Below are positions 1 to 64,000 of a stretch of 64,000 bases of DNA, piece after piece. The first letter of the stretch is position 1. Every line of letters begins with the position of its first letter. This stretch comes from Neoscytalidium dimidiatum. Taxonomy: Eukaryota; Ascomycota; Dothideomycetes; Botryosphaeriales; Botryosphaeriaceae. The notes under the pieces are model-generated. The model was not told where the DNA came from, did not search any database, and saw only the letters and a program-made list of their open reading frames with translations. The translations under genes were made by a program, and so were the position numbers. The stretch spans positions 186,001 through 250,000 of the forward strand of contig JAVSCG010000040.1 in assembly GCA_037367355.1 (NCBI GenBank), in the 5' to 3' direction.

Positions 1-525
1 CACCATTAATCCAGCCGCTCACCGTCTGGTTTGCCTAATTGATTTATATCCATTAATGGTGCATTATCTACACCATTATAATCAAGAAATGCGTTTACTT
101 TTTTAACCAATTTTCTAAATATATTAACAATTAAACTTTTTTTTTTATGCTTGGTATTTATTTATTAATTATTTAATAGTTCATCTCTTAATAATTAATA
201 AAAAAAATTATTATTAAAACAAGAAAGAAACGGACTATACCTTTATCTTAACTTTCCTTTTTTTTTTTTAGTTTAAGATTTATTAAAAATTGTAAACTCA
301 TTTATTTCTATCTTATGTCTTTTTTTTGGTATAACATCTTGGAAATAAAAATAGTTAGCAACATCATATCTTACATTACAAAAAACAAAAAAGAAAACAT
401 TATAATTAAACTGATTTTTACAATGAATTAGATTAGTAAATAACAATATACCAAAAATATGTGAAAATTATGAAAAAAAATACCAAAAATAAAAAATTTA
501 ATTAGAATATAATTAAATTATATCT
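1..525 (-). other. cox1 intron 4 sequence, no gene recognised
   Basis: AT-rich sequence downstream (minus strand) of the last HEG of cox1 intron 4. It holds a 10-nt inverted repeat (positions 1-10 against 52-61). No cox1 exon text is recognisable here, so the intron runs out of the window. A short minus-strand open stretch near 20-110 matches nothing I know. Confidence 0.45.
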
Positions 526-1419
526 TTATGAACTTTTTCTATGATTATGTTGCACTGCAGAGAAAAAATTCTCAAAATATGAAATATCATATAGTTTTTT
601 TTTCATATTTCTAAGCATTTCTCTTATTTTAGATAATTCGGTTAAATTTCCTTTATTCTTAACATAAGATCTAGCTCAAATTTTATACTCAACAGCTTTC
701 ATACCTTTCATGGTATTATAAAAATATTTTATAATATTTTCAATTGCTCGGGAATTAGTTGTATCTAACATATAATAATTATGATTAGATTTGTATTTAA
801 CCACAGTAGGTATATGTAGTATATATCTAATTCCCTCTAAGACTACACTATCTAATTTTTGAGATATACCAAAACCATGAACTATTCTAGAAGAGTCTTT
901 TGAAACTAAATAAAAACTACCTTCACCTTCCACAAATCCTACCAATCAAGGTTTAGATATTACAGAAACAGCATCAACAATACTTTTTAAAGGTAAATTT
1001 ACTATATTTCAAGCAGAAGAAATATAATTTGTAGGAATTGCTTTGTTTTTTAAAGCAAATAGTTTTTTATCCTTTTCATCTTTAGTAAGATTAGAATTAT
1101 TTAAAATAAAAAATGCTTCTTTTAATCTTAAATAATTAAATTGTTTACTAGTTAAAAGAGGATATTTATCAAAAATAGGGAATATAATTTTTTCAAGTTT
1201 TAGTCTATCTCTAATTAATATTTGTGCTTTATCATTATCTTTAGTAACAGAACCTACACCTAATTGTTTTTTAATATAATATAGTGCTCTTAAGTTATAT
1301 CTAGATAAAGCTATTTTATAGACCAAAATTCATTTACCATTTTGATAATAAAAACCAAAAGTACCTTCCCCATCCGTTATTCCTACTAATATAAAGGACC
1401 CTCCACCAACCCCTCCTAT
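526..1419 (-). CDS. LAGLIDADG homing endonuclease ORF in cox1 intron 4
   Basis: With TGA read as Trp this is one open frame ending at TAA 526-528. It carries two LAGLIDADG helices, LVGITDGEG near 1365-1390 and LVGFVEGEG near 920-945, about 145 residues apart, the usual spacing of a single-chain two-motif enzyme. Such proteins cut intronless alleles and sometimes help splice their intron. There is no obvious start: the frame opens after a TAA at 1420 with a Gly-rich stretch encoded by a C-rich run, so the 5' end may be truncated or altered. It is the third and most distal HEG in the same intron, which suggests repeated invasion. Family call firm, activity unknown. Confidence 0.8.
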
Positions 1420-1658
1420 TTACATAATATTAAACCTAGAGATTACCTCTCTAGATATTATATAAGTTAGGATGCAAAACCAAAGATACTTTGAGCTCTT
1501 TAAAAACAAAGTATAATTAGCATACTGTTATATCAAAAAATAAACTCAGTGTTATGCCTTTAAACAGTTTACATATAATGATTTTATTGTAAATTAATGA
1601 TTTTATTATAAATTAATAGTATATATATTAATAGAAAAAGTATTAACCCTTATTATAA

Positions 1659-2535
1659 CTATGATATGGCATGTTTTTTATGTAATTTTAGTACTATCCT
1701 ATATATTTTTGCAACTTTCTTAATATTTGTGTTTTTATAATAAAAGGCTTTTATTCATAATTTAAAATAAAGAGATTTAATACCCTTAAATTTACAATCT
1801 ATAGTTGAAAAAACATTAATTATGTTTGAAATGGCTCTTGATTGTTTTGTTTTCAATAATCACTCATTTTGTTCAATAATTACTTTATTAGGTATATGTA
1901 ATATACGTTTTATTAAATATAATAAAACTTTATCACATTTAATACGAATAGAAAATTCTATATTAAATACACCCTGCTCATATAAAACATCTAAACGACC
2001 CTTACCTTCAATGAAACCCGACAATCAATACATTGAAACAACAGATTTTATTATTTCAGAAGTACTTTTATCACTTAAATGGGATATAGCAGGAGAAACA
2101 TAATCATCAGGTAAAGATGTATTTAGTAATTTTTCTATAGCTTCGTTTTTTTGTTCTATAGTAAGACCTTCATTTTCTAAAATACATCAAGCTTTCTTTA
2201 ATCTTTGATAAAAAAAATACTTACTAGTTAACAAAGGATATTTATCAAAGATAGGGAATATTATTTCTTTTAAAACCTTTCTGTCACTAATAGTAAAACG
2301 AGCTACTTGACGAACTTCAGATTTTAAAACTTTACCATATCCTAACATATTTTTTATATAATAAAGTAATCTAAGGTTATAAAAAGATTGGGACAAACTA
2401 TATTTAAGTACGAATCTGCCCTTTATTTTATCAACACTAAAAGAATCGAAGACATCACTATCCGTAAGCCCTACTAACCTTAGCTCTCATTTAGCTTTAG
2501 GGTCTATACTTTGCTGTTGAAACTGTAAAGTAGAT
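1659..2535 (-). CDS. LAGLIDADG ORF, degenerate first motif, cox1 intron 4
   Basis: Continuous frame under code 4, ending at TAG 1659-1661. The second motif LSGFIEGKG lies near 2000-2030. The first is degenerate, LVGLTDSD near 2460-2485, lacking the second Gly and the usual acidic pair, so cleavage activity is doubtful. The middle holds the family block DKYPLLTSK. The frame overlaps the 3' end of the neighbouring HEG (stop at 2539) in another register, so its true start is unclear. Three HEGs stand in tandem here. It may be a decaying copy. Confidence 0.7.
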
Positions 2536-2538
2536 TTT

Positions 2539-3868
2539 TTACCTCCTACCAGAATTAGTGCTAATTTCTGACTTTGTCTCTACAATCTCCGACGAACTAG
2601 TCAATTTATCAGAGATATTAAAAGACGAATCATCAGAATGAGGAGATAAAATATCTGTATTGGAAACACCAGAATTATCTCTACCTGAATTCATTCTTAC
2701 TTTAATAGAGTTAATTTTATCAATTCCCTCTTTAGTTAAATGAACTTTATTTTTCATTAATTCTGCTACTTTACATCAGTCAGAAAAATCTTGTTTTTTT
2801 ATACCCATTAACGGATATTTAGCAAAAAATGGTAATACTTTTTGATGAATTTCATCAAACTTATTGATAACTAATCTAGCTATTATTGGAGTTTCCTCCA
2901 ATCTACCACAACCTAAATATTGGATCAAGCTATTCAATAATAGACGATCTCTAGAATGTTGAGATAATACAAATCTTAATGAAATAATACATTTATTTGT
3001 TGCAAGATTAGCTATCTTTACATAAAAACAACCCTCTCCTTCAACGAAACCTAGGAATCAAAAAGGATCAAAAGTTTTTGGAATTTCAACTTTTGGTCTT
3101 TCACATGAAACTGTTTCAGGAAAATGTTTAATTAATAAGGGAGTCAATCCTTTATTTAGTGAGGCTCTAATAGATACAATTTGTTTTAATCCTTCCATAG
3201 TAAGATGTTCTTTATTATTCATCATAATAACTATTTTTTTAAATAATTCAAAATCTGCTCGTTTTTGAGTCAAGAGAGGATATTTATCAAAATGAGGAAT
3301 AATAACATTAATTAAATCTTTTATAGATTCAACACAATAAATAGCAACAGAATTTCTACCTTTGTTTTTTTGTAATCTAAAATTACCTACACCAAAGAAG
3401 GAATGTACTTTCTCTAATATTAAAGCATCCTTACATTGTAATTCTATTCTAAAAATAGGTTGAAGATATCAACCAGTTCTATTAGAACTTCTTTGAACAA
3501 ATTTTAAAGAAAAAGTAGATTCACCGTCAGATAAACCTGTTATATATTGCGGATGCAACATTGCTTCTCCTTTTTTATCTCTAAATATTAAATTATTTTG
3601 GAGAGAGGATTGTTCAAATCAAGTTCTATCATTCTTATTAAGATACTCTTTGTTTAGTCTCTGATGAGTAGAATAAAATTTTTTATCTACTCAGGCGTAT
3701 TGTCCTCTTGCTATAGGCATTTTTACATATGTTATTAAAAAATTAGACAAACATGAGTAGCCTATTACGTGTGTTTCATTTAAATAACTTAACACTTGAG
3801 GATTTTCACGCATCGAAAAGAGTTTTATTGCCTCTGAGTCACCTCAGAGCAACTCCCTAACCACATTA
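2539..3868 (-). CDS. LAGLIDADG endonuclease fused to cox1 exon 5
   Basis: The frame continues without a stop from the 14-nt cox1 exon at 3869-3882 to TAA at 2539. About 90 residues of linker precede the endonuclease and contain DKKFYST near 3667-3687, a processing-like motif. The LAGLIDADG motifs are ITGLSDGES (about 3520-3545) and FLGFVEGEGCF (about 3030-3060). Domain one ends with HFDKYPLLTQ and domain two with a KNKVHLTKEG-type helix, as in active enzymes of this clade. The C-terminus has a Ser/Asp-rich tail. In-frame fusion to the upstream exon implies translation from unspliced or partly spliced cox1 RNA. Confidence 0.85.
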
Positions 3869-3882
3869 AGAGTTCAACCTGT
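3869..3882 (-). CDS. cox1: cox1 exon 5, 14-nt micro-exon
   Basis: The 14 nt ACAGGTTGAACTCT encode T-G-W-T plus two bases of the next codon. They continue exactly from exon 4, which ends in ...GAG, as in the conserved IEQGAGTGWTLYPP segment of cytochrome c oxidase subunit 1. The base before is G (the intron's last nucleotide) and the exon ends in T, both required for group I splicing. It is followed in frame by an intron ORF. The next exon, which should begin with the YPP codons, is not in the window. Confidence 0.75.
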
Positions 3883-4024
3883 CGGTAAAGAAATAGACTT
3901 TCCCCATCTTATTAAAATTAATCCTAATTACATTAAACAGTAAAAACAGTTTAATGAATCTCAATTAAATTGAGTTCTTTTAGTATTCATGCTGTTTTTT
4001 TTATTATAAAAAAATTAGGATTGG

Positions 4025-4078
4025 GGTAGTCTAGGGGGTCCCCCCCCTTGGACCACCCCCGGCCGTGCCGGGGTAGTC
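4025..4078. repeat. GC-rich palindromic element in cox1 intron 3
   Basis: A block of C and G runs bounded on both sides by TAGTCTA, which looks like a direct target duplication. Its arms CCCCCGGC and GCCGGGG can pair. It belongs to the family of short GC-rich insertions described in the findings. Confidence 0.7.
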
Positions 4079-4084
4079 TATTTA

Positions 4085-4335
4085 TATTTATATTTTCATA
4101 TAAAATTGGACTATATTTTTCACCCATAAGGTGTATCACGTGTAGTCTCTGAGAACTCAACAAGATAATTATAAATCTGTTGATTTCCTGCTGATTTTCC
4201 TTTTAAATAAACATAGTATATCATACTATTTAATTATTATTTTAGGATCTTCCAGCATATAGTGATAATCATTATAGTAATTACTTACTACTCGGGCACA
4301 GGATAAGTATAAGTATAGGCAGGTGCCAGACTTGA
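4085..4335 (-). ncRNA. Group I intron catalytic core, cox1 intron 3
   Basis: Read on the minus strand this has ATGCTGGAAG, then AATCAGCAGGAAA, then CTCAGAGACTACACG and finally ATATAGTCC. These are the ordered P/Q/R/S elements of one group I subclass. The same ordered set recurs at about 6.2, 8.6, 17.2, 21.7, 23.3 and 57.7 kb. It serves the intron 5216-3883. Confidence 0.8.
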
Positions 4336-4505
4336 TGCTACATTATCCGTAAAAGTTATATACAAAAAAACAGAACGTAAATGACCCCTAACCCACCCTA
4401 TTAGCTAAAAACTAATAATTAAAGAATATCTTATACAAGATTCTCTAATTAATTAGATTAATTAAGCTAATAACTCAGTAATATTAATAATATTATATGT
4501 TAATA

Positions 4506-5216
4506 TTATTCCTTAATATCATTATTTGTGATACTCATACCTAATTTATACAACATAGAAGAATGCATATGATCTTTACACATGCTCCTTACTATGTCCA
4601 TAGTACTCTTGGCAATAACTATTCTATAGTTTTTACCTTTACGTTCACATCTGCATTTAAGACTTCACTTTTTACTTAAAGCAGAACATAATAACTCTAC
4701 TTCAGCTAGGGTGAAACCGTCAGTACAAAGAACTAAGTAACCTTTAGAATGGAAAGTACCATCATCACTTATTCAAGCTGCTAAACAGACAGGAGTAAGG
4801 TATTCTATTATATTAAGAGGGATAGTTTTTACCCCATTAACATAAAATAAATCATAGAAAAAATTAAAGCAAGGTAAAGTAAGAGTATTAAAACGAAAAC
4901 CATGATAAGGTCCTGTTAATTTAGAGTCACCTTTATATTGATAACTCTCCCCTTTACAATAGGATTTAAACATGTTATAGACAAAAGTAAAATATTCTTC
5001 TCTAACATGAGATTGAGCAAAAATAAATCTAGCATTAGAAGTACCCTTAATATTTTTAGGGGTATATTTTACCATACAACCATCACCTAAAATATGCCCT
5101 ATTAATGCTTGCCCTTCCTTTTGTTCAGGGGATAGTTTAAATTGTTGACGCTCTAATTTTGTTAATCTTTTATTAATTGCAAGAGGTATGCTACTAAAAA
5201 TACTTATAGTAGATTC
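4506..5216 (-). CDS. LAGLIDADG_2-type endonuclease fused to cox1 exon 4
   Basis: Continuous in frame from exon 4 to TAA at 4506. The motifs are IGHILGDGCMV near 5065-5100 and AAWISDDGTFH near 4755-4785, with the family's closing helix DHMHSSMLYKLGM near 4545-4580. This single-domain-pair family differs from the LAGLIDADG_1 type seen elsewhere; homologues in the window are at 9.7-10.4, 17.8-18.5, 40.1-40.7, 58.6-59.4 and 61.7-63.2 kb. Apart from TGA codons the frame is clean, so it may be active. It sits in a peripheral loop of the group I intron whose core is at 4085-4335. Confidence 0.85.
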
Positions 5217-5307
5217 ACCCGCACCCTGCTCTATACCACTAGCAAATAAGAATAATATTAAACTAGGTGGTAATAATCAAAATGAGATATTATTAAGTCT
5301 AGGGAAT
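5217..5307 (-). CDS. cox1: cox1 exon 4
   Basis: It encodes FPRLNNISFWLLPPSL and on to IEQGAG, a near-invariant part of cytochrome oxidase subunit 1 (transmembrane helix region). The base before the exon is G and the last exon base is T. The first base A completes the Ala codon begun in the preceding exon. An intron ORF follows in frame. Confidence 0.92.
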
Positions 5308-5330
5308 CATTAGATGTATATATATATATA

Positions 5331-5987
5331 TTAATTATTGCTGTTATTTAAGGAATTAATTAAATATGAAGTAATTTTTACTAAATCTCATCTAGGAACA
5401 TCACTTCCGATATCCAACTGTTGATATGCAGTAGGTAAATCAGATTTATGATCAATAATATGATTAAATAGTCTAGCTCTAGCAGTTCTGTCTAGTATAT
5501 TATTACTTGGAAACATGTTTGATACAGTTCATTTATTATACCCCAAGGATCTGATATTATGTTCAAATCTATAATCTATAAGAATACCTAATTGTCTATC
5601 ATTTTGCGGAGGTATATCGCCTGCAGGGTTGTAGGTTTCAAGAACTGAAACAGGTGATGCATTATGCATTAGATTAAATAGCCCGTCTTCCCTTACATTT
5701 GCAGTATAATGATATGGACGCCATTGAGATCCAGGAGGACCTCCCCCTGGATTTGAACCTCCCCCCCCTGGATAACCACCTCCTGGAAAATTCCCACCTC
5801 CAGAACCATCCCCTGAATTCATCATTAAAATCTCTATACTGAATCCATCATTTCAGATATCATAACTACATGTACATAAATTAATAATAAAATCTCAATT
5901 AAAGGATCCTAATAATATAACAAAAATAGCATGAATAAGTAAATAAATAAAATTAAAGATAACTAAAATAATATTTATGTTACTCAT
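5331..5987 (-). CDS. Unknown membrane-anchored ORF inside cox1 intron (218 aa)
   Basis: ATG at 5987, TAA at 5331, 218 codons under code 4. It has no endonuclease motif. The first 50 residues hold two hydrophobic segments (IILVIFNFIYLLI and HAIFVILLG). Then comes a Gly/Pro-rich linker (GGGYPGGGGSNPGGGPPG) and a soluble C-terminal domain with many charged residues. It lies between the intron's catalytic core and the next exon, only about 20 nt from the 3' splice site. The layout (membrane anchor, low-complexity linker, soluble domain) resembles the ORFs at 26.4-27.5 and 37.9-38.8 kb. A cargo gene of plasmid origin is possible; function unknown. Confidence 0.65.
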
Positions 5988-6084
5988 ACATATACATATA
6001 CACCTAAACAAATTACCAACTATTTTATAAGGATTTATTCTTCAATATGTATATGTATATGTACATATATATATATACATATAT

Positions 6085-6290
6085 AATGGACTATGTCTTC
6101 ACCCTTTAATAAAGGGTCTTCGCGTGTAGTCTCTGAGAATCCTACTAGTCCCCTGAAGGGGACTGTCCCTTTGGTCAGGCCCCTGAAGGGGACCTTCCCT
6201 CATTTTTTTTTTCAAAAAAAAATTAGGGAAAGTAATTTATACAAGATAAATTATTTTTGGTTTTCTGCACATTCTCCCCGTGTATATGTA
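6085..6290 (-). ncRNA. Group I intron core, cox1 intron before exon 4
   Basis: The minus strand carries the ordered CTCAGAGACTACACG / AGACATAGTCC pair of a group I core. A GC-rich element (6145-6235) is inserted in the loop between R and the upstream pairing. The core serves the intron 7445-5308. Confidence 0.65.
6145..6235. repeat. GC-rich element with A/T hairpin, inside a group I core
   Basis: The sequence reads CTAGTCCCCTGAAGGGGAC, then a GGTCAGGCCCCTGAAGGGG block, then CCTTCCC and a T-run/A-run hairpin. It is nearly the same element as 63348-63408. Its position in a peripheral loop should leave the core able to fold. Confidence 0.75.
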
Positions 6291-6469
6291 ATTTTTACTA
6301 CTAATTAAGTAAAAATATAAACTTTAAATTTTTTTAAACTTATATAATCCTTAATAGTAGTATACATATCTATTAACCCCTGAGGTCGCAACGGATTAGA
6401 GGCATTCTATGCATATAGCGAAGTCATAATTAGAAAATTTACACTTTCTAACGGCATTCCCATATTTAG

Positions 6470-7445
6470 TTAACAAAACTTTAGTTTTATTAACAAGGTC
6501 CTTTTATTTTGTCAAATACCGAGTTTATGTAAATGAGCTCAATTTATATTAGTTCTACTATTATTCATACCACTTTTTAGCTCTTCAATTAGATCAGAAT
6601 TTTCATCCTCATAATGAGTCTGACGAAGTATAAGATCTACAACTTTCTCCCAATCTAAAAAATCTAGATATTTAGAGCTAAATAATGGATATGTGTTTAA
6701 ATAATTTTTAACAACACTAATACTTTCTCTGCTTTTAGCAGTTATATTAAAATACTGTCTACCAGTATTTCTAGTTACTACTACCAAATTAACACCTAAA
6801 AACAGTGCAAGATTATTAAATAAAGGTTCGTAACTTTCATTAGTGTTAGGATCAATCATTCCTTGTTCTATTCTGAATCTACAAGCCACTTTTCTTTTTT
6901 TAGTAGTTTTACCTGATTCATCAGTTTCTTTCTTAGTATTAATAATACCAAAAGAACCATCTGCGTCAATAAACCCTGCTAATCAAGCATCTTTACTAAA
7001 ATCTTGTGTTTGAACAGAGTATTTCTTAATAGCTAAACCCCTATTTTTGTTTAATATATCAATTAAATCATTAAATTTTTTTAATTTAGGAGTTCTCAAG
7101 TAAGAATTCATTAAAGATACAATATAGATTAATCCATCTATAGTGTGGAACGTTAAAACACATGCGTTTTCGTTCTTTTTAATTCGAATTCACCCAAACC
7201 CGAGAACATTTTTTAACCGTTCAGCTAACGGTAAATCTTTTAAATGAAAAGTAATAGATAGAGATATATTTTTAACCTTTGAACCTGGTTTACTAATAGA
7301 GATATGTCCGTCTCCTTCAAAAAGACCAGCTAAATAAGAACCAAGATGTATCTCATTTTTAGAATTCTTAGTAGAGAAATTTTTATTTAAACAATTAATA
7401 CTTAATGGTCATTTACTAAAGCGAAGTAAGACTTGTTTTACTTTT
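6470..7445 (-). CDS. LAGLIDADG_1 endonuclease in cox1 intron
   Basis: Code-4 frame running from the candidate exon GGC at 7446-7448 to TAA at 6470-6472. The motifs are YLAGLFEGDGHI near 7310-7350 and WLAGFIDADGSF near 6945-6985, both with intact acidic residues. Upstream of the first motif the linker holds LNKNFSTKNSKN near 7365-7395, another basic-x-F-S-T site. The second subunit ends in FSSKYLDFLDW, as in cox1-type enzymes. The frame is intact, so it is probably functional. It shares its intron with the unknown ORF at 5331-5987. Confidence 0.85.
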
Positions 7446-7448
7446 GCC
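7446..7448 (-). CDS. cox1: Candidate 3-nt cox1 exon 3 (GGC)
   Basis: Exon 2 ends ...GAC AT and exon 4 begins A TTC. The conserved protein reads D-M-A-F, so GGC is missing between them. A GGC preceded by G stands at this point, directly after a group I core (7590-7860) and in the phase of the LAGLIDADG ORF that follows. The weak point is that the exon ends in C, not the usual U. Splicing exon 2 straight to exon 4 would also stay in frame but would replace M-A by I. Confidence 0.5.
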
Positions 7449-7589
7449 CAAACTTAGTTATCTTAAGTGGGTTTGCCCCACAGATGTTTTCTAGTGCTCT
7501 GCACACTTCTCCACTCTAATTTCCCTTTTTTTCTTTCAGGAAAGGAAAGATCTGAAAAGAAAATCAGAGTAGAGGACCCTTCACATCAA

Positions 7590-7860
7590 TCAGTTTTGTT
7601 AATCTGATTCTAAGTTCCGACTGTACATTCGCGAACATTTCAGCTCTACGTAGGTGAACCAGTCTGTAGCGATGTTTATAGCCACCGACGGTCTTCAACC
7701 AGGGGGGTCGTTAACCGTTTTCACCATGTCCGGTCGTTAAATTTACTCATGTTTCGCTATACCGTTACCATGTTTTTTACGACTAGGTGAGATTTACTCA
7801 CGACACCTAAACAGAGAATAATGTCTGAAGACTAATCAAACATTGTAGGGGTTATAACAT
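7590..7860 (-). ncRNA. Group I intron core (second subclass), cox1 intron 2
   Basis: On the minus strand the order is GACCGTCGGT, ATCGCTACAGACTGG and TGTACAGTCGG, with AACGGTTAAC before. The same set is found just upstream of cob exon 6 (17.6 kb) and cox3 exon 3 (55.7 kb), always at the intron's 3' side. It closes the intron 8489-7449. Confidence 0.7.
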
Positions 7861-7870
7861 AATTCTTTTA

Positions 7871-8489
7871 CTATTCTTCAACCTCACCCTTTACGAAGAT
7901 ATATCTATTCTTATAAGGTTTAATTTGATTACGGGAAAAATATTTATGTATATTTGATTCATGGATACCTATAGCTTTTGCAGCTTGCCCCATTGAATCA
8001 TATATTGTAGTACTATTTGTTATTAAATCAGTTACAGTTAATTTAATAGCTCTAGGTTGATTTTTTGCATTCTTTTGTTTTCATTCTTCAGATACAACTA
8101 AACCCTTCGATGACCCAGCAATTTTTAATATATTGTATTCTGGTTTATAAAGATCTATATAGTATTGTTCTCTCAGAATTAAAACATTTGGACTACAATA
8201 TTCTAAGATATGTAAACTGAAAACAGAATAACCATATTTAAGCAAAGCTCTATGTATCTTAGTTGTATTGTATTTAGTTAAATACGCTACACTATAATAA
8301 GCAGAAAATCTTTTTTGAAGGTCTGATGAACTACCTACATATCGCTTACCATTAACTGAATTAACTCACATATATACCCCACTTTTTCCTTTATTATTTA
8401 AATATATTTCTTTCTTTTGTGTATCTGCATTGTGATACACTAAAGGGAAGGAAGCGAAAAGAATTATAATCTCATCTACAGAAAATACA
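7871..8489 (-). CDS. GIY-YIG homing endonuclease fused to cox1 exon 2
   Basis: In frame with exon 2 and open under code 4 to TAG at 7871. GVYMWV near 8370-8390 and YVGSSSDLQKRF near 8310-8345 are the GIY and YIG elements with the catalytic Arg. KYGYSVFSLHILEYC and REQYYIDLYKPEYN (the catalytic Glu region) follow. The C-terminus has a NUMOD-like segment (TTIYDSMGQAAKAIG) and a helix-turn-helix-like end that binds the target site. All catalytic elements are present and no lesion is visible, so this is one of the few intact GIY-YIG genes in the window. Confidence 0.85.
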
Positions 8490-8527
8490 ATGTCAGGACC
8501 CCCAACCAATAGAGGTAATAAGAAATT
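8490..8527 (-). CDS. cox1: cox1 exon 2
   Basis: It encodes NFLLPLLVGGPD plus AT, continuing exactly from exon 1 (...LIGGFG). G precedes the exon and it ends in T, as group I splicing needs. A GIY-YIG ORF follows in frame. Confidence 0.9.
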
Positions 8528-8549
8528 CAATTTGTTATAACCGTTAGGT

Positions 8550-8830
8550 TATATTTGGACTATATCTTCATCCTTAATAAAGGAGCATAACGTATAGTCT
8601 CTGAGGATCCTATAAAAAACCAGTGCCTCCCTTGAATGGAAGGATAAATTTTTTTCTTCGTTTCCTGCGGATTGTCCATTTTTTTATATATATTTTTTAT
8701 ATTACATAAAAATATTCTTTTTATTATTTAAGATTGTGTACGCTTCAAAACAATTAGACTTATATCTATAGAAGTTTTCACAACACTTATAAAAAGACTT
8801 TAGGAGTTTCCCGCACATAGTTATGTAATA
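8550..8830 (-). ncRNA. Group I intron core, cox1 intron 1
   Basis: The minus strand shows GTGCGGGAAACTCC, AATCCGCAGGAAA, CTCAGAGACTATACG and GATATAGTCC in order, immediately upstream of exon 2. All ORFs of this 2.8 kb intron lie 5' of the core. Confidence 0.75.
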
Positions 8831-8912
8831 AGAGTAATATTGCTACTACTCACGGCAATTTCTTTTAAATGAATACAATAAAATAATCAATAAACTAATA
8901 AACAAACTGGTT

Positions 8913-9425
8913 TTAAGCTAAACTATCCAAGTGTGAAAAATCAAACGAGTTACGTTTACTATTAAATTGTGCTTTAATTGTTTCAACCTCTGAAATTTCT
9001 TTTTCAGTTAAAACTTTACCAGCTCGCAATTTAGCTTGTTCAACCACATAAGATCAATCCTTGTAAGCCAAATATTTAGAAGAATACAGAGGAAAGCGAT
9101 CAAAATAACTTATAACCTTAGCATGGCTAGCTGCGCTGTGAGATATAACCATAAAGGCATAAAACACTTTATCGTTTTGTACTCTAGTTCTAGAATACAA
9201 ATTTACACCTAAATATGTTGCTATTTTACTTAATATAACAAAATAGCTAGTTCCCCCTTGTTCTACTGATACATCTCGATGATAAGTTTGTCTTAACTCA
9301 AGACGGAAAAAAGCTTGTACTCTTTTGCTAGTAATATTTCCTTTTTTTTTTCTATTTTCCCTTCCCTTTTTTTTATTAAAAAAAGGGAAGGAAAATTTTC
9401 TTAGTTTGACTTTGTCAAACAACAG
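8913..9425 (-). pseudogene. C-terminal half of a LAGLIDADG ORF, cox1 intron 1
   Basis: The open stretch encodes the second subunit of a LAGLIDADG_1 protein (RLELRQTYHRDVS, DRFPLYSSKYLAYKDW) ending at TAA 8913. The first domain is missing. Upstream the frame runs into a palindromic T/A-rich hairpin (about 9340-9400) that replaces the expected motif-2 region. A remnant, separated from the intact HEG polyprotein upstream. Confidence 0.7.
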
Positions 9426-9678
9426 AAAATTAGTTAATGTAATAGAAAAATTACCATTAAAAACAAAATATTAATAATAAATCACCAGCTAGCTGATTTA
9501 AAGTTTTGCCCTCGCCTTATTTATACATAAGAAAATGACTACGCTTAATTTATTTATTAAAAACTGTTTTCATCTATCAGCATCTATTAATTTTTATTTT
9601 TTTAATGCTTATTTTAGAGCCGAATAAAATAAAAAAAAAATCTTTATATTTAGGCAAAATAAGTTAAATAATAAACTA

Positions 9679-11676
<1,998 letters not shown>

Positions 11677-11693
11677 ACTTTATTTATTTTTTT

Positions 11694-11765
11694 CTAGTCC
11701 CTCATTATAAAGGGCCTGTCCCGGTTGGGACCTTTTCGGTCCCATATTTTTTATTATAAAAAAAT
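11694..11765. repeat. GC-rich element plus A/T hairpin upstream of cox1
   Basis: It starts CTAGTCCC, has GGGCCTGTCCC and GGGACC arms, and ends in an ATTTTTTATTATAAAAAAAT hairpin. It lies in the cox1 leader. Confidence 0.7.
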
Positions 11766-11944
11766 ATGGGAAAAAAGAGTAGTATAAAGGTTTTTGTGCG
11801 TAGTGATATAAATAGATGTATTATTTTGAATACATTGTATTCGCTCACAACTATAAAATATAAAAATTATTGCTACTCTATTCATCTTTATAAAATAATT
11901 TAATAAAAATATATAATCTTTATATAAAATTAAAAACATATAAT

Positions 11945-12015
11945 ATTCTTATCCAAGACTCGAACTTGGATCTAGATATTAGAAGTATCCTGCTTTACCA
12001 TTAAGCTAATAAGAG
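11945..12015 (-). tRNA. trnR: tRNA-Arg (UCU)
   Basis: 71-nt cloverleaf with acceptor CTCTTAT, D arm GCTT/AAGC, anticodon stem GGATA/TATCT, loop CTTCTAA (anticodon TCT) and T arm CCAAG/CTTGG with loop TTCGAGT. The first acceptor pair is a mismatch. It lies between cox1 and the cob copy. It is a close paralogue of the tRNA at 49086-49156, which has a different anticodon. Confidence 0.88.
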
Positions 12016-12403
12016 TTTATCCTTCCTTCCTTTAAAAGAAAATTTTTGTACTGTTAAACAAATATAGTTTATTAAAAAAAAATTTTTTTTTTTTGGAAGA
12101 CATTATAAAATAATATATTATTGTATTGTTTAAAAAAAGAGGGGTTAATTACTTAAAAACTTAATTTGTTACTTTTTTATTTAGTTAAATTATCATTTAA
12201 CTAAGGGTTTTATAAGTGAAATAAAATAATAGAAGTATAAATAAACATAGATATATTTATAATAATTTTATTATTAAAAAAATAATAGTTATTTTTTAAT
12301 GTATATATTTCTCGTTAGGCAGCTATGCAACAAAAAGGAAAAAATGTATAATTATAGATAAAAACCAAAGATAAGTATTAATAAATTATTAATATATACT
12401 TGC
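12016..12403. other. AT-rich spacer
   Basis: Long A and T runs and simple repeats with no coding frame or tRNA seen. A run of A then T at 12075-12092 can form a hairpin. Nothing else is supported. Confidence 0.5.
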
Positions 12404-12690
12404 TTATTTTTTTAAAGATAATTCAACTAAACTATTTTCTAATAAACTTACAGCAGAAACTATAATTAAGAAATGAGCAAAATAGTAAGTACATGCTTGA
12501 CCTAATTCTATAAATGAAGATTCAACATGTTTAGCACCTATTACCATTAACATTAAAAAGTCAGCTACAAAAATGAAAAAGGCTATTTTACTTAAAAGTC
12601 TAAACTGTATACCACGAGAACGACCTAGATCTGTAAATGGCATAACTAACAATATTAAAATAGCTGAGAACATTGCTATTACACTTTCTG
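12404..12690 (-). pseudogene. Second copy of the cob last exon (C-terminus)
   Basis: It encodes [16 protein letters not shown]... to LVELSLKK and a stop, homologous to residues 305 to the end of cytochrome b but diverged from the true last exon (for example GLGRSRG context, [18 protein letters not shown]). The upstream part of that exon (from ANPMQTPP) is absent. The junction does not have a clean G before a phase-compatible base, so splicing to it is doubtful. It lies downstream of cob, tRNA-like DNA and a decayed HEG, as if carried there with that HEG. Confidence 0.8.
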
Positions 12691-12729
12691 CTATAAACGA
12701 GAAATGAGAAAAGAGAAAAGGGACAATAG

Positions 12730-13800
12730 GAATTTAATCTATTAAACTTTTTAGATGATTATCTAAAATAAGATGACAATAAGATACTGCAGCAGCCAGA
12801 GCTTTCTCTGGTAAATCAAAAAATGAAAATGTAAACTGTTTAATAGATTGTTTAGGAACAATCTTATTAGATAAAATCACCCGTCAGGTAATTTGTTGAC
12901 CAGATTGGTCATTTCTACCTTTCACAAGTTGGACGACCAGATAAACAATCCGCTTCTATCTTGTCAAAGTAAGAATTGGCAATCTTAATTCACTCTTCTA
13001 AAGATTTATCACGACTATGGTCATAATTCAATACAAGGGTTAGAAGAGCGACCATACCTTTTCTATAAGTATGTACTCCTGCAAAATGTAGCTTAAAAAA
13101 TCAATTAAAGTTTTCATAGTATCTGTTCGTCAATAATCTAAAGGTAAACTAGCTTTAAATAAAGGAATTAAATTTGATATTGCTTTAACTTCCTCTATTG
13201 AAAGCATAAACATACCACTCTTTTTATGAGTGTAGATAGTATTAATACCCATATTTTTGAAAAAGGCAGCAAACATTTTAAACATATGATCTTTGCTTTT
13301 ATGGGTCTTTTGAGGGAAAAGCAAAGTAGGAATAATATTAATACCATCATAAAACACATGACGTATTCTTATAAAAATAGAACCATCTCCTAAAATAAAA
13401 CCAAGTAAAAATAAAAAAGTAGGTATATTAGGATTATCCAAATAAACTTTTACTTTTTCAGATAGAGAGAGAAATATTAACAATATTTCAGCCAAATTTA
13501 AGCAATAAATCTTCTAATTTAATCTTACACTCTCTGCCTGAAGCAGATAAAGAATATACCAATTTAATAAGATTTATCTTAGAGTTATCATCCTGTTTAA
13601 GTACAAATATGTCAGCTAATTTAAAGACTATATATTTTTCTCCGTAAAGTAAAGAAAAATATTTAGTTGTTATAAACTCTAAATCATTTCAACTCTCACA
13701 AACATATTTAATATATATTTTACCTGAAAGAGTTGAAGTTGCAAAAACTTTACCTCTTTTATCTAATTCAAAATAAAGTCTTACAAAAAAAATCTAAAGC
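12730..13800 (-). pseudogene. Decayed LAGLIDADG gene related to the cob intron 6 ORF
   Basis: It contains FLLGFILGDGSIFIRI near 13370-13420, aligned with FVLGFFLGDGTLHLKL of the ORF at 15573-16995, plus further shared blocks (HTYRKGMVALL against HTYFGLNALI). At least two frameshifts (near 13480 and 13110) and an in-frame TAG break it. Together with the 12404 exon copy it forms a unit parallel to cob intron 6 plus exon 7. Confidence 0.75.
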
Positions 13801-13814
13801 TCCATTAAAAAAAT

Positions 13815-13878
13815 TTTGTCCTAATACCTGAAGGTATTTCCCTTAAGAAATACCTTCAGGTATTTCCCTTAAGAAATA
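13815..13878. repeat. Palindromic tandem element
   Basis: ACCTGAAGGTATTTCCCTT and its complement alternate twice, giving a perfect hairpin of about 16 bp followed by a partial repeat. It lies at the 5' end of the decayed HEG. Confidence 0.75.
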
Positions 13879-13944
13879 GGCCCAACATTTAATTTATTTT
13901 TTCTGAAACTAATAAGTTTTTCATTTTAATTTTACACTTACACT

Positions 13945-14465
13945 TAATCTCAGCCCATGGACCTCATTATTTTTCTTGTAGTAACCTAGTTTAACTTCTA
14001 GGACCTTCATGATCAGGCGAAGTGGCTGGCACTGTACACCCTTCACCACACTTCTCACGACTCCAAGACTTAACCTAGCATTAACATACAATAATTTATT
14101 AGTAATTACTACGATCTACCCTTTATAATACTTTAGATTACTTGTGCCTTTCAGATGGGACCCTGCTTTCTTACACACCTACAAGCCACAGCTACTGGAA
14201 CCAAGTATACAGGTAGTTAACTGGAGACTCATCCTACTCCTATACGCACCTTATCGTCTAGTACCTCTTACTAAGTAAAGATACTCTTTAATAGTGTCAT
14301 GACTATAGAGTGATCACTCAACTTGACCCTATAAACCTCCGTTTTGGCGCAGTGAGCTGGAAGGTGGCATCTCTTTTAAGGCAAACCATTTCTTCTTTGG
14401 ATATACCAAAATCTTATCAAATTAACTTATATTTAGATATAAAATTAATATAACTAGTTAAACCC
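13945..14465 (-). ncRNA. Unassigned structured-looking block of about 500 nt
   Basis: Base composition rises sharply above the AT-rich surroundings and no frame is open. Paired segments can be seen, such as AGAGTGATCACTC and AGTTAAACTAGG. I could not match it to group I P/Q/R/S, to group II domain 5 or to RNase P RNA. It could be the RNA part of an unrecognised intron lying between cob exon 7 and its copy. The strand is a guess from its neighbours. Confidence 0.35.
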
Positions 14466-14469
14466 GCGT

Positions 14470-14538
14470 TGGAGATAATAGGAATCGAACCTATAATATA
14501 CATAGATATTACAACCAACACCTTAATATAATCCTCCA
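14470..14538 (-). tRNA. tRNA-like sequence, possibly degenerate trnY
   Basis: The T arm ATAGG-TTCGATT-CCTAT is perfect and the 5' end GGAGGA can partly pair with TCTCC. A TTGTAAT segment could be a Tyr (GUA) anticodon loop, but its flanks do not pair, so the anticodon stem is missing. It is a degraded gene, a gene needing RNA editing, or a remnant. Confidence 0.4.
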
Positions 14539-14991
14539 CTGTTATCTACTGATCTTTCTTTTTATATGTTTATATATATATCCACAAAGTGTTACCTTAC
14601 TCAAGGTAAAATTTAATTCAAACATAACAAATTTGGATATATTTATTTGAGAAACATTCTTAAAAAAAAAAATACCTTCCAATAAATTAATAGTGTAAAA
14701 TACTAATTTATTGCAGCAGTTATACCTCAAGCTTGTACTAGCAAATGAAATGTCTACAAAAATACTTATAATCCAGGATATTGGATTACAGGCAGGTCTG
14801 CCTAAATGACCCGGCTCCCGATTGTAGGACACCAGAGGGTAGCTAAGTAGGCGTTCTCAGTTAAACAATTGAAAACAATATCTATTGAGGAAGCTCAAAT
14901 AAGAACAGGGTAATGCGAAAACGCACCAATTAGATAGCCTATAATACAATACAATTGTATTGATATTTCTTTTTATATGTTTATATATATA
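14539..14991. other. cob 3' spacer
   Basis: No gene recognised. A moderately GC-rich stretch lies at about 14770-14930, downstream of the cob stop codon. T/A runs at 14550-14700 contain the repeat TTTATATGTTTATATATAT, which recurs near 14970. Confidence 0.4.
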
Positions 14992-15379
14992 CTATTTTAT
15001 TTTAGAAGAAATAGAAAGTTCAATTAATGAATTTTCTAATAAACTTACAGTAGGAACTATAATTAAGAAATGAGCAAAATAATATACAGTACACAATTGA
15101 CCTAACTCTATATACGGACTTTCAACATGTTTAGCTCCTAATACCATTAACATTAGGAAATCTGTAACAAAGATAAAGAAAGCAATTTTACTTAGTGGTC
15201 TAAATTGTATACCACGAGAACGAGATAAATCTGTTAACGGCATAACTAATAGTATTAGAATAGCAGAAAACATTGCAACGACACCTGCCAATTTATTAGG
15301 AATAGATCTTAATATTGCATAGAATGGAAGAAGGTACCATTCAGGTACAATAGCAGGAGGAGTTTGCATAGGATTAGCC
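14992..15379 (-). CDS. cob: cob exon 7 (C-terminal)
   Basis: It encodes [19 protein letters not shown] to the stop: the PEWY motif near the Qo site and the last transmembrane helices of cytochrome b. It begins GGCTAAT after an intron-terminal G and completes the ATG split from exon 6. With all seven exons cob totals 1167 nt. Confidence 0.95.
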
Positions 15380-15572
15380 CAGATACACCTCAGGGAAGGG
15401 TGTTATTTTATGTTCTATATTTAAAAAAAGAATTACAAAAGGAGTGAAGGAATAACTGCAAACCTGCGAAATAAAAATATTATCGCAACACGCAGAAAAA
15501 AAAGAAGGGTAGTACTCAAGTAAACATACGGATTAAAAGAATTCTTAATTTACAACTAAATATTATAAAAAT

Positions 15573-16995
15573 TTAAAAACTATTAATTCAATTTGAAAGA
15601 ATTTTATCTCTAAATTGTACAGCTGAGACAAAAGCTTTATCTTGTCCACCACAGGTTGAACACATGAATGCCTTATTAGATTTAGGCAGTTTTAATGTAG
15701 AAGGGAAACGCACCTGTCAACCCCTAATCACTTTATTTGTAGTATATATAGGGGAGATATAATATTCCCCTCAATCTCTACGATCAGAAACTGCCTTCAA
15801 CCAAACATCTAGACGACCTATCCAAACCTCCTTATCCATAAAGCGCTCATTAACACCACTATATATTTTATCAATAAGTGCATTAAGCCCAAAATAAGTA
15901 TGGTGGCCTCCCGATCTAATCAACTGTTTTACTCAAGCTAATAAGTTAAAACTATCGCTTTTTCAATATAAAAAGTGTGAGTATTCTTTTAATAACGGTA
16001 ATAAAGAATTAAAAACATTATCTAAACCTTTAACAGTTAAAGTGAAAGTTTTAGTACTTTTAGCTAAAGAAGCCTTTATACCTTTACTTTTTAAGGTGTT
16101 AGTCATTTTTTCCATTATTTGCTTATTAGATTCAACATTAGATTGTATGATATTAAATAAAGGAATAATGACTATAGTGCTATTTTTCTGTTTCCACTCT
16201 AACTTTAAATGTAAAGTACCATCACCTAAAAAGAATCCTAAAACAAATAAAAAACAGGGAGAAATTTTATTTTCGGGATAAGAAATATTAGGTAATTTTT
16301 TTAATAAACCTGAATCTAGGTTAAGGGAAGCTAATTTATCTTCAATACTTAATTTATAACGAGAAGAATAAGCAGTCAAGGAATAAGCAATACTTATCAA
16401 TAAAACTTTGTACATATTATCTGAATTTTTTTTAATTAAATTCTTTAATTCATAAATTTTTTTTAATTTATGTATGGCTTGAAATTTTGCACCATAAAGC
16501 ATATAAAAATATGGAACAAAAATAGAAAAGAATGTATCTCAACCCGATAATCTATATATTATAACAAATTTACCCATACTATTTAAAGATATATTAAAAG
16601 TACCTTTCTTGGATAAATACTTATCCAATCTAAGGAGAAATTTTACACTTTCCTCAGATAACAACTGGGTAGCTGTACAAGTAGGATAAAAATTTAACCC
16701 AGATCTAAAAATACCACCTATGTAACCTTCCGCTTGTCAAAACCCGTTAGCGAGTATACAGAATTCTTTGTCCGTACCTTTACCTAAATAATTAAAATTA
16801 TTTTTGAAGGTTAATAATCAACCCTTTACTTCAGAAAGGGTCATTTCTTTATTTCCTAATTTACCTTTAGTAGTCGATTTAACCTTATCAGGTTTAATTA
16901 GAGTTGATTGCTTCTGAAATATAGAAAAATCACTTTCAGTCTTTAAACAAGTATAGAAAGTAAATAAATAACAGATACGCCTAAGGCTTTATCCC
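15573..16995 (-). CDS. LAGLIDADG ORF, cob intron 6
   Basis: Code-4 frame ending at TAA 15573, about 470 residues. The motifs are LANGFWQAEGYI near 16715-16750 and FVLGFFLGDGTLH near 16210-16250. The acidic residues are E and D as usual. The C-terminal part (RFPSTLKLPKSNKAF) is typical of the cob/cox1 maturase-like branch, whose members assist splicing of their own intron. It has a decayed paralogue at 12730-13800. The frame is clean apart from TGA codons. The start is uncertain, the frame opening just after the intron core. Confidence 0.8.
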
Positions 16996-17045
16996 TAAAT
17001 AAGTTTAAACTATCCATTTAACGGAAACCATAAAAGTTTCCTGCA

Positions 17046-17330
17046 TTCTTTCGAATGGGGCTTGACTATATCTTAAGCACCATATAAATATGATGCCAAC
17101 CAACATCTAGTCGATGAACTGCACACCTTCCCTCCTTATATGTCTTAAAAAAGGTAGGGGGAAATAGGTGCTTGGCTGCGGATTACCCATTTATCACACA
17201 TTGCGATAATCAATTTCGATTTTACCATACCACGAGTCATTACCTGTGCCACAAACTGTGTTACCACGTTTGTTTGGTTGAGAATTGCTTTAGGGACTTC
17301 CCGACAATTTGATGGTTTGTTGCCAGAAGT
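17046..17330 (-). ncRNA. Group I intron core, cob intron 6
   Basis: Minus strand: TTGTCGGGAAGTCC, AATCCGCAG, the R element near 17100 and GATATAGTC at about 17046. It begins about 30 nt after exon 6 and precedes the ORF at 15573-16995. Confidence 0.65.
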
Positions 17331-17360
17331 TCATTCTAACAGTAACTAAAGTTCTCTCTA

Positions 17361-17520
17361 ATTACATAATTTTCACTATCACCTAAAACATTAGGCATAA
17401 AGAAAACAAATACAGATAATACTATAATAAATAAGAAGATTGTGATTAAATCTTTAAATATGAAATAAGGAGCAAAAGGTAATCTATCATAGTTACCTGA
17501 AACACCTAAAGGGTTACCTG
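17361..17520 (-). CDS. cob: cob exon 6
   Basis: It encodes [20 protein letters not shown] to GDSENYV plus AT. The boundaries are G|CAGGTAACC at the 5' side and GTAAT| at the 3' side. The frame continues a few codons (IRENFSYC) into the intron before a stop. Confidence 0.95.
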
Positions 17521-17559
17521 CGAAAAAGAAAAATTTCCGACTGTACATTAAGCATCAAA

Positions 17560-17700
17560 TAAATTGACACCCACCAGTGACCCAGTCTGTAGCGATCATT
17601 TATTTAAACATTAGGATTAATATAACCGACGGTCTTGTATTAATCAAAGTATTAATATTTTAACCGTTTTCACTAGCATTGCCAAACCATTATACCTTAA
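17560..17700 (-). ncRNA. Group I intron core (second subclass), cob intron 5
   Basis: Same ordered elements as 7590-7860: AAAACGGTTAAAA, GACCGTCGGT, ATCGCTACAGACTGG, TGTACAGTCGG, ending about 40 nt from exon 6. Confidence 0.7.
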
Positions 17701-17781
17701 AAAGAGTATATAATAATTTAAGTCTCCCGTCGGAGACTTAGAGATTAAATATTTAATCTCTCGACTATTTATATATATATA

Positions 17782-18476
17782 TTATAATCCTAATTTGTAG
17801 TGCATACTAGGAACCATATAAGGTAATACCAATTCTTTTAATAAAGTAATAGATTCCTGTTTAATATATAATTGATAATTACCATTATTTTTTTGTAATG
17901 AACAACATAAATTATACTTGGTATATAAAGCTGATGATAATAATTCTACTTCTTCTTTTGTAAAACTATTAGTTGCAATTCTAACACCCGGATTTTTCCA
18001 TGTACCATCATCCATGATTCAAATAGCTAAAGCTAAAGGTGTCAACAAATTAGCAATATTTGCGGGTATTACTTTTTTCTTATTGTTATTATAAAAAGTT
18101 TTATATAATCACAATAAACTTGTAAATCTATAAGTACCAAAACGATAATACTCTAATACTTTATCACCTGTTTTTTGTGTGTAAATTACAGGTAAAAGGT
18201 TAGAACAATAACCTCTTGTATTAAAAAAATTGTGTAACCAAAAAATATAATCCTTACGCACTACACTCTGTCTAAATCTAAATCTTACACCTCCACTCTC
18301 TTCACGCTCTCCAAAACCATCACCTAACAATGAACCAACCAACACGGAGATAACATCTTGATTATGTGGACCTATTCTTTTTACGGCTTTAACGTTAGGT
18401 AATATAAAACTTAAGCTTGCTTTAAGTAAGGTAGATGTAGATTTCATATATATAAATTTAGGGCCAGTAAATAACC
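17782..18476 (-). CDS. LAGLIDADG_2 endonuclease fused to cob exon 5
   Basis: In frame from exon 5, about 230 residues to TAA 17782. The motifs are [12 protein letters not shown] near 18320-18355 and [12 protein letters not shown] near 17995-18030; the family end [13 protein letters not shown] is complete. No GC element or frameshift is present, so it is a good candidate for an active enzyme. Confidence 0.87.
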
Positions 18477-18605
18477 ACCCTGCGCTATCATGTAATGCAA
18501 TTAAATGCATTAAAGCTAATGCCGCTAAAACAAATGGTAATACAAAATGTAATGAGAAGAATCTATTTAAAGTGGCATTGTTTACAGAGAATCCCCCTCA
18601 AATAA
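18477..18605 (-). CDS. cob: cob exon 5
   Basis: It encodes the end of [17 protein letters not shown] through ALHDSAG, including heme-ligand region residues of cytochrome b. It starts TTATTTGAGG after G and ends GGGT. Phase matches exons 4 and 6. Confidence 0.95.
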
Positions 18606-18659
18606 CGATGTGATATAGATAAATTTAAATATCTAAAAAAACCTCACGGTTCTCTCTAG

Positions 18660-18900
18660 ACTATGTTACCAACCTTTTTTACATATTTTTATATATATAT
18701 ATATAAATAACCAAAAATAGGTTAAGGTTGTGAGGCACTCGTGTCCAGATTATTGTCGGCATACTCACTGGTTAGTCGTTGAACGTTCTTTGATATATTA
18801 TTAACCCAATATCAAATTTCGCTGCAGATATTATTAATCAACGGAGGAAGGTTGAATATTAATATGTCTCTGCAATTCACCTCTATTTACCTCTAAGACA
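18660..18900 (-). ncRNA. Group I intron core (third subclass), cob intron 4
   Basis: Minus strand: TCTGCAGCGAAATTTG, GAACGTTCAACGACTAAC, GACACGAGTGCC and ACATAGTCT, ending near exon 5. The same set is seen in atp9 (42.6-42.9 kb) and cox3 (54.8-55.1 kb). Confidence 0.8.
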
Positions 18901-18961
18901 TTACTGTCTTAAGGAGCCTACTGATTGCAAAAATAAGAATCTCTACCATTTATGACCTAAA

Positions 18962-19907
18962 CTAATCAGGAAAATTAAGTCCTCCATAACGTTCAGAATT
19001 ACGTAAATTCTCTAATCACGCTGAATATTGAATTCCTTTAAGTCCTATTAAAGGATGGTGACCTGAGAAAGAGAAAAAATTTATAACATTTTGTATGTCC
19101 GCTTTATAACTTACACTAAATTGAACATATAACGAGTTATCTACACTAATTTTACGTGTAGTATTGAAAACTAATTTAAATGCTTCAAATAATGGCATAT
19201 GTAATCTTTGTTTAATCTGGAAACAAGCATCTTTGTTAGATTTGACAAAGAATGATCCTTCGGCGGCAACAAAACCAACTAATCAATCTTTAAGGAAAGG
19301 CAAATTAAAATAACCCTTAGCACCAGCCCCTCCGGGGCGTGGTGCCTCCCCCCTCTGGGGGAAGCACTATTAAGTAAAGCTTGTAATTCTGGAACAGTTT
19401 TAGGAATTTGAGAATATGATTTTATACCCTCTACTATAATTTGAAGAGCTTTATAAAACTGAGTTCTACGTGTCTCAGTTAAGAAATAAATACCGTGATA
19501 GATCATTAATGGGAATAAAATTTCTTGTAAATCTGTTTTAGAAAATATCAATCTAGCACTAGGACTCTTAAGATTAGGGTAAGTAGAAAGTTTACCTATT
19601 TTTAAAACTGATTGAATATAGTTAAGAATAGCTATATCATCAATATGGACAGAGATTACTAATTTAATACCTAAAAAATCTTTTCTAGTATTATTTATTA
19701 AAATATATCCATCCCCGTCAATAAATCCAACTAAGAAAGCAATAAAAGATTTGGGTATAGAAAGATATTCAGATTCAGACAATCATTTTGATCTATTAGC
19801 ACGTGATTTCAAATTAGTAATTCCAAGTTTAGGTAAAACATTATTTCCTGATTTTAAGGGGGCACAAACGGATAGAGCAGAGTACAATGCAAAACCAGTG
19901 ATCTTTG
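18962..19907 (-). pseudogene. LAGLIDADG gene fused to cob exon 4, broken by a GC element
   Basis: The frame runs from exon 4 through LVGFIDGDGYIL (about 19690-19730) until a GC-rich insertion at 19322-19371. After it the second motif LVGFVAAEGSFF (about 19245-19275) and the C-terminus to TAG 18962 are in another frame. Apart from this insertion both halves are clean, so the break looks recent. Direct GTGCT copies flank the insertion. Confidence 0.82.
19322..19371. repeat. GC-rich element disrupting a HEG, with GTGCT flanks
   Basis: Contains AGCCCCTCCGGGGCGTGG, a form also found at 53.3, 58.3 and 61.06 kb, and a second CCCCCTCTGGGGG hairpin. AGCAC/GTGCT direct repeats bound the insert. Confidence 0.82.
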
Positions 19908-19960
19908 ACTCAACTATATCTTGTCCAACTCAAGGTATAGCACTCATTAAGTTAGTAATA
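19908..19960 (-). CDS. cob: cob exon 4
   Basis: 53 nt encoding ITNLMSAIPWVGQDIVE with split codons at both ends: T completes the Val codon of exon 3 and a final T begins Phe. Preceded by G. An intron ORF follows in frame. Confidence 0.95.
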
Positions 19961-20053
19961 CAAAAAATTATTTATAAAAACCTTGTACAATAATAACTGG
20001 CGATTGTTTTATAATAACAAAATAGTGAGATATAATTATATGAAAAAACATCT

Positions 20054-21445
20054 TTATCTCAGTGTTACGTCTGAGGAAAGAGAATAATTTAGTGAAGACT
20101 CTATTGAACCAGGAGGAGCGTAAGCTCTGATTCTTTTAACTGATTGAGCAACGGTTAAACCTTCTTTATTTCTAACCGGTTTACCATCGTTCAATCTTTG
20201 TGTTATAATATTATTACTTACATGGAGAGCTTTAGCACAAGAGATTCCATTAGTAAAATAATTAATAGAACAATTTAAAAAAGTAGCTTGAATAATATAG
20301 GTAGATCTTATATATTTCTTTTCATGAATTATCATAGCTCTACCTTCATAATCTATATTTATTAAAGGTTCTGATTTAATCAGAAGACGCAATTCTGATT
20401 TTACAGACTCATCTAATCTAAAAGGATTAGAATTAGTTGATAATCTATTGTTATTCATAGTATCCCCTAATTTAATTATCAATTCTTTACCTTTCTCTGT
20501 TAGATGTTTACCCTCTAATATTAAAAAGGCAATTGTTCTAAAATCAAGATAGTCTTTGTATTTTTTAGTCATAAACTGTAAACTATCAAAATAAGGTATT
20601 AGTATATTACATAAATAATCGATCTGTGATATCTCTAGAACAGAAATAGGTTTATTATTCCCTCTTACTTTCTTATCACTAATATTAATTAATTTAGTAG
20701 CACTACCTAATATATAAGAGGGTTTGTCCAATAAACTAAGAAGAAATTCTCTTATTTTTTCTAAGACTAATCTATTAACCTTAGTAGTAACAAGAGATAT
20801 ACGAGGAGACATATCATGTTTATTTAAATAAAATGATCCGTCACCTTCTAATAAACCAACTAAATAATTACCTGTGATACGTATGTGGTGATTATTTGGT
20901 AAATTAACATTTACCCTTTTATCATTCATACTATCTTTAATATTAATAATATTAAAGTACAAATCTTGTAAATTAACCTCACTAGATTTTCGAAATTTAA
21001 ACATAAAAAATGCATTTTTAAAGTCCAAATAATCTAGATGTTTTGTAGTATTTAATGTAAATTGTTCAAACAGAGGTATCAATTTAGATTCAATATCACT
21101 TAATTGAGATATAGTATATACTACTAAATCCCTCTCAGTATTTAGTCTACCACAACCTAAAGTAGTTTTTATAAGCTCTAGAATAGCCCTATCATCTTTA
21201 TGTAAAGTAATTCTGAACACAAATTCAAAGCCTGTAACACCTCCTTGTTTATTTTTACGCACTCTAATCAAAAAATTAGATTCTGCTTCACATATACCTA
21301 CAAACCATTCAATAAACTTAATATTTATTGATGGTTTTTTTACTTCATGGGAACCCTTATTTTCATTATAAAGTTTAGATGAAAATTTAAAGGGAACAAT
21401 TAAAGAAGTAATACACTGACCTTTATACATACAACCCTGTCTCAT
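20054..21445 (-). CDS. Intact LAGLIDADG endonuclease, cob intron 3 (463 aa)
   Basis: ATG at 21445 to stop 20054, open even without TGA reassignment: no Trp codon is TGA here, unlike neighbouring ORFs. The motifs are WFVGICEAESNF near 21285-21320 (motif 1 diverged, E for D/G) and YLVGLLEGDGSF near 20830-20865. The last 110 residues form an extra domain (NGISCAKALHVSNNIITQRL) that resembles a NUMOD DNA-binding extension. The ORF lies 3' of the core and ends about 90 nt before exon 4. It is related to the cox3 intron 2 ORF (56009-57443), which has the same extension. Confidence 0.88.
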   Translation of the reverse strand: MRQGCMYKGQCITSLIVPFKFSSKLYNENKGSHEVKKPSINIKFIEWFVGICEAESNFLIRVRKNKQGGVTGFEFVFRITLHKDDRAILELIKTTLGCGRLNTERDLVVYTISQLSDIESKLIPLFEQFTLNTTKHLDYLDFKNAFFMFKFRKSSEVNLQDLYFNIINIKDSMNDKRVNVNLPNNHHIRITGNYLVGLLEGDGSFYLNKHDMSPRISLVTTKVNRLVLEKIREFLLSLLDKPSYILGSATKLINISDKKVRGNNKPISVLEISQIDYLCNILIPYFDSLQFMTKKYKDYLDFRTIAFLILEGKHLTEKGKELIIKLGDTMNNNRLSTNSNPFRLDESVKSELRLLIKSEPLINIDYEGRAMIIHEKKYIRSTYIIQATFLNCSINYFTNGISCAKALHVSNNIITQRLNDGKPVRNKEGLTVAQSVKRIRAYAPPGSIESSLNYSLSSDVTLR

Positions 21446-21599
21446 ATCGTCTTAAAAATGTACAGACGGTATTTTTTTTTTCTAAGCACTAGTAGAGACA
21501 ATTATAGAAAAAAAAAACGAGAATCGGAAAATTTTACACAGTATTTTTGTATAATATCCTTAAGTATATTAAGGATTAAAGGTTACCTTTAATTTATTT

Positions 21600-21815
21600 A
21601 AGGGATCGGACTATATCTTTACCTATATTAGCTATAATTTACATTATATATTATAAGCTAAAAGGTATATCACGTGTAGTCTCTGAGGACCCAACTACGT
21701 ATATTGTAAGCTGGTTTCCTGCTGATTGTTCTAAGCTATGTATTGTTAAATAACACAATTATAATGAATTAGATGTTTCCAGCATATAGTGATATTTTTA
21801 AACAGCTATTACTAT
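21600..21815 (-). ncRNA. Group I intron core, cob intron 3
   Basis: Complete ordered set on the minus strand directly after exon 3: ATATGCTGGAA, AATCAGCAGGAAACC, CTCAGAGACTACACG, GATATAGTCC. The HEG lies downstream of the core. Confidence 0.85.
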
Positions 21816-21819
21816 CTTA

Positions 21820-22101
21820 ACTGTTGCACCCCACAAACTCATTTGACCATAAGGCAAGACATATCCTAAGAAAGCTGTAGCCATCATTAGTATTAATATC
21901 ACAGTACCTATAGCTCATACTAGTGTTCTAGGTGCTCTGTATGATCCATAATATAAACCTCTTCCTATATGTAAGTAAACTAAGAAGAAGAAAGCCGAAG
22001 CTGTATTTGCGTGTAAGTAACGGATTAATCATCCGTTATTCACATCTCTCATAATATGTTCAACTGAGTTAAATGCTTCTAAAACACTAGGATTGTAATG
22101 C
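21820..22101 (-). CDS. cob: cob exon 3
   Basis: It encodes [19 protein letters not shown] to [10 protein letters not shown], with the conserved heme and quinone-site residues of cytochrome b. It starts GCATTAC after G and completes the ATG begun by exon 2. It ends ACAGT. Confidence 0.96.
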
Positions 22102-22137
22102 CAAATTCTAGTATAATAACCTATTGCTTATATATTT

Positions 22138-23213
22138 CTATTTTAAATTAGATAACTCTTTTATTAATTTTTCTAATTCTGCGTCTCTTTGATCCGATCT
22201 TACCTGATCATTTAAAAGACAAACTATTTTTAATCAAGCTGAAAGCTGTAAAGCTTTATGGCCGGCTAAAGGATAATTATTAAAATGTGGAATTATTGTA
22301 CTAATGATTTCATCTTTAGTACGTAATCTATATCTGCTCATACCTTTAGTATCAGTATAAACATTACCTATTTTAAAGTAAGAAGCTATTAAATTTAATA
22401 TTTGTAAATCTTGTGTTCTCTGACTTATTTCAAACACAAGAGAATAATCTTTAACTATTTTACCTACAGAACTTAAACGAGTTTTTGTAAAATACGTAAA
22501 AGAACCTTCACCAGTAGCAAACCCAGATATTCAAAAAGGATTTAAGATTTGTACTGTATTTGAAACACTTAAGCCTAAAGAAGTTTCAAACTCTACTTTA
22601 GGTAAAGGACCTAATTGCCCTAATTTATCTAAAAGTGATTGAGATAAAGGTTTATTCAATTTATTTATTAAAGAAGCTAATTTTAAAAATCCAGGAATGT
22701 TAGTATGAAGTTTATTATTAATAAGATTAAGTATTTCACAGAAATATGCAAAATTTAGACCTTTAGTTGTTTGTAAAGGATACTTATTAAAGTGAGCAAT
22801 AATAATATTAAGCTCTTGTCTTGATCTAACTCTAAACCGAGCATCTTTACCCACTACTGATACTGAACCTACAGAAAAGAAATTTTTAATTAAGTTTAAT
22901 AACTCTAAATCTCTCACATGTAAAGTAATAATAAAACAAGGTTCTATAGTTCAACCTATAGCTGCTGTTTTTGATTTAAATATTGACATTGCAAAAGAAC
23001 CTTCAGCGTCAACAAAACCAGTTACCCATCATGGATTTAAATACTTAGATTTACTTTGTTTATCCGTACTATAACATCTAACCTGTTTAACTTGACTTTT
23101 CTTTTTAACAAAAGAATTATAACGGTAATTTGATAATTTAGAATTAGAACGACCATCTATTAATAAAAAAACTAATGCTACAAAAATAGGAATAAATAAG
23201 TAATAACCTGTAT
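22138..23213 (-). CDS. LAGLIDADG endonuclease, cob intron 2
   Basis: One code-4 frame to TAG 22138. The N-terminus has a hydrophobic segment (FIPIFVALVFLL), then basic linker VKQVRCYSTDKQ near 23060-23090, then the motifs WVTGFVDAEGSFA (about 22990-23030) and WISGFATGEGSFT (about 22495-22530). No lesion is seen. The start codon is not ATG or is unclear. The RCYSTD site immediately before the endonuclease is one of the processing-like motifs. Confidence 0.82.
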
Positions 23214-23234
23214 CTTATTTTTTTTCAAACAAGA

Positions 23235-23465
23235 ATGGACTATATCTTCACATATTCATATGAATATTTATAAAATATGTGTCTTACTTTTAGTCTCTGA
23301 GGACCCAACTAATATTAAAATATTGGAAGGTTTCCTGCTGATTGTCCTAAATTAACAAAATTAATTGTTCAAAATATTTTTTGCTTCCTTCCGAAGGATA
23401 GGATAGCTACAATGAAGATATTTAGGATGTTCCAGCATATGGTAAGATTTTATAGCAACCCATTA
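23235..23465 (-). ncRNA. Group I intron core, cob intron 2
   Basis: ATATGCTGGAA, AATCAGCAGGAAACC, CTCAGAGACTA and GATATAGTCC in order, starting right after the 24-nt exon 2. Confidence 0.85.
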
Positions 23466-23489
23466 ATTGCTAGAGTTACACCTGTTACA
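23466..23489 (-). CDS. cob: cob exon 2, 24-nt micro-exon
   Basis: TGTAACAGGTG plus TAACTCTAGCAAT encodes V-T-G-V-T-L-A with split ends. Exon 1 ends CAGAT and exon 3 starts GCATTAC, giving I-Q-I-V-T-G-V-T-L-A-M-H-Y-N, the canonical cytochrome b text. G precedes it and it ends in T. The upstream stretch 23490-23926 is intron 1 sequence without a recognised gene. Confidence 0.88.
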
Positions 23490-23926
23490 CCAAAGCTTAA
23501 GACATAGCTCGGGTAAAAAACAAAGAACTGGTCTAAAATGGGTTGCTATAGCGACACACTATATATAGATACCAGAAATCTTCTCTGATATAGATTATTA
23601 GTACATTATCTTCGCAGGGGAGGGGAAGGAAAAAATAAATAACTTTTCTATAGCATTTTTTATATTTCTTTTCTTTCATTTTGAAAGATAAGAAATATCC
23701 AAGTAGGCTTATATTATTACACCTAATACCCAGCTTCTGAAAAATCTAGAGTAAACCTACTAGTAGTATTTATAAGAAAACCCCTCTGGAAACAGGGGAT
23801 AGAAAAAGATAAAACAACCTTTGCACTTTAACGTAAGTTAGATCAATCAAAAATAAAGAGAAAGAAGGAAAGGAAAGGAGAGAATAGGCGAGGCAGTAAG
23901 AGAAGATATACCTATTATGTACCGTA

Positions 23927-25319
23927 TTAAACTTTTTTAAAAGTAAATGTACCTATTACTTTACTTCGTATGGATATAGGTGCATTTTTGTTAATTCATC
24001 TTCCAACTGATACTTTACTTACTCCAAAATAATCAGCACATTCTGCATTTGATTTAAATTTAAAAGATTTAGAATTACCTAAATCAGTAACTAAAACACT
24101 TGAACCTATTTTATGCTTTATACCTGGTAAACCTTGAGAGTTCTTTTTTATAATTAATATACCAGATTGATCGGATTCAACATAATTACTAGCACTATTT
24201 AATAAAGCTATTATTTCCTTATTTATTTTATAGTCAAGTAACTTACGTTTAGTTCCCAATCTTGATTTTAATTTAGCTATAATAAGTTTTCCTTCAGGAA
24301 GATGATGTTTTCCTTCAGAAACTAAGAGATAAATTATTACTCAATCTATAAAATTTAAAACTTTAAAAGATAACCAAGGTAAATCTATTAAAAAAGATAT
24401 AAAAAGAGAAGCAGTGTTATTTCCTTTACCTATGTATAACACAGAATAAGGTTTTTGTTTTAAGCTATTAGGCTTACAATCTTCTATAGTTATGATAAGA
24501 CTCTCCCCTAATTTATGTAAATAATCTTTAATACAAACCAAAATGTACCGATTTGCAAAGCTTTGTGATAATTTAAATGCTATAGAAAAATTATTAAGAT
24601 AAAAACAACCTTCACCTTCAATAAAACCTAACAATCATTCCTTTGTTATGTTTACTGTATGAGATTCCGGTAATTTGAAATTTAATCTAGATTTATTCAT
24701 AGAATCTCTGATAGAGAGAACTTTTTTTAAAATAAGAGAATAACCCGGATCTTTGTAGGAAGGTATTTTTTTTTCAACCATATATTTATAATAAAGGTCT
24801 CGAGCTTCACATCAAGCTAAAAAATCTAATACTTTCGTAGTATTTAATTTACTAAAATAACCATACATTAATTTAAGTAATTTATCAGTATCTTCCTTGC
24901 TAGTTACTAAGAAAAAAGCTGTTTTGCTTTTTTCGTCCGCTCTTACAATACCAATACCACCTAATCATTTTTGTATAGTATATAATACATCTATATCTTT
25001 TACAGATAAATGTAAAACAAAAGAAAAAGTAATAGTAATGTATGTTATTACTTCACCTGACTTACTTAAAGATTTTCTTGAGGATTTTCTTATTAAGAAA
25101 TATCCTTCACCATCTGTAAAGCCTCTTAACCACTCACAAAATACATTAATTGATTTAATTTTATTTTCTTTAAGAGACAAAATTTTATTTTTAAGAATTG
25201 AAGAGGGATATGCCCCGGAAGATAAAATACAATAATCTAAGATATCATTATGATATTCTACAGGACAGAACATTGAAATACTAAGTCAATCAACTATCGC
25301 TAAAGTTACACCAGTCAAA
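23927..25319 (-). CDS. LAGLIDADG endonuclease with NUMOD-like tail, fused to cob exon 1
   Basis: In frame from exon 1 to TAA 23927. The first 24 intron bases mimic the downstream exon 2 (L-T-G-V-T-L-A). The motifs are WLRGFTDGEGYFL near 25090-25130 and WLLGFIEGEGCFYL near 24600-24640. The last 100 residues (KSFKFKSNAECADYFGVSKV) look like a NUMOD/helix-turn-helix DNA-binding extension. The frame is clean under code 4, so it is probably active. Confidence 0.85.
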
Positions 25320-25450
25320 ATCTGTATTACTAAACAAAAAGCTAATAAAGAACCGAAGTTTCATAAATAACTAATATTAGAAGGTTGAGGTGAGTCAATC
25401 ACATATGAATTAACCATTTTTAATAAAGGATGGCTTTTTAAAATTCTCAT
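25320..25450 (-). CDS. cob: cob exon 1
   Basis: Apocytochrome b of complex III. ATG at 25450, [17 protein letters not shown] to LVIQI. The exon ends CAGAT (in T). This boundary, not the seemingly natural TGVTLA further on, gives correct phase with exon 2. Confidence 0.93.
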
Positions 25451-25815
25451 TTTATTAAATAATAGGATCTAATTTTCTTTATAATTCCAAAGGAACTTAC
25501 CGGTCCTTATGAGAAATTGGTTAACATTAACCTTTATTTATTATATATACTGATTAAATATTAAGCTTTAGATAAAAATTTACCCTTCTCTTAAAAATAT
25601 ATATATAATATTATATATATGATTGCAACATATATGCAGTTATACCTAACATATTTATGTAAATATAATAGGTTATACACCACTCACCAAATAACCTAAT
25701 TTAAGTAGATAAAAATACGAAGAATATTTAAGATAATACTTATATCAAAAATTTATAAATAAGGATAAGATCTAATTAAGGCATTGAATATCGCCTTTTC
25801 AGATTATAAAACATT
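25451..25815. other. Spacer upstream of cob
   Basis: AT-rich with no recognised gene. The left part ends in about 20 T followed by 12 A (25816-25853), a long hairpin at the junction with the accessory island. Confidence 0.5.
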
Positions 25816-25819
25816 TCTC

Positions 25820-25822
25820 CCC

Positions 25823-25854
<32 letters not shown>

Positions 25855-26335
25855 TACAACCTCTTTATCCTTATCGTTAGTATGTAAGAATAAAGAATAT
25901 TCTAACTTATATAAGTAAGTTTTATCTAAACCCTCTAAGATTTCACCTAAAACTTTAACAAATTCATAATTTGGTTTGTTATCTGAAAAATCACTATCCG
26001 CACTAATACAAAGTGAAGATAATCATAAAAGTATTTGATCATTATTAAATGAAAAATTTATTGATGTACCTCTCGACAAGTTATTTTCCTTTCCGTTCCC
26101 AGAAGAAAATGAAGAGTAAAATTTCTTTTAATTATATTTAGCTTTATTAATACTATGGATAAAGTTAAGCATTTGTCTAGCTACGATTGAAGGAGTAGCT
26201 AGCTCTTCTAAACGCTTTCCAATTAGAGTAGAAGGAGCAGGACCCATATTAGAAGCCTTTAATCCTCTTCTAACATTAGAGTGAATACTTCTAACATTAG
26301 ATTTTATCCCGGCGATGGCCTGAGATCCACTACAT
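25820..26335 (-). pseudogene. Third copy of the shared N-terminal module, broken
   Basis: Minus-strand translation gives PAPSTLIGKRLEELATPS, then ARQMLNFIHSINKAKYN, a TAA at 26128-26130, then KKFYSSFSSGNGK and about 85 more residues. The module matches the polymerase N-terminus (31.53-31.68 kb) and the ORF at 26398-27465. The stop stands where the polymerase has Q. A short GC palindrome with TAG precedes it (about 26345-26370). The downstream part is unlike either relative and runs into the T/A homopolymer. Probably a dead member of the same family. Confidence 0.7.
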
Positions 26336-26397
26336 CAACCCTACGTGTTACCTCCCACGTAGGCTAAATTAGACTTAGAATTTAATCCTATAGTACT

Positions 26398-27465
26398 TTA
26401 ATTTCTTTTACCTAAGTCTTTAAACTTGTAACCTTTCGGCATACCTGGTTTTTTAAAACATGTATCAGGCTCTTTTCCATAATATATAATTTTATCCACA
26501 TTTTCACCTAAACTTAGATTTTGAAAATGTGGATCTGTTTGTTTTAAAATACTTAACTCTTCTATAACTGACCCTGCTCTAGTATTTTTTGCAAAACTGT
26601 AACCCAAATCCTTTAATAGTACTCGACCTTTATGATCCGGATTATTAATTTTAAATGCTTCCCTTTCAGCAGCTAAAATTTGTTGCACATTAGTTAAAGT
26701 TTCTTTATTAAGGGGTTCTATAGTTTTGACAGTATCTGCTATAACATTGACTTTATCTTCTACAATATTAGGATTACACATTTGTGTTAAAGACATAGGA
26801 TTAACAGATCTTACTCTTATATCTGTTACAACACCAGTTCCCTGATGGTTCCTAGAACTACCAATCCCTCCAGCAGAACTACCTTGTCCACCACTATTAC
26901 CAGTAGAATTATCCATAGTATTAACAATTCCTTTTCTCCCCGTATTGATCTCCTTACTACTATTATCCTTAATACCAGAAGGTAAATCAACTTCACCCAA
27001 AGGAATTTTAGGTCCATCAAGAAGATTGGGTAATTCATTAATGAGAAGCGATAAACCACTCATAAAAGAGTAAAAAGTAATAGAGATTCAATTAGTATAA
27101 TCAACAAAAACATTAACATCAATTATATCATTAATAAATCATCTAATAATAAACCCTATACCAAATATAATAACTATTTTTATAACCTTTTCTGTTCATT
27201 TAGATTTAGTATTAGATTTAGGCGTATTTTTAGGGCCAGAAGAGTGAGCCCCTTTTCCGCTCGACCCAGTTGAGTAGGAGTAAAAATTATTTTGATTTGC
27301 TTTTAATTTTTTCATACCATTAATAAATTTTAGCATTTCTCTTACTTCCATTGAATTAGTGGCTAATTTTCTTAGATGTTGCATTCTAAGCGTACTTGGA
27401 GCTGGCGATGCTATTCTTTTTGGTATTAATTCAAGATATATTTTATTTAATTTGTTAGTTGTCAT
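26398..27465 (-). CDS. Accessory membrane protein with polymerase-like N-terminal module (355 aa)
   Basis: ATG at 27465 to TAA 26398, one frame under code 4 (TGA at 27196-27198 is Trp). Residues 20-75 hold the shared module (PAPSTLRMQHLRKLATN, then REMLKFINGMKKLKANQ and NNFYSYSTG). Next come a Lys/Ser/Pro-rich stretch, a transmembrane segment (KVIKIVIIFGIGFIIRW), a second hydrophobic segment, a Gly/Ser/Asn linker (about 150-185) and a soluble C-terminal domain with coiled-coil-like IVEDKVNVIADTVKTI. Function unknown. The shared module and island location tie it to the plasmid-type polymerase. Confidence 0.72.
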
Positions 27466-27980
27466 GATTTGTTTTTAATTTGGTCTTACAAGTATAATCT
27501 AACGATTAGACGATACATAAGGGAATCTACGTCATTTTACCGTGGGCTACTCCTCCTGTTACTTCTTACCTTACAATTAGATCTATTCCTTATGAAGAAC
27601 AGCAAAAGAACGTCAGATCTGCTTTTGATCTTACCTTCTTTTTGTTGATGTTATAAGACATAGGCCCGGTACCAGTTCCATATCCTCGTCACTCTATACT
27701 CTCTTCAGCATTCTCCTCCAGGTAGGCTTAGCACTTTGGGGTTGCCGCTGCTATCTACAAACACCTATCCCTATATAGAGTTTTGTCAATTTTCCTGTCG
27801 GTAGCTTAACTTACTATAAATCAACTAAATTAACTTCAGATCATCCACATATCTAATTGTAACAACTAAACTACTTCAGTCGACCCCCACCTATAGTTTA
27901 ATCATATGAAAGGTATTTATAAATTTGGATAAATGGTAGTAACCTTTTCCTATCCAAATTTATAAATACCACCAATTATG
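27466..27980 (-). ncRNA. Non-coding leader of the 355-aa ORF, relatively GC-rich, with terminal hairpin
   Basis: About 450 nt without an open frame and with more GC than its surroundings lie directly upstream of ATG 27465. At its far end a perfect 20-bp inverted repeat (27912-27931 / 27951-27970, GGTATTTATAAATTTGGATA) could be a terminator or processing hairpin. A similar GC-shifted leader precedes the polymerase on the other strand. I could not assign an RNA family. Confidence 0.4.
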
Positions 27981-28153
27981 TTACCCTCGGAATCCCTAAG
28001 AACTCCGCACCCACCCTCACTAAATTAACTCCTTTCTCGGGATATTTTTATGATACTCGCTAGTTAATTCAGTTACCAAACATTCTTTTTTTTTTTAATA
28101 TGTCATTTGTAATTATCACATAATTACGACATATAAAATATGTGATGACAGAT

Positions 28154-28654
28154 TTAATCATAGAAAGATTTTTCATCAAATTCTGGAAATTTATTCTTTA
28201 TATGATCCACAAACGATTCTAATTCTAACTCAATCGTTTTTTCGAATCTTCTTTTTTCAATAGGTCTATGCTTTAATAAAGATATCTTATTTTCATTAAT
28301 TTTATATGATTTATCAAATTCTTTTATAAAATCTACAATTTCATTATAATTATTCAATAATTCTATATCTAAATTATAACTTTTTGAAAATAACCCTCTT
28401 ATAAATGCTCTCACACCTATATCTTCAAAATTATCTCCTAATTCTGTCTTCCCCATTATTATATTATTTAGCTCTTTAATTAAATAAATTTTAACTTTAT
28501 TATTATCTGGTAAACTAGATAGAATATATTCACAATATTCTATATTTTCTTTAATATTAGCATTAAAAACAATATGGGCTAAAAGTTTATTCTTTGAGAT
28601 ATTTTTAATAGATTTTTCTATTAGATTATTATTATTTGTATAATTTTTAGTCAT
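28154..28654 (-). CDS. Hypothetical protein (166 aa) in the accessory island
   Basis: ATG at 28652-28654, stop 28154; a GTG at 28693 could add 13 residues. Soluble and mostly helical by composition, rich in Asn, Lys, Glu and Ile, with no TM segment or motif I recognise. AT-biased codon use like the other island ORFs. No homopolymer lesion. Function unknown. Confidence 0.55.
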   Translation of the reverse strand: MTKNYTNNNNLIEKSIKNISKNKLLAHIVFNANIKENIEYCEYILSSLPDNNKVKIYLIKELNNIIMGKTELGDNFEDIGVRAFIRGLFSKSYNLDIELLNNYNEIVDFIKEFDKSYKINENKISLLKHRPIEKRRFEKTIELELESFVDHIKNKFPEFDEKSFYD

Positions 28655-28777
28655 GATATGTAATATATAAGATAAAAGAGGTAATATTTCCACCTCAAAT
28701 TGATTAAGTTTCTTCTTTAAAGACTCTTAAGAAAAAAAAAAAAAAAATAAATAAAAACTAACTATAAATTAATATAT

Positions 28778-28859
28778 TGAAGATAGTAGGATTTGAACCT
28801 ACTAAACAATTAGGATCTCCCCCTTACTTCTAATTATAAAACTACCAACAAGTATCTCC
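28778..28859 (-). tRNA. tRNA-like gene with an oversized anticodon loop
   Basis: The acceptor GGAGATA/TATCTTC and the T arm GTAGG-TTCAAAT-CCTAC are intact. The anticodon stem ATTAG/CTAAT encloses a 16-nt loop (AAGTAAGGGGGAGATC) instead of 7. It is a tRNA with an insertion, or a tRNA-derived element. Anticodon not assignable. Confidence 0.5.
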
Positions 28860-29066
28860 TATCAATTATGTTGTGTTTTTAGTTTTATTTAATATATTAA
28901 ATAGTAAGGTATTATCTTTATATTTACTTGTTAATAAGTGGTTCAAAAAAAATCACCTTTATAAAAAGAAAATTCTAATAACTTTTTACTTTTTGCATAA
29001 GTAATATAATATTATAGGGAACCCAAATAAATAATTTATTTAATTCTTAAGTATTTAAATACTTAT

Positions 29067-29126
29067 TGATTTATAAATTTGGAATATTTAAAGTTGTATT
29101 CTATTCATTCCAAATTTATAAATCAA
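29067..29126. repeat. Hairpin related to the one at 27.9 kb
   Basis: TTGATTTATAAATTTGGAAT and its exact complement, 20 nt apart. Shares the core TTTATAAATTTGGA with 27912-27970. Confidence 0.75.
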
Positions 29127-29155
29127 CTATAAACCTTTAAGGGGTTCCCTTTATA

Positions 29156-29258
29156 AAGATATACCTACTAATGGGTCGGAATGTAACAAATGAGTCTACT
29201 ATAAAGAGGGGTCCCTAATTAAATTTTACTAAAGACTAAAAGAAATAATCTAAATGCG
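29156..29258. repeat. Degenerate direct repeat, copy 1 (copy 2 at 30442-30542)
   Basis: Both copies start AAAGATATAC and end ATAATCTAAAT with recognisably similar interiors (AATGGRTC, ACTAAAGA). They bracket the central part of the spacer upstream of the polymerase. Confidence 0.6.
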
Positions 29259-29290
29259 TAAAATAATATTAAAGCCCAATCATAGAATTT

Positions 29291-29350
29291 GTATACAAGC
29301 AATACTTTCATTATAATCCACCACAGATATCTCCTTTATATAATTTCTTA
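29291..29350. repeat. 60-nt inverted repeat, arm 1
   Basis: Pairs with 30820-30879 in inverted orientation, 58 of 60 positions identical by eye. A terminal-inverted-repeat-like pair about 1.5 kb apart, upstream of the polymerase. It could be a rearranged plasmid terminus. Confidence 0.85.
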
Positions 29351-30819
29351 TCCTTATGAATAAGGATAAGAAGATCAGGACTCGAACCTATAATATAAAT
29401 AAAGAAGAATAAGATCAGCAACAGGAGAACCTATTGTAGAGTTTTTATATGTAAAAATGAATATAAGGTGATATCTATCTCTTATATGTTAAGGAGATAT
29501 AGATCAGTCTATAATATAGTAATAAGTTCTATTATATCTTTTTTATTCAATAGTTTTGTAATTTTACCGTTAACATACAATAAATCACCAGTTTCTAGAG
29601 ATGTATTATGTATATAAGCTAAAATAGATAAAGTTAAATATAAGTGTTTAAATTGGATATATTTATGTGTAGCTTTAAACTTATTGTCATTTATATCAAT
29701 AATAATAGGTTATAAAACAGGATAAACAAAAGTCAAAAAACCTGAAATTTCTCTGAATAAAGGTAATAATATATTTGAAGATGGATATTTAAATTTTTTT
29801 TTTATTTTCTATGAATAAATTATTAATATTAAGTAATAAAAAATCTAATTGAGAGAGTAGATGAGTTTTCAGCTGCGTCTGGAATCTGCACCAATGAGTA
29901 ATACATCATTTTTAATGAGTGCTCTTTTAGAATGACATCTTACTCTTAGGCGCAGGGAAACGTAGGTTATTTTTGAGTTGTACTAGTTTGAACGATGTTT
30001 TGATTTTTTTTAACCTCACTATTGAGAACTAAGAACTTTTCTAAGGTTTGGTGTTTTCTAGATCAGATTAAGAGGAATTTTATTTTTTTTAATTTTTACA
30101 GCTTAAATCACCCTCGGTCATTTTTTGGTGTTTGTTTGGAGGGATAGAACGCCTTTGATTGTTGGTACACTTTTTTTATTTATCCACATTTAATGCTTTT
30201 TATACATATATATAAACGATTAATTACTTTGCAATTTCTCCTTCATAAATATGTATATTATGAAACGCAGGTCCTTTTTGAGTTGTACTAGTTTGATCGG
30301 TGTTTTTATTTTGTATTTATTATTATTTGATTTGTACTTGTTTTAAGTCAAATATTATTTTTAGCTTCTTTTGGATGGATAGGATTATTTTATTTATTTG
30401 TTTATAAAAATCAATAGCTAAACACCTTTAAAGTTCTATCTAAAGATATACAACTAATGGATCAGAAGGCAATCAATGGGTCTCCAATAAACCCTGATTA
30501 AAAATAACTAAAGAATAAAAGATTATAATCTAAATAAAATATAAATTAGGCTCTTTTTATTTCCCAGCTAAGCGTAAGCTTAGCTGGTTTATACAAATAA
30601 ATAGGAAAGAAGTGAAATCTTAAAGGTGAAACAGCTAGAACTAAAGTAGACCCAAAGATAGGTTTTCCAGAAGAAAAAAGGTAATATTCGAAAGGGAAAG
30701 TCCAGGAAACCGCAGGTGTCATGGTGGGAGGGGGGACCCACTGGGGGGAGGGCAATAGCCCTCCACTATAAAATAAAAATAATAAAAATTTATAGAATAA
30801 GGGTAAATATAAGTCTTAA
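29351..30819. other. Spacer between inverted repeats
   Basis: Contains a tRNA-like T arm (about 29365-29440, minus), two copies of a 45-nt direct repeat (29957-30002 and 30262-30306; shared core TTTTTGAGTTGTACTAGTTT), a GC element (30715-30775) and no supportable gene. A 69-codon open stretch at 30546-30755 is not convincing. Confidence 0.55.
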
Positions 30820-30879
30820 TAAGAAATTATATAAAGGAGATATCTGTGGAGGATTATAATGAAAGTATTGCCTGTATAC
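30820..30879. repeat. 60-nt inverted repeat, arm 2
   Basis: Inverted partner of 29291-29350 with two mismatches. It lies about 500 nt before the polymerase start. Confidence 0.85.
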
Positions 30880-30929
30880 TTTCTTTGTATTTTAGGTACG
30901 ATTCCTATTATCTCCAATGCCGGTTTAAC

Positions 30930-31377
30930 CGGCTATATTTAGTATATATATTTATATTTATAGGGGCAGTATAGGAAAGGGACCTATGCTGGGAGAAATA
31001 ATCTCCTCTGTATCCGACTCCTAATGCAAAGCCTCCTACTTCCAAAGAGTAGGTTAGTTGCCATCCACACGCCAAATGCTATTCGTAATAAGGTGGTCTG
31101 TTGTTAACCACTGGTTAGACCTTGACCCGAAAGGGAATAAAGTACCTATTCATGACCTAGTATTCATAACTAGTGGGTGTGGTAGGGCAAGAGCTGTAGC
31201 AAGCTGCGTTAACCTAAATCCGTTACGGTTTCTCTCAAATGCAATCGGAAGCGGATATGGTTTGATTATATGTGGCGCAGATACTAAACTGTCTGAGTAT
31301 TGACAGTCGATCCCTCTTAATCGAAAGGGACCGTTCTTGAAAGACTAATTTGGTATACTTATTTTTAAACAAAAGAC
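30930..31377 (+). ncRNA. GC-shifted leader of the DNA polymerase
   Basis: About 400 nt of higher GC content with no open frame precede ATG 31378. Local complementarity is visible (for example TCGATCCCTC against GAAAGGGACCG). It mirrors in position and composition the leader of the 355-aa ORF. RNA family not recognised. Confidence 0.4.
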
Positions 31378-31676
31378 ATGAAAAATTTAAATAACAACAT
31401 TAAAACGCTAGCTACGCGTATAAACTTAGCAAATAATGCAACTATTGGGTTTAATAAAGCTTCTAAAAGAAGAAGAAGTTATAGTAATAAGGTGGGGAAT
31501 AGATGATGAATTAAACCATCAAAGGCTATGCCTGCTCCAAGTACGCTTAGAATGCTACATTTAGAAAAGTTAGCTTCAACTCCAACTCCACAAGGATACG
31601 AAGCTAGACAAATGCTTAACTTTATTCATACTATGAATAAATTAAAACATAATCAAAAGAAATTTTACTCTTCTAG

Positions 31677-31830
31677 TCCCCCCTGGGGGCCTGCCCCTCA
31701 GGGTCGGGGACCTCCCCTCCCCCCGAGGGGAAGTACGAGGGAAAAAAGAAAAGTAGAAAAAATTTGATTAGATAATTATATATTCCCTTCTACCCAGGGG
31801 GTGGTCCCACCTCATGGGGAGGACTCCGCA
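31677..31830. repeat. Two GC-rich elements in the polymerase N-terminal region
   Basis: CTAGTCCCCCCTGGGGG-type block at 31675-31740, then a second at about 31788-31830 (GGGGGTGGTCCC, GGGGACTAG). Both stay in frame, adding Pro/Gly-rich residues directly after KKFYSSS. Confidence 0.75.
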
Positions 31831-34702
31831 ATGGGGACTAGTTTAAAATTGTTTAAAGAAAGATTGTTCTTTACTGGTAAATTAAAAGCAGGTGTAGAAT
31901 ATTTTGTTATTGTAAAAATTAGAATGGGTAATGTTTATCGTAATGTAGGTGAAAAGCAAGAAGAATTCAAATTTTATTCAATTGAAGATGCATCTTTTGA
32001 AAGATTATTTGAAACTATAAATGATAAATTAAATCATTTAAATGAATATCCATCAGATAGTAGTTTAGATTATTCTTCTTTTGATAGTTTATTATTAGAA
32101 TTTTATCAAGTAAACGTTAAAGATGAATTAAAATCTTATAATTTATCAAAATTAAAGGATAAATTGGCTAGAACTGAGTTCGATAATACCAAAAAAATGT
32201 TTAATTATTTTGGTTATTCTATATTTGACATTAAAGGTAATCCTTTAGAATTTAACTTAGATGAAAAAGGGTTGTATATTAAAGGGTTAAAATCTTTGGA
32301 AGGTTTCAAGAATTTTGAAGAATTCTTTTTTTCTAAATTAAAATCAAAGCATAAAGATTATATTCTAGATATTAAAAGTAAATTGTATTTAATAGAATTT
32401 AAAAATAGACAATTTTATTATAGTATTGAATAATATAAAAGATAATGAAGTAGAAAAATTGTTTCAATAGATTTGGTCAACTAGTATCTAGATGTAAAGA
32501 TGTTAATCTACAAAATGGTAATTTACGTAGAGAATCAGGTAATATGGTTCATATTTTTAATAGTGAATATGATCTAATAATGAGCGAAAAGAAAATAGGA
32601 CTTAGTCCTATTAAAAGTGAATTTGCAAAAGTTTCTGAAGGTTTTGTACCCAATACAAATATTGGGGTTTTAGATCTTGAAACTTATGAACGTGACGGAG
32701 TGGCTAAATGTTTTGCTGTAGGTTTCTATGCATCTATAGATGAAACATGTAGAACGTTTTACATAAATAAAGATTTAGATAGTAACGAATTAATGAAACG
32801 TTGTATCGATGAACTGTTAAGACCAAAATATAAAGATATTACATTTTACGTTCATAATCTTGGAAAATATGATGGTAATTTTATACCTAAAATAATAACT
32901 TCTTTTAATCAAAATTATAATAATATTGAAGATCATTATAATATAAATAGTATCAATAGAAAAAGTGATATATTACGTTTAGTAATAAAGAAAAAAAATA
33001 GATGGAAAAGTTAGAAAATTAATATTACAAGATAGTCTTGCAATATTACCTAGATCTTTAAGAGATCTTTGTAAAGATTATAAAGTTTCTATATCTAAAG
33101 GTCATTTTCCCTATGAATTCTGTAATAAAGATACACTATTCTATATAGGGAAAACACCAGACATTTACTTCTATAAAGATCTAGTGGATTCAGATGTTGA
33201 TGATAAAGATATTGAAAGAGTTAGATATGAAAGGTATAACCAATTATATAAAGAGGAATGGGATTTAAAAGAAGAATGTCTTAAATATTTAGAAAAAGAT
33301 TTATTAAGTTTATATGAAGTTTTAATCAAAGTTTGTAAATCTTTACATTTATTATTTGATATTCAAATGGTTGATCATATAACTGTTTCAAGTATGTCAA
33401 TGTCAATATTTTTAAATAAGTATTATAAAATAGGTGAAAAACCTTTACCTTTAATAAACAATAAAACAATATTTGATGATATACATCATGCATATTATGG
33501 AGGTAGAGTTGAAGTGTATAACCCTATACCTGATGAAGGTTCTTTTTATTATGATGTCAACTCGTTATATCCATTTGCTTCTTTATCACCTCTTCCTGGA
33601 ACTAATTGTATATATAGAGAATATCACATAGAAAAACCAATATTATCAGATCTATTTGGATTTTACTATTGTAAAGTAGAATTATATAATAATTACTTAG
33701 GATTATTACCATATAGAGATGAAACAGGTGTATTATCTTTCCCTAATGGTGGATGATATGGTTGATTTTTCTCTGAGGAGTTGAAATTTGCGTCAGAACA
33801 TGGAGCAGAAATTGAAATAATAAAAGGTTATAATTTTAATAAAGTTGATTCTGTTTTTAGTGAATTTGTTAATGATATTTATCAAATAAAATCAAATCCA
33901 AGAAATGATACAGAGAAAAATGTTTCTAAATTAATTTTAAATAGTTTAATTGGTAGATTTGGTATGGATTTTTATAAAAGTGTTACAAAACTAGTAGATC
34001 AGGAACATCATGATTATATTACGACAACTAGAATAGTAAAAGATTCAAAAATGATTGATGATAATTTATATATAGATTGTTATATACCAAGTATAAATAA
34101 AGAGATTTGTGATAAATTTGGAGTAGATTTTACTAAAGCTTTAAATTATGAAAAATATGATGATATAAAAGATGTAAAATCATATAAAACTGTATCTATT
34201 ACAACTGCTGCAGCTGTACTTTCATACGCTAGAATTCATATGGCAAGAATTATGTTATATATCATTAATAATGGTGGTACTATTTATTATCATGATACTG
34301 ATAGTATAGTAACTAATTTTAAACTACCTGAGGATTTAGTAAATCAAAAAGAATTAGGTAAATTAAAATTAGAGTATATTATTAAAAAAGGATTATTTGT
34401 TGGGGATAAAACATATTGTATCGTACCTATTGAAGGTAAAACGGTTAAAAGAGCTAAAGCTATTAAAAGTGAATATCTTACATATGACGACTACTTAAAA
34501 ATGTATAATATGGAAGTATTAGAAAATGCAATTAAAGTTAGTTCTGTCAGAGATATAACACAGGGTAGTGTTCTTATTAAAACAAAAAATGATGTTAATT
34601 TAGATGTTACTCAATACAATAAACGTAAAAGAATATTCAAAAAAGGTAAGTGAGTAGGAACTAAACCTATAGTAGTAGGTAATAACAAGAGTTATTATTC
34701 TA

Positions 34703-34765
34703 GTCCCTTCGGGCCTGCCCCGAATTATTAAGGGACCTCACCTGCCCCTTTATAATCCGGGGAAG
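34703..34765. repeat. GC-rich element at the polymerase 3' end
   Basis: CTAGTCCCTTCGGGCCTGC... GAATTATTAAGGGACCTC; almost the same as 46012-46118. It introduces TAA 34729; beyond it the frame resumes for about 50 codons. Confidence 0.8.
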
Positions 34766-35041
34766 CGTAGCTAATAAATCAATAGTTATATATTCTAACG
34801 AAACTAAATCTATTATCAATTTCGATAATAATAAGCCTAACTTGTCATTAATTGCTTATTATAGTAATACAAAGTATGCATTAACTACTTATAGAAAAAA
34901 AAAAAAATACAAATTTGGTTTGTGTTAATTCTAATTTATCTATTTCCTACAAAAATAAAGAAAGTGGTCAAATGTATCTTACACAGTTGTTAAAAGGAAG
35001 TAATTATATAATATACTATTTATAGTATATTATATATAAAA

Positions 35042-35568
35042 GTTATTGACAACATTGTTTTAAATTTACTATCTCAATTTAATATATTATTAATCTCTAT
35101 TAATGATTTGTTAATAGAAACAAAACCCTTAAATAATCAAATAAATTACCACTTATTATCATTGTATAAACAAATATTAGGGTTTATGACTTTTGTTTAT
35201 CCTGCTTTTGAATCTAATATTAATCGTATAGAGGCTAATAATAAGTCTCTAAATGATATACATTTTAAGTATATATATCTAACGTTATCGTTATTGGCTT
35301 ATATACATAACACAGGTATTATAATTGTTGATTTATTATATATAAAAGAAAAAATGATTATTATTCCTAAAACTGTAGAAAAACCAGTCGCTTCCCCAGA
35401 TACACAAATAGAGAAACCAGTCGCTTCCCCAGGTACACAAATTAAGAAATCAGTACCAATAAAAAAAAAAGGTATAATACAAATAATACTTCTATTATAG
35501 ATTGATCTCAATCTCCTAGCTTTCGTAAGACAAAATATAGTAGAAAATTTAAAAATAATAAAAAATAA
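35042..35568 (+). CDS. Hypothetical ORF downstream of the polymerase, with 9-residue repeat
   Basis: Open from about 35012 (start uncertain, no early ATG). A mostly helical N-terminal half (INYHLLSLYKQILGFM) and a hydrophobic patch near 35280-35340. Two tandem EKPVASPxTQI units lie at 35381-35440, then a basic tail. An A10 run at 35460-35469 shifts the frame; the other frame continues to TAA 35566 as RYNTNNTSIIDWSQ and a Lys-rich end, which suits a DNA- or RNA-binding tail. It may be a co-transcribed partner of the polymerase. Function unknown. Confidence 0.5.
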
Positions 35569-35578
35569 AACTATTAAG

Positions 35579-37800
35579 TTAGTTTTTTACACCAAGATAT
35601 AATAATCTTGGTGTTTTTTTTTTTTTTTTTACTAAGTCCCGAAGGGGACTCCCTCTTTTTCTTTTATTTATGTAATAAATAAAAGAAGAGCAGGGACCTT
35701 CCCCTATATTACTTACATTCTCAATATTATTAAAATCCAATTTAATAATACTTTTATTCATTTCATTTCTACTTGGATAATAACAACCTAGATAACCTAA
35801 ATTTGGTTTAATAACATTAACTAAAGCTTTACTATCCACCTTTAATTCATTATATAAGTTATTATCATAATCTTTTGCCTTATTTGAAAGAGAATTAAAT
35901 AAATAAATATTGAAAAGGGTAAATATATACATATCCTTTCCATATTGAATTAGATCACCTGTATCTAAATCAAAAAATTCTTTTATTAAATTATTTTTAA
36001 AATCTGTAAAACTTAAGAAGAAATCTAATTCTAAATTTCTGTCTAATACGCTAATATTATATTTCTTGTAAGGTTCACCTGTAATACTTAAATTCTTAAA
36101 ATGATCTACATATTGAGTATACATATATTTTAAACAATATCATACTAATCTTTTACTAAATCATGATATAATGACACTAATTCATATTTATAATCCTTAC
36201 AAGGAGCTAAAAACATCTCTCCTGGTGCGTTAACTTTAACAGTTCTTTCATATAAATGACTATAATAATATTCTATCTGTTCTAAACAAAAAGAGTACAA
36301 TAAGTTATCAGCAGTATTTATTAAATATAAATAATAATTATTTTTCATAACAGTATTATTAAGTTTATAATAATATAAGTTTACATAATAAAAATTACGG
36401 AAGGCTGTTTTAAAATAAATACTACGTAAAGAAAAATAAGATTTCTTATAATTAAAATCAATAAAATAAACAAGAAATAAAATATCGGGTTTAGGTATTA
36501 ATTTATTAGAATAATTGTTATTTACTCATTTAGTAATACCCGTCTTTCTATAAAGACCTGATCTAGGATCTACAATCCTTTTATCTTTTTTAATACTATC
36601 TAATTTATTTATCTGATTTAACTTACCTAAAGACATCTCTTTTCTATCTGCCTCTTTTCTATCTGCCTCTTTTCTATCTGATAGATAAGGACCCATTCAA
36701 GTATCTTCATTTAAATTAGAATCATCCCAATTATCATCCATTTGTTCGAGCAAATAATTTTTTAAAGCACCAGAACAAGGAATAGATGTAAAAAAAGATC
36801 TTTTCCTTGCGAAGCTAGAAGCGATAATTTTTCTTTTCTTTAAGAAAGAAAACCCCTTAACAGGAGTAGTAGTATATCTTTTATAATGAAAACCCCTTTT
36901 TTGGATATTAAATACATCTGTAGAGTTTTTTATATTTGAAGTTGTATTATTAGAATTTACAGTGCCTATATTAGAACCATTATTTGAATAATTATTTGAG
37001 GAATCGTCTGATTTATTTACAGATTTTTCTTTTTCTTCATAATTATCTGCTACGTGTTCTGGAGAAGTACCATTTCTAGGTACAGTTTCACCGAAAGGGA
37101 AAGCGTCAAGGAAAATATCTCATTCTTTATCAGTATAATTAAAGAATGATTTACTAAGTTCAGGATAACGAGAGAAAACTGCGAAAGATTCTGTAACTAC
37201 ATTAGTATCAAAACCATATAAAACCATTGCCACTTTAGATAAAAAGAATTGCTGAGGTGAAAGAACACGTTTTAATGTATTGTTTCCACTATTAAGGTTT
37301 ATATTATATTTCTTAAATCCTGTTTTAATCAGGCTTCATTTTAAACCTTCTGATACAAATACAATTTGAATATCCTTATTTTCCTCACAAAGAGAACTTA
37401 GAGATATTAAAAATTCTTTACTAAATAGTTGTTCGTAACTAATAGTTCTAATTTTCATTTTTGATGAACCAAAGTAATTACTATAATTAGTATGTCATCC
37501 CTTTGATAGACCCTCAGAAATACCTCCTTTTTTAATATAGAAAATAGCCAATTATTTGAAACGAAGAAAGTCTAATCTAAACTCAATTTCATCTCTGCTG
37601 CTTTGAGGTTTCTTAAAAGTAAATAGAGTAGATCCATAAATATTACTAGATTCTCCGGATTTAGGAAATTTAAAGTGAGATAAAGCAATAATAGTCATAG
37701 CATTACGAGAGTATCCATGTATAATATTCATTCATTTTAATGCTTCATCTTTAGATAAACCATTGTTGTTGTTATTGTTATTGTTGTTTTGTGTTTTCAT
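35579..37800 (-). pseudogene. Large unknown ORF (about 740 codons) with three lesions
   Basis: ATG at 37800 after a run of Asn codons. The frame is open under code 4 except for TAA at 37552-37554 (codon 83), one lost base near 36145-36165, and a GC/A-T element at 35634-35705 near the C-terminus. Visible features: three DRKEA repeats (about 36640-36685), the basic site YKRYTTTP (about 36880), and long Asn/Tyr/Lys-rich regions. No polymerase, RNA-polymerase or nuclease motif could be found. It converges with the plus-strand polymerase operon, as in two-gene linear plasmids whose second gene is normally an RNA polymerase, but T7-type motifs are absent. Confidence 0.6.
35634..35705. repeat. GC-rich element with A/T hairpin
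   Basis: TAAGTCCCGAAGGGGAC, then CTTTTATTTATGTAATAAATAAAAG hairpin, then GGGACCTTCCCC. A long-hairpin variant like 46012-46118. Confidence 0.78.
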
Positions 37801-37905
37801 CAGCTTTTTTTAAGTATATAGTAAAAATAAAAGAGGATATAAAGGGGTAATGAGGGTAACCTCTAAATTCCACATTACCCTTTTTTTATATAAAGTATGT
37901 ATTAA

Positions 37906-38847
37906 TTATTTTTTATTTATATAAATATTGATATAATCCTCTAAATTATTGGATAGTTCACTTATAAATGAATTTGAAAAATATAAACTGATTGTTAATA
38001 CTAATAGAATTAATCATAAATAAATATTGGCAATTTTTTTGTTAATTTTTATTAATTTAATAAAATAATATTTTAATTTATCATTTAAGTTAGTACCAAT
38101 AAAACTAGAGAAATTAAATTTTACTTTAGATTCATCAAGGAAGAACTTGAATAATATTTGTATAATTAATATTAAAGTTAAACATAAACAAACCTTATTT
38201 AAAATTTCAATAGATAAAATTAAGTCCTTAATGGGACTATGTTCAATAGAGGAAGAGCTATCAAGAAATTTATTAATATTATCTCCAACATCTGAAGCGA
38301 TACTACTAGATTTGGATTCAAAGTTTTGACCACCCCTTCCAGAGTTATATGGCGAATTAATAATATTGTTTTTTCTATTGATTGCAGAAGCACCTACATG
38401 AATAGCACCACCGGCCATAGCAGAACCAATAATTACAGCAGCCTTTTGATAAGGGGGGAGACTAGAACTAACTATTCCTTTACTTACAGCAGCAGAAACT
38501 CCTGCAATTGTAGCTCCTAATCCTACCTGACTACCTAAAGAAGAAATCCCTTTACTTATTTCTTTCCCAGCTTCCTTGCCGATTTCAATATTAGCATTTA
38601 AAGAGACCTTATCAGAAGATGGGCTTTTATCATTTGAAATATAAGAGGGGTCTATGTTAATTAAATCTGATATATTGTAATATATATAAATAAATAAACC
38701 CAAAATAAGTAGAGGGGATATAATTTGTGAATATCTAATAATTCAATTATCAGATAATTTAAAATCGTCTAAATAATAAGTAATGAAACTAAAAGTAAAT
38801 ATGAAAGATAAAAACAATATAAATAAAGAAGAAAAGTTGAATTCCAT
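37906..38847 (-). CDS. Hypothetical multi-pass membrane protein (313 aa)
   Basis: ATG 38847 to TAA 37906 under code 4. Two N-terminal TM segments (LFILFLSFIFTFSFITYYL; PLLILGLFIYIYY). Then a Ser/Lys-rich linker, a Gly/Ala-rich region with glycine-zipper spacing (GLGATIAGVSAAVSKGI; AAVIIGSAMAGGAIHVGA), and C-terminal TM segments (VCLCLTLILIIQILFKFF; WLILLVLTISLYF). No family recognised. The Gly-zipper section could insert into or span membrane. The layout resembles the other island membrane ORFs. No lesions seen. Confidence 0.65.
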
Positions 38848-39055
38848 GTTTTTTTATTTTAAGATAAAAGAGGAAATGTTATATGTTTAGTGAGTTGATT
38901 TATACCTCTAACTTAAATCAACTTTTAATTAACTCTTTTATATGTATAAATATATAAAAAATTTTTCAATTAAGTATATAGATATAGGTTAAACCTTTAA
39001 AAGATCTTCGGACTCGAAAGTAATGTGATAAATTGCGTATATATTAGAATTAGCT

Positions 39056-39394
39056 TTAATTTTTTTTATTAGAATGTGTATTTATTATATCTATAGAAAG
39101 TAATGTATCTTTAATAACATTATCTCTTAGTTCTTGATAAGAAATGGAAGAAAAACAAATAAGACTGCTGATATGAAAAGAATATATAATATTATGCTTT
39201 TCAAATAGAAAATTACCATCAAAACCGTTGCGATTTTTATTTTCCTTTATAATATTATTATACTTAATGTAATCTCTATGTTTTAAATTTATAGGATTAT
39301 CTAATAATAAAAATACACGAATATTAGGAAAACAATTGTTTTTGTTCATGATATCTAGAAAACCATTGGATATTATATCTAAATGTGCTTTCAT
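39056..39394 (-). CDS. Hypothetical protein (112 aa)
   Basis: ATG 39394, stop 39056. Small, with Asn-rich ends and no recognised motif. Same strand as and downstream-adjacent family-like position to the other island ORFs. Could be a fragment. Confidence 0.4.
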   Translation of the reverse strand: MKAHLDIISNGFLDIMNKNNCFPNIRVFLLLDNPINLKHRDYIKYNNIIKENKNRNGFDGNFLFEKHNIIYSFHISSLICFSSISYQELRDNVIKDTLLSIDIINTHSNKKN

Positions 39395-40061
39395 TTTTAA
39401 GACTAGAAAGAAGAAATCTGTCCCTTCAAGCAGAAAACATTAGGATATATTTTACTTAACCCTTGTCTATCTTTAATAGAAGTTTTATCAATATTTTAAA
39501 TTAAGCCTAAGTTAAAAGCTGTTTAAGTATAAGCCAAATTAGTATGATTATAAGAAAGAAATCTTTTCATATTATTATATATAAATTAGATAAAAAAGGA
39601 AATATAACCAAAAATATAATTAAAGTAAATATATCTTTAAATAATTTACCTATGAAGATTATAGGAGTTGAACCTATATCACTGATCTTTCTTTCTTTCA
39701 GAAAGAAAGAAAAAAAAGGAGATAGGAGCCGTGCCATCCTAAATCTTAGAATTACTATCGTCTATAATCTCCTTTTGTGTTGTTGAGTATAAATATAAGT
39801 AAGATAGGTACATAGTATGAGATTTGTACACCTAAATATTAATAACCGGGTCCCTCCAAGCCTCGCTTTGCTGCGTTTGGATCCTCCCTGAAATATTAGG
39901 GAATCTCTAAAGATGAAATGAAAGAGTATAAAATATATGGAATAAGGTACCTTTAAGGTGATATGTATAGAAGTGCGTTAGGCATAACCACTTCTAAGTC
40001 CAGTACACTAAAAAGTATTCAATGTGTAAACTTTTTTATATCCCGATGGGATATAAAAATA
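39395..40061. other. Spacer with tRNA-like element and GC element
   Basis: A tRNA-like sequence (39653-39772) and a GC-rich element (39847-39893, TCCCTCCAAGCC...GGATCCTCCCTGA). No other gene seen. Confidence 0.5.
39653..39772 (-). tRNA. tRNA-like sequence with inserted hairpin
   Basis: Acceptor GGAGATT/AATCTTC and T arm ATAGG-TTCAACT-CCTAT are intact. A TAGGA/TCCTA stem encloses a GC-rich 9-nt loop (TGGCACGGC). A CTTTCTTTCTTTC/GAAAGAAAGAAAG hairpin sits between it and the T arm. Not a standard cloverleaf; a tRNA invaded by small elements is likely. Confidence 0.45.
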
Positions 40062-40665
40062 TTAAAAAACTGATCCTCTCTTTTTTTTTTGTAAAGTACA
40101 GTCTAAACCATAATGTATAATTAAAACATTCATTAATCGTACTACATCTGATACCGTAAAACAGTCTGTACATATAGTTAAACCATATTCTCTAACAGAC
40201 CCGTCTCCCAAAATAATATGGGCTAAAGCTACTGAAGTTAAAAATTCGTAAATATTTGATAGAATTATTTTTAAACCGTTTAAATGGAAGATAAAATAAA
40301 GTTCATTAATACAAGGCAAGGCTCTAGTATAAAACTCTAGGCTTAGAATTTTAACTCCCGCTCTATTCGCTTTAATTAAATAAGATAAACGAGAACAATA
40401 ATGAGCTAACATAAAAAATACAAATCATACATATTCAAACTTATCTAAAGACTGTTTAAACCGTAAACTTCTATTAACCCTACGAGTTGTAGTTGCAAAA
40501 TTTCCGTCTGATAAAATAAGACCTATTCTAGCACTAAGATGAAAATTTGGTAATTTTATCATATTTCTTTCCTATTTTGTAAACACACTACCTACTGTAC
40601 TATATAAATTTGAACCTCATACTACTAAACCTAAATTTGATGAATAACCAGGATTTTTAAATAAA
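40062..40665 (-). pseudogene. Truncated LAGLIDADG_2 gene
   Basis: LVVWGSNL...ERNMIKLP, RIGLILSDGNF (about 40500-40535) and AHIILGDGSVRE (about 40190-40225) are clear. A TAG replaces a codon at about 40578, and the C-terminus is cut off after DCTLQ in a T/A run. It stands outside any recognised intron, next to the 175-nt inverted repeat. Confidence 0.75.
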
Positions 40666-40684
40666 TAAAATTACCCCTAAGGGG

Positions 40685-40882
40685 CCCCCGTGGTTGGGGG
40701 CCCCTTCTCCATTTGAAAATGATAATTAAAAAATGGAAATTTCATATTAATTTTAAAAAAATTATATTTTTTAAAATCACGCCTTATTTATAAGGCTGGG
40801 GGGGGGACCCCACCTTAAAAACAATGAAAGGAAAGGAAGATAAAATCATTCCTTTCATTTTCTTTTTAAGGAACTAGCTATA
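40685..40882. repeat. Large repeat R, copy 1
   Basis: Composite of GC arms, an AT-rich centre (AAAATGATAATTAAAAAATGG) and a GGAATGATTTTATC-type hairpin. About 175 nt match copy 2 at 50742-50930 in inverted orientation almost base for base. Part of it recurs at 55858-55920. Confidence 0.85.
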
Positions 40883-41005
40883 CGTACGTATAGCGTGGTC
40901 CATTATTAATGAAATTAATAATGGACTAACTCTGTTTTAGTTAATATTCCTTTATTTATAACACGGAGAATGTGTTTACATTCTTATTTTTTTTTTAAGT
41001 CAGAA

Positions 41006-41488
41006 TTAGAAAGATTTTTTACATCTCATGCGTGTTAATGTACGGCAAGCCTTTACAATATTATTAAAAAAATAAGTTAATGTTTGTTTATCTGCACTAT
41101 AAACAAACAATTTGTTTAAGGCTAAAGTATGTATATTGATACTAAAATTTGACCCAGTCGAAGCTGATAATCCTTTTACCTTAGATTTTTCAACAATTAT
41201 TAAATATCGATCTTTATATAATACATTTAATCCTAATTCACTTTTAGATAAAATATGAGAATTAAGAGATTTTACATCTACATTAAGGGCAGATGCAGCT
41301 TTACGAATAGACGAATAGCTAGTAGTTAAACTAGCCTTAGCATCAAAAACCTTAATATTTCTATCCCAAGGGTTTTTTATATTTATCTTCTTTTTTTTTA
41401 TATTTATTAAAGAAGATAAAAAAAGAACATTATCAGATAAAGATGATTCACTTAAAGTAATATCAAAATTATATAATAAATTTTTCAA
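41006..41488 (-). pseudogene. Orphan NUMOD-like domain (GIY-YIG C-terminal remnant)
   Basis: It encodes IKVFDAKASLTTSYSSIRKA and AASALNVDVKSLNSHI, the NUMOD1-type DNA-binding repeat that follows GIY-YIG domains. No GIY-YIG domain is upstream; the frame opens with TTG 41488 just after atp9 exon 2. A remnant of another GIY-YIG gene at the atp9 3' end. Confidence 0.6.
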
Positions 41489-41569
41489 TACATAGAAGCA
41501 ATAAAAAATAATCTAAATTTATATAACTTAATATAACTAAAAAATCTACACCTTAGATATCTAATAATA

Positions 41570-41613
41570 TTAAGCAACATATAAAAGTAAAAATGCCATC
41601 ATTAATGCAAATA
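41570..41613 (-). CDS. atp9: atp9 exon 2
   Basis: TATTTGCATTAATG to TAA, encoding (L)FALMMAFLLLYVA, the second transmembrane helix end of ATP synthase subunit c. G precedes it. Joined to exon 1 it gives 74 aa in phase. Confidence 0.93.
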
Positions 41614-41632
41614 CAAAGATTACATTATATAA

Positions 41633-42530
41633 CTAGTCACGCTTTATAGTAATAAAGTACTTATTTCTGTAAGGAGTATTTACTCCTTTTTCATTCTGAG
41701 ATTTCTCTCTACGTAAGAGAGTTTTAATATCAAAATTTATAGCAGAAGCAGTTTTTCTTACAGAATCATATACAGTGGTAACTTTAGTTTCAATATCTCT
41801 TATTTCCACTTCTAACCCGGGGACTGGCGAATAATTTCTGTTCGCTGCAAACTCTTTAAGTTTTTTTAATATATCCGGGCTATGTTTTTTACCAATGAAC
41901 GAGTTATTTTCACCCATACGGTTTTCACTCATTAATTTTTTTTACAACCTCTGAGTGTTTTCTACCTAAGGCTTTTTGACGTATTATATCTAGAGACTAC
42001 CCCCTCTCCTAATTTTTTATTATATAAAAAAATGAGAGGAGAGGGAGGGGGTCCACCCCCCCCCGGGGGGGGGGTAGACTCTGTAGTATGTTTATACCCT
42101 TTAGTATTACCAACATAAGAATTTGTATTATGCTCTTAATTTAATAGGTCTATCCATTTTTGCTCACAAATTATTAAACTGTTAGAATCAGTATACTCTA
42201 GAATATGTAAACTAAAATTAGCCATAGTATATTTACTCAAAGCTCTTACAATATTAAGATTACTACGTGACATAATATACCAATTTTGGTAATAGTCACT
42301 AAGTCTCAAGTATAAAGGATTACCACTACCAACATATACTTTATTGTTAATTTTATTAACTCAAGTATAAACACCTATTTTACCATTTGTATCCTTACGA
42401 ATAATATTTCTCTGATTAATAGGGTCTTCGTAGGATTTTACAATATTTTTAAAGTAATTTTTAGTATCGTCATCTTTAGGTAAGATAGGTAGAGAAAAAT
42501 ACATATGAAAATAATTCGACATCTATAAAT
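41633..42530 (-). pseudogene. GIY-YIG gene of the atp9 intron, disrupted
   Basis: GVYTWVNKINNKVYVGSG (about 42340-42400) begins a typical GIY-YIG domain. A TAA stands where LLNPE is expected (about 42137-42139), and a GC-rich element at 41988-42082 splits the linker. After it ALGRKHSEVVKKI and the NUMOD region VTTVYDSVRKTASAIN continue to TAG 41633. AGTCT copies flank the element. Confidence 0.8.
41988..42082. repeat. GC-rich element with A/T hairpin in the atp9 HEG
   Basis: Minus strand: AGTCT, C9/G9 hairpin, GGACCCCCTCCC, a TTTTTTTATATAATAAAAAA hairpin, GGAGAGGGGGT, AGTCT. The direct AGTCT copies look like a 5-bp target duplication. Confidence 0.82.
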
Positions 42531-42599
42531 ATAAATACAATAACTACATTATATAATGTATAATAAGAATTTTATTCTTATTCAAGAAATTACTTTCTT

Positions 42600-42895
42600 G
42601 TTTAGACTATGTCTTGTGCTTTATTCATTTAATACTAATATGAATATATTTCTTAGTATTAAATAGTAATTTTTACTAAAATGAATATATTTCTTAGTAT
42701 TAAATAGTAATTTTTACTAAATAAAGCATAGGGTACTCGTGTTAGATTTATTGTTAATACTACTCATCTATTAGTCGTTGAACGTTCTTAATTAAAAAAT
42801 TAATATACATTTATAAATTTGTATTCAATTAAGCTTCGCTGCAAATTTATTTGAGAATATAAAATATTTTTTGCAATTCACCCCATTTAAATACT
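42600..42895 (-). ncRNA. Group I intron core (third subclass), atp9 intron
   Basis: TTTGCAGCGAAGCTT, GAACGTTCAACGACTAA, AACACGAGTACCC and ACATAGTCT in order. Inside it (42642-42721) a 40-nt sequence containing TTTCTTAGTATTAAATAG is repeated in tandem. Confidence 0.82.
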
Positions 42896-42909
42896 GAACT
42901 ATTTCACTT

Positions 42910-43090
<181 letters not shown>

Positions 43091-43888
43091 TTACTATATT
43101 ATGCTTTTACCTTGCATATGTTATACTATATATTATATCTAAAGATAATAAATAAAAATAATTACACTTTTTAGAAAATAGCCCCTTATGGAACATGGAA
43201 TCCCCCCCTACTTCAGAGGGAAGATTGTAAAGAACAATAATCTATTAGAAAAAAACTTTTTTACGTCACGTACTTTTTTTTTTCTCTTTATATAAAAAAA
43301 AAGAAAAAATGAAATTTAACAAATTTTGTATAAATTTTTATTATAGTCATATGTATTATTATTTACTCTTATTGTAGTATATATCTGATTAATTTATACT
43401 TGATTAATTTTACCTAAAGGGGCACCCCCACTACATGTTTTGGAAAGGGTTAAAAAAAAAAAGAGGGGGTAGACTACTAGTATATTATATATATTAAAAA
43501 TTTTTTATATAATTATTTTATATTAAAATGGTAATAATTTTTAGCTGATAATTTGTCAAGATAATATTTAAGAAAGTTATTTACAATAAAGAAAGAGTTG
43601 TCTTTAGTATCATTTTTATTGTATACCGGCGGGGGGAGCCGGGGGAGCCCGTCAGGGCGACGGGTCCCCGCAGGTTGGGGCCCCGGCTACGCCGGGGGGG
43701 GGGGACCCCAACTAATTTTCAAAAATCATTAGCCAATTTAATTGTATTGGAAGAAGCATTAGCAGACTTTGTTCTAGAATAATAAGACCTACATTGTGTC
43801 TTAAGAATTATATTCTGAACGATTTTTTTATATGACTATTTGTGTATAATATATTTTTAATAATGTCATTATTATACACAGATATATT
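43091..43888. other. atp9 upstream spacer with a GC element
   Basis: AT-rich, no gene. A large GC-rich element lies at 43627-43713 with the form GGTTGGGGCCCCGGC...CCCCAACT, also found at 49223-49265 and 60838-60880. A second small one is near 43415. Confidence 0.6.
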
Positions 43889-44122
43889 TTATCTACTATC
43901 AATTTTTAAAGCTCCTTTACCTAATTCGAATACAAAACCTAAAGTTAGCATGACGAAAAAGATTAACATAATAATTAAACCATAAGCACCATTTGTATAT
44001 GCACTTACTACGTAAGGATAAACTAATAATATTTCTAAATCAAAAAGAAAGAATAACAAGGCAAAATGAAGAAAGATATATTGAAAGGTGATCTAGTTTG
44101 CTGGAAAGAATGTAAACCACAC
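43889..44122 (-). pseudogene. nad3 3'-end copy C
   Basis: Reads CGLHSFQQTRSPFNIS then loses one base (TTTTGCC for TTTTTGCC) and so shifts frame. It ends GALKIDSR and TAA. The last 110 nt are nearly identical to the working nad3, unlike copy B. A GC element sits just upstream (44142-44206). Probably a displaced native 3' end or a recent conversion product. Confidence 0.85.
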
Positions 44123-44141
44123 AATTATTTATCAAGTGAAC

Positions 44142-44206
44142 TAGCCCCTCTCTCTCTGCAAGAGAGAGAGAGGGGCCTGGTCCCCCCCCCGGGGGGGGGA
44201 ACTAGG
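44142..44206. repeat. GC-rich element between nad3 copy C and GIY-YIG gene B
   Basis: CTAGCCCCTCTCTCTCTGC / GCAAGAGAGAGAGAGGGGC hairpin plus C8/G8 hairpin, ending AACTAGG. Confidence 0.8.
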
Positions 44207-44379
44207 TTTATAATAAGAAAACTTCTATTTCTTATTATAAGGTTCACCCGATTGTATGTATTTAAGTATAGTAGAATATTCTATACCTATAGCTCTGGCT
44301 GCTGAACGGATAGGGGATAAACTGTTTTAAGGCAAGTATCTAAATCTAACACCTCTATTTTTATACCAATACGTCAAGA

Positions 44380-45140
44380 CTATACAACCTTAGTAGTTTT
44401 TACATAAGTTGTTTCTAATCTTGTTAAAACATATCTATTATTAAGAGGTTTGACCTGATTTTTAGAAAAATATTTTGCAATTCGACCACGAGAAAGATTT
44501 AAATCTTTCTCTGCTTGTACCATAGAGTCATATGTTTTTACAGTATTAGTCAAAATATCTTTAACTGAAATTGTAGCTCTGCTGGGTTGAGCTTTAGATA
44601 TTTTCTCTATTTCCTGCGGTGCGGAAATCCCCTTAGGGATTCTAAATCCCCGCACGGGATAGTAGACTTACTATGAGTATATCCTAACCTAGAAGGCATA
44701 GTATTAGATACCTGAACTATATTATACTCAGGATTTAGAAGATTTAAATAATAATTCTCTCTATCTACAAGATCTTCATAAGAGCAATATTCTAAAATTT
44801 CTAATCTAAAACTACCCTGGGGGGGGGGAGGTCCCCCCTCCCCCAGCAGAAGGCTGGGGGGAAGGGGGACTAGAATAACCGTACTTAAGTAAAGCACGAC
44901 AGATTAACATCTTATAGTTATCTTTAAGATGGTTTATATTAAAATAGCTGGTAAATCTATCTTTTAAATGCACAGAAGAGCCTACATAGCTTTTACCCTT
45001 ATTAATATTAACCCTACGATAAATACCAGATTTACTTTTATTTTCTTTTAATATTCTAATTTTATCAACATTTGCATTATCATAAACTAAAATAGGCATA
45101 TTCTTATTAGGGCCCGTAGTATAGTATCGACGTTGATAAA
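44380..45140 (-). pseudogene. GIY-YIG gene B following nad3 copy B
   Basis: QRRYYTTGPNKN near 45110-45140, then SGIYRRVNINKGKSYVGSS (about 44980-45040), KYGYS, FRLEILEYC, REN-type catalytic region LVDRENYYLNLLNPEYN and a NUMOD end (TVKTYDSMVQAEKDLN). Two GC elements (44815-44875; about 44618-44662) each shift the frame, and a TA repeat near 45175 shifts it from nad3 copy B. Otherwise well preserved. Confidence 0.82.
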
Positions 45141-45222
45141 AAGACCGAGTAAGATTATTATCTTTAGTTCTTTATATATATATATGGACGTTTTTAGGTG
45201 CATCATTACCTATGCTATATGT

Positions 45223-45402
45223 TTGTCTGCTGTCAATTTTAAGGGCTCCTTTACCTAATTCAAATACAAAACCTAAAGTTAACATTACAAAGAAAACAAG
45301 CAAGATAATTAATCCATAAGCACCATTAGTATAAGCGCTAACGACATACGGATAAACTAAAAGAATTTCTAAATCAAAGAGTAAAAATAGTAAAGCTAGG
45401 AT
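45223..45402 (-). pseudogene. nad3 3'-end copy B (diverged)
   Basis: Encodes ILALLFLLFDLEILLVYPYV to KIDSRQ in a clean frame, with many synonymous differences from nad3 (about 80 percent identity by eye). It is preceded by G at a point that would splice in phase to nad3 codon ...ISFF. It could act as an alternative 3' exon. The divergence suggests entry from another mitochondrial lineage with the GIY-YIG gene that follows it. Confidence 0.8.
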
Positions 45403-45614
45403 CTTCTCTGCTAGTTTGGGAACTCTTTTATTTATTGAATAAATAATTTCCCTTTCCTACTTTAAAAAATGGGAAAGGGAAGATCGGAAAGATCAGACGA
45501 AAGAAAAGTCATCGAAAGAAGGGAAATAAAAACAGGCACAACAATAAGAAAAAATTTTCTTTTGCATGCAAGGCCGCAAAAGAAAAAAGGGGTGGAGGTA
45601 AGCAGCATGATTTA

Positions 45615-46386
45615 TTAAACCTCACTAACACGTTCAATTTTAAATAAACCTTTGTATATAGTACCTTTAGTACAGCAATCTGATACCGTACCAGGGGAAC
45701 ATTTATAATCAGGACTTAGTCCTCTTAAGTACGCAGCAGTCTCCATTCCAGAATTAAAAATTAAAACCTCGTTAGTTTTAATATTAGTTACTTTAGTTAT
45801 TTTAGAGATTTTTAACTTAGTCGCCTCTCTTGTACTATTAACTTGCTTCATAACTTCTTTTCTTCGAATTACACGAAGTTCATTTACAAGATTTGATAAA
45901 GTATCAACACTTAATAAATTTTCAGTATACTAAACTGGCTCTAAAGGAGTGTTCGTAAAAAGAATCCTATTTAAATATAAAGCACCTACACGCTTAAGAT
46001 TAGGTATATTACTAGTCCCCGGAGGGGCCTGCCCCGAATTATTAAGGGACCTCACCGGCCCCCCCGCTCTTCTTTTATTTATTACATAAATAAAAGAAAT
46101 TATAATCCGGGGAAGCTGACATATTCAGAATTTTACCTAACTGTGTTTGGCTTTTAGCTATATAAATAAGTTCTTTTTTTACTGTATCGTATAAATATAC
46201 AGGTTTTGAGTTTTTAGTAAAAGAAGGCAACATAGACTCAACGGTACGCTTTAAACCTGCAGGTGAACCTGCTACTTTTAAAACGTTATACTCAGGATTA
46301 AACTTAAGAAGTAATATTTGTTCTAAAGCTAAAGTTAAACTTTTTAATCTGACCTTCGAGATAGAGGTATTATTACCTTCTGAAAG
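45615..46386 (-). pseudogene. C-terminal part of GIY-YIG gene A, out of frame
   Basis: After the stop at 46387 another frame continues the same protein: LEQILLLKFNPEYNVLKV (catalytic Glu region), KPVYLYDTVKKELIYIA, a GC element at 46012-46118, then a NUMOD-like end ITKVTNIKTNEVLIFNSGME to TAA 45615. Frameshift, element and an in-frame stop near 45935 suggest decay. Confidence 0.72.
46012..46118. repeat. GC-rich element with A/T hairpin
   Basis: CTAGTCCCCGGAGGGGCC, TGCCCCGAATTATTAAGGG, then a CTTTTATTTATTACATAAAT hairpin and ATAATCCGGGG. Near-duplicate of 34703-34765 with an added A/T arm like 35634-35705. Confidence 0.82.
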
Positions 46387-47052
46387 TTATAATTCTGAGG
46401 GTAAAATAAAAAGATCTAGAAAGAATGAACTTAATCCAGATTCTGTAATGGCTGAATCAATTTTTCTTTTACCTAACCTTGGTCCAAAATAACCAGTAGA
46501 TAACCGATTAGCTAAAGAAATCGAAGATCCTACGTAGCAAAACCCATTATTTTTATTAGTAAACATATAAACCCCTGCTTTACCTGTTTCACCGTTACGA
46601 ACATATTTACCTATTAATTTTTCCAATTCAGGCTTATAACCTGCAGATAAATCGAATCTTATTGGGTTAATATTAACTAATATGTCAAACTCAGCAGGTG
46701 TTAGGTTAAAGCCAGGTATGTGACAACTAAGAATAGAAACAATTAGATTAAAATCAATTTTATCTTTTATAGATTTGTTATTAGAATTGCTTTTAATAAA
46801 GCTATTAACAATAATAAATGGATTGCTGCTATCTAATTTGTCACTACTATTAACCTTTTTTCAAAAATCTATTTCTCTCTTATTTCTAACTGAAATAAGA
46901 GAGAGAGTAGAAGAATTTAACCCTCGGTTACTACCTGTAGAATATGATCTACGCTGGGATAAAGACTCTTTAATAAATTTTTTATATGTATTTTGTTTTA
47001 TTAAAACATATGAATTATTAGTAACCTTATGCTTTATATTTATAGGATCCGA
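46387..47052 (-). CDS. In-frame GIY-YIG extension of nad3 (gene A)
   Basis: The nad3 frame passes its usual C-terminus (KIDSRQ) without a stop and continues about 220 residues to TAA 46387. The linker holds SLSQRRSYSTGSNRG (about 46930-46965), then AGVYMFTNKNNGFCYVGSS (about 46530-46585) starts a GIY-YIG domain. The rest of the enzyme is in another frame downstream. If translated as written nad3 would carry this tail, so proteolysis or splicing to copy B may be required. Confidence 0.8.
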
Positions 47053-47403
47053 TTGTCTGCTATCTATTTTTAAGGCTCCTTTACCTAATTCAAAGACAAA
47101 CCCTAAAGTTAGCATGACGAAAAAGATTAACATAATAATTAAACCATAAGCACCATTTGTATATGCACTTACTACGTAAGGATAAACTAATAATATTTCT
47201 AAATCAAAAAGAAGGAATAACAAGGCAAAAATAAAAAATGAAATATTAAAAGGTGATCTAGTTTGCTGGAATGAATGAAAGCCACACTCGAACGCAGAAC
47301 CCTTTTCTTCATAAGGGGTATGTGGAGCTAATATTAAATTTACTGCTAAAAGAATAATAGCTAAAATAGGAATAAATACTAAAAAAAAAGTTGTACTAGT
47401 CAT
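47053..47403 (-). CDS. nad3: nad3, NADH dehydrogenase subunit 3
   Basis: Complex I membrane subunit. ATG 47403, [16 protein letters not shown]; the conserved ECGFHSF loop with Cys (about 47275-47290); FFIFALLFLLFDLEILL; ends ELGKGALKIDSRQ, the normal end of fungal Nad3 (117 aa). The ATG overlaps the nad2 stop by one base, implying coupled translation. No stop follows, see the fused GIY-YIG extension. Confidence 0.95.
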
Positions 47404-49085
47404 TAAGGATTAAACATAATAAGGGCTAATATATTAGCCATACTTAATCATTCCTGAGGTACAAATATAAATAATGATATAATAAGAGTTAAAATAGAGA
47501 TTATTATAGTATTAGAACTTGATAATTTTATATTATCAGGAGTATATGTAAATTTATGTATTAATCCTGCACGATTAATAACATTTCCTGTAAGGATTAA
47601 ATCGTTCAACTCTGAGTTAAATTTATGATCTGGTTTTTCAAAGAAAATTTGTTTTACAATTACTAAGTAGTAGACTGCACTTACCACACTAGTAAGAATA
47701 CCTATTAAAGTAATAAATATATAACCACTATCTAAGGCAGCACTGAACACCATCTGTTTAGCAAAGAATCCCATTAAAGGAGGAATACCAGCAAAAGAGA
47801 AAAGACTTATAGATAAACTCAATGCTAAAACAGGGTTTATGTAAAAGTACCCTTTTAATTGACTAATAAGTTGTATAGGTGAGTTGTTCTTATCTTGTAA
47901 ATCAGAATCGTTATTGTTTGTATAAAGATATAATGAATAACCAATAGTAATTAAAATAAGAAATGCATTTAGATTAGCAATAGAATATTGAGTAAGATAG
48001 AAAATAAATGCTTGTATAGATTCTATACTGTACACACTTAAAGCTAATAATATAAAACCTACATGTGAAATTGTACTATAAGCATATAATCTTTTTATTC
48101 TAAATTGAGTTAAACCAAGTACTGATCCTACTATTAATGATAATAAAGAACTCAATAATAAACTAGTAATTCATGAATAGTTGAAAGAGAATAATGATTT
48201 GCTAGTGTAATGTACTAACCCTAAGAAAAAAATAAATATAGATACTTTAGCAACTATAGCTACAAATGTTGTAACTATAGTAGGTATAGCGTCATAGACG
48301 TCAGGGCTTCATAAATGGAAAGGAGCAGCACTCACTTTAAATAAAAACCCTACTGACATAATAAGTAATGAAAGATGTATATAATATGGTTTATATCAAT
48401 ATAGTATGTTTGTATTATCAAGAGATGTTTCTGATATGCTAGTTATTACATATAAACTATCTAAACTAGTAGTACCTGAATTAGCATATAATAAACTAGT
48501 AGATAATAATATAAAACAAGATGATAGACCCCCTAATAAAAAATATGTAAGACCTCCACTAGTCGCTAATTCGGAGTTTCTATATATGGTACTTAATAAA
48601 TATAAACCATAACTTTGTAACTCTATAGATAAAAATATTGAAACTATATCACTACTTGACATTAAAAATAGAGCACCACTTACTATAAATAAAATAATAA
48701 GTGGATATTCTATAATTCTAAATTGTTCACCCATTTTATTTATTATTTTTGTTTTATAGTTTAGGAATTTAGAAAAGATTAAGTGATTAAAGCTAGAATA
48801 ATTATCTAATCATATTTTTCTAGGGTAGAAAGCAGTTAAACTTAATATTGATGCACTTAACAATAATACAAACAGATGAAAAATTTGTGTAGTACTGTTA
48901 GTATAAAATAAGCCCCCGTATAGACCAATTCCTTTTTCTAAAAATGATATATATAAACCATTGTAACATAAGAAACTTGAATATAATAATATTATAATAG
49001 CAACACGAGAATATAATATAGATTTATCACGTCTAGTAGTAACGGCATTAGACATTAATAATAAAATTAAAGAAGTAAGTAACAT
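47403..49085 (-). CDS. nad2: nad2, NADH dehydrogenase subunit 2
   Basis: Complex I membrane subunit, 560 codons, no intron. ATG at 49083-49085, right after a tRNA 3' end; the upstream TTG 49097 would lie inside that tRNA. Three TGA Trp codons. Conserved blocks: [74 protein letters not shown]. Stop 47403-47405 overlaps nad3. A standard fungal nad2-nad3 pair. Confidence 0.96.
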
Positions 49086-49156
49086 ATTCTTATCCAAGAC
49101 TCGAACTTGGATCTAGATACTATAAATATCCTGCTTTACCATTAAACCAATAAGAG
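49086..49156 (-). tRNA. tRNA with anticodon UAU (Ile, AUA), paralogue of trnR
   Basis: 71 nt. Acceptor, D arm, T arm and most of the anticodon stem are the same as in trnR(UCU) at 11945-12015. The loop is TTTATAG (anticodon TAT) instead of CTTCTAA, and the D stem differs (GGTT). All stems pair. Its 3' end abuts the nad2 ATG, so processing would release the mRNA 5' end. By sequence it would read AUA; charging identity is uncertain because the body is Arg-like. Confidence 0.82.
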
Positions 49157-49222
49157 TTTATTATTAAAGGTAATACCTCCCTTTTATCTCTTGTCTTGTG
49201 TAAAAAAAAAGAAAAGAAATAG

Positions 49223-49312
49223 GTTGGGGTCCCCCCCCCGGCTACGCCGGGGGACCCCAACCCACGGGGACCTGTCGCCAGCTTCGCTGGCTCCCCCCTC
49301 GAGGGAGATCAT
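49223..49312. repeat. GC-rich double element
   Basis: GGTTGGGGTCCCCC...CCGGCTACGCCGG...CCCCAACC palindrome followed by CCAGCTTCGCTGG hairpin. Confidence 0.82.
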
Positions 49313-49389
49313 TATTTAAGATAAATCTATTAATTTTCATCCTTTTATAACGTAGCGACTAAAAAGGAGGTTGATAAATATAAAAGGTA

Positions 49390-49462
49390 GAGACAAGGAG
49401 GAATTGAACCTCGTATGTCTGATCTGCAATCAGATTACAGAACCTTCTGTATACATGTCCCT
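49390..49462 (-). tRNA. trnC: tRNA-Cys (GCA)
   Basis: Acceptor AGGGACA/TGTCTCT, anticodon stem TCTGA/TCAGA with loop TTGCAGA (GCA), T loop TTCAATT with GAGG/CCTC stem. Standard length. Between nad2 and the cox3 exon copy. Confidence 0.88.
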
Positions 49463-49820
49463 TAATAACATATATTGTATATTATGTATACAATATCTTA
49501 AGCAATTACCTTTATACCTTTTATTATCTAGAATTTATTATATTTCATAATAAATTCTAGATCATTTATGATATAAAAAGGATAGGTAATAGTTACAATT
49601 TAACTTTTCCTGCCGGCAGCTTTACAGCCTAAGGAATTTTTTTTTGCATTCTTCAAAAAAAAGGGAACTAAAAATTTAAGTAGGAAGTGGAACTTCTCCT
49701 CTTATCCCCTATCATTAGCTAAAAGCTAACCCCCCTCTTTGGTTTTTATTTGTTTCTGAATAAGTTTTCATAGGAGAAGAGTACTAAAGGTATTATCATA
49801 AAGTTGATTAATTATAATCC
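49463..49820. other. Spacer with a strong AT hairpin
   Basis: CTAGAATTTATTATATTTC pairs with the following complement (49530-49562), and a GGAATTTTTTTTT/AAAAAAAGGGAAC region follows. No gene seen. The hairpin could be a 3' processing or termination signal. Confidence 0.45.
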
Positions 49821-49976
49821 TTAGTAATAAATAGATATGAATAAAAATAATCATACTACGTCTACAAAGTATCAATACAAAATTCCCGCTTCCAATCCAA
49901 GATGGTGATTGTTTGTTTGATGATATGCCAAAACACGTCATAAACCCACTGCTAAAAAGGCTGTTCCTATTATAAC
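49821..49976 (-). pseudogene. Second copy of the cox3 last exon
   Basis: Encodes VIIGTAFLAVGLWRVLAYHQ to FISIYY and TAA, three residues short of the real exon (YYWGS). About 85 percent identical to 51304-51468. It is preceded by G in a phase-compatible context (TTTG then GTTATAATAGG), so it could be used as an alternative 3' exon and is not clearly dead. Confidence 0.82.
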
Positions 49977-51303
49977 CAAATATTTAATATACAAATTATT
50001 TATAGAAATATAATTTAAAAAATATTATATCCACTTTTTTATATGTAGGCTTTAATCATAATAGAATATATGAGCTTCTCCTTACTTTCCTATAATTTAT
50101 TATAGGGATAATCAAATATCTTACTTCCTGGTCGCAAGGATGGATATCTGTCCGTTAACCCGTTTTTTTGTTTAGACTTTAAAAAACATAAAACGAATAA
50201 AACATAAAACGAATAAAACATAAAAATAAATATTAAACCAAATTAAATTGATCCCACGTGCTACTAAAAAATTTATATACCATTAGGCAGATTAATGGCA
50301 CGATCTAAAATCTAAATGAGAATTAAATTTAAAGAACCCTTTATTAAAGGTGTTCTTTAATTGACTAATCCCTTTATAAAGGGAGTCCTGAAATTTAACC
50401 ACTTTAGATCTAAAGTGGTCAGATAAAGAATCTCTAGATAAATTACTAAAATGAAAAATTTTACTTACCCTACCTGAAGGGACTAAATAAGAATCTACCT
50501 AATCTAATGCAACACGGGAATAACACGCCTTCCCCTTATAAGGGGGGCAGGCCCCTTGGGGACTAGGGATAATCCCTGAACCAAGGGATTATTTAAATGA
50601 CCTAATATTCAACGGATATAATCAGGATGATGTGGTCAATTACGCGGTATAAAATTAAACCCTTGTAATGCTCCCTATGAGAAATTATTAGCTAATCTAC
50701 TAAAATCCACTTGCGGGGCTCCTTAAGAATGGGTCCCCGCAGGTTCCTTAAAAAGAAAATGAAAGGAATGATTTTATCTTCCTTTCCTTTCATTGTTTTT
50801 AAGGTGGGGTCCCCCCCCCCCAGCCTTATAAATAAGGCGTGATTTTAAAAAATATAATTTTTTTAAAATTAATATGAAATTTCCATTTTTTAATTATCAT
50901 TTTCAAATGGATAAGGGGGGCCCCAACTATATTCATATGAGGAATATCCATTGTAGGTATTACAAGACCATTACGAACAAAAATATTATTAAGTAATGAA
51001 GAAAGATCTCATTGAGGCATAATTAAATCTAAACCTTATTCAGGCATATAAACAGAGACAGTGATAATAATAATAAAAGAGCTGGGTTTAAACCCATCCT
51101 GTAAAATAACCGCATATGCAGAAAGGCTTTTTGGGGTTAATCCTGTTACAAATTAGGGTCCAATATAACCTTTTGGTTATTACAGTTAGATGTATAACTT
51201 CTTTTTATTTTATGTATAAATAGAATAGTGAATAATAAGTAATTATCACCGTACATATAAGAAATTGAAGATACATCAAAGCTAAGATATAAAACAAGAA
51301 ATA
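49977..51303. other. Spacer between the two cox3 last exons
   Basis: Contains a GC element (50535-50575), another at 50712-50740, repeat R copy 2 (50742-50930), and unassigned open fragments on the minus strand (for example QWDLSSLLNNIFVRNGLV near 50975-51030 and PHHPDYIRWILGHLNNP near 50590-50650). A tRNA-like hairpin (TGGGTTTAAACCCA) lies near 51084-51097. I do not recognise the fragments; they may be parts of a carried gene. Confidence 0.5.
50742..50930. repeat. Large repeat R, copy 2 (inverted)
   Basis: Inverted copy of 40685-40882, near identical over about 175 nt. The two copies flank atp9, nad3 and nad2. Confidence 0.87.
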
Positions 51304-51468
51304 TTACGATCCCCAGTAGTATATAGAAACAAATAGGAATAATCATACTACGTCTACGAAGTGTCAGTATAAAATTCCCGCTTCTAATCCAAGATGGTGG
51401 TTATCAGTTTGATGGTATGCTAATACACGTCATAAACCTACTGCTAAAAAGGCTGTTCCTATCATAAC
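51304..51468 (-). CDS. cox3: cox3 exon 6 (C-terminal)
   Basis: VMIGTAFLAVGLWRVLAYHQ to VSIYYWGS and TAA: the last helices of oxidase subunit 3. GTT follows an intron-terminal G and continues the CAT supplied by exon 5. Brings cox3 to 810 nt. Confidence 0.95.
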
Positions 51469-51479
51469 CGCGTCTATCT

Positions 51480-52140
51480 TTACTTCAGCATATCGAACGA
51501 TTTATGCGTGTTTAACTATTATAGTTAATACATATGTATATAAACACATAAATCATATAACTCCGACTTAGCTAGGACGTAAAGTTATTTCCATATTTCT
51601 AAGGAAGACTGAGTACACCTTAATTACAGAAGAGAAACTAGAGTTAATATTTAAAATCTATCTCATTCTTCTATAACAACTACCATCTACTCGATGCGCT
51701 TTTCCATATTAAATGATTAATATAGGTTAGTTCCGCGATTACCCATTTAAGTTTCCTTAATACAATAACTTATTACCTCACCCATTATGATTAGTAATGG
51801 TACTTATTATTAGACTTTTCACTATGTATAAGGTGGTATTATTGTCTTTAGGGTTTCCCCGGAGTTTGGCAGCTTAGTATAACTTAAGATTAATTTAAAC
51901 TTTTACTTCTTATAAAGTATAGTACAAGTACCAAAAGGGTGTTATTATACTTTAATCTCCTTCTAGCCACATTTATATAAATTTATATAAATTAGGGAGA
52001 CCTCGATAACGTCTTACCCCTATTATTAGTAAAAAAAAAGAATGGAAATGGAAAGGAAAAGAAAACTAGAGCTAGAAAGGAGTCCGTAATTAAACCCTTG
52101 CTACAGCAAAGGGTAAAAGAAAAGGGTGTCAACCCATAAA
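51480..52140 (-). ncRNA. Group I intron core region, cox3 intron 5
   Basis: Minus strand has AAGCTGCCAAACTCCGGGGA and AACCCTAAAG (P3/P4-like) and further paired blocks near 51660-51740. It lies between the decayed HEG and exon 6. Subclass not determined. Confidence 0.55.
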
Positions 52141-52147
52141 ATACTTA

Positions 52148-53476
52148 CTATCTGCCTTTATTCATCTCAGATTTTATTTGACAAACCTTGTCAAATCCCT
52201 CTTTGGTTAAATGATCCTTAGCTTTTATTATTTTGGCTATTTCACACCAATCATTAAAATCTTTCGATTTTACACCTCTTATGCTAAATTCACGGAAAAA
52301 CGGTATTATTTTTTCATAAATTTCTGAAAAACTCAGACATTCAAAATATACCGTAGTTCTACCCACCCCCCCCCGGGGTGGGTGAAACCACGCCCCCCCC
52401 CGGGGGGCGAGTTCTGTTTGCAGAAGTTGAACGATATACACCACAACTAAAGAAATTAACAAAACTACTAATTAGTGATGAATCCCTGCTATGCTGAGAT
52501 ATACTAAACACTAATCTTACGTAAACTTTAGAAGAAGATTTGTTTTCAGTAACGAAAAAACAATCGTCCCCCCCCCCGAAACAAACCCCGCCATTCACTG
52601 TCCAACTTTAATCAATTTGGAGCTACCCGGTATAATAAGAGCAATTTCATAATTGACCGAAGATTTAGCTTTAGCAATAATTTTAGTACTTTCAACTTCC
52701 CCGACGGGGCGGGGAGGTCCCCGTACCGGTTTCATATATATATGTATATATATATATGAAGATCAGGGGGAGGTCCCCCCCTTAAGAATGGGGGGACTAA
52801 AGGTCTAACAGCTAGCACAATATGAGGGAAAGCAGCCTTTAGTTCATTGTTTAAACCGAGATTAATAGAAGCTTTAAGAGACACAATTCTCTGTAACCCT
52901 TTCATTATTAAATGTTCCCTACGGGGGTGGGGTCCCCGTGGTTGGGGGTTCCCCCTTTATGGGGGGGGCTCCCCAACTTAGTATTAACAATATTTACAAC
53001 GGTTTTAAAGAGAAGGAAATCTGCAAGCTTTTGGCTAATTAGAGGATATTTAACAAAATGAGGTATAATTACAGTAGTTAACTGTTCTATAGAAGATACG
53101 TAAAACCCACAGCTATTTTTTCCCTCTGTTATTCTACCTATACCTCCGAAAAAAACTTTGATTTCTTTTAGAAGCGGCAAATCTCGAGAATGAAGACTGA
53201 TTGAAAAGATAGCTTCTACATGTCAACCTATTTGAGTTTTTTTAGATTTTCTAACTCTAATAGAAAAACAACCTTCTGCATCGTTAAATCCTGTAATAAA
53301 TCCAGGATCTAGCCCCCTACGGGGCGTGGATCAAAAAAAAAGATTTTTTTTGGATCTAAATGGAAAATTTGTGAGTCTGAAGACAGCAAGTTTTTTTGTT
53401 ATTACGGGAAGTAAATGTAAAAAAAAGATCTAATATACTTTTTTACACTACTTTTCCTGTCCCAATCGGAAAATGA
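52148..53476 (-). pseudogene. LAGLIDADG gene of cox3 intron 5, riddled with GC elements
   Basis: From exon 5 the frame reads HSFSDWDRKSS; later ITGFNDAEGCFSI (about 53270-53310), FVKYPLISQKLADF, and a second domain with LRVSQHSRD-type and FREFSIRGVKSKDF segments to TAG near 52148. At least five GC elements (52360-52408, 52566-52590, 52690-52800, 52921-52978, 53307-53340) and several frameshifts break it. A dead HEG acting as a landing ground. Confidence 0.78.
52690..52800. repeat. Cluster of GC-rich elements
   Basis: CCCCGACGGGGCGGGG, GTCCCCGTACCGG, an (AT)n palindrome ATATATATGTATATATATAT and GGGGGAGGTCCCCCCC in a row. Further single elements are at 52360-52408, 52921-52978 and 53307-53340; the last has GGATC on each side. 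Confidence 0.75.
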
Positions 53477-53481
53477 ATGTA
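53477..53481 (-). CDS. cox3: cox3 exon 5, 5-nt micro-exon (TACAT)
   Basis: Exon 4 ends GGGT and exon 6 starts GTTATG. TACAT between them gives GGG TTA CAT GTT, i.e. G-L-H-V of the conserved FHGLHV motif. TACAT is preceded by G and ends in T. It lies directly after a group I core and is followed by an open HEG frame. Without it the reading phase and His are lost. Confidence 0.75.
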
Positions 53482-53489
53482 CAAAATTG

Positions 53490-53775
53490 TTATCATAAGG
53501 CATTTAAACCTTATCTCAATAATTTACATTATTGTTCAGACCATATATTTAACAATTACTTTGTTTAATTTCTTTTTTATTTATTCTCCCGCTCTTTCAG
53601 ATCAGAAAAAAAAGAAGAGTAGTAATTACCACAGAATTTACACACTTGTGTAAATTGGCCGTTGAACCTACATATATTTTAAATTATTTTTATATAATGT
53701 GTGGCTGCATATAGACCTAAAACGATATAAATTTTAGGATTTTCATGCAATTAACTCTGTTAGACTTTACCCTGA
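53490..53775 (-). ncRNA. Group I intron core, cox3 intron 4
   Basis: Minus strand: AGTTAATTGCATGAAAATCC, ATGCAGCCACACA, GTTCAACGGCCAA and ATGGTCTG in order, a variant of the third subclass. It ends just upstream of TACAT. Confidence 0.7.
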
Positions 53776-53815
53776 AAATAGGGTAGGGCTATTTTTTTTG
53801 TCCACTACATTTGAG

Positions 53816-54765
53816 CTATTTATAAGATCTACCTGTATTCATTTGAGATTTAATTAAAGATATTTTCTCAATACCTTCTTTAGTCAAGTGTGCTTTAGCT
53901 AACATTAAATTAGCTATTTCGCAAAAATAAAAAAAATTTAATAACTTCACACTTTGTAGAGGGTATTCACGAAAGAAAGGAATCAATTTATCCCAAATGT
54001 CACTAAATTTATATACTACAAATGCTACTGAATTTGGTCTAATTTTAACCTTTTCAATAACACCGTAACCTAAATAATTAACTATACATTTAAACAACAT
54101 CTCGTCACGAGAGTGTTGAGATAATGAAAAAGTAAGTAAAACTTGATGACCTGATTTGCTAGAGATTTTTTTCACATTAGCGTAAAAACAACCCTCTCCA
54201 TCAACAAATCCTACTAACCAGTTAGGGTAATATATAGTATCAATATTAAACTCTGGTCTAAGAACAGGTACAGTATTAGGGAAAGCTTTTTTTAATAACT
54301 CAGGTAAACCTTTGTTCATTGAAGCTCTTATATTAATAATTTTTTGTAATCCCTCCACTGAAGACTGTGCTTTCTCATTTAAAAGTTGAACAGCAAGACT
54401 AAATAGTATGAAGTCTGTTCTTTTTTTAGTGAGTAAAGGATATTTGGTAAAATGGGGGATTATTACTTGTGTAATATCAGAAAAAGATTGCACATAGTAT
54501 GTAACCTTTCCATTTTTACGGTCACTAAGGATACCTACTCCGAAAAATTCTTGGATACGTTTTAATAATATAGTATCTCTTCTGTCTAACTCAATAGCAA
54601 AAATAGGTAAAACTCTTCAACCTAATTTTCTAGAACTATTTTTTGCAATTCTTAAGCTAAAAGAAGATTTTGCATCAGAAAATCCTGATACTCAATTTGG
54701 ACACAGTTTAGTGTTAGATAGTCTAGAAGAAAAAGACTCAGAATTAGTTTTGGTTTCTGTTGTTA
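53816..54765 (-). CDS. LAGLIDADG endonuclease fused to cox3 exon 4
   Basis: In frame from the 10-nt exon through SESFSSRLSNTK to TAG/TAA 53816. The motifs are WVSGFSDAKSSFSL (about 54650-54690; D-A-K instead of D-x-E/G) and WLVGFVDGEGCFYA (about 54180-54220). Both subunits are complete (HFTKYPLLTKKRTDF, REYPLQSVKLLNFF). No GC element inside, which makes it the cleanest HEG of cox3. Confidence 0.85.
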
Positions 54766-54775
54766 ACCCGTGGAA
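54766..54775 (-). CDS. cox3: cox3 exon 4, 10-nt micro-exon
   Basis: TTCCACGGGT encodes F-H-G plus T. Exon 3 ends ...GTG (GGT). Preceded by intron-terminal G and ending in T. It supplies the FHG of the invariant FHGLHV motif, lying between a 395-nt ORF-less intron and a HEG-bearing intron. Confidence 0.85.
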
Positions 54776-55170
54776 CAAATATTGTTATCATAAAGCTATT
54801 TAACTCTATTTCAACAGATTACTCTGTTGTTCAGACTATGTTTTGTATTCATTATAATTAAAATTAATATTATATAACTATACTAGTTACAAGAATACTC
54901 CCTTTAGTGTTTACTAAAAAGAGTGTTATTCCTCTACTAAAAAAGGATCACTATATAAATAGTATTATTAATATGTATTTATAAATGAATTCCCAGGCAC
55001 TCGAGTAAGATTTATATCTTTTAGTCGTTGAACGTTCTTATAAATAAGCTTCGCTGCAAGTTGTTTTAATAAAAACGATTTTTACGTTTTTTTACTACGT
55101 AAGTAAAAGATTCTTGCAATTCACCAGGTAGACAAAATTATTTTTCAATAATAAAGTGGCTTAAAGTTAA
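54776..55170 (-). ncRNA. cox3 intron 3, small group I intron without ORF
   Basis: Complete third-subclass core: TTGCAGCGAAGCTT, GAACGTTCAACGACTAA, ACTCGAGTGCC, ACATAGTCT. At 395 nt it is the minimal intron of the window. Confidence 0.85.
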
Positions 55171-55372
55171 ACCGGTTCCAAAATAGAAACAAGACCCGAA
55201 AGCTCCATCAGAAATAGTGAAAGAAGAAACTGAGTATTCAACACCTTGGAAACCTGTAAAGATAACAGCTAGAAGAATAGTAAATACTAAACCATATAAA
55301 GCTCCACTTCTATTACCTTGTATTAAAGAATGGTGAGCATAAGTTACTGTAATTCCAGATGATAATAATATT
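55171..55372 (-). CDS. cox3: cox3 exon 3
   Basis: ILLSSGITVTYAHHSLIQGN to FYFGTG. It starts AATATTATTA after G, completing the Val codon split from exon 2, and ends GGT. After it the frame adds LTLSHFIIEK and stops inside the intron. Confidence 0.96.
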
Positions 55373-55599
55373 CAACTCTAATTAAAATATGCAAGGTACA
55401 ACCTTACTACCTTCCTTTCTATTAAAAATTAATTAAAATAGATAACTTATTTTTTTATCTCTTTATGGTAAATACTATTATAAAAAAGTTTATATCTAAC
55501 ATAGGAAGATTATATTAAAGAAGTCTACGACCTTTGTGTATAAGGTGAACCCGCTGTGTATGCATGGGTAATCCTAACTTCTAACGATTTTACACTCGT

Positions 55600-55740
55600 T
55601 TTAGAGTCCGACTGTACATTTGAACGGGCATTTCAGCCCAGCTCCGGTGAACCAGTCTGTAGCGACATTTACAACTGCCGACGGTCTTGGGTTAGGATAC
55701 CTTTAACCGTTTTCACCTAATTTTTCTACAAGCACAGAAC
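55600..55740 (-). ncRNA. Group I intron core (second subclass), cox3 intron 2
   Basis: AAAACGGTTAAAGG, AAGACCGTCGG, TGTCGCTACAGACTGG, TGTACAGTCGG as at 7.6 and 17.6 kb. Confidence 0.7.
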
Positions 55741-55769
55741 TGATTCGGTTGTAACCTTAACTCAGCTCC

Positions 55770-55920
55770 TTTTTTTGCTCCATACGGGGCCTTATTTTAT
55801 TATATAATAAAAAAAAATTAGGGGTGGGGTGGGGTGGGGTGGGGTGGGGTCCCCCCCTTTATCCATTTGAAAATGATAATTAAAAAATGGTAATTTCATA
55901 TATGAAATTAGGGGGGCCAA
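55770..55920. repeat. GC-rich element plus partial copy of repeat R
   Basis: CCTTATTTTATTATATAATAAAA hairpin, five tandem GGGGT units, then TCCATTTGAAAATGATAATT as in repeat R (same orientation as copy 1), ending GGGGGGCC. Confidence 0.8.
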
Positions 55921-56008
55921 CTATAAAAATATTTTTTTATGTATAAATATTTTTTTATGTATAATCCTTTCTCCAATATAAAGAAGAGAAAATAGAAGAT
56001 GATTTAAT

Positions 56009-57443
56009 TTACTCATAATCAATAGGATAAAAGACAGGGATTCTTCTCACAGTATGGTTTTTAAGTACTACTCCATCGGAAATATTATCTAAGACATCTA
56101 AATGTCTTCTTAAAGTATTAAAACCTGTACCTATAATTTGAGCAGATTCAGCCAAATTAGGCATTAATAGTACTTCACTTGAAGGTTTAATTATTTCATA
56201 AATACAACTACTTGAACGACGATGTATTACTTTTTTTGTAAGATGGTCGATTTGACGACCGTCTTTAAGATGTACAATGGTAGGTTTTGCATTAATTAGC
56301 ATATCCATTTCATCCTTACTTAAATAATTTATTGTACCTGGATATGTTGATAACCGATAGTTGTCCATAGTATAAGATAATTTAAGTATTAATGATGCTA
56401 TTTTCTTTATACGGTGAGCACCATTGTAGATAGTCTTACATATAACTTTAAAATCTAAAAAATCTTTACCATTTTTAGTCATAAATTCCTCTTTATTCAG
56501 AAAAGGAATTAAATAGTTATTTAAAACATGTACATTTTTAATCATAAGTATTGCTAAAGGAAGAGATTTACCTGTGTTCCTAGCTTTTTCAGATCTTATT
56601 GAAATAATTGAAGTACTTTTTAACTTATGCATAGAATATGAATCAAAACCTAAATTATTTTCTAAATATTCTTTTATTTTTAATAATAAAGGAAGTTGTA
56701 TTTCGGATAATTTAATAGAAAATATAGGTTCAAAAGTAACTCTTTCTAAACTAAATGAACCATCACCTTCTATAAAACCTAATAATCAACTTTTTGTTAT
56801 AACAACATGATTTTCTGGCATATTAAATTTAATACGTTTAGTATTCATGTTATTTTTTAATTCCAATATTTTAAATATTAATGCATCTGTTAACTTTTCT
56901 CTATTCTGATATAAAGTAAAAGCTAATTTAAAATCTAAAAAATCCAAGTATTTACTAGAATTTAAAGTAAATTTGTTAAAAATAGAGATTAATTTATTAA
57001 TCTCATCAATTTTTGTTACAACAAAAATCTGTTTATCTTTGTAAGAATAAATCTTACCCATACCTAATTTACTTTTAATTATATTTAAAACACCTACATC
57101 ATCTTTATGTAATCCTATTGTAAATTTGAAAGAAAAACCTTCAATCTTATTTGTTCTACTGTTTATAGAAGATATTCCGAAACTACATTCAGCATCTGAA
57201 AATCCTACGAATCATCTGTAAAATTTATCAAGACAAAAGCTATTTAAATAATTCTTAGCTACTAATTTCTTGCATCTCTTTTTGGAGTAAGGTAAAACAC
57301 GAGAAGACCGAGTTACCCATAAAGGTAAAGATAACAATATAGGATGGTCTATAAAGTAATGATTCAGAGTTAAGTTAAGCTCGTAGAGTTGGATTTTCAC
57401 CAACACAGCAACATTATCAACAACTAAGATAATGACACAATAT
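56009..57443 (-). CDS. LAGLIDADG endonuclease with C-terminal DNA-binding extension, cox3 intron 2
   Basis: In frame from exon 2 to stop 56009, about 478 residues. The motifs are WFVGFSDAECSFGI (about 57160-57200) and WLLGFIEGDGSFSL (about 56750-56790). It ends with a 120-residue extension (AESAQIIGTGFNTLRRHLDV), helix-turn-helix-like, as in the cob intron 3 ORF (20054-21445). No lesion under code 4. Likely active. Confidence 0.86.
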
Positions 57444-57652
57444 ACTGTATTTAATAAAGGTAATTCAAAAGGATTAATAGCTTCAATACCTAATGGCGGT
57501 CACATAGCACCTAATTCTACTGTAGGTGATAATGCACTATGGAAGAAAGCTCAGAAAATAGCAAGGAAGAATAATCCTTCAGATACTATAAATAAAGCTA
57601 CACCTAAATTTAGACCTCTTTGGACTGCGAGGGTGTGATTACCTAAATATGT
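57444..57652 (-). CDS. cox3: cox3 exon 2
   Basis: [20 protein letters not shown] to FELPLLNT plus GT. ACATATTTAGG follows G; ends ACAGT. Contains [16 protein letters not shown], the signature of subunit 3. Confidence 0.96.
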
Positions 57653-57684
57653 CAAAAAAAATTAAATATATTTCTATATTTAAT

Positions 57685-57850
57685 GGACTATCTCTTATTT
57701 AATAGGTTATATATATTACCTTTAACGTATTAAATTTTAACATATAGTCTCTGAGGATCCTACTAGAATATTTATCCGTCCGTTGGTTTCCTGCTGATTA
57801 TCTTATTATAGTAAGAGTTTTCAGCAATTAGTTAATTTTAAATAGGGCAC
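57685..57850 (-). ncRNA. Group I intron core, cox3 intron 1
   Basis: AATCAGCAGGAAACC, CTCAGAGACTATATG, GATAGTCC; it lies just before exon 2, closing a 5.8 kb intron. Confidence 0.78.
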
Positions 57851-57975
57851 ATATAAGTACCAAAACTGTCTAAAATCAATATTTATAATTAATTTTTTTT
57901 TATAATTTATTTATATTTTTCCTGCCTTCTAATTTTTTGTACTTTTTATATGTTAAGAATAAAAAGTACAAAAAA

Positions 57976-58450
57976 ATAAGCCCCGGCCGCCGCTGCGCGG
58001 CAGGGGCTATTAAAGATTTAATTTTTAATCTTCCTTCATCAGTAATATGTTCTTTAGATAAAATCATACCATAAACAACCTCTCATTTCTTATAATCTTT
58101 TAACTTATCACCTAATAAAGGATATTCATTAAAATAATCTACAAGAAATGTTATACTATCTATAGACGATACGCTTACAGATAGTATTTCTGAGCCCATG
58201 TTATTAGTATAACTTTTAAGATTACAAGATAAAAAGTAAAGCCAATTTTTCCATAAAAGGTATAGCCCCCTTAGGGGCGTGGACCCTCCCCCCCGAGGGG
58301 GGGAAGGTCTCATGGAAGAAGATGTAGATTTATCAAATGAACGCTGATCCAATCTAAATTTGAGACTTACATTTTTACTAACAGATCTCTTAAGAGTATC
58401 TGATTTAGCTTTACTTTCAATGTATCTAATCCCAAAATGTCCATCAGCGA
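57976..58450 (-). pseudogene. LAGLIDADG fragment with two GC elements, cox3 intron 1
   Basis: ADGHFGIRYIESKAKS (about 58400-58445) and FNEYPLLGDKLKDYKKW (about 58085-58135) mark the second subunit of a LAGLIDADG_1 protein; the first is missing. GC elements at 58257-58312 (in frame) and 57976-58010 interrupt it. Confidence 0.72.
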
Positions 58451-58568
58451 GGGGCTAGGTTTATCCCTATCTGATTTTACATATGGAGATAATAAGTAAT
58501 ATTAGGTTTTTATATGTTTATTTTGGATAAACATAAAGGTCAATCTATTTTTTAATAAATCTACCTGA

Positions 58569-59400
58569 TTAAATACCTAACTTATATAGCATGCTAGGTA
58601 TCATGTATGGTTTAACTATAGAGATTAAAATAGGCATAGAATGTTTAGAGATATAAATTCTATGATTATTTCTATCCGTATGAAGAGTAATAGTCAATCC
58701 GTAACGTATAATTAATACGTTCATTAATCGTACTACATCCTGAATCTGGAAAGAGTCAGTACATAGTCTTAAACCTCTTCCTTGATATGTTCCATCTCCC
58801 ATAATTAGGTGGGCTAAAGCTACCGGAGTTAACAAGTCGTAAATAGAATACGGAATTACTTTTTTACCGTTAAGATAAAAAAGATTATAAAGTAATGTTA
58901 AACAAGGTAAGGCCCTAGTAGTTATGGAAATACTATGATGGACTTTATCTCCTCTAAAGTTTGGTAGATAATAAGGATATCTTTCACAATAGTGACTTAT
59001 ACAATTAAATACGAATCAAACGTATGCAAACTTGTCTAGAGATTGTTTAAACCCTAATCTGGCATTTTTAACCGTATTAGACTGAGAAAGAGATAATCAA
59101 CCATCAGATAACAATAACCCTACTATAACGCTCTTTTGATAAGGAGCCCCGGCCGCCGCTGCGCGGCTGGGGCCTTATTTTTTTATAATATAAAAAAATT
59201 AGGGGACCCCACCCCCCGTGCTACGCACGGGGGGGGACCCCATAGGTAATAAAATCATATTTCTCACTAATTTGGTAAATCTTCCGTATTTGGCGGTAGA
59301 TTGTAAATTAGTACCTCATAATACTATATCAGTAGAGGAATTTAATATAGATTTATTTTTTTTTTGAAGGAATGTTACGCATTAAATTTAAAAATAATCA
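58569..59400 (-). pseudogene. LAGLIDADG_2 gene interrupted by a GC element, cox3 intron 1
   Basis: STDIVLWGTNLQSTAKYGRF and RNMILLP stand before a GC element (59147-59240). SVIVGLLLSDGWL, AHLIMGDGTYQGRG (about 58790-58830) and PYMIPSMLYKLGI to TAA 58569 follow it. The motif region is intact. Only the insertion, with a stop, separates the N-terminal strap. Confidence 0.78.
59147..59240. repeat. GC-rich element, shared form with 57976-58010
   Basis: Both have GCCCCGGCCGCCGCTGCGCG followed by GC and a G-run; here an A/T hairpin and a CCCCCCGTG...CACGGGGGG hairpin are added. Confidence 0.85.
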
Positions 59401-59540
59401 CATGTTTTTTATCGCATATGTTTCACATTGAAACATAAAGATAAACTCGGTTAATACTAGATATATAATTAAATATTATAAGATCTAGTATTATTCTTCT
59501 ACCCACAATCTTCAATTGAAGACTAACAGTTATAAGAAAA

Positions 59541-59626
59541 GTAGAATACCTTGACTTGAACAAGGAACCTGCTGCTAATGGATAGAAGGGACGCTGCAGC
59601 TATTCTGCCTATTGAACTACACTCTA
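59541..59626 (-). tRNA. tRNA-like gene with 20-nt anticodon loop inside cox3 intron 1
   Basis: Acceptor TAGAGTG/TATTCTA, D arm TTC-AATAGGCA-GAA, T arm CCTTG-TTCAAGT-CAAGG all pair. The anticodon stem GCTGC/GCAGC closes a 20-nt loop. It is either an intron-bearing tRNA, a tRNA with an insertion or a remnant. Its position inside a protein-gene intron is odd. Confidence 0.5.
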
Positions 59627-59763
59627 CCGACCTACGCTCGACTATATCTCTGATCTTCTTATTTATTTAATTTCTTTTTTTTCTTTATATAATAAAGAAA
59701 AAGAAGATTAGAGAAGAAAAAAAGGTCAAAGCCTGTAAATCAACTGTTATAAGAAAAGGTTGT

Positions 59764-60069
59764 CTATTTTACTAATTTTTTTGTTCCTAATATTACAAAA
59801 ATCTTAAAAAGTGAAGAGGTAAAGCCTGTAAACCAACTATTATTTGAAAAATGTGAACTATCTAATAAACTTTCTAATATATTAGTAGAATATTTGATAT
59901 TAATGAAATTAATTAAGTCATTAAATCTTCTATTTTTAGGTGTTCTAAGTTTACCGTGTATCAAATTAATAAAAGATATAATACCATTTTTATCTCCAAT
60001 AATATAACGAATAGTATTATTTCCTATCATTTGAAAACGACTTATATTACCCAATTTAGATTGTATCAA
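59764..60069 (-). pseudogene. LAGLIDADG fragment with lost second motif
   Basis: LGNISRFQMIGNNTIRYIIG and LRTPKNRRFNDLINFIN then WFTGFTSSLF where the second motif should be, like the degraded unit of the cox1 intron 1 polyprotein (WLAGFTSSNS). No first motif. Remnant. Confidence 0.6.
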
Positions 60070-60789
60070 AGCATATAAAGGGGGGAGGTTGACAATAATC
60101 TAATATATTGAACATTTACTTACTAACAATATCAACAAATATATATTATCTTCTTTTACTTTTAGGTTACAGCATTTTATAATTAACCATGTAAGATACA
60201 ATAAGTATATAAAAAAAAATACACATATATACACTTATTTTATATATATATATATATAATTAAAAATACCAAAAAAAAGTTAAACTTGAATAATAAAAGG
60301 TTTACTTTCTCTTAAAGTTCATCCCTGCTTTTAATTCTCTAATTTCATTTAACCCTTCTACAGTTAAATTACCTTTATTATTCATTATTTCTGCAACTTT
60401 GCAGAAATCTGAATAATCCTTAAATTTAACACCTTGTATAGGGTATTTATTAAAGAATGGAATTATTTTATCAGAGATTTCCGAAAGTTTATGGACAACT
60501 ATTTCAACATAATTGTAACCATTAGGTTGTTTTAATCTACCACAACCAAAAAAAAGATATGATACTTTTAATTAACTCGATATCCCGAGTATGTTGAGTT
60601 ATTTTAAAAATCAATTGTACTCCAGCTCCTACTTTAAGAGGAGATTTTGAAATATCTACAAAAAAGCATCCTTCTCCAGACGCAAACCCTGCTATCCATC
60701 AAGGATCTAAAGTTAATACCTTATTAACTAATGGTCTTGCCACAGGTATAATATCGGGAAAATAAGACTTCAAAACAGATGATATACCT

Positions 60790-60880
60790 ACGGGGTCCCC
60801 CCTCTCGCTGTAAGCGAGAGAGGGGGGGGTCACCGTGGGTTGGGGTCCCGGCTACGCCGGGGGGGGGGGCCCCCAACCTA
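60790..60880. repeat. Pair of GC-rich elements
   Basis: CCCCTCTCGCTG/CAGCGAGAGGGG-type hairpin, then GTTGGGGTCCCGGCTACGCC with its complement (CCCCAACC), the same form as 43.7 and 49.24 kb. Confidence 0.82.
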
Positions 60881-61055
60881 AATTCATTGCGGCTTTGATT
60901 TCAACAATTTTTTTAATTCCTTGGTTAGTCAAAGACTCCTTTTGTTTAATTAAGTTAACAACTGATTTAAATAAAAGAAAATCCGCATGTTTTTGAGATA
61001 ATAAAGGATAATTCTCAAAATGTTTAATGATAACTTCTAAATCTGAAATAGATCC

Positions 61056-61103
61056 TAGCCCCCTAGGGGCGTGGGATCCTAGCCCCCCGGAGGGGGATCC
61101 TAC
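61056..61103. repeat. Tandem GC-rich elements with GGATC boundaries
   Basis: Read on the minus strand, TAGGATC occurs three times, before, between and after CCCTCCGGGGGG and CACGCCCCTAGGGGG. It adds 45 nt in frame inside a conserved HEG segment (VGS...GSI). The repeat suggests target duplication at GGATC. Confidence 0.85.
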
Positions 61104-61520
61104 TGTGAAGTATACACTATCTTTATTTTGATTTATATTACCTACTCCATTAAAGAAACTTCTAATCTTTTCCAATAAAAGTTTATCCTTTAGATGTACA
61201 TGTAACTGAAAAACAAGAACTATACGTCATCCTGTTAAATTTTTAGTACTTTTAGTTAGATATACTCCAAATATACCTTCGGCATCAGTAAACCCGGTAA
61301 TAAATCAAGGATTTAATTTTGAACTGTTTAAGGTAGAAAGCAAACACTTTTGTTTTCCAAATTTAGAAAAGCAAACAATAAAATTCTTGTGGCATCTAAA
61401 CATTTTTAATTTATAGAAACACATGTTTTTCTTTTATCAGAAGGAGATAAAGAAATTTGGTTAACAGATAATCTTATTATAAAACCTAAATTACTAATAT
61501 GTGAAGTAAAGACTATTCTT

Positions 61521-61620
61521 TCCCCTCGGGGGAAAGTCCCCTCTCAGGGGTCCTTACCCTATTTCTTTTGTTTGAAAAAACAAAAGAAAGATTAGGGGTA
61601 AGTCCCCCCCTTGGGGGACT
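61521..61620. repeat. GC-rich element with A/T hairpin
   Basis: CCCCTCGGGGGAAAGTCCCC, TTCTTTTGTTTGAAAAAACA hairpin, AGTCCCCCCCTTGGGGGACT. Spacer between two HEGs. Confidence 0.78.
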
Positions 61621-61678
61621 AGGATTAAGTACTCGATTTAAAGTAGTAGTACCTAAAGCAGGAAGAGTTATATGACCA

Positions 61679-63472
61679 TTAGATCATTTTTTTTAATATA
61701 GAAGATAACATATAAGGTTTTATAAACATGATTAATTTATCCACAGAAGAACGATAAATATAAATTCTAGGTTTATCTTTTTCTAGTAGTAATTTACAAT
61801 GCAATCTATATCTAATAATCAATACATTAATTAATTTAACAACAGCTACTATATTAAAATAATCTGTACAAAGTATTAAACCTCTTCCTTGTAATATTTT
61901 ACTAGTACCCATTACCCATTGAGCTAGAACAAAAGGCGTTAAAAGATCGTATATATTATGAGGCACTATTTTTTCATTTTTATTATAAAACATATAATAA
62001 ATTTCAATAAAACTATATAACCATCTAGTACTAATTAATATCACGTCTATAGGTTTACCTTTAAAAAGATGACCTCTTGTAAAACGATAGGGACCTTTTT
62101 CACAATATATAGATATTTCTCTATATATGTGAAAAAGATATTCCTTATTTTCATAAGGTTGACGGAATTTAATACGTGCCTTTGCTTTTGTTTTATTATG
62201 AATATTAGCTCAACCAGATGATAAGAGTAAACCCACAAAAACACTATAAAGATATGGAGATATAATTTGTTCAGCACTTATTTCTTTTATAATTTGCTTA
62301 TAAGGTAACAATGCTACATCAAAATGTTCTGTTTTTTTATATATTAAACCTGTGCTTAATTTACTCTTACATATAGTAGAATAATCTCTTATATCTTTGA
62401 CCGTAGAAGATTTTTTACTAATCTTAGATATTAGTTTATATTTCATACTTTCCCGGGGGGAAGGTCCCCTCGGGACAGGCCCGAAGGGACTAGGAACAAT
62501 GTAAGGATCTACTATAGATTTTAATAAACCCATTGAGCTAGAACTAATATAAATTCTTGGTTTATTACCAAGCATATGAAGAGAACATTTAAGCCCATAT
62601 TTAATTATTAATACATTAATTAGTCTGACTACATCTTTTACAGTAAAATCGTCAGTACTAATTCTTAAACCACCAGAAACAGATGATCCATCCCCCCTTA
62701 TCATGTGGGCTAAAGCAACAGGAGTCAATAAATGAAAAATGTTTTCAGGTATAACTTTTTTATTATTAAGATAAAAAGAGTTATAAATTTCAACAAAACA
62801 AGGCAAGCTACGAGTAGAAAAAGATCAAGAACTCAAAATTACACCATTTCTAGTTCTAGCTTTAAATTTAGGTAAACTATAACAATAATGAGATAGCGTT
62901 CAATAAACAAACCAAACATAAGAAATTTGAAGAGAAGTTTGCTCGAAACCTAGACGTGGGTATTTATTATTAGCACTAGCATAAGATAGTCAACCTTCAG
63001 ATAATAATAATCCTACTATTATACTACGTTGATATTGTGGAAGTTTAAACATGTTTAATTCTACATTAGAAAGTCTGAATGTATTAAAACCAGAATACAG
63101 ATTTTTCCCTCAAATCACTAAATCTGTACTAGTATTTTTTGGTACATAAGAACTTTTTTTTCTTGTACTCATCTTAAATACTGTAATAGGTAAATATAAT
63201 TCCTTAATAGTATATAAACTAAATAAAGTAAGTTTTTTAGAGTCTAATAAACCTGCTAAATAATAACCTAAATTATTATTATTAGCATATAATTTATAAT
63301 GTTTATTATTAGCTCTATAATTATCTAGAGCTTTTTCTACTTCATTACTAGTCCCGAAGGGACTGTCCCCTAGGGTCAGGCCCCTGAAGGGACCTTCCCC
63401 AGAGGGGAAAGGGATAGCTTTAGCAATATTTAAATTATAAATAGACAGTATAGTACGTTTTAATCATACTCT
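61679..63472 (-). CDS. Tandem double LAGLIDADG_2 polyprotein fused to cox3 exon 1
   Basis: One frame from exon 1 to TAA 61679, about 595 residues. Order: a short LAGLIDADG_1 scar (YYLAGLLDSKKL), unit 1 (IVGLLLSEGWL about 63000; AHMIRGDGSSV about 62690), then a GC element of 42 nt inserted in frame within the closing motif PS|MKYKL, linker DIRDYSTICK (about 62375-62400), and unit 2 (FVGLLLSSGW about 62225; QWVMGTSKIL about 61900). Unit 2 has lost the acidic residues of both motifs, so only unit 1 could cut DNA. A second in-frame GC element sits near the start (63348-63408). Confidence 0.85.
62452..62496. repeat. In-frame GC-rich element in the HEG polyprotein
   Basis: Minus strand AGT-CCCTTCGGGCCTGTCCC... 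to GGGAA-AGT, 42 nt including one AGT copy. All other family members have the uninterrupted motif PS-M-x-Y-K-L at this point. Confidence 0.87.
63348..63408. repeat. GC-rich element, near-twin of 6145-6200
   Basis: CTAGTCCCGAAGGGACTGTC, AGGGTCAGGCCCCTGAAGG, GACCTTCCCC. In frame with exon 1 and the HEG. Confidence 0.83.
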
Positions 63473-63691
63473 ACCCTCTGATATTATATCACGAAATCAT
63501 AATGACATAGTATAAATTAATGTAACAAGCGCTATACCTAATACGTATCCAGCATTAGAAAACCCATGGAAAGTTGAAACAGCTGAAGTAGTAAGAGTTA
63601 ATAAGCTTATACTTGAATATAATGGCCACGGAGACGGTGACACTAAATGGAACGGATGTGCTTGGAAATTACTTCTTTGAATGTTAGACAT
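63473..63691 (-). CDS. cox3: cox3 exon 1
   Basis: Cytochrome c oxidase subunit 3. ATG 63691, MSNIQRSNFQAHPFHLVSPS to FRDIISEG. The exon ends GAGGGT; exon 2 continues with T-Y-L-G. HEG polyprotein follows in frame. Confidence 0.96.
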
Positions 63692-64000
63692 TTAAAATTT
63701 TTAAGACAGACACATGTTTTTCTTTTACTTATTCACGTTACCTGATTTTTTTTATCTAAAAAAACTTTCCCTGTAGGTCAGATATCCTCTTCCTACTCTA
63801 TCTTCCCCACCTTTTTATAACATAACGACTAAAAAAAAACAGAAACCAGGAGGAGATATACTAGCTTGACTAGTTGGAAATGACTAGATTTATGTAGGTC
63901 TCCCTCCCCCCTTCTACCTTTTGTCTTTCTTTTCTTTATGTAATAAAGAAAAGAAAATCATTAATGAAAAGGGGAAGATAAAAAGGTGAAGATAAAAAAG
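63692..64000. other. Spacer upstream of cox3
   Basis: Contains T/A hairpins (TCTTTTCTTTATGTAATAAA with its complement near 63930-63955) and purine-rich tracts. No gene or tRNA recognised. Confidence 0.45.

Follow-up and report, generated by a model that had tools for sequence, protein, structure and literature searches.

Evidence for consecutive coding micro-exons of 10 and 5 nucleotides between group I introns in the mitochondrial cox3 gene of Neoscytalidium dimidiatum

Results

Structure of the cox3 gene

The cox3 gene of Neoscytalidium dimidiatum very probably contains two true coding micro-exons, TTCCACGGGT and TACAT, that lie between group I introns; this high confidence covers only the reality of the two exons in that setting, and neither the order of splicing nor the exon replacement considered below. 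The window, i.e. the whole stretch of 64,000 nucleotides that was analyzed, comprises positions 186001-250000 of contig C40 (307,956 bases) in an assembly of 43.8 Mb and 40 contigs. This contig is a partial tandem of the mitogenome, with near-duplicate passes ∼176.85 kb apart (genome ∼176.9 kb), and the two passes are identical over ∼14.2 kb of the cox3 locus save for two homopolymer runs in intron 5.

The six exons (Table 1), all of which are intact, sum to 219 + 209 + 202 + 10 + 5 + 165 = 810 nt including the stop codon and encode 269 amino acids in phase (code 4), with interruptions after coding positions 219, 428, 630, 640, and 645. An earlier sequence-only reading had held that this length is reached in phase only with both micro-exons, which was upheld when the exon sum was recomputed, and the positions it gave for them, the intron-terminal G preceding each, and their final U all proved correct. 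All five upstream exon ends carry T and all five introns end in G, so that the pairing of exon-final U with intron-final G used as a criterion for group I introns is present throughout the gene. The sequence and the comparison with relatives support the identity of the exons, their phase, the splice boundaries, and the assignment of the introns to group I, and the predicted mature message reads ...ACCGGT, then TTCCACGGGTTACAT, then GTTATG. Among the 120 matches listed for the Cox3 protein, the best-scoring relative with a named organism was Phyllosticta yuccae (88%).

Table 1. Coordinates of cox3 and associated features in the window
Feature	Position	Strand	Description
Exon 1	63473..63691	-	219 nt; 3' end GGGT
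Intron 1	57653..63472	-	5,820 nt; several LAGLIDADG-like ORFs
Exon 2	57444..57652	-	209 nt
Intron 2	55373..57443	-	2,071 nt; ORF open from exon 2
Exon 3	55171..55372	-	202 nt; 3' end ...GGAACCGGT
Intron 3	54776..55170	-	395 nt; site 630; without ORF of 80 aa
Micro-exon 4 (predicted)	54766..54775	-	TTCCACGGGT; 10 nt
Intron 4	53482..54765	-	1,284 nt; site 640
Micro-exon 5 (predicted)	53477..53481	-	TACAT; 5 nt
Intron 5	51469..53476	-	2,008 nt; site 645
Exon 6	51304..51468	-	165 nt including stop
Decayed exon 6 copy	49812..49976	-	first base same as exon 6; His251 to Tyr, Trp267 to stop
Intron 4 LAGLIDADG ORF	53816..54784	-	stop-to-stop; in frame with FHG of exon 4
Intron 5 LAGLIDADG ORF pieces	52148..53429	-	frameshifted in assembly
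Intron 1 candidate guide	57844-57848	-	GCCCU; 5 bp; P10 6 bp
Intron 2 candidate guide	57402-57409	-	GCUGUGUU; 8 bp with exon; P10 10 bp
Intron 4 candidate guide	53786-53789	-	GCCC; 4+2 bp; P10 2 bp
Intron 5 candidate guide	53443..53448	-	GUGUAA; 29 nt into intron 5

Need for the two micro-exons

The two micro-exons supply FHGLH, conserved residues that are absent from the other exons and that would be encoded in fewer than ∼4 codons per exon. That cox3 cannot encode FHGLHV unless both are included, as the sequence-only reading had argued, was borne out: FHG[L/I]HV is found at the corresponding place in 117 of the 120 Cox3 relatives listed, the other three having been missed by the search pattern, and the motif occurs once at the locus. 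The exon 4 string (G-TTYCAYGGNT) is present once in the 3,702 nt that separate exon 3 from exon 6 and once on the minus strand of the window as a whole, which is far from chance. The exon 5 string (G-TNCAY) likewise occurs once in the 3,702 nt, with 57 occurrences in the whole minus strand; being so short, it could by itself be a chance match, and comparative data are therefore needed for this exon.

A full-length cox3 elsewhere, named by the sequence-only reading as one of the observations that would count against it, was looked for in the whole genome, and no uninterrupted copy was found by either junction-string or protein searches. With up to 3 mismatches allowed, the spliced-junction search gave one match, a 3-mismatch place on contig C5. 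The protein search returned 10 matches, all on the mitochondrial contig; these are the large exons and the decayed copy of the last exon, each found twice because the mitogenome was assembled nearly twice.

Exon boundaries in relatives

Protein searches with the ORFs of introns 4 and 5 yielded 360 and 495 matches, respectively, and the best 120 of each were listed, giving 239 distinct intron-ORF relatives, which are known as proteins only, such that their exon boundaries are inferred. Fusion to an upstream cox3 exon was seen in 53 of the 239. The break follows FGTG (site 630/631) in 32 of these, FHG (site 640) in 19, and FHGLH (site 645) in 1, and the remaining protein is too short to tell; each of the three sites thus appears to be occupied in other fungi. 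Relatives that break at 640 carry the exon 4 sequence within an unbroken exon, and in the one that breaks at 645 the same is true of the sequences of exons 4 and 5: two relatives of the intron 4 protein, P0006 (70%) and P0009 (66%), have an unbroken ...TGFHGL, and P0140 (52%), a relative of the intron 5 protein, has an unbroken ...FGTGFHGLH with site 645 alone, the sole such case among the matches listed. The residue after FHG in the 19 relatives interrupted at 640 is L, Y, F, W, C, or S, in every case one with a T-initial codon, as the exon T retained at this site demands.

Relatives in which the small exons themselves can be recognized were also found. In P0001-P0005, P0008, and P0011 (91 to 60% identity), a start-type codon stands directly before FHGL (xFHGL). 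This is impossible in an unbroken gene, where a Gly codon occupies that place, and the 10-nt exon therefore appears to be present elsewhere. Similarly, Val-His (Val-Tyr in P0121) runs into the intron 5 ORF in P0121, P0129, P0131, P0133, P0134, P0135, and P0137. Val before His is what an intron-terminal G followed by exon TN should give, so the 5-nt exon also appears to exist in other fungi; in P0121, P0129, and P0131 the Val is preceded by PYDN, as at the end of intron 4 here (MPYDNNFVHSFSDW). Three of the 13 relatives aligned for intron 5 were excluded, P0141 and P0143 (which begin MHS and are ambiguous) and P0124 (which starts too late), and the 5-nt exon was apparent in 7 of the 10 informative ones. 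That count takes in P0121, which would encode Tyr in place of the invariant His and to that extent speaks against the micro-exon reading. The other three are P0130 and P0132, in which V-HGLH-S indicates an exon of 14 nt bounded by sites 631 and 645, and the unbroken P0140.

DNA of the relatives was also sought. The cox3 query matched nine stretches of viral contigs, none of them a relative; alignment of the intron ORFs pointed to 37 loci (28 and 8 on viral contigs, 1 on genome contigs), and the 8 of these that were checked contained no convincing cox3 match (best E 0.38).

Group I character of introns 3-5

A recognizable group I core had been claimed to precede each micro-exon, and the searches against Rfam RF00028 agree. 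Intron 3 matched with 38 bits over part of the model (E 2.5e-8; core match 55020-55121), intron 4 with 32.2 bits (E 3e-5; 53517-53800), and intron 5 with 35.7 bits (E 2.6e-6; 51589-51906), all below the gathering score of 50 and with E values from searches of different size. At the gathering threshold the whole window yields one group I intron, which lies outside cox3. The 3' ends of introns 3 and 4 are 76% identical over a 62-nt stretch that stops 1-2 nt short of the proposed splice sites. Introns 3, 4, and 5 are described here as group I-like, with a conserved core that scores below the gathering value.

Guide pairings and order of splicing

Candidate guides were sought by scanning for a G opposite the last exon U followed by pairing. 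Introns 1 and 2, which are flanked by larger exons, yielded clear candidates, and those of introns 3, 4, and 5 were chosen by position. The intron 3 candidate pairs over 3+3 bp with the exon and forms a P10 of 2 bp. For intron 4, a 5-bp exon pairing within the core (53541) ranked above the chosen candidate and was set aside by position. The GUGUAA candidate of intron 5 forms 6 bp, for which it uses the complete TACAT exon together with the final base of exon 4; the pair at the splice site is U-G and there is no P10. Two further 6-bp pairing places lie deeper in the intron (52275 and 52247). The claim that a 5-nt exon leaves almost no exon for P1 and P10 was upheld in part: exon 5 can pair fully with its candidate guide, so that P1 of intron 5 need not lack exon sequence, whereas P10 is indeed weak or absent for the chosen candidates (2, 2, and 0 bp for introns 3-5). 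Against 5,000 mononucleotide shuffles, in short windows chosen after the candidates had been seen, the exon pairings of introns 1-5 gave P values of 0.46, 0.018, 0.91, 0.45, and 0.06, so that only the intron 2 pairing is significant, that of intron 5 is marginal, and those of introns 1, 3, and 4 are no better than shuffled sequence. The intron 1 candidate lies ∼195 nt before the 3' end of its intron, which would place the ORFs within the loop of P1.

The intron 5 guide overlaps a Ser-(Val/Ala) codon pair in which Ser is found in 13 of 13 aligned relatives and the next residue is Val (8) or Ala (5; P0130, P0135, P0140, P0141, and P0143). This Ser is the sole residue conserved in all 13 across alignment columns 81-125, and the overlap lends some support to the candidate P1.

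Introns 4 and 5 would most likely be removed sequentially and not simultaneously, since a 5-nt exon cannot occupy two catalytic cores. In a first step, exon 5 would be the 3' exon in the splicing of intron 4, where its two initial bases form the candidate P10; all of it would then be available as the 5' exon strand in the P1 of intron 5. Prior removal of intron 4 adds one base pair to that P1, which makes the order intron 4 before intron 5 somewhat the likelier of the two on the basis of the predicted pairings.

Intron-encoded proteins

The intron 4 ORF is intact and open through exon 4 in the phase of cox3. Its product is of the I-OnuI/I-SmaMI type by sequence, with an alignment that covers almost the entire protein (I-SmaMI, E 2.2e-72), but the first catalytic Glu is replaced by Lys. 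Enzymes of the I-OnuI type carry two LAGLIDADG motifs, each with an acidic residue; here only the second motif keeps its Glu. At the first acidic position the 120 listed relatives have 103 Glu, 1 Lys, and 16 gaps, i.e. Glu in 103 of the 104 aligned. The protein is therefore probably not an active cutter, and it may assist splicing or have lost its function only recently.

In the intron 5 ORF, C/G homopolymer runs at 52568 and 52971 differ in length between the two assembly passes, such that its frameshifts read equally as decay or as sequencing error. Among the best 120 LAGLIDADG matches listed, one was on contig C2 (3985343) and the others on the mitochondrial contig.

A second copy of the last exon

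A decayed copy of exon 6 lies 1.3 kb downstream of cox3. The two copies differ at 25 of 165 nt, 19 of which are third positions (dS 0.79 and dN 0.05). His251 stands in the context YWHFVD in all 120 listed relatives, in contrast to the Tyr of the decayed copy, and position 267 is Trp in all 108 relatives scored there as against a stop codon in the copy. This mostly synonymous divergence implies that the copies diverged mainly under selection, presumably in different genomes, and that one of them presumably decayed recently.

In the mechanism that we propose, intron 5 would have been acquired from another lineage together with the exon 6 that follows it, and the original last exon would have been displaced and would now be decaying downstream of the gene. 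The arguments for and against such an arrival appear to us evenly balanced, and which copy is the foreign one is an assumption. No relic group I core was found by Rfam before the decayed copy, and a literature search on displaced terminal exons found no report.

Two other features were noted in this region. An inverted repeat of ∼185 nt, 97% identical, occupies 50743-50927 and 40693-40874, one of its copies separating exon 6 from the decayed duplicate, and a tRNA-like match at 49390-49460 on the minus strand was given by Rfam (36.4 bits) and not by ARAGORN.

Discussion

The account of the locus that we favor is that three group I introns colonized the neighboring sites 630, 640, and 645 in the most conserved stretch of cox3 (GT-GFHGLHV), with the consequence that true coding exons of only 10 and 5 nt are left. 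A precedent exists for reading introns 3-5 instead as one composite side-by-side twintron that is spliced as a unit, with TTCCACGGGT and TACAT as internal pseudo-exons: in Ophiostoma ips cox3-640, tandem group IA modules appear from RT-PCR and RNA-seq to splice as a unit (PMC12308204; predicted in PMC7902536), and a pseudo-exon with sequential splicing was proposed for Hypomyces aurantius (PMC4964425). Modules of a twintron have no required coding sequence between them, whereas FHGLH is encoded between those considered here; unit splicing would fuse FGTG to VMIG and delete residues that the listed relatives require. Furthermore, according to the available text on Hypomyces, the whole motif precedes the insertion and a second copy of it closes the first module; in the present gene, exon 3 goes no further than FGTG and there is a single copy of the motif. 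The pseudo-exon reading was accordingly rejected as very improbable.

A shift of the boundaries, either to a 12-nt exon 4 (TTCCACGGGTTA) with a 3-nt exon 5 (CAT) or to an exon 3 that is one base longer (site 631), is suggested by the start of intron 4, where TAAC permits TTA to be read, and by the use of site 631 in published introns and some relatives. It would nevertheless violate the U|...G| rule of the cox3 introns, it does not agree with the exclusive use of T-initial codons after FHG at site 640 although the residue itself varies, and the 3' ends common to introns 3 and 4 extend up to the proposed TTTG|. We regard such a shift as having a very small probability, similar to that of the pseudo-exons. 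Least probable of all, to the point of being nearly negligible, is that this cox3 is dead and a complete gene resides elsewhere: the intron ORFs show partial decay and there is an additional last exon, but the six exons are intact, and the genome matches are solely on the mitochondrial contig, none of them uninterrupted. A second full cox3 was rejected on the string and protein searches of the genome.

Coding micro-exons between group I introns, the reading that we prefer, have counterparts in the literature, insofar as the available parts of the cited papers describe them. Mini-exons of less than ∼4 codons in mitochondrial genes “occur regularly” (PMC10352661), 3-nt exons are cited in PMC8971849 and PMC12308204, a 1-nt rnl exon lies between group II introns (PMC8208691 and PMC12308204), and general remarks on short exons are made in PMC8260586 and PMC9240083. 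Like those, the exons described here are very short coding segments between mobile introns that are easily overlooked in annotation; unlike them, two are consecutive (10 and 5 nt) among three group I introns, whereas the 1-nt rnl exon is flanked by group II introns. The site cox3P640 is known to host side-by-side introns (PMC4964425, PMC7902536, PMC12308204, and PMC7325650) and is also occupied in Ganoderma lingzhi (PMC13254553). Intron 4 resembles the Hypomyces and Ophiostoma introns in its site, its group I type with a LAGLIDADG ORF, and a second group I intron close downstream, but the second intron here is 5 nt on, at 645, and is separated by necessary coding sequence instead of a pseudo-exon. 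Intron 3 is in the neighborhood of cox3P631, known from Cordyceps/Isaria, where the intron of Cordyceps blackwelliae is also ORF-less (PMC7325650 and PMC10327131); it differs from these in being placed at 630 by the intron-terminal-G rule. In Tremella fuciformis, as far as the accessible text describes it, intron-mediated exchange of host gene fragments with a truncated copy left behind has been proposed (PMC7315562). The import of a foreign piece of the host gene by a mobile intron is common to both cases as proposed, but the duplicate in Tremella is inside the 5' end of the intron, whereas here the old last exon would lie downstream of the gene.

The micro-exons are real, well supported, and of a known kind; what appears to be new is the three-site cluster, the recurring 640/645 pair, and the putatively replaced last exon. 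Literature searches for cox3-645, cox3P645, and neighboring numbers found no report, and those on short exons did not find this cox3 case, subscription journals and supplements being outside both.

The recognition site of a LAGLIDADG enzyme spans about 20 bp, so an intron inserted at a distance of only 5 nt should abolish the target of its neighbor. Ordinary homing is thus difficult where one intron is already present, and co-transfer or reverse splicing offer testable solutions to this problem of origin. It is conceivable, although we consider it rather doubtful, that intron 640, TACAT, and intron 645 form a composite mobile unit that has spread among fungi as a pair, carries its own downstream exon with which it displaces the resident one, and is spliced in a fixed order imposed by the successive use of one set of five bases by two ribozymes. 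If this were true, site 645 would be an undescribed insertion site.

The locus also offers a natural case for the minimal exon that a group I ribozyme needs and for whether two ribozymes can share a 5-nt exon only in sequence. Annotation that skips the micro-exons would yield a cox3 without FHGLH. A 26-kb entry in PLSDB filed as a Proteus mirabilis plasmid (NZ_CP053901.1) encodes a cox3 73.8% identical to the present one; the entry is possibly a misfiled mitochondrion.
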